Under the pieces are notes generated by a model. It ran no database searches. It was not told where the DNA came from and was given only the letters and a program-made list of their open reading frames with translations. A stretch of DNA of 23,243 nt from a virus. The stretch lies in IMG/VR virus record IMGVR_UViG_3300036845_000080, positions 1 to 23,243 of that record; one strand, written 5' to 3'. The position numbers and the translations under genes are program-made. Shown piece after piece: positions 1 to 23,243 of the stretch; position 1 is the first letter of the stretch, and each line of letters begins with the position of its first letter.

Positions 1-90
1 GAGGCTGGGCTGATGGTGTCCTCGGCGTCGGACGCGGGGCTATACAGCAGTGCGCCGCTGCGACCCAGCATTGCGGGGATGGAGGTATGA
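1..90 (+). CDS. C-terminal end of an unidentified upstream gene (partial)
   Basis: Frame 1 is open from the first base to a TGA at 88-90 and encodes 29 residues ending in GMEV. The stop overlaps the ATG of the next gene in an ATGA junction, the same kind of coupling used throughout this operon, so this is very likely the tail of a real gene. The fragment is too short to show a domain. In phages with this portal and capsid type the large terminase subunit usually lies just upstream of the portal, so terminase is the best positional guess, but nothing in these 29 residues proves it. Confidence 0.5.
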   Translation, partial: EAGLMVSSASDAGLYSSAPLRPSIAGMEV

Positions 91-92
91 CG
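79..92 (+). repeat. 14-base direct repeat, copy 1 (gene junction)
   Basis: The 14 bases atggaggtatgacg occur here and again at 381-394. In both copies the upstream gene reads through the repeat as Met-Glu-Val-stop, with the TGA at the same offset, so the repeat supplies the end of one gene and the GGAGG ribosome-binding sequence of the next. Confidence 0.8.
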
Positions 93-392
93 CGGTACAT
101 TCCAGACATGGACGAGAGGATGACACCTGCGGAGTACAAAGCCTCGAATGCGCGCCATGTTGCAGGGCTGGCCGCGCACCATCTACGGGAGATCTTCAAG
201 GAACTGGAGGAGCATCACGGTCCGTGGGCCGAGCTGATGCTACGGAATGTGCTTGCACGAATGGAGGATCTCCATCGCGTTGCATGGGACACCGATAACC
301 CCAAGGTGTTCTGCCCGCCGCCGAAACTGGAACCGCTTCTAATGATAGAAAGCTGCGACATAGAGCGCGCCATCGCCGAAATGGAGGTATGA
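87..392 (+). CDS. Hypothetical phage protein, 101 aa
   Basis: I do not recognise the family. The protein is predicted to be mostly helical, with alternating charged and hydrophobic residues at about 20-65 and a proline-rich stretch (CPPPKLEP) near 76-83. It ends in EMEV, almost the same last residues as the upstream partial gene. The ATG at 87 overlaps the upstream stop; the GGAGG at 81-85 is only one base away, so the upstream GGGG at 75-78 or an internal Met (codon 8 or 12, the latter beginning MTPAEYK) could be the true start. Its position between a probable terminase gene and the portal suggests a packaging or head role, which is inference. Confidence 0.6.
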   Translation: MTRYIPDMDERMTPAEYKASNARHVAGLAAHHLREIFKELEEHHGPWAELMLRNVLARMEDLHRVAWDTDNPKVFCPPPKLEPLLMIESCDIERAIAEMEV

Positions 393-394
393 CG
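381..394 (+). repeat. 14-base direct repeat, copy 2, containing the RBS for the GTG start at 394
   Basis: This is identical to 79-92. Here GGAGG (383-387) lies six bases before a GTG at 394, while the overlapping ATG at 389 opens only a six-codon frame. That decides in favour of the GTG start for the next gene. Confidence 0.75.
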
Positions 395-909
395 TGTCGG
401 GTTCGCTGATCCAGCAATACACGCAGCAGCCGCAGCAGCAGTCGGGCGGCTCACTGCTCATCCCGCAATACACCCAGCCGCAATCTGGCGGCCTCCTGAA
501 CATTAAGCCCGATCCGGGCTACTGGGGCGGCACGGGCGTGAACGCCCCGAAGCCAGCTGTGCAGCAGGCAGCCGCGCCATCCGCGGCACAGCAACAGCCG
601 GCGCAGCAATACGCGTCGCCGAACGCGCAGGCGCAGAGCACGCTGGACGACTACGCGAAGGCGCTGACCGGCACGGGGTATGGGCAGCTGGGCAATGGGC
701 CGATCGATCCCGGCGCGCTGCTGCTGCTTGGGCAGATCAACCCGCAGCTTGCGGCGCAGTACTACACCGGCCCTTACAGCCCGTTCGGTTACGGAGGCGG
801 TAGCGGCTATGGCTCGGGCGGCGGTTCCAGTGGTGGGAGTGCCGGCAACATGAGCGGCGCTGCGGCGGCCGCGCAGGGCGCTGACGTTATGAGCGGCGGG
901 ATCTACTGA
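394..909 (+). CDS. Gln/Gly-rich hypothetical protein, 171 aa
   Basis: The protein begins at GTG 394 with a well-placed GGAGG. The first 40 residues contain two or three imperfect repeats of a QYTQ-PQ-QSGG type, followed by an Ala/Gln-rich linker (about 50-80), a more ordered segment with an LLLLGQINPQLAAQYY core (about 107-125) and a Gly/Ser/Tyr-rich tail. Such low-complexity composition is common in phage structural or internal proteins, but no known domain is visible. Its stop overlaps the ATG of the small membrane protein by one base (TGATG), so it is co-translated with it. Function unknown. Confidence 0.6.
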   Translation: MSGSLIQQYTQQPQQQSGGSLLIPQYTQPQSGGLLNIKPDPGYWGGTGVNAPKPAVQQAAAPSAAQQQPAQQYASPNAQAQSTLDDYAKALTGTGYGQLGNGPIDPGALLLLGQINPQLAAQYYTGPYSPFGYGGGSGYGSGGGSSGGSAGNMSGAAAAAQGADVMSGGIY

Positions 910-1076
910 TGACGCTGCTCCTGATCATCCTGCTGGTGCTGTTGCTCGCGGGTGGTGGCGGCTACGGCTGGCGCTATGGCTACGCATATGGGCCGTACAG
1001 CGTGGTGTGGATACTGCTGATCGTGTTGCTGGTGCTGCTGGTGTTCGGTGGCCCACGGATAGGATGGTGGTCATGA
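909..1076 (+). CDS. Small two-helix membrane protein, 55 aa, DUF3309-like
   Basis: A 55-codon frame runs from ATG 909 (overlapping the previous stop as TGATG) to TGA 1074-1076, which overlaps the portal ATG as ATGA. The product has a Leu/Ile/Val-rich first helix (residues 2-14), a glycine- and tyrosine-rich turn containing GWRYGYAYGPY (20-30) and a second hydrophobic helix (32-47), ending in GWWS. This two-helix plan with a GWGYGP-like loop resembles bacterial DUF3309 mini-proteins, whose function is unknown. It would sit in the inner membrane or in the virion. A holin-like role is conceivable by size and topology but unsupported. Gapless coupling to both neighbours supports it as a real gene. 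Confidence 0.65.
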   Translation: MTLLLIILLVLLLAGGGGYGWRYGYAYGPYSVVWILLIVLLVLLVFGGPRIGWWS

Positions 1077-3886
1077 GCGGCACAGCCGGCAGCACAGCAG
1101 CGCCACCGCCGTTGCCGGGCGGACCCGTGCGTCCCGGCGGACCTGAAACCGGCGGCATCGGCGGTATGGGCGGCATGCAGGGCGGCGGGTTGCTGCAGCC
1201 CAGCGCGTGGCAGTCGCCTAACCCGCCGCCAGTGCCACGCATCCAAGGACTGATGCAGCCGGTTGGCCAGCCGCTCAGCGTCGAGCACATCTTCGCCAAC
1301 ATCACCAAGGCGCCGCCCGACACGATCCCGCACGACCCCGACGACGACATGCCGCCGCAGCTGCGTCCGTACGCGGCAGGGCTGCGACCATCCAACCGGC
1401 CGGTGTCGGCGCAATGGCAGCAGAGCTTCGTCTACGAAAAGCTGGGCAAGAGCGACAGCGAGATTGAGTCGATAGCGCAATACTACTTCAAGATGGCCGA
1501 GCGGTATGACGTGTATCTCGGGCGCGAGCGGATAACGGCAAGCCAGTACTACGCCGGCCGCCCGCTCGGCGACGAGGAACCGGGCCGCAGCCAGCTGGTG
1601 ATGACCACGGTGCGCGACACGATCCGCGCCACGCTGCCGAGCCTGCTGCGCGTGTTTACCGGCGTGGAAGATCCCGTGTCGTTCGAGCCGATGAGCGACG
1701 ACATTACCGGCGACGACAAGCTGGCAACCACACTGGCGCGCCAGGCCACGGACTACTGCCGGTGGGCGCTGTTCACCTGCAACCAAGGCTGGCAGGTGCT
1801 GCACGACGTGCTGCTCGATGCGCTGACACGCAAGGCAGGCTGGTGCCGCTGGTACTGGGGCAAACGTGAGACCACCCGCACCGAGGTGTGCGAGAACCTG
1901 CTGCTGCCGCAGTTGCAACTGCTGCTGGCCGAGCCCGGCATCGAGGCGCAGCGCATCGTGCGGCGACCGATCCAGCAATCGGAATTGCAGCTGCTGATGA
2001 AGGTGCCCGAGGTTGCGATGTATCTGCAGCAGGGCGGCGCGCCGGAATACTGGAGCGCCACGATCACACGGCATGCGGCGCAGAACTGGCCGGTGGTCGA
2101 GGCGGTGCCGAGCCAGTGCGTGTGGGTGGTGTCCGATGCCGACACTATCGATACCGCGAAGGGCATCTTCCACATCCGCGACGTGGTGGCGTCCGACCTG
2201 ATCGAGATGGGACTGCCGGAAGACAAGGTGCTGGCGCACACCGAGCACGCGATGAACCCGCGCATGCGCCGCGAGATCATCGCGCGCAACGAGGCGCAGG
2301 GGCACAATCTGCCGACCACGCCGCCGAACGATCGCAGCATGGCCTTGGTGCGGTATTGCGAGGGCTGGATCAGGTGCGACGCGGACAACGATCACCGCGC
2401 CGAGTTGCTGCACGTGCATATGCTGGGGAATGCAACTGAGCTGGTGCAGTGGGAACGGACGGACGAGACGCCGCTGGCGTGCTTCACGCCGTATCGCGAG
2501 CCGGGGCGGATCATCGGCTCGTCGCAGGCCGACATGGTGATGGACCTGCAACGCGTTGAGACGAGGGTGTTTCGCGCCGTGCTCGACAGCCTCGGGCAAT
2601 CGATGTTTCCGCGCACCAGCGTCGTGCTCGGGCAGGCGAACCTGCAGGACGTGCGGCAGACCGCGATCGGCGCGATTATCCGCGTGTCGCAGCAGGGCGC
2701 GGTGGCCGAGCTCACCAAGCCATTCATGGGCAAGGAAGCGCTGCCGATCCTCGAGGTGCTGGAGAGCATCCGCGAGAACCGCACCGGCATCACGCGGGCC
2801 AGCCAGGGGCTGTCGCTGGATCAGCTGCAGAGCACCACGCCGGTTGCGGTGAGCCAACAGACATCCGCGGCGCAGGACCGGCTCGACATGATGGCGCGGA
2901 CGCTGGCGGAGACCGGTTTGGCGCCACTCTACAGCGGCCTGCTCAAGATGATGGCGCGGCAGCAGGACCGGCCGAACGTCATCCGGCTGCGCGGCCAGTG
3001 GATCTCCATCGACCCGCGCGCCTTGGCGACGATGTGGCAGACCACGGTGAATGTCGGCGGCAAGGGCATGCCGATGGAACGGCTGGCGATGTTGCAGGGC
3101 ATTGCCCAGAAGCAGGAGATGCTGGTGCAGCAGGGCGGGCTGAACAACCCGCTGGCAGGCGTGCCGGAATACCGCAACACGCTGTCGCGCATGCTGGAGA
3201 CAGTCGGCATCGCGGACGTGTCGAGCTACTTCAAGCCGCTGCCTCCGGGCTGGCAGCCGCCACCACCACCGCAGCCACCGCCAGATCCCAGCATGGTGCT
3301 GGCCCAGGTGCAGGGCCAGAAGACCGCAGCCGACATCGAGGACCAGCGCGGTGAGGCGCAGACCAAGCGCGCGCAACTGCTCAGCGACGACGACCGCGAG
3401 CGCGCTCAGGCAGCGCTGCAATACTGGACGCAGGCGTATGCGGTGGCGGCGCAGCACGGCACGCCGCTGCCGGCGATCGGCGAGTTCCAGCAGGCGATGG
3501 CCTCCAAGGCGCCGGCGGTGGGACTGATGCCGCAGGGGCCGATGGCACCGCCGCCGCCGTCATCGCCACAACCCCCGGCGACGGCACAGGGCGCTGGCGG
3601 CCCTCCGAAGCCGCCTGGAGGCCCTCCGGGGGTTCCGCCGATGCAGGGACTGCCCGGCAAGCCGCAGGCGCCCATGATGCCCCAGGGGCCGCTGATACCG
3701 GGTGCCACGGCCGGGGTTGATCCGGCCAACCGCATGGCGGTGCAGCAGGGGCTGCAGGGTAGAGGATTACCGACGGCCTACGGGCAGATCGCGAATAGGG
3801 CTATGTCCAGCGCCTTGTTCGGGCCCGGTGGCCCGGCGATGCCCAAGCCTGGCGGGCAGGGCGTGGCTGGAGCACCAGGAGCGTAG
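1073..3886 (+). CDS. Portal protein (SU10/P22-like podovirus type), 937 aa
   Basis: This is the dodecameric ring at the capsid vertex through which DNA is packaged and ejected. The central part shows typical portal features: a VRDTIRATLPSLLRVF helix near residue 183, a FEPMSDDITGDDKLATT-type segment near 205, helical segments around 500-600, and a TVNVGGKGMPMERLAML segment near 659 that matches the VNVG-type motif of SU10/phiEco32-like and related podovirus portals. The N-terminal 70 residues and the C-terminal part (about 723-743 and 820-885) are rich in Pro and Gly and probably disordered. The frame is open upstream to 1007, but ATG 1073 overlaps the stop of the small membrane protein gene as ATGA and follows AGGA at 1061-1064, so I prefer it. 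The length of over 900 residues is large for a portal, mostly because of the low-complexity tail. Confidence 0.88.
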   Translation: MSGTAGSTAAPPPLPGGPVRPGGPETGGIGGMGGMQGGGLLQPSAWQSPNPPPVPRIQGLMQPVGQPLSVEHIFANITKAPPDTIPHDPDDDMPPQLRPYAAGLRPSNRPVSAQWQQSFVYEKLGKSDSEIESIAQYYFKMAERYDVYLGRERITASQYYAGRPLGDEEPGRSQLVMTTVRDTIRATLPSLLRVFTGVEDPVSFEPMSDDITGDDKLATTLARQATDYCRWALFTCNQGWQVLHDVLLDALTRKAGWCRWYWGKRETTRTEVCENLLLPQLQLLLAEPGIEAQRIVRRPIQQSELQLLMKVPEVAMYLQQGGAPEYWSATITRHAAQNWPVVEAVPSQCVWVVSDADTIDTAKGIFHIRDVVASDLIEMGLPEDKVLAHTEHAMNPRMRREIIARNEAQGHNLPTTPPNDRSMALVRYCEGWIRCDADNDHRAELLHVHMLGNATELVQWERTDETPLACFTPYREPGRIIGSSQADMVMDLQRVETRVFRAVLDSLGQSMFPRTSVVLGQANLQDVRQTAIGAIIRVSQQGAVAELTKPFMGKEALPILEVLESIRENRTGITRASQGLSLDQLQSTTPVAVSQQTSAAQDRLDMMARTLAETGLAPLYSGLLKMMARQQDRPNVIRLRGQWISIDPRALATMWQTTVNVGGKGMPMERLAMLQGIAQKQEMLVQQGGLNNPLAGVPEYRNTLSRMLETVGIADVSSYFKPLPPGWQPPPPPQPPPDPSMVLAQVQGQKTAADIEDQRGEAQTKRAQLLSDDDRERAQAALQYWTQAYAVAAQHGTPLPAIGEFQQAMASKAPAVGLMPQGPMAPPPPSSPQPPATAQGAGGPPKPPGGPPGVPPMQGLPGKPQAPMMPQGPLIPGATAGVDPANRMAVQQGLQGRGLPTAYGQIANRAMSSALFGPGGPAMPKPGGQGVAGAPGA

Positions 3887-3895
3887 GAGGGACAG

Positions 3896-4087
3896 ATGCC
3901 GGGTTTGTTGGATAAAGCGGTCAACCACATCAAAGGGCGCGGCGTCGCAACCAAGAGTGCATGGCCGATGGCGGTCGCGGCGCTGCAGAAGGCCGGTGAC
4001 CTCAAGAAAGGCACCGTGAAGGCGACCAAGCAAGGAACGGCGCGCAATGCAATGACCCGCGCGCAGCGACAGGCGAAACCACCGTGA
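3896..4087 (+). CDS. Small basic hypothetical protein, 63 aa
   Basis: An AGGAGGG sequence precedes the ATG by about six bases, a strong ribosome-binding site and one of the best in the operon. The product is rich in Lys and Arg, with little acidic residue content after position 35, and ends in an RAQRQAKPP tail. No domain is recognised. It may bind DNA or act as an unfolded head accessory; this is a guess from charge and from its position between portal and scaffold. Confidence 0.65.
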   Translation: MPGLLDKAVNHIKGRGVATKSAWPMAVAALQKAGDLKKGTVKATKQGTARNAMTRAQRQAKPP

Positions 4088-4102
4088 ACAGGGAGACGTG
4101 AC

Positions 4103-4279
4103 ATGGTAACCAAAGCATCGCGCTCGCAGAGCACCGGCGGCACGCGGCCGAGCGGCGGCCAGAACAAGCCACCGAGCGGAGGTCCAGCAGGCGCCGGCAA
4201 GGCGCGTGGCGCGGCCAATCTGAGCAGCACCGCCAAGACCACGCCGGGCGGCCGCGGGCCAGTCCCCAAGGCGAAGTAA
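4103..4279 (+). CDS. Tiny Gly/Ser/Lys-rich basic protein, 58 aa
   Basis: A 58-codon frame starts at ATG 4103, seven bases after GGGAG (4091-4095), and ends at TAA 4277-4279, which overlaps the next ATG as TAATG. The product is almost wholly low complexity (Gly, Ser, Pro, Thr, Lys, Arg) with roughly ten basic residues and no acidic ones, so it should be disordered and strongly positive. Together with the preceding gene it forms a pair of tiny basic proteins. Coupling to both neighbours is the main reason to call it a gene. Function unknown. Confidence 0.55.
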   Translation: MVTKASRSQSTGGTRPSGGQNKPPSGGPAGAGKARGAANLSSTAKTTPGGRGPVPKAK

Positions 4280-4533
4280 TGTCCGATCGTGAGGCCCGGT
4301 TCGCGGCTGCGGATGCCGCGCGATTGCGCGAAGACCCAGCGCTGGTGGCGATCCTGCGCGACCTGGAGACGCACGCGGTGAGCGTGTGCGTGACCGACTT
4401 CGACCCGGCCACTCGCGAGCGTGGGCGCTATCTGGCGCTGGCGATCCGCAGTCTGCGCCAGGAAATCCAGGACCGCATCGACAACGTGCTGGTGGCGGAA
4501 CACGCCCGACAACGAGCAATGGCATCCGAATGA
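4279..4533 (+). CDS. Small helical hypothetical phage protein, 84 aa
   Basis: The product is predicted to be almost all helix, with heptad-like segments at about 5-30 and 50-80 (YLALAIRSLRQEIQDRIDNV), and could form a coiled coil or helical hairpin. It begins in a TAATG overlap with the preceding gene and ends in an ATGA overlap with the following one. Small helical proteins of this kind are often found between portal and scaffold genes; I cannot assign a function. Confidence 0.65.
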   Translation: MSDREARFAAADAARLREDPALVAILRDLETHAVSVCVTDFDPATRERGRYLALAIRSLRQEIQDRIDNVLVAEHARQRAMASE

Positions 4534-4877
4534 GCGACATCATTGAGTTTACTCGGCAACTCAAGACCAAGCTCAGGGCGATGGGCGATAAGTTGCCTAT
4601 TGGCACGACGGTGCGCGTAATGGGCGCGGTAAATGCGAATATAGGTCCTACCACCACTGTGAAGGACCTGCTTGCTATGTCTGAGCAGGAATGGTTGCGG
4701 ACGCCCAATCTCGGCAAGATCAGCGCGGGGCATCTCATGAGCGTACTGCATCCGCCATTAAACATAGCAGAATACGCCGCAATCGCCGACCTAACCACCG
4801 AACGACTGATCGATGAGTTACAGCGGCGCGGATACGCCGTGCAACTCACTAGACCACCCAATGGACATGACCCATGA
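4530..4877 (+). CDS. Protein with RNA polymerase alpha C-terminal-domain-like helix-hairpin-helix, 115 aa
   Basis: Residues 28-77 look like the C-terminal domain of bacterial RpoA: TTVRVMGAVNANIG, then TVKDLLAMSEQEWLRTPNLG and KISAGHLMSVL. In E. coli alpha this is TVR...NI...IGDLV...LLKTPNLGKKS. The TPNLGK-S core is nearly identical, and the residues matching Arg265, Asn294, Gly296 and Ser299 are kept, while Lys298 is Ile and Glu302 is His. In RpoA these surfaces contact AT-rich promoter DNA and activators. The C-terminal part has an LTTERLIDELQRRGYAV helix. The frame is open upstream to 4386, but ATG 4530 overlaps the previous stop as ATGA. The gene uses more A/T-ending codons than its neighbours, which hints at separate acquisition. 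Whether it touches host polymerase or only DNA is unknown. Confidence 0.75.
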   Translation: MSDIIEFTRQLKTKLRAMGDKLPIGTTVRVMGAVNANIGPTTTVKDLLAMSEQEWLRTPNLGKISAGHLMSVLHPPLNIAEYAAIADLTTERLIDELQRRGYAVQLTRPPNGHDP

Positions 4878-5980
4878 GCGACTCAATCTCCACGCCGGCC
4901 AACACGCCGGCACCAGCCCCCGCCGTCATTCCAGGCGGCGGTGGCACTGACGCCGGCACAGCGCTGCCGCCGGCACGCGATCAACCAGGTCTGTCGATCA
5001 GCGAGGCCGGGCGGCTGCTCAACCAGCAGCGCCGCGCGGCACAGGGTGCGCCACAGCGCGCCGAGGCTCCAGCACGTGTCGAGGCACCCAACCGCGTGCA
5101 GGCACCGCCAGCGGCGCCCACAGAGGCGCCGGCGGCCACACCCGCGGCGGCACCCGCTGGAGACGCGGCGCTTGATACCATGGCAAAAGCATTGGGCCTG
5201 CCGGAAGGCATCGCACCGACGCTGCCTGGTCTGGAGACACCGCGCGATACGTCCGGCCCTACGATCGACATCGGCGACGGGCGTGTGCTCAACGCCGCCG
5301 AGGTGCGCCGCGCGATCGCCGCCGCCACCGACTACACCCAGAAGACCCAGGCACTGGCACGCGACCGGCAGGCACTCCAGCAGCAGCAGGAAGCGCTGGC
5401 CACCGTGCTGCCCTACATCCAGCCCGAACTCGCCCGCGTCCAGCAGCAACTCCAGGGCGTGCAGCGACCGGACCCCACGCTGATCGACACCAACCCACAG
5501 GAATACCTACGCCAGCGTGCCGCCTACGAAGCCGCGGCCGATGAGCAGGGCCGCATGGGCACGCTCACCCAACTCCAGCAGCAGGCGATGGAACGCGCGC
5601 TGTCGGAGCAGGTAAGCCGCAGCAACGAGGCGCTGGCCAAGGAGTTCCCCGACTGGGGCGACCCGCAGAAGCGCAGCGAGTGGCAGCAGCGCATCGCCAC
5701 CTGGGCAATGGATACGGGAGGCTTTCAGAAGCAGGAACTCGCGCGGCTGGCCGATCACCGCCAGCTGAAAGTCATGATGAAGGCGATGATGTTCGATGCG
5801 CTGAAGGAAGGCGCGGTGACGCGCGCACCGCAGCAGCAGCGGCCAGCCCGCGGCTCCGCGCCGCCGCCCGCACCAGCCGCCGCCGTCTCTAGCGCCGAGC
5901 AGGCGTTCCAGGCGAGGCCGAACATCAGGAACGCCGCCAACCTGCTAACCGCCCAGCGGGCCGCCGCCCAGCGCCGTTGA
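4874..5980 (+). CDS. Capsid scaffolding protein, 368 aa
   Basis: Scaffolding proteins direct procapsid assembly and are then removed. This one has the usual build: a disordered Pro/Ala-rich N-terminus (1-97), a short ordered segment (IDIGDGRVLNAAEVRRAI, about 133-150) leading into DYTQKTQALARDRQAL and a Gln-rich coiled coil (about 150-200), a helical region (203-313) and a Pro/Ala-rich end. The YTQKTQ-L pattern entering a long coiled coil is typical of podovirus scaffolds. It starts in an ATGA overlap and is followed, after a gap, by the capsid gene. The very high Gln content is notable. No protease gene is visible nearby, so release without cleavage, as in P22, is plausible but unproven. Confidence 0.82.
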   Translation: MSDSISTPANTPAPAPAVIPGGGGTDAGTALPPARDQPGLSISEAGRLLNQQRRAAQGAPQRAEAPARVEAPNRVQAPPAAPTEAPAATPAAAPAGDAALDTMAKALGLPEGIAPTLPGLETPRDTSGPTIDIGDGRVLNAAEVRRAIAAATDYTQKTQALARDRQALQQQQEALATVLPYIQPELARVQQQLQGVQRPDPTLIDTNPQEYLRQRAAYEAAADEQGRMGTLTQLQQQAMERALSEQVSRSNEALAKEFPDWGDPQKRSEWQQRIATWAMDTGGFQKQELARLADHRQLKVMMKAMMFDALKEGAVTRAPQQQRPARGSAPPPAPAAAVSSAEQAFQARPNIRNAANLLTAQRAAAQRR

Positions 5981-6267
5981 CGCGGCTTCGGCCGGAGTTG
6001 TAAGGCCACAACCGACACGCGGCGGAGTGCGCTGAGCGGGTCGCTGCTACCGCAAGCGGCAGACGGCCTGTCCTCCCGGTTCATGTCCCGTCGCGTGCCT
6101 CGTGCCGTCGCTGGCCTGATGTCGCCGGTCCTCAGACGCCTCGGAGTGGCAACGCCATGTCCCGAGTGACGGGCTGAACAGACCGACAGTCACTGACCAT
6201 TGCGAACCAATCCCATCGGTTCAACGCGCTGAAGCGCTCTGCGCTCGCGCCTGCAATGGAGTGACTT
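5981..6267 (+). other. 287-base non-coding gap before the capsid gene
   Basis: This is the only long stretch without a convincing gene in the + operon; every other junction is a few bases or an overlap. I see no good sigma-70 promoter, no hairpin followed by a T-run, and no frame with a plausible ribosome-binding site. It holds weak inverted repeats (for example GTTGT...ACAAC near 5998-6013 and the hairpin at 6204-6222) and the repeated word catgtcccg (about 6082 and 6151). It may be a leader or processing region that lets the capsid gene be expressed more strongly than its neighbours, or the remnant of a deleted gene. Confidence 0.5.
6204..6222 (+). promoter_or_regulatory. Short hairpin upstream of the capsid gene
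   Basis: GAACCAAT, a CCC loop and ATCGGTTC form eight-base arms with one A-C mismatch, about 45 bases before the capsid ATG. There is no U-rich tail, so it is not a standard terminator. It could stabilise the 5' end of a processed capsid mRNA. Chance occurrence cannot be excluded. Confidence 0.25.
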
Positions 6268-7248
6268 ATGGCTCTCGCCGCAATGGGCTCCGCGCCCGCT
6301 GGCACCTACATCGAAACCGGCGCCGTCGGTGTCCGAGAAGACCTCGCAAATATCATTTACCGTATCGATCCGGATGAAACACCGCTGGTATCAGCGTGTG
6401 CGAGGGTCGGAGCGTCACAGACGCTAACAGAGTGGTTAGTTCAGGAGTTGAATCCGGCTTATGATAACTTCCAGCCCGAAGGCTTCACTGCCGTAATGCA
6501 GGCGGTGCTCAAGCCGGTGCGGCTCAACAACGTCTGCCAGATCATCGCCCACACCGTCGGCGTGTCCAACACCCTGCGCGTGGTCGACGTGGCCGGCGGC
6601 GAGGATGAATACAACCGCCAGATGATCCTGCGCGGCATGGAGTGCAAGCGCGACCTCGAGCTCGCCATCACCGCCCCGACCATCAAGACCGTCACCGACC
6701 CGCGCCACATGAGCGGACTGCCGACCTACTGCATCAACGGTGCGCGCGGCGCCACCGGCACCATGCCAACCGGCGACGGCTCCAACGCCGGCACCGTCGG
6801 CACGCTCTACGATCTCACGCTGGGCGTCGTGCAGACCGCGATGCAGCAATGCTGGCAGGCCGGCGGCAAGCCCGACCTCGGCATCATGTCAGGCTCGGTG
6901 AAGCTGTACTTCGCCACCCTGTCGCAAGGCGGCACCAACAACGCCATCGTCGCGCAGAACATCGTCACCGCATCACCGCGCGACTCCATGACCATCCAGG
7001 GCGCGGTCGACGTGTTCCGCACCGACTTCGGCACCCTGCAACTCGCACCCGACCGGTTCTGCCCCGCCCATCAGATGCTGCTAGTATCGACAGACTATAT
7101 CGAGCTGGCTCCATTGCCGGAGCGCGACATGATACAGCAAGACTACGCACAAACTGGCGACAATAGTCAGGGCGGTGTAGTATTCGAAGGATGCCTTCGG
7201 CCCACGGCCCCGAAAAGCCACGCCTGGATCGCTGACCTCAACCAATGA
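6268..7248 (+). CDS. Major capsid protein (SU10 major head protein / DUF5309 family), 326 aa
   Basis: This is the shell-forming protein, expected to have the HK97 fold. The N-terminus shows the family signature: TYIETGAVGVREDLANIIY at about 13-31, followed by IDPDETPLVSACARVG. The C-terminal half keeps the conserved pattern of this family, including LAPDRFCPAHQMLLVSTDYI near 259-278 and LPERDMIQQDYAQTGDN near 283-299. Length fits the family. A GGAG lies a few bases before the ATG after the 287-base gap. Codon use is uneven: about 6330-6480 and 7080-7190 use more A/T-ending codons than the strongly GC-rich centre, which suggests a mosaic gene. The stop overlaps the next ATG as ATGA. Confidence 0.88.
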   Translation: MALAAMGSAPAGTYIETGAVGVREDLANIIYRIDPDETPLVSACARVGASQTLTEWLVQELNPAYDNFQPEGFTAVMQAVLKPVRLNNVCQIIAHTVGVSNTLRVVDVAGGEDEYNRQMILRGMECKRDLELAITAPTIKTVTDPRHMSGLPTYCINGARGATGTMPTGDGSNAGTVGTLYDLTLGVVQTAMQQCWQAGGKPDLGIMSGSVKLYFATLSQGGTNNAIVAQNIVTASPRDSMTIQGAVDVFRTDFGTLQLAPDRFCPAHQMLLVSTDYIELAPLPERDMIQQDYAQTGDNSQGGVVFEGCLRPTAPKSHAWIADLNQ

Positions 7249-7562
7249 CCGACAAGTCGCTATACGAGCGCTGGGATCCCGAAACCCAACGCTCGACCGA
7301 GGTGCTGGAGGACGCTGATACCGGCCTCCCGTACATCGTCAAGTCGCAGAACACCAAGCCGATCGTTGAGTCGGCGAAAGCCATCGCGAGCATCTACGAT
7401 CCGCATGTAAAGCGCGACATTACACACGTCGCGCGCATTCCCTACGTGATCTGGCAGCGGCTCCAGATGCTCGGCATCACCAAGGACGAGAAGGCGTTCA
7501 ACGCGTGGCTCGATAGCCGCGAAGCCCGCCTGTTCCGTACCGATAACGCGAGGAGACTGTAA
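7245..7562 (+). CDS. Conserved capsid-adjacent phage protein, 105 aa
   Basis: The product belongs, by pattern, to a small phage protein type found next to capsid genes: an N-terminal acidic stretch (ERWDPETQRSTEVLED), a central helix with KPIVESAKAIASIYDP, then VARIPYVIWQRLQMLGI and a C-terminal LDSREARLFRT segment. Related proteins often end in a DPDYRYLRT-like motif. Its role is not established; a head decoration or assembly role is inferred only from position. It overlaps the capsid stop (ATGA) and ends in a TAATG overlap with the next gene, so the three are probably translated together. Confidence 0.65.
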   Translation: MTDKSLYERWDPETQRSTEVLEDADTGLPYIVKSQNTKPIVESAKAIASIYDPHVKRDITHVARIPYVIWQRLQMLGITKDEKAFNAWLDSREARLFRTDNARRL

Positions 7563-7987
7563 TGCCATCAGCCACCGACACCACCGCACGCCCGCTCGCG
7601 CAGATGGCGCCCACACCAGGCGTCACGCCCGAGCACGAGGTGCCGATTTTCACCAAGCCCGTGCTGTTTCCCGACATTGATGTCGTGAAGCTGGTCCGAC
7701 TGTATGGCGCGGAAGCCACTGTGGAGGCGCTCAAGGCCGCTGCGATGGCCGCCGGTGAGGCGGCGCTCAAGGCCGCACCCGATGTGGTTGCCAGCCAGCA
7801 GGTGCCGGTGAGCGGACAGGAAGGCCAGCCACCGCCTTCGTCGCCCGGTGTGGCGCCGGCACCGCGGCCACCAGCCCCAGCGGCCGCAGCGCCCACACCA
7901 CCGTCGGCACCGCCCGGCACCCAGTGGACGCCCCAGCAAGTGGCCGCGTGGCAGGCACAGCAGGCAACCCGGCCGCCGGGCGCGTAG
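7562..7987 (+). CDS. Hypothetical Pro/Ala-rich head-region protein, 141 aa
   Basis: An AGGAG at 7551-7555 lies six bases before the ATG. Residues 26-78 could form a small ordered helical part (VVKLVRLYGAEATVEALKAA). The rest, 79-141, is a Pro/Ala linker ending in WTPQQVAAWQAQQ. Long Pro/Ala tails are frequent in capsid-associated and neck proteins. No domain is recognised. It is placed between the capsid-adjacent gene and the adaptor, so a structural role is likely but unproven. Confidence 0.55.
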   Translation: MPSATDTTARPLAQMAPTPGVTPEHEVPIFTKPVLFPDIDVVKLVRLYGAEATVEALKAAAMAAGEAALKAAPDVVASQQVPVSGQEGQPPPSSPGVAPAPRPPAPAAAAPTPPSAPPGTQWTPQQVAAWQAQQATRPPGA

Positions 7988-7993
7988 CCAGCC

Positions 7994-8680
7994 GTGGCCA
8001 GCCTGCAGCAGCTCCAGGATGACGTGCTCTCGTGGCTGAATCGCCGCGATTGCGTGGGGCTGCTGCCAGGCTGGACGTTGATGGTGGAAACCAAGATCAG
8101 CGAGACGCTGCGCGCGCGCTGCCAGGTGGTGTCCGCCATCCAGGCTATCGACGCGGCATACATCTCGCTGCCGTCCGACTTCGCGACCATGGAGTCTATG
8201 CGCGATGCCACGACAGGCGCACCGCTGGAATTGAAAGACCAGTGGAGCCCGAAGGGCGGCGGCTGGGCCTCGCCCTACACGGTATGGAGCGGCGTCTATC
8301 CGAGCACGTACTGGCAGATCAATCCGGCCGCGCCGTGCAGCGCGTATCGCCTCGTTGCCGACTGCATCGAGTTCCTGCCGCATCCGCTGATCCCTGATCC
8401 GCCAGATCCCGCGTGGGTGCCGCAGACCGTGCTGATGGGCTACTACCAGCGACCCAAGCCGCTGCTGCTGCCGGCTGACACCAACCCGATCCTCGAGAAC
8501 CTCTACGCCGTTTACCTATTCGGCCTGTGCAAGCTGGGCGCGATCTGGGGCCTCGACGACGACCGCGCCGCGCAGATGGACGCGCAGTGGCAGCAGGAGG
8601 TCACCCAGGCCAATCTTTGGAAGCAACAGAGCGATATGAGCGGTGATCCGCTGCGCGCCGAGCTCGCGGTGGTGTTCTAG
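7994..8680 (+). CDS. Head-tail adaptor (SU10 adaptor / T7 gp11-like), 228 aa
   Basis: This protein should bind under the portal and connect it to the tail nozzle. It shows the usual plan: an N-terminal helix (LQQLQDDVLSWLNRRD), a middle part with AIDAAYISLPSDFATMESM (about 52-70), and a C-terminal segment at about 148-205 with MGYYQRPKPLLLPADTNPIL followed by YAVYLFGLCKLGAIWGLDDD, matching the YY-RP-L and YLYGAL-A patterns of podovirus adaptors. The start is GTG 7994, six bases after the previous stop and with no clear ribosome-binding site, so it relies on coupling. Order before the fibres and nozzle agrees with the role. Confidence 0.8.
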   Translation: MASLQQLQDDVLSWLNRRDCVGLLPGWTLMVETKISETLRARCQVVSAIQAIDAAYISLPSDFATMESMRDATTGAPLELKDQWSPKGGGWASPYTVWSGVYPSTYWQINPAAPCSAYRLVADCIEFLPHPLIPDPPDPAWVPQTVLMGYYQRPKPLLLPADTNPILENLYAVYLFGLCKLGAIWGLDDDRAAQMDAQWQQEVTQANLWKQQSDMSGDPLRAELAVVF

Positions 8681-9241
8681 ATGCCCGCCGTTCTCACCAT
8701 CCCGTTCGATGCCTGGGTCGGCCTCGTGCCGGTCGGCAGCAGCGCCGAACTCGCGGGCAACGGATACGCCCGCCAGGCCGCCCACTTCGAGTATGCCGCC
8801 GATGGCGTGACCATCTGCAACGTCGCAGCCATCCAGTGGCAGGCAGCGAAGCCGCTGACCTGGGGCGCGATCGACCTGGTGGAGCTGTGGGACGCACCGA
8901 CCGGCGGCAGCGCCATCAGCAGCCTGCTGCCGACCAACGCCACGGTGCTGGTCAGCCAGTACGCCATCGCGCGCATTCCGCCGGCCGGCATCCAGGTGGT
9001 GCAGAAGCGGGCACCGCGTCCCTTCGGCACCGGCACCTTTGGCGTGGGCCGCTTCGGCACGTGGACCGCGGTCTATCCGATCGGCTCCGGCGTCGGCTCG
9101 CCGTATGGCGTCGGTGGCTACGGCGTGGGGCCGTATGAGACGCTATCCATCGGCGTGACGCTCGAGATCACATTCGACACCTCGCAGCACGTCTGCGAGC
9201 CGGGCATCTGGGCGCCCGGACCGTTCCAGAGGGCGGCATAG
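8681..9241 (+). CDS. Probable minor structural protein, 186 aa
   Basis: The first 105 residues have alternating hydrophobic and polar residues and a WGAIDLVELWDAPTGGSAIS segment of a type seen in phage head-tail or minor tail proteins. Residues 106-153 are rich in Gly, Tyr and Phe with short repeats (FGTGTFGVGRFG, YGVGGYGVGPY), followed by a beta-like C-terminus. Starting directly after the adaptor stop and ending directly at the fibre ATG, it is part of the tail cassette. No function can be assigned with certainty. Confidence 0.6.
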   Translation: MPAVLTIPFDAWVGLVPVGSSAELAGNGYARQAAHFEYAADGVTICNVAAIQWQAAKPLTWGAIDLVELWDAPTGGSAISSLLPTNATVLVSQYAIARIPPAGIQVVQKRAPRPFGTGTFGVGRFGTWTAVYPIGSGVGSPYGVGGYGVGPYETLSIGVTLEITFDTSQHVCEPGIWAPGPFQRAA

Positions 9242-11206
9242 ATGAGCGGCAGTGATTATACGACCACGCCCAACCTGAACCTCTACAAGCCGATATTTAA
9301 TGCGGATGTCGGGAATTGGGGCGCGCATTGGAACAGCAACGCCGACACGCTGGACAGCGCGCTGGGAACAGGCGCTGGCGGGATGTTCCTGCCGCTGGCC
9401 GGCGGCACGCTCACCGGGGCGCTGACCGTCGGCGGCCAGACCGCCTATGGCAAGGTCGAGGTCACGCCATACAACCAATACACCGCGATGGCAGGCGGCA
9501 CGCAGACCGAGTCTGATATAGCGATTGCCACTGACGGTGGCACCGGTGTTTTCACTAATATCCGCATGCAATCCAACACATATACGGCGCCCGAGACGCA
9601 TATCTGGGGATTCTTGAGCACGGTGAACTTTGCCGGCACCGGCGGCCATGGTTCGCATGTCGGTATCTATGGGCAGGGCTTCAGATCCAATGCTATTACC
9701 AATCCGACGACGACGGTTGCCACGACGGTAAGCGGCACCACCAATACCGTCGCGATCGCGGATGTGACCAACTTCCAATTTGACGGTCAGCCGATTACCA
9801 TTCACGGCACCCCATACACGCAGGTTTCGCACACCGGGACCTCCGGGTCCGGCACCATCTCGACCCTGTATAACATCGCGGTGGCTGACGGAACCGCCGG
9901 CAACACCGTGACCGCGAACAACAATCCGTCGGTCTGGGCTGGATGTTTTGAAACCCGCGACCTGACGGGACAGCCGAGCGCCAATACCAGCTACGCCTTG
10001 AGCGTGGAATTTGATCTGGCCTGCAACGGCGCCGACAACGGTGGTTATATGCAGTGGGGGTCGCCGATCGGTGTGCGGCAGATCCTGTCGTTGAATGGTT
10101 GGACCCAGGGCACCGGCACGCCAGGAGAGATCGGCACCGCAATCACGATTTACGGCGATGCCAATACCACGTTTAAGACCGGCATCCGGTTTGTCTCGGC
10201 CTTCAATCAGGCCGGCGTTGATTTCCGCATGGCTGTGCAAGGAGCTTCGGCCAATGCGATCTGGTTGAAGGCTGGGCAATACGTTGCGTTTGACAACGCG
10301 GGGACTAATGGCGCGGCGGCTAATGTGAGGCTGTCGGGCGACGGGACCAGCCTCAACATCGCGGGGCCGGTCGTGGCAACCAGCACGATCACGGTGGGCA
10401 CCAGCACCGGAGCCACCTCTGCCGTCCTGCTCGATAGCGCCGCTGGCAACAATCGCACGCTGTGGTTCCAGACCGCCGGACTGTCGCGCTGGTACCTCTA
10501 TGCCAGCAGCACGGCTGAAGGCGGCAGCAATGCCGGCTCCGATTTCATCGTTCAGAATTGCAACGATGCCGGCACCGTGCTTGGGACGCCATTGCAGATC
10601 AACCGTGCTACCGGGCTGGTGACGATCGGGAGTGGCAATCTGCAAGTGAATGGCGGCGCGACGGTCGGGACCAACACAGCCGCAGCGACGTTGCTGTTAA
10701 ATGGTCCTGCCGCATCGAACCGCACGATATATTTCGAGACCGCCGGCAGCGCTCGCTGGATGATGTTTGCCAACAACACTGCCGAGGGCGGCTCCAACGC
10801 GGGGTCGGATTTCCAGATCAATGCCGTCAGCGACGCCGGCGGCTTTCTTGCTACGCCGCTCCAGATCACCCGCGCTACCGGGCTTGTGACGCTGAATAAC
10901 GGCCTGTCGTTCGGCTCTGCCGTGGCACCCGGCGGCGTCACCGATGTTTCCAGGCATCTCGCACTCTATGGCAACAACAACGGCATGAACATCACGGCTG
11001 GCTTCATGAACCTGGTGGCCTCTGGGACAGCTATTCTGCAACTGTCGGGCACTGGCGCGACCATCAACGGCAATGTCGGCTTCCACAGCACCCCGGCAAT
11101 CGCCAAGCCGACCGTGACCGGCGCCAAGGGCGGCAACACCGCGCTCGCGTCGTTCCTCACGGCCATGGCCGCGTACGGCCTCATCACTGATTCGAGCACA
11201 GCATGA
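9242..11206 (+). CDS. Tail fibre / spike protein 1, 654 aa
   Basis: Receptor-binding fibre, probably trimeric. Residues 1-40 form a short anchor with TTTPNLNLYKPIFNADVGNW and NADTLD, shared with the two other fibre genes. A FLPLAGGTLTGALTV segment (about 50-64), a frequent fibre motif, follows. The centre is Gly/Thr/Asn/Ala-rich, beta-type sequence. Two tandem copies of an about 85-residue unit occur at about 380-465 and 471-557 (each with RTLWFQTAG or RTIYFETAG, AEGGSNAGSDF and ATGLVT). The C-terminus has KPTVTGAKGGNTALASFLTA and YGLITDSSTA, shared with fibre 2. No enzymatic motif is seen, so glycan depolymerase activity is neither shown nor excluded. Confidence 0.82.
   Translation: MSGSDYTTTPNLNLYKPIFNADVGNWGAHWNSNADTLDSALGTGAGGMFLPLAGGTLTGALTVGGQTAYGKVEVTPYNQYTAMAGGTQTESDIAIATDGGTGVFTNIRMQSNTYTAPETHIWGFLSTVNFAGTGGHGSHVGIYGQGFRSNAITNPTTTVATTVSGTTNTVAIADVTNFQFDGQPITIHGTPYTQVSHTGTSGSGTISTLYNIAVADGTAGNTVTANNNPSVWAGCFETRDLTGQPSANTSYALSVEFDLACNGADNGGYMQWGSPIGVRQILSLNGWTQGTGTPGEIGTAITIYGDANTTFKTGIRFVSAFNQAGVDFRMAVQGASANAIWLKAGQYVAFDNAGTNGAAANVRLSGDGTSLNIAGPVVATSTITVGTSTGATSAVLLDSAAGNNRTLWFQTAGLSRWYLYASSTAEGGSNAGSDFIVQNCNDAGTVLGTPLQINRATGLVTIGSGNLQVNGGATVGTNTAAATLLLNGPAASNRTIYFETAGSARWMMFANNTAEGGSNAGSDFQINAVSDAGGFLATPLQITRATGLVTLNNGLSFGSAVAPGGVTDVSRHLALYGNNNGMNITAGFMNLVASGTAILQLSGTGATINGNVGFHSTPAIAKPTVTGAKGGNTALASFLTAMAAYGLITDSSTA
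11103..11130 (+). repeat. 28-base repeat at the fibre 3' end, copy 1
   Basis: These 28 bases are identical to 13067-13094 in the paralogous fibre gene and encode the KPTVTGAKG segment. Shorter identities occur at the 5' ends (for example 18-base words encoding ANADTLD and GGTLTG). Such flanking identity could support homologous exchange between the two genes. Confidence 0.85.
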
Positions 11207-13170
11207 GCGGCAGCGACTGGACCCAGACCCCGAATCTCAAACTGTACAAACCAGTTTATGATGCTGATGCTGAAAGCTGGGGTCTGCACCTAAACGCCAA
11301 CGCCGACACGCTGGATCTGGCGCTCGGCACGTCGGGTGCGGGGGCGCTGTTCCTGCCGCTGGTCGGCGGCACGCTCACCGGACCGCTGACTGTGCCGTCC
11401 ATCACGCAGAATACCGCCAATCAAAGCACGTTCGGTCCCTCGGCATACTTCCAGGCCAGTTTATTCGATCCCAGCGACCCAGGGCGTGTGCTTTCTATCA
11501 ACCGCGCTGGCAGCAATGCCGCTGATAGCGCAGTCGCTAGCCTCAACTACACGCTCAACGATACCGGTGGCACGCTCAATTCCCCACGGTTCGGGCTCAC
11601 GGTCAACACCGCCGTGCAGTCTACACCGGTCAATGGCCTGTGGGCGCTGCATTCGGCGGTCAGCTCGCAGGCGGTCGGAGGCAATCTCGGAGGCAACGGC
11701 AGCCTCGCACTGGACTTGCAGGCGATACGCCCGTCGGCAACGCCGATCGGCAATACGACCGTCGCCACCACGCTAAGCGCACCTGGCACTGCTGTTGCGG
11801 TCGCCAATGTCACCAATTTTGCGACCGGCTATTATCCGGTCGGCGCCCCCGCACCGGGGACCTCCTTTCCGATGACTAGCAATCCGGGCGTGGCAATCGC
11901 CACCACTTCAGCAACAGCGGTCGGTGGCACCGTGCTGAATATGGCGAACGTCAATGGCCTGCATGTCGGCATGAACGTCGCGGGGCAGGCCGGCATTCCG
12001 CTCAACACCACAATCCTCAGTATTGCCGGAAACGCCGTCACCATCTCGCAGGCCGTCACGGCGAGCGTGAGCGGTGGAGTCGATTTCCAGTGGGGCATGA
12101 TGGTGAAGGTGGGCGCCACCATCTACACGCTCACCGGCACCAGTGTTGCCAGCGGTGCCGGCACGCTGACGTTCTCCACGCCGGTGTCCGTGGCGGATGC
12201 CACCGCAGGCAATCAGGTGCTCTCGCAGCAGGGCGGCGCGCCGATATGGGCGCTGGTGATCGATGCCCAGGACCAGACTGGACTACCGTCTAGTGCCGGC
12301 GGCGTGACGTTGTGTGCCGAGATAGATATTTCAGGCAACGGCCCCGACGACGGATCAAACGTCCGGTTGGGCGGCTGGTCCGGTGGGAACTACCAGGGCA
12401 ACCGCTCATTCATCACGTTCGTGGCCAGCAAATATAATTCCGGCGGTGCCGATTTTCAGATGAGCAGCGGCTTGCAGTTCGCGGCCGGCAGCAGTGGCGT
12501 CTCGGTTGGTAGCCTGATCGCCAGCGTAGTGCCGTTCTATCATGCCATGCTGGATACGCGGTCGGCGCAGCAACTCTCGGGCGCGAACGCGGTCTGGCTT
12601 GCACAAAGTCAGACGATTGCCTTCGAGCCCACCGGAAATGTCACCCTCTCGGCGCCGGACGGTGCGTCGCTTGCGGTGAGCGCCCAGGGGTTGAAATACG
12701 CGCTGGCTGGCGGCAATGAGCATGCCATCGCGTTCGGTTGGGATGGCACCTCAGTGCTTGGTTATGTTGATGGCAGTGCAGGCATGGCACTTTATCCAAG
12801 GTCTGGCGGCGCCATCAACGGACCATTGATCGTTAACTATAATTCAGGAGGCGCTCAGCCGTCAGGTGGCAGTGCCGCAATCACGACGAACTTTACGAAT
12901 GCCTGGTCCGAAGTGGATTTCTGGAACCAGAACCTGAGCCCAGTAGTATCGTTTGCCTGGTATCAGGCGACTGGCGCTACGACCCAGGTTCAGGAAATGC
13001 TGTTGCAGACCGCCGGTCTCACCATTGCAGGTGGGCTAGGCGTCCACGGTGCATCTGCGTCTAGCACCAAGCCGACCGTGACCGGCGCCAAGGGATCGAA
13101 CGCCGCGTTGGCGTCCCTGATGTCGGCCCTAGCCGCGTACGGCCTCGTCACTGACTCAACAACCGCTTGA
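11203..13170 (+). CDS. Tail fibre / spike protein 2, paralogue of fibre 1, 655 aa
   Basis: The protein is nearly the same length as fibre 1 and has the same ends: MSGSDWTQTPNLKLYKPVYD anchor with ANADTLD, FLPLVGGTLTGPLTV, and a C-terminal KPTVTGAKGSNAALASLMSA...YGLVTDSTTA. The middle is largely different, although both carry a TTVATT...V..VTNF segment and a following ISGNGPDDG/LACNGADNG segment that look homologous. It overlaps fibre 1 as ATGA. A pair of fibres with common ends suggests duplication followed by divergence or exchange of the receptor-binding part. It may bind a second receptor, or form a joint structure with fibre 1. Confidence 0.82.
   Translation: MSGSDWTQTPNLKLYKPVYDADAESWGLHLNANADTLDLALGTSGAGALFLPLVGGTLTGPLTVPSITQNTANQSTFGPSAYFQASLFDPSDPGRVLSINRAGSNAADSAVASLNYTLNDTGGTLNSPRFGLTVNTAVQSTPVNGLWALHSAVSSQAVGGNLGGNGSLALDLQAIRPSATPIGNTTVATTLSAPGTAVAVANVTNFATGYYPVGAPAPGTSFPMTSNPGVAIATTSATAVGGTVLNMANVNGLHVGMNVAGQAGIPLNTTILSIAGNAVTISQAVTASVSGGVDFQWGMMVKVGATIYTLTGTSVASGAGTLTFSTPVSVADATAGNQVLSQQGGAPIWALVIDAQDQTGLPSSAGGVTLCAEIDISGNGPDDGSNVRLGGWSGGNYQGNRSFITFVASKYNSGGADFQMSSGLQFAAGSSGVSVGSLIASVVPFYHAMLDTRSAQQLSGANAVWLAQSQTIAFEPTGNVTLSAPDGASLAVSAQGLKYALAGGNEHAIAFGWDGTSVLGYVDGSAGMALYPRSGGAINGPLIVNYNSGGAQPSGGSAAITTNFTNAWSEVDFWNQNLSPVVSFAWYQATGATTQVQEMLLQTAGLTIAGGLGVHGASASSTKPTVTGAKGSNAALASLMSALAAYGLVTDSTTA
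13067..13094 (+). repeat. 28-base repeat at the fibre 3' end, copy 2
   Basis: This is identical to 11103-11130. The codons after it diverge, then a shared word gccgcgtacggcctc recurs near both gene ends. Confidence 0.85.
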
Positions 13171-13178
13171 GGTGAACC

Positions 13179-13493
13179 ATGGCGACCTTCGCAGGCACGA
13201 TGTTCAGCGGCGCGCAGGTTAACCCGCAATGGGTGAATGCTGATGGCAAGCCGTACTACGTGCTCGACCATACGCAGTCGTATCGCACGCATACCGGCAT
13301 CTCCAGGGGCGACCGCAGGGATTACGTGAGAAGCGTTGGGTGGCAGGGCCGTCGCCTCGGTCTCGGGCCGATTGGTTGGATCATCGCGATGCCGGTCAAT
13401 GCCGGCTGGGTGGTGAGCACTGCCGACGACAGCGTTGAAGGCACGCTCGCATCACCGCCCACGGTGAACAAACCACCGGCGGGAACGAAGTAG
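13179..13493 (+). CDS. Small hypothetical tail-region protein, 104 aa
   Basis: A GAGGTG spanning the fibre 2 stop provides a ribosome-binding site four bases before the ATG. The product has aromatic residues and basic segments (SRGDRRDYVRSVGWQGRRLG, about 43-62), then GPIGWIIAMPVNAGWVVS. No domain is recognised. Small proteins after fibre genes can be fibre chaperones or joint proteins, but this one shows no specific sign of that. Confidence 0.6.
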   Translation: MATFAGTMFSGAQVNPQWVNADGKPYYVLDHTQSYRTHTGISRGDRRDYVRSVGWQGRRLGLGPIGWIIAMPVNAGWVVSTADDSVEGTLASPPTVNKPPAGTK

Positions 13494-13495
13494 CC

Positions 13496-13750
13496 ATGAG
13501 CGACACGCAACAGCAGATCCCGCCCACCATGCCGTGCACCGTCACGATCACGCGTCCGGCGCAGTGGTGGCAGCAGGTGCTTGAGGTGCTCGACAAGGTG
13601 CCGATGCCGCATTTCATCTCCGGCGTGCTGATCAACGAGATTTACGGCCAGATCATGCAGCAGCAGCGGCAGCCCGCGCCTGAGCCGGAGCACATCGCCC
13701 GTGCGCGCGCCAACGGCGGGGTTGGTCAGATGCCGGAGAGGGCACAATGA
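13496..13750 (+). CDS. Small hypothetical protein, 84 aa
   Basis: The product contains a short helical core with RPAQWWQQVLEVLDKVPMPH (about 20-39) and a Gln/Pro-rich end. It starts two bases after the previous stop and ends in an ATGA overlap with the collar fibre gene. No family recognised; it is probably tail associated by context. Confidence 0.55.
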   Translation: MSDTQQQIPPTMPCTVTITRPAQWWQQVLEVLDKVPMPHFISGVLINEIYGQIMQQQRQPAPEPEHIARARANGGVGQMPERAQ

Positions 13751-14733
13751 GTGGCACCACCACGCCGAACTTCGGGCTTTCCCTGCCGACCGTGGGCGCC
13801 TCGCGTGACACCTGGGGCACACTGCTGAACCAGAACACCACCACGATCGACACGTTCCTGGCTTATGCGATGCCGATCGGTGCGATCCTGGACTTTGCCG
13901 GACCGAATGCGCCTCCTGGGTGGTTAATCGCCGACGGGCGCCTCATCAACCGCGTCACTTACGCGGCGCTGTTCGCTGTCATCGGCACCTACTGGGGCGC
14001 GGGTGACGGGTCCACCACGTTCGCGCTCCCACCCACGCCAGGGCGAATGTCGATCGGCCCCGGCACCGTGACTGATGCCAACGGCAATACCGCGACATTC
14101 AGCTTCGCAGGGTCCAGCGGCGCGCTCTCGCAGGCTATCGCGCAGGCCAATCTGCCGGCGATATCGTTGTCCTCCGACACCATCGGCTCGCATGCTCACG
14201 GTGGCGCTGCGACCGGCGGCAACCACACCCACACCATCGACCAGCAAGGCAACCATACCCACAGCAACGACGCGCAGGGCTACCACAGCCACGGCGGCCA
14301 GGTGGACCAGCAGGGCAACCACAGCCACGCCTATCGCTATACGTCATTCGTTGGTGGCAGCGGATATCAGCCCGGCAGCGGGCTCGCTGAAAGCGATGTG
14401 TCGCTGCAGACCGACACCCAGGGCCTGCACGCCCACAACATCAGTGGCGACGGCACCCACAGCCACAACATCAGCACCGCCGGGCTGCACGCGCACAACA
14501 ACAGCTACAGCGGCAATCTCTCGCTGCCCATCACCACCGATGGACTGCACACCCATGCCGTCCCGCTCGGTGGCTCGGGCACGCTGCTCAGCGTCCTCAG
14601 CCCGCTGCTGGTTTGCACCAAGATCATCTACGCCGGCAGCCAGGCCGCCCTCTCGGCGCTCGGCGTCACACCCCAGCGCAGACGCCTGTCCGCACCGCTG
14701 CGCGGCGGCGTGCGCCAGATCGCAGGCCACTGA
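13747..14733 (+). CDS. Tail fibre with collar domain and HxH-rich tip, 328 aa
   Basis: The first 36 residues (TTPNFGLSLPTVGASRDTWG and NTTTID) repeat the anchor type of the two upstream fibres. Residues 40-100 are a phage tail collar domain: PIGAILDFAGPNAPPGWLIA, DGR, then YAALFAVIGTYWGAGDGSTT and FALPPTPGR. Residues 149-272 carry nine H-x-H motifs (HAH, HTH, HTH, HSH, HSH, HAH, HSH, HAH, HTH), mostly in a G-x-H-x-H setting. In T4 the gp37 tip uses such motifs to bind iron and gp12 binds zinc, so a metal-stabilised intertwined trimer tip is a strong inference. A GGAGAGG precedes the ATG. Confidence 0.85.
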   Translation: MSGTTTPNFGLSLPTVGASRDTWGTLLNQNTTTIDTFLAYAMPIGAILDFAGPNAPPGWLIADGRLINRVTYAALFAVIGTYWGAGDGSTTFALPPTPGRMSIGPGTVTDANGNTATFSFAGSSGALSQAIAQANLPAISLSSDTIGSHAHGGAATGGNHTHTIDQQGNHTHSNDAQGYHSHGGQVDQQGNHSHAYRYTSFVGGSGYQPGSGLAESDVSLQTDTQGLHAHNISGDGTHSHNISTAGLHAHNNSYSGNLSLPITTDGLHTHAVPLGGSGTLLSVLSPLLVCTKIIYAGSQAALSALGVTPQRRRLSAPLRGGVRQIAGH

Positions 14734-14736
14734 GCC

Positions 14737-16311
14737 ATGCCGCGCGTTGCCCAAGCCCCACCACCAGGCGTGTTCCGGGCAGGCACCACGGAGAACTCCA
14801 GCGGCCGCTGGTTCGACGCCGACAACGTGCGCTGGCGGCAAGGCCAGCTGCAGCCGGTCGGCGGCAATGCCGCACTGCCCAACGCCGTCACCGTGGACAC
14901 CCCGCGCGATCTGCTGACCTGGCACGACAACACCTACACGCGCTGGGCCACGATCGGCACCGACAGCAAGCTGTACGCCTATAACTTCAACAGCCAGACA
15001 ATCTACGATATCACCCCTGCCGGTGTGCCGCCGCTGGGCGCGCCCGGCCCGCTGGTCGGCTATGGCCTCGGCGACTATGGCGTCGATGCTTATGGCACCG
15101 CACGCGATCCAGCCGACATCGGTGTGATCGATATCGCCGCCAATCAGGGCGACAAGTGGTCGATGGACACGTTCGGCGAGGATCTGCTGTTCGTGCCGAC
15201 CCAGGATGGTCACCTGTACCACTGGTCGCCCGCAACGCCCACGACAGCGCCCGACCTCATCACCGCGGCGCCAACGATGAACCGCGGCGTCATCGTCACC
15301 GACCAACGCCAGGTCGTGCTGCTCGGCGCCGGCGGTGATCCCCGCAATATCGCCTGGAGCGATCAGGAGAACTACACCGTCTGGGCGCCGAACGTGACCA
15401 ACCTCGCCGGCAGCAAATACTTGCAGACGCAGAGTTACGCGATGACCGCGGTGAAGGTGTCCAGCGGCATCCTGATCTTTACCGCGAGCGATTTGCACAT
15501 GATGTCCTATGTCGGGCCGCCCTATGCCTACGGCATCGTGCAAATCGCCTCGGGCTGCGGGCCGGCCTCGCTGCGTGCGCCGGTGGCGATCGGGTCCACC
15601 GTCATCTGGCCGGGGCTGCAGACGTTCTGGTACTGGGCTGGGTCCGTGCTGCCCATCGCCTGCGATGTCGGCGACTGGTTCTATTCGCTGCTCAACCGTG
15701 ACTACATCGGCCGCCTGTTCGGCAATCCCAACCCCGAGTTCGCCGAGATGTGGTGGCACTGGCCGGATGAGGACAACACCGAGTGCAACCGCTATCTCAT
15801 GGTCAACATCGGGGTGACCGCCAACCAACTCGGCGCGGTGGTCGCGTCCCGCATCTGGAGCATCGGCACCACCAAGCGCAGCTGTGGCGATCCGACCGGC
15901 ACTATGGACTTCCCGATCCTGGGCGGCCCGCTCGGCAGCGGCGGCTCGCTGTTCCTTCATGAGTATGGGTGGACCGACAATGGCGCCCCGCGCGCGGCCG
16001 CCGGCGACATCTACATCGAGAGCGGCGCCATTGCGCTGGGCGAGGGCGATCAGCGCTACAACGTGACGCAGCTGGTGCCGGATTACGTCAGCGCGGTTTC
16101 CGACATGCTGGGCTTTTCGTTCCAGGTCAGCGAGCAGCCGATGGACATGGCCAACAGCTTCGATACCGGGCTGTACAGCCAGGTCAACAACGGGCTGATC
16201 GATGTGCGGTTTTCCGGTCGCACAGCGACCATGCGGATGGAGCCGACCGCCGATGGCGAGTTCACGGTCGGGCGGCCGCGATTGATCATCAAACCCGCCG
16301 GGAAGCGTTGA
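14737..16311 (+). CDS. Tail nozzle / DNA-stabilisation protein (P22 gp10, T7 gp12-like), 524 aa
   Basis: This protein likely forms the distal part of the short tail tube below the adaptor and is expected to be a beta-propeller-type nozzle. Typical features are APPPGVFRAGTTENSSGRWF and DADNVRWRQGQLQPVGG at the N-terminus, a GPLVGYGLGDYGVDAYGTAR segment near 103, and repeated beta-type blades such as DLLFVPTQDGHLYHW and RNIAWSDQENYTVWAP (a frequent nozzle pattern near residue 205-220). No clear ribosome-binding site precedes the ATG, which lies three bases after the previous stop. Together with portal and adaptor it completes the connector of a podovirus. Confidence 0.85.
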   Translation: MPRVAQAPPPGVFRAGTTENSSGRWFDADNVRWRQGQLQPVGGNAALPNAVTVDTPRDLLTWHDNTYTRWATIGTDSKLYAYNFNSQTIYDITPAGVPPLGAPGPLVGYGLGDYGVDAYGTARDPADIGVIDIAANQGDKWSMDTFGEDLLFVPTQDGHLYHWSPATPTTAPDLITAAPTMNRGVIVTDQRQVVLLGAGGDPRNIAWSDQENYTVWAPNVTNLAGSKYLQTQSYAMTAVKVSSGILIFTASDLHMMSYVGPPYAYGIVQIASGCGPASLRAPVAIGSTVIWPGLQTFWYWAGSVLPIACDVGDWFYSLLNRDYIGRLFGNPNPEFAEMWWHWPDEDNTECNRYLMVNIGVTANQLGAVVASRIWSIGTTKRSCGDPTGTMDFPILGGPLGSGGSLFLHEYGWTDNGAPRAAAGDIYIESGAIALGEGDQRYNVTQLVPDYVSAVSDMLGFSFQVSEQPMDMANSFDTGLYSQVNNGLIDVRFSGRTATMRMEPTADGEFTVGRPRLIIKPAGKR

Positions 16312-16312
16312 G

Positions 16313-16528
16313 ATGGCCTACGCGCCCGTTGCTCCGTTTACCGCGCCATTCAGCGGCTCCGACGATCAGAAATTCGCCATGGTGGCTGAAGCGATCAGCC
16401 GTAAGGCGGACGCAACAACGCAGCCAACGTATAGCGCCGTGCTGCTGATCGCGCCGAACGGCTCGGCGTGGCGGCTGTCCGTGGACAACACCGGCGCGCT
16501 ATCGACAGCGGCGGTGCCGCGCACATGA
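16313..16528 (+). CDS. Small hypothetical protein, 71 aa
   Basis: The product has an N-terminal Pro/Ala segment, a helix (DQKFAMVAEAISRKAD) and a beta-like end (SAVLLIAPNGSAWRLSVDNT), reminiscent of small virion or fibre-joint proteins. It starts one base after the nozzle stop and overlaps the next gene as ATGA. Function unknown. Confidence 0.55.
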   Translation: MAYAPVAPFTAPFSGSDDQKFAMVAEAISRKADATTQPTYSAVLLIAPNGSAWRLSVDNTGALSTAAVPRT

Positions 16529-16890
16529 CTGGCGCGGAAAAGACCGAGCGGTTGGTCAAGGCGCTGGAATACGGCGGCCCGACGCATCGCGTCAGTGACG
16601 TGATCGAGTTGCTGCACGCCCGCAAAGCCCAACTGTGGGAGCGCGGCGACGGCTGCATCATCACCGAAATCCACGACTTCCCGCTGTTCAAGGCGGTGCA
16701 TTACTGGCTGATCTTCGGCGGGCTCAAGGATTGCCTGTCGCTGGAGCACGAGATCAACCCGTGGGCGATCGAGCAGGGTTGCAGCATCGCGACCGCGTGC
16801 GGGCGCAAGGGCTGGGGCCGCGTCGCCGCACCCACCGGATGGCGGCCGTTTCTGCCGAACTTTGTGAAAGAGCTTCGCCATGGGCGGTAA
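16525..16890 (+). CDS. T7 gp13-like / GNAT-fold-like phage protein, 121 aa
   Basis: The sequence CIITEIHDFPLFKAVHYWLI followed by FGGLKDCLSLEHEINPWAIE, QGCSIATACGRKGW and a C-terminal NFVKEL matches a phage protein type found between tail and ejection genes that resembles a reduced GNAT acetyltransferase fold. T7 gp13, needed for virion morphogenesis, is the functional comparison. An acetyl-CoA-binding loop (R/Q-x-x-G-x-G/A) is not evident, so enzyme activity is doubtful. The frame is open to 16468, but ATG 16525 makes an ATGA overlap with the previous stop. The gene overlaps the following gene by 11 bases. Confidence 0.6.
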   Translation: MTGAEKTERLVKALEYGGPTHRVSDVIELLHARKAQLWERGDGCIITEIHDFPLFKAVHYWLIFGGLKDCLSLEHEINPWAIEQGCSIATACGRKGWGRVAAPTGWRPFLPNFVKELRHGR

Positions 16891-18049
16891 GTCCACAGGT
16901 GGCGGCACCACGCAGCAAGCCAGCAATACCGGCACGTCAATCCCCGACTGGCTGAGCAGCGCCGCACAAGGCGCGGTCGGCACCGCGCAGAATCTCGCCC
17001 AGCGGCCGTACGATCCGTATGGCGGCCAGATCGTCGCCGGCACGCCGGACGCCACCACGCAGGCGTATCAGCAGATCGCAAACATGCAGGGCGGCACCAC
17101 GGCCGCGAACCAGGCCGCGGCGAACCAGTGGCAGGGCGTGCTGCCCAACCTGCAGAGTGAGACGCCAGGTCAGTTCAACACCGCCACCAACCAGCTCTAC
17201 GGCAACTATCAGCAGCAGGTTATGCAGCCGGCGCAGGGGCTGCTCGGCGGCTACCTGCAAGGCGGCCCGGCAACCGCGCAGCAGATCGGCCAGAACACCC
17301 AGGCGCTGATGTCGCCCTACACGCAGTCGGTCATCGACCCGACCAACCAGCTGATGCAGCAGCAGCTGCACCAGAACCTGCAGACGATCGGTGCCGGCGC
17401 CAATCAGGCCGGAGCGTTCGGCGGCTCGCGGCAAGGCGTACAGGAAGGCGTGGCGCAGTCGCAGGCCGCGCTGGGCAGCGAGCAGTACCTCGGCAACCTG
17501 CTCAACAGCCAATGGAACACGGCACTCACCCCAGCCACGCAGGCGGCGCTGCAGGCCGGGCAGCAGGGCTATGGCGCGGCCGGCACGCTCGCTGGCATGG
17601 GCCAGGCCGGCTACGGCACCGCGGCGACGCAAGGCGCCAACATGGCCGGCACCAACCTGAACCTCGGCATCAACGCAGCGCAGCAAATCCCGTCGCTTGC
17701 CAATGCGCAGCAGACCCAAGGGCTGCAGATGAGCGGTGCGCTGCAAGGTGTCGGTACCGCGCAGCAGGCGCAGCAGCAGCAAGACATCAACGCGCAGATG
17801 GGCCAGTTCTACCAAGGCCAGGACTGGCCGGTGCAGAACCTCGATCTGCTGCTGAGTTCGCTCTCGGGCGTGCCGTACGACACCACCTCGATGCAGTACG
17901 GCCAGAGCATCGCGCCACAGCAGCAGCGGAATGTGGCATCTGGCGCGCTCGGCGGCGCTGCGAGCGGCGCAGCCATTGGCAGTCTGATCCCCGGCGTCGG
18001 CACCGCCATCGGCGCTATCGGCGGTGGGTTGTTAGGAGCGCTCGGCTGA
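16880..18049 (+). CDS. Internal / ejection-type virion protein with glycine zipper, 389 aa
   Basis: The protein is rich in Gln, Ala and Gly. It has a long helical centre with PYTQSVIDPTNQLMQQQLHQ and a GAGANQAGAFGGSRQGVQEG segment (about 172-191) that is common in phage internal or injected proteins, a QDWPVQNLDLLLSSLSG segment (about 315-331), and a C-terminal glycine-zipper helix pair (357-389: GGAASGAAIGSLIPGVGTAI). Such ends may insert in the host membrane when DNA enters. Position after the nozzle matches the ejection gene cluster of podoviruses. The start overlaps the previous gene by 11 bases. Confidence 0.72.
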   Translation: MGGKSTGGGTTQQASNTGTSIPDWLSSAAQGAVGTAQNLAQRPYDPYGGQIVAGTPDATTQAYQQIANMQGGTTAANQAAANQWQGVLPNLQSETPGQFNTATNQLYGNYQQQVMQPAQGLLGGYLQGGPATAQQIGQNTQALMSPYTQSVIDPTNQLMQQQLHQNLQTIGAGANQAGAFGGSRQGVQEGVAQSQAALGSEQYLGNLLNSQWNTALTPATQAALQAGQQGYGAAGTLAGMGQAGYGTAATQGANMAGTNLNLGINAAQQIPSLANAQQTQGLQMSGALQGVGTAQQAQQQQDINAQMGQFYQGQDWPVQNLDLLLSSLSGVPYDTTSMQYGQSIAPQQQRNVASGALGGAASGAAIGSLIPGVGTAIGAIGGGLLGALG

Positions 18050-18501
18050 TGGGCAGCAGCTTTGGCGGCGGCGGTGGGGCAACCGGCTCGATCTTGAGCA
18101 CCGGCGATCCGGCCATGGATGCCATCAATACCGGCGTTTCGCTGACCAATAACCCAATGCCCTCCGGCGATCCGGCGATGGACGCAATCAACATGGGCGT
18201 CACCATGGCCGGCACGCCAACGTCGTCAGGCAGCGGCGGTGGTTTCTTCGGCAACAATGCGGCACTCGGTTCGGCACTGAAGGGCGCCGCGGGTGCCGCC
18301 AAGGACGCCAACACCTCGCAGGCGCAGAAGGCGGCGATCCAGATGGCGAAGGGCAGCCCCGGCAGCCCGATCGATCGCGCCAGCCTGGCAAAGCTGGTGC
18401 AGATGCTTCAGCAGCGTGACGACAGCTATTTCCCGACCGGCGGTCAGGTTGGTGCGCAGCCGGTGCAGATCCCGCGCACCCTGGGGTTGCTGGGCTTCTA
18501 G
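18049..18501 (+). CDS. Hypothetical Gly/Ser-rich virion protein with internal duplication, 150 aa
   Basis: ATG 18049 overlaps the previous stop as TGATG and follows AGGAG at 18034-18038. The frame is open further upstream inside the previous gene, but that part only shadows it. Near the N-terminus a unit GDPAMDAIN-GV occurs twice (about 19-31 and 40-52). A helical region (about 70-105) and an ASLAKLVQMLQQRDDSYFPT segment follow. Its location between two ejection-type proteins suggests it is packaged in the virion. No family recognised. Confidence 0.6.
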   Translation: MGSSFGGGGGATGSILSTGDPAMDAINTGVSLTNNPMPSGDPAMDAINMGVTMAGTPTSSGSGGGFFGNNAALGSALKGAAGAAKDANTSQAQKAAIQMAKGSPGSPIDRASLAKLVQMLQQRDDSYFPTGGQVGAQPVQIPRTLGLLGF

Positions 18502-21000
18502 ATGGGCACCACGACCAGCACCGACGACGACGCCTACACCGCCCAACGCGAGGCGGCGCGCGCGAACATCATTCAGCGCGAAAGCGGTGGCCAGAACATC
18601 TTCTCATCCGCTGGCGACCCGAACATGCCGAAAGAGCAGAAGGGTTCCGGTTATTACCAGTTCATTCCGTCCAGCTGGCGCGAGGCGGCCAACATCGCCG
18701 GTATTGACACCAGCAAGTATCCGTTGGCGATCGATGCACCGCGCACGCTGCAGGACCAAGCATTCAACGCATATTACGCCAAGTATGGCGAGCGACCGTG
18801 GGCACAGAGCGCGCCGGGCAATGCGAGGGCACAGATGGCGAGCACCGACACCGGCACCGACGACACCACCGCAGAACCGACCAGCGGCCTGCTCGGCATC
18901 CCGGCACTGAGCGCGACCGACGCTCAGCTCCGCGACACCATCCGCAAGATGAATACGAGCGTCGGCGGCGGTGACAACAGCAAGCTGTCATGGGCGGCCA
19001 AGATCGGTAACGCAGTCGGTGGCGGCCAGGGCAACCTGAGCGGCCAGGATGCCGAGGACGCCGGCACGCGCAGCCTGATGAACTTCGGCATGGGCCTGCT
19101 GGCCAACTCGGGGTACCACCCGATCCGGACGACGATGGGCGAGGCGCTGGCGGCGGGGCTGCAGGGCGCGCAGGCGTCGGAGCTCGGCAGCCAGCAGCTG
19201 CAGCGCGACACCGTGCAGAAGGCGCTGGGCTACCTGCAAGAGCAGCAGCGTACCGGCATTCAGGCCGGCGAACTGGGGGTCAAGCAGCAGGAATTGGCTT
19301 GGCGGATCGCGCAGTTGAAGGCTGGCCAAGCAGCGGCTGCAGCGGCGGCGCGAACCGCGCTTGGCGGCCCTCCAGCGACGCCAGTGACGCCGGCAATCAA
19401 AACGGGCCCCGCGGAGGTGGCGCCAGCTGACGTAATGCCGGTCCCCCCGATCCCGCCTGAGGGCGGCCCACCTGCCTCAACAGCAGCCGCAGGCGATGGG
19501 GCGTTGCCAGTGCCGCCGGTGCCACCGGAGGGCGGACCGCCAGCAGCAACGGCGAAGGCTCCGGACGGCACGCCGATCGGCAAAGCAGGAGCGTTCGGCT
19601 CTGGCAAGCTGCTCAAGAGCGATGCCGGCACGCCCGGTGACCAAGTGGCCACCGATGTGGCCTTCATGCAGCAAGGTCGGCAACTCGCCCAAGGCGCACC
19701 CGCGCTCACGGCGCGTACAGCGGGGCCTGGCGCACCGACCGGCGGCATATCGCCAGAGCAGCAGGCCATCATCGATAAGATCCAGCCGCAGCCTGGATGG
19801 CCCGGCGCGCCGGCCGCACAGACGCCTCCAACCGAGCCAGCTACCGCGTCGCCGCCACCTCCTGGAACATCAGCGACAATACCCCCCCCGGTGACATCCA
19901 ATGGCGTGACGATCAGCCACCCCGGCAACCGGGGTGACTACATCGTCCAGCACACGATGCCAACGCCGACCACCGGAATCTACGATCCGAACCTGCCGCC
20001 CGAGGACGAGGCGCGCTATCGCACCCAGATCGCGACCGCGCTGCAGGCGAATGCAAACAATCCGGATGAGGCGCAGAAACAGATCTCTACCGCACAGCAG
20101 GAACACGACAAGGCAATCGCGGCGCGTCGCCAGCTAGCGCAGGAAAACGTCGCCAAATTCGAGGCTGGGCAACTCGATACGGTCGGAAAGCAATACGACA
20201 CGCAGCTTGGCGTCTACAATGACGCAGTAAAGGGCAAGTTCGCGACTGGCGAGGATATCATCCAGAAGCGCGCCGCCTCGCAGGATGCTGCCAATCAGAA
20301 GATGCTGGAACCGTATCAGGTCGAGGCGACCAAGGCCGCCCAGATGCAGGCACCACTGAGCCAGCTGCATGAAATAATGCCCATGCTCCCAGTGGGGAGT
20401 GCGGCCATGCTCGACAGCCAGGACAACCGCGACAAGCTAGCTAAGTTTGGCTCTCTGGTGGGCCTGCCGCCGGGCTGGGAAGGCAATCTAAAGGGCGCCG
20501 AGATGTGGCAAAAGGCCGCCAACGGCGTGATCAATCAGGCCATGCAGCAGGATAATACCGGAGTAATGGCCGGGAAATCTGCGGCCATCGCACAACTCAG
20601 AGACCAGCTGCCCGGCCTATCGCAGACGCAGGAAGGCAGGGAGATGACGCTGCTGATGTTGCAAGAATTGGGCGACCGCAAGATCGCGGAAAACACGTTT
20701 ATGCAGCAGTATCATAACAACGATGCAAACCTAAATCCGACACTGAAGGTGCCCGACATGAGCGGTGCGGTAACGGCAATGGGAAAAGCATTGCCGCCGA
20801 TGCTGAAGCTGCCGCCGCCGGACGTTGACCCGAACGCCGAGCCGTCCCCGCAATCTAAAGCCAGGTATCAGACCTACTGGAGAAACATGCCGGAAGGCGG
20901 CAAATATATCGGGTTCGATCAGGACCAAACCGGGCGGTGGCATCCCGCAGTCAGGGTCAAGGCCAAAGGGGAAACCGGGCCGCAGCTGGGGGTGCAGTAG
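18502..21000 (+). CDS. Large internal virion protein with N-terminal lysozyme-like transglycosylase, 832 aa
   Basis: Residues 15-95 look like a lysozyme-fold muramidase: IIQRESGG with Glu27 as the likely catalytic acid, then GSGYYQFIPSSW (48-59) and LQDQAFNAYYAKYGERPW. This arrangement is known in virion transglycosylases that open peptidoglycan during DNA entry, as in the N-terminal domain of T7 gp16. Later parts: a helical region (about 155-285), two Pro/Ala/Gly-rich linkers (about 286-353 and 425-472), the first with a twice-repeated PVPP-PPEGGPP unit, a coiled coil (about 523-558) and a long helical end. It starts directly after the previous stop. Codons become less GC-rich from about 20040 onward. 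Confidence 0.78.
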   Translation: MGTTTSTDDDAYTAQREAARANIIQRESGGQNIFSSAGDPNMPKEQKGSGYYQFIPSSWREAANIAGIDTSKYPLAIDAPRTLQDQAFNAYYAKYGERPWAQSAPGNARAQMASTDTGTDDTTAEPTSGLLGIPALSATDAQLRDTIRKMNTSVGGGDNSKLSWAAKIGNAVGGGQGNLSGQDAEDAGTRSLMNFGMGLLANSGYHPIRTTMGEALAAGLQGAQASELGSQQLQRDTVQKALGYLQEQQRTGIQAGELGVKQQELAWRIAQLKAGQAAAAAAARTALGGPPATPVTPAIKTGPAEVAPADVMPVPPIPPEGGPPASTAAAGDGALPVPPVPPEGGPPAATAKAPDGTPIGKAGAFGSGKLLKSDAGTPGDQVATDVAFMQQGRQLAQGAPALTARTAGPGAPTGGISPEQQAIIDKIQPQPGWPGAPAAQTPPTEPATASPPPPGTSATIPPPVTSNGVTISHPGNRGDYIVQHTMPTPTTGIYDPNLPPEDEARYRTQIATALQANANNPDEAQKQISTAQQEHDKAIAARRQLAQENVAKFEAGQLDTVGKQYDTQLGVYNDAVKGKFATGEDIIQKRAASQDAANQKMLEPYQVEATKAAQMQAPLSQLHEIMPMLPVGSAAMLDSQDNRDKLAKFGSLVGLPPGWEGNLKGAEMWQKAANGVINQAMQQDNTGVMAGKSAAIAQLRDQLPGLSQTQEGREMTLLMLQELGDRKIAENTFMQQYHNNDANLNPTLKVPDMSGAVTAMGKALPPMLKLPPPDVDPNAEPSPQSKARYQTYWRNMPEGGKYIGFDQDQTGRWHPAVRVKAKGETGPQLGVQ

Positions 21001-21002
21001 CC

Positions 21003-22631
21003 ATGCCCTGGTCAAATGTTGACTTTGGCGGCGGCGGTGACGGGCAGCCGTCGTCGTATCCTGACATGACCCCAGGCGTGCCGATGCCAGAGCGCAAGCC
21101 CGGCGTAATGGACACGGCGTTTTCCACCCTGCGCGGTGGCGACAGCGGCACGGAACCGCAGCCTTGGTGGGAACCGCGGGAGGATGTGGGAGCCCAGATC
21201 GCACGTGATCCCGCTGTCCAGCGTATGCGCGGGGCGGCCTATGAAGGTTTCCAGGGCGCACAGCCCCAACAGAGCGGGATCGATCTTATCAACAAGATCC
21301 CTCTCGTCGGCCCTGGGATTATCAACCCGGCGCTGCGGGCTGGATCGGCTGCCCTCGGTGCCCTGGGCGCGGTCGGCTCCGGTGCCATGGCCACGGCCAG
21401 CGAGCTTGCCGCGGATTACCTTCCTGCGAGTTTGATACGGGATATAAATCTCGGGCTGCCTGCCGCGCTGGCGATTGGCGGCGCCGACATCCCGACTCGC
21501 TCCGGGCTCGGTAATATGCCCACGCCAGGCGCCGGTGTGCCGCGCAATCCCACCGCACCCGCACCGGAATACGTAAAGCCTGGTGCGGTGCCCTCGTTCA
21601 CCCAGGCGCAGGTGGAGGCCCGGCAGAACGTCCGCGATGCCGTGACCAAGCTGATGGACCCGACGGTCTCGTCGCCGCCCGCGTCCAGCCCGGTCCCTCC
21701 ACCTCCAGCAGCGGGCGGTCCGGCACCGTTGTGGCAGCGCCTGGTATCGCCTGCTCAGAACCCGCCCCCTGCACCGCCGCCGGGGCTACCGACCAACCTG
21801 GCGGAAGCGCAGGCCGCAACCAACCTGGCCTATCGGGCTAACACCGCAGTCGGTAATCGTACGTTGCCGGGCAGCGTCACCAACAGCGTACTGGACGATC
21901 TCCAGCGACGGGTTCCCACCGGGATGTCATCTGACGTTATCCGAGGAGGTGACCCGCTTACGTCGCTATCCGCGGACCTGGAAAAGTATCGTGACCAACC
22001 GCAGACCTTGGCGCAGCTGCAACAAACATACACCAAGCTGGGCGACGCCGCCGACGCGGAATATAACGCGAAAACCGGCTACACAACGGCCGGGCGCGAC
22101 ATCCTGCAGGTGCAGCAGAACCTGCGTAACCAACTCGCGCCCCCGAACGTGGCCACCGATAATCCCTGGACCCGCGCGCTGCGATCGGCGCAGCAGACTT
22201 TCAAGATGGAAGACCTCGACCGCATTCAGCGCCAGGCTGCCAATTCGGATAACGAGGGCCTCACGATCAAGAACCGGGCCAGCGCGCTGTTAAAAGACGA
22301 TGACGCGATGCGTGGCTATTCGGACGATGAGAAGGCGGCGCTCAGGGACACGGTGCAGAGCGGGTACCTCGGCAACACGATGCGTGCCGTTGGCAGCCGC
22401 CTGATAACGCCCATCGCCACCGCAGCGGGAATGGCCGGTGGTAGCCTGGTTGGCGACCTTACCACGGCCGGAATGGGTGCCGCGGCGGGCGGTCTGCTCG
22501 GTGAAGCCATCCGCTATCCCGTGGCCGAAGCCTACAAGGGCATGCAAGCCAAGAAGCTGCAGGACACCATCAACACAGTCGGCGGTGGTTTCCCGCCACC
22601 GGTCGCAACTGGCTGGACGCCACGGCCTTAG
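21003..22631 (+). CDS. Internal / ejection-type virion protein with two glycine-rich hydrophobic segments, 542 aa
   Basis: Residues about 98-141 (IPLVGPGIINPALRAGSAAL and following GALGAVGSGAMATA) and about 466-510 (LITPIATAAGMAGGSLVGDL then GMGAAAGGLLGEAI) are hydrophobic, Gly/Ala-rich, membrane-active-looking segments. Between them lie a Pro-rich linker (about 223-263) and a helical region with LEKYRDQPQTLAQLQQTYTK and IQRQAANSDNEG. The layout fits a protein ejected into the host envelope. The frame is open to 20937, but ATG 21003 is two bases after the previous stop and is preferred. The stop TAG overlaps the stop of the opposing gene. It is the last gene of the + operon in the window. Confidence 0.72.
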   Translation: MPWSNVDFGGGGDGQPSSYPDMTPGVPMPERKPGVMDTAFSTLRGGDSGTEPQPWWEPREDVGAQIARDPAVQRMRGAAYEGFQGAQPQQSGIDLINKIPLVGPGIINPALRAGSAALGALGAVGSGAMATASELAADYLPASLIRDINLGLPAALAIGGADIPTRSGLGNMPTPGAGVPRNPTAPAPEYVKPGAVPSFTQAQVEARQNVRDAVTKLMDPTVSSPPASSPVPPPPAAGGPAPLWQRLVSPAQNPPPAPPPGLPTNLAEAQAATNLAYRANTAVGNRTLPGSVTNSVLDDLQRRVPTGMSSDVIRGGDPLTSLSADLEKYRDQPQTLAQLQQTYTKLGDAADAEYNAKTGYTTAGRDILQVQQNLRNQLAPPNVATDNPWTRALRSAQQTFKMEDLDRIQRQAANSDNEGLTIKNRASALLKDDDAMRGYSDDEKAALRDTVQSGYLGNTMRAVGSRLITPIATAAGMAGGSLVGDLTTAGMGAAAGGLLGEAIRYPVAEAYKGMQAKKLQDTINTVGGGFPPPVATGWTPRP

Positions 22632-22774
22632 TCGCGATGCATCAACGCGAACGGCAGCCAGATAATGAACAATAGGATACCGGCAACACCGAGCAAAAAC
22701 CCGCCTCCAGAGCCGCCTATCAGCGCCATGAATGTCAGCATCACCAGACTCAGCAGTATGCACACAAATACCAT
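22628..22774 (-). CDS. Small membrane protein, 48 aa
   Basis: The product is almost entirely hydrophobic: a first helix (MVFVCILLSLVMLTFMALI), a GGSGGG turn and a second helix (LLGVAGILLFIIWLPFAL), ending in MHRD. An AAGGAGG lies at a proper distance before the ATG at 22774, the best ribosome-binding site in the window. Its stop (TTA on the + strand, 22628-22630) overlaps the stop of the convergent virion gene. Two-helix proteins of this size may be holin-like, toxic or envelope-modifying; the sequence does not decide. Confidence 0.72.
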   Translation of the reverse strand: MVFVCILLSLVMLTFMALIGGSGGGFLLGVAGILLFIIWLPFALMHRD

Positions 22775-22775
22775 C

Positions 22776-22988
22776 TCACCCCTCCTTATCGATCGCGCCG
22801 GGCGGCGTCTGGGACAGCGACAGCGCGTACTGCATCCACCACTGCGCGTCGCGCTCGGCCAGGACATACTCACGGTCGTAGCCATCGCGGCGGCACGCGT
22901 CGGCAAAGCCCTTGTAGAGCCGCGACAGATTGCGGGCACGGATGGCGCTCATGAGCGCCGGCTGCGCGGGAAACGGGTCGTCGCTCAT
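22776..22988 (-). CDS. Hypothetical protein, 70 aa
   Basis: The start at 22988 (MSDDPFPAQP) has GGAG seven bases upstream; an alternative ATG at 22994 would leave only one base of spacing. The product is helical, with basic residues (IRARNLSRLYKGFADACRRD) and a C-terminal ERDAQWWMQYALSLSQ segment. It ends one base before the start of the small membrane protein gene, so the two are co-translated. No family recognised. Confidence 0.65.
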   Translation of the reverse strand: MSDDPFPAQPALMSAIRARNLSRLYKGFADACRRDGYDREYVLAERDAQWWMQYALSLSQTPPGAIDKEG

Positions 22989-23003
22989 GAGCATTCTCCG
23001 GGA
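22989..23003 (-). promoter_or_regulatory. Ribosome-binding site deciding the start of the 70-aa gene
   Basis: GGAG (complement of 22996-22999) is seven bases from the ATG at 22988 but only one base from the ATG at 22994, which favours the shorter form. Confidence 0.6.
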
Positions 23004-23132
23004 TCAGTAGCAGGTGCGCGTGCAGGTGTTGCCGTAGCAGTTGGTGGTGCAGGACGACCAAGCGGCGGCGATCTGCATAGAGCCGATAGAAAGCGTGATG
23101 ACCGCCAATGCGGCGAGTGCGAGCTTCTTCAT
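23004..23132 (-). CDS. Secreted tetra-cysteine mini-protein, 42 aa
   Basis: ATG 23132 is preceded by AAGGA at a normal distance. Residues 1-24 form a classic Sec signal peptide: MKK, a hydrophobic core and an Ala-rich end (QIAAA before Trp25). The mature part is about 18 residues with four cysteines at 28, 32, 37 and 41, spaced C-X3-C-X4-C-X3-C, with Thr, Asn, Arg and Tyr between. Two disulphides or a metal site are possible. It lies 11 bases after the stop of the ribbon-helix-helix-like gene and 15 bases before the 70-residue gene, in one minus-strand operon. Function unknown. A superinfection-exclusion or envelope role is a guess. Confidence 0.7.
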   Translation of the reverse strand: MKKLALAALAVITLSIGSMQIAAAWSSCTTNCYGNTCTRTCY

Positions 23133-23143
23133 GTGTTGTGTCC

Positions 23144-23243
23144 TTATGTTTTCCGAGCTTCGTCAATTATGCGTCGCAGAAACTCGCCCACGGTCACGCC
23201 AAGGCGCTTGGCCTCGCGTGTGATCCACGCCAACTGCGGCACA
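23144..23243 (-). CDS. C-terminal part of a ribbon-helix-helix-like protein (partial)
   Basis: The frame enters from the window end and closes at TAA (23144-23146), giving 32 residues: WITREAKRLGVTVGEFLRRI then IDEARKT. This is the usual end of small CopG/Arc-type ribbon-helix-helix DNA-binding proteins (A-x-x-x-G-x-T/S-x-x-E-x-x-R-x-I-x-E). The N-terminal strand lies outside the window or just at its edge; a GTG at 23242-23240 may be internal. It could be a repressor of the minus-strand operon. Confidence 0.6.
   Translation of the reverse strand, partial: VPQLAWITREAKRLGVTVGEFLRRIIDEARKT

Follow-up and report, generated by a model that had tools for sequence, protein, structure and literature searches.

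The window analysed here is a virus record of 23,243 bases that encodes a portal protein and a major capsid protein of the SU10 type and a scaffold of known type. Among these head genes lies an open reading frame for a 115-residue protein, P0001, part of which resembles the C-terminal domain of the RNA polymerase alpha subunit (alpha-CTD). The original prediction proposed that P0001, as a free alpha-CTD, could mimic host alpha, bind DNA at UP elements, contact activators or work at late promoters. The locus raises the question of whether the reading frame is a gene, whether the resemblance reflects a relationship to RpoA, and what a detached domain of this kind could do for a phage.

Coding status and surroundings of the P0001 gene

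The reading frame at 4530–4877 is a real gene. Its start codon overlaps the stop codon of the preceding 84-residue gene, and its stop codon overlaps the start of the scaffold gene, in both cases as ATGA (4530–4533 and 4874–4877). The codon usage of the window favours this frame over the other five, although most neighbours fit better. The gene has a GC content of 0.546 and a GC3 of 0.621, lowest among the 22 window genes tallied (GC3 of the others, 0.67–0.89). The 115-residue product, the location between the portal (PF23899) and scaffold (phrog_3927) genes and the larger share of A/T-ending codons had all been read from the sequence originally and are borne out. The surrounding features are listed in Table 1.

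Table 1 Position of the P0001 gene, its parts and the neighbouring head genes in the window
Feature	Position	Strand	Evidence
Portal protein, SU10 type	1007–3886	+	PF23899 SU10_portal, E 8.9e-147
Conserved 84-aa gene, precedes slot	4279–4533	+	phrog_12935, E 1.3e-4; before scaffold across relatives
Accessory (slot) gene, P0001 (115 aa), alpha-CTD-like core	4530–4877	+	ATGA overlaps; codon usage; L088 homologue in same place
Fast-diverging N-terminal part, codons 1–41, where alpha helix 1 would lie	4530–4652	+	Low identity to P0002; outside profile matches
Alpha-CTD-like core, codons 42–74, TTVKDLLAMSEQEWLRTPNLGKISAGHLMSVLH, equivalent to alpha ~276–308	4653–4751	+	PF03118; local HMM; two-member profile
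Conserved C-terminal motif, codons 88–113, LTTERLIDELQRRGYAVQLTRPPNGH	4791–4868	+	Most conserved part between P0001 and P0002
Head scaffolding protein, follows slot	4874–5980	+	phrog_3927, E 1.3e-25
Major capsid protein, SU10 type	6268–7248	+	PF17236, E 1e-63

Further downstream, between 9242 and 14733, the reading frames at 9242, 11203 and 13747 open with sequences that are similar by eye (MSGSDYTTTPNLNLYKP, MSGSDWTQTPNLKLYKP and MSGTTTPNFGLSLP). Their likeness hints that a tail-fibre-type gene was duplicated more than once.

A single, unevenly diverged homologue

With its own sequence as the query, P0001 had no relative among phages, viral contigs, genome contigs or plasmids. The only homologue, P0002, was found by synteny, through a comparison of portal and capsid gene neighbourhoods, in the related record L088. 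Scans with the two-member profile, with P0002 and with the C-terminal peptide retrieved no further members, and in 50 related records a P0001-type gene is present in the window and L088 only. A third match in these records (L206) holds a stop codon and lies off the long reading frames of its locus, and was taken as chance. A match in an Azotobacter plasmid (E 0.6) falls where no gene is annotated.

The portal proteins of the window and L088 are 95% identical and the 84-residue proteins 83%, against 44% (44–45%) for the slot proteins, which reflects either fast evolution or separate acquisition by the two phages. The divergence is uneven: the core and the C-terminal part are each 58% identical, the N-terminal part 19%. 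The dN/dS ratio is below 1 in the core and the C-terminal part, an estimate from one pair with synonymous sites near saturation. No family matches the C-terminal motif of P0001 below E 0.02, and among viral contigs the exact string DELQRRGYAV occurs in the contig of the homologue only.

Relationship of the core to the alpha-CTD

The sole credible Pfam family for P0001 is RNA_pol_A_CTD (PF03118; E 0.0013, 18.9 bits), and the same family ranks first for P0002 (E 0.058; core alone, E 0.010). The gathering score of PF03118, 23.8 bits, is missed by both P0001 and P0002 (13.6 bits), as it is by their cores alone (20.4 and 16.0 bits); by Pfam's own rule P0001 is not a member of the family. The core had originally been called very close to the RpoA domain. 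The WLRTPNLGKIS segment on which this was based is present, but the score shows the wording to be too strong. In the genome of L010, a weak PF03118 match runs antisense to a longer reading frame of methyltransferase-like type; it was considered chance.

Other searches point in the same direction. The top three NCBIfam models for P0001 are all rpoA, covering the C-terminal domain only. A single-sequence search of the PDB matched RpoA alone (E 0.3). When a profile of P0001 and P0002 was run against 177,635 PDB sequences, the top 21 matches were all RpoA chains (best E 0.021); unrelated chains start at E 1.3. The profile-profile score of the two members against 14 alpha-CTDs is 38.3, compared with at most 20.2 in 200 trials with shuffled columns. 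With a local alpha-CTD HMM P0001 scores 20.3 bits and P0002 12.4 bits, the maxima in 1000 shuffles of each sequence being 3.9 and 7.3. In the phage collection, several records with RpoA matches contain a complete or partial host rpoA gene and appear to be bacterial contigs deposited as phage (for example AFYI01000003, CAKLQH020000003 and OR851339); these were used only as examples of the alpha-CTD.

The profile and shuffle results indicate a remote relation to the alpha-CTD, one that exceeds chance and singles out this domain among the helix-hairpin-helix families. In a hand-counted alignment, 14 of the 32 residues at positions 42–73 of P0001 are identical to E. coli alpha, with the shared pattern D-L-x(4)-E-x-E-x-L-x-x-P-N-L-G-K-x-S across alpha ~276–308. 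P0001 differs from E. coli RpoA in that helix 1 is unrecovered, Lys298 and Glu302 are changed, an extra conserved C-terminal motif is present and the family score stays below gathering. The N-terminal dimerisation domain of RpoA is absent from the 115-residue protein, and no further alpha domain was found in it. An AlphaFold2 model from the two sequences is unusable (pLDDT 49, pTM 0.33), with a helix order compatible with the alpha-CTD. As judged from sequence comparison, the core is probably related to the second half of the alpha-CTD, through a remote and weak match.

Such a relationship would leave room for a protein with no present link to RNA polymerase, its likeness to the alpha-CTD stemming from ancestry or from a hairpin in common. 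A generic small helix-hairpin-helix protein that binds nucleic acid and has an accessory role, for instance in anti-defence, is the main rival to the protein-contact mechanism discussed below, and we regard it as possible, if doubtful. It agrees with the mainly hairpin (LGK.S) and helix positions that are kept, and with the weak plasmid match of P0002, which is the DNA ligase LigB (E 0.3). Optional phage genes also often serve defence and counter-defence. Against it, a scan of all Pfam helix-hairpin-helix families gave no other credible family for P0001 or P0002, and no hairpin protein other than RpoA is among the PDB matches of the two-member profile; on this point, the placement of the core by profile search, the original prediction stands. 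In addition, binding to the DNA backbone is disfavoured by the Glu residues at two contact positions of the P0002 hairpin.

Alternatively, P0001 could be a small helical protein unrelated to the alpha-CTD that resembles it by chance, as the Pfam score below gathering, the E value of the single-sequence PDB search and the lack of a confident structure might suggest. This is unlikely, since PF03118 is the best family for two proteins that are only 44–45% identical, and the profile and shuffle tests lead to the same result, even if the tests on the two proteins are not fully independent, their core being common by descent.

Erosion of the DNA-contact residues

The profile alignments of P0001 begin near residue 42, which corresponds to alpha 276, and never reach helix 1 with Arg265 and Asn268. 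An ungapped placement puts Met31 of P0001 at alpha 265; Arg29 takes this position only if two residues are inserted. Neither placement retains Asn268. In P0002 an ungapped placement, read by hand, puts Arg29 at alpha 265 and replaces Asn268 by Val. The hairpin of P0001, NLGKIS, follows the N-L-G-K/R-K-S hairpin of PF03118 with its Gly and Ser. Asn294, Gly296 and Ser299 are unchanged in it, while Lys298 is replaced by Ile and Glu302 by His; the equivalent of Lys291 is Arg. In P0002 the hairpin reads ELGKES by hand, with Gly296 and Ser299 kept and Glu at both 294 and 298. Of the contact residues named originally, Asn294, Gly296 and Ser299 are indeed kept and Lys298 and Glu302 changed, but Arg265, also listed as kept, lies where no alignment extends. 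As far as these alignments go, the DNA-contact set is eroded in the family: it is incomplete in P0001 and more so in P0002.

Other phages encode an alpha-CTD-like domain without the full alpha subunit: c00050 of the Bacillus phage Goe8 (annotated as RNA polymerase subunit alpha), gp23 of Ruegeria phage V16 and gp26 of Microbacterium phage Mazun. Unlike P0001, these proteins retain counterparts of all three of Arg265, Asn268 and Asn294, and none of them is encoded in the head-gene slot described here. The search with the P0001 sequence matched none of the three. A search of the literature collection used here turned up no paper on free alpha-CTD-like proteins encoded by phages.

These features bear on the model drawn from the original prediction, in which a free alpha-CTD binds UP-element DNA and helps to bring the host RNA polymerase to the late promoters of the phage. 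The hairpin residues that are kept in the window, including the Arg at 291, would be compatible with it, as would the probable use of host RNA polymerase by this phage group. However, the match covers half a domain, Arg265 is unrecovered, Asn268 and Lys298 are lost, and in P0002 Asn294 is changed to Glu as well. There is no N-terminal domain of alpha that could tether the protein to the polymerase, and relatives whose head genes are 94–96% identical manage without the gene. A search for sigma-70-like sites, the one promoter type covered, found none on the strand of the gene within positions 1–9300. UP-element binding by P0001 thus appears poorly supported by its sequence, and we consider the model improbable.

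An optional slot before the scaffold gene

The junction between the 84-residue gene and the scaffold gene is readable in 16 relatives. The slot is empty in 11 of them (L002, L004, L007, L008, L087, L092, L093, L095, L096, L097 and L176) and contains other reading frames in four: an unrelated 63-residue frame in L082, an unrelated 57-residue frame in L094, and frames that begin but are cut off by the contig end in L085 and L091. A search for the same gene at the same place, suggested originally, therefore finds it in L088 and finds it missing from the other 15 junctions. The closeness of some relatives is illustrated by L004, with portal, capsid and scaffold proteins 96%, 94% and 90% identical to those of the window and an empty slot.

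A slot that varies among relatives and a product that diverges fit an accessory gene and argue against a core role in head assembly. The P0001 gene is, with high confidence, an optional accessory gene in a variable slot of an SU10/phiM5-type phage. It shares two marks of moron-type genes, a base composition unlike that of its neighbours and optional presence among close relatives between conserved flanks. A promoter and terminator of its own, another such mark, are not apparent: the gene overlaps both neighbours, and a search covering sigma-70-like promoters gave no consensus site close by on the same strand. No flanking repeats that would mark an insertion were found around it. The original prediction placed the gene inside the head-assembly operon; since nearly all close relatives lack the gene, a link to head assembly is contradicted. 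Accordingly, a minor scaffold or capsid partner encoded beside the scaffold gene, as the position and the ATGA coupling to that gene could suggest, is very unlikely, given the 15 junctions without it, L004 among them.

Other genes were observed in the interval between portal and scaffold. In L088, a 100-residue reading frame directly after the portal gene (7814–8116, + strand) is Cys-rich by eye (CDCG...SCGC), of a homing-endonuclease-associated kind, with a sub-threshold match to DUF6315 (E 0.0067). L082, with a portal 96% identical to that of the window, has a 255-residue frame (8134–8901, + strand) that is tail-fibre-like by eye. In more distant relatives, including L070 (4995–5660), L057 (2113–2775) and L067 (4998–5660), a protein of ~220 residues resembling SAM-dependent methyltransferases (VVDMGSGVGE, by eye) is encoded just before the 84-residue-type gene.

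Transcription setting and possible role

The window, the records of 18 relatives (17 of them 31 to 43 kb) and phiM5 gave no match to a T7-type RNA polymerase, while the T7 control was positive. The absence of such an enzyme from these phages suggests that host RNA polymerase is probably used, and a transcription-directed factor is plausible in them. One relative, L128, with a portal 66% identical to that of the window, encodes a 218-residue protein with sigma-70 region 4 (7126–7782, + strand; PF04545, E 4.3e-11, above the cut-off) between the portal and the 84-residue-type gene. Like P0001, this protein is optional, encoded in the portal–scaffold interval and derived from a promoter-recognition domain. 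It differs in its unrelated domain, its size, its clear family membership and its place before rather than after the 84-residue-type gene. The PF04545 cut-off is passed in L128 only among 21 records. Because this is a single case and phages commonly encode sigma-4-like helix-turn-helix proteins, we treat it as a lead only.

Within the core, the segment SEQEW, equivalent to alpha 285–289, is identical in P0001 and P0002, while the equivalents of Asn294, Lys298 and Glu302 differ between them. In E. coli, alpha 285–289 is part of the surface touched by activators such as CRP. Its conservation may equally reflect the needs of folding.

Overall, the locus is tentatively best explained as an accessory gene for a host-directed factor that would act by protein contact through its alpha-CTD-like core. 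P0001 would be made with the late genes. Its core would have given up most DNA-contact residues and retained SEQEW, a segment of the surface touched by activators, so that the protein could serve as a decoy or adaptor for the partners of the host alpha-CTD, by protein contact and not by UP-element binding. This putative mechanism, taken by itself, is possible but open to real doubt. We count in favour of this explanation the alpha-CTD relation of the core, the optional slot with its divergent product, the invariant SEQEW, the failure to find a T7-type polymerase and the L128 sigma-4 gene in the same interval; against it count the two-member family, the score below gathering and the unusable structural model. 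The late-operon position also counts against it, as such a gene comes late for host takeover. A broader reading, which we judge unlikely, is that the portal–scaffold interval collects detached pieces of host promoter recognition (alpha-like in the window and L088, sigma-like in L128). Late in infection, these proteins would act as mimics that redirect or block the host RNA polymerase, the alpha-like one having given up its DNA-contact surface.

If P0001 makes no contact with host RNA polymerase or activators, its gene is a further example of the small, optional phage genes that encode a hairpin domain. If it does, it would be a phage-made alpha-CTD decoy without DNA binding, and the portal–scaffold interval of SU10/phiM5-type phages would be a place to seek transcription-directed accessory genes.
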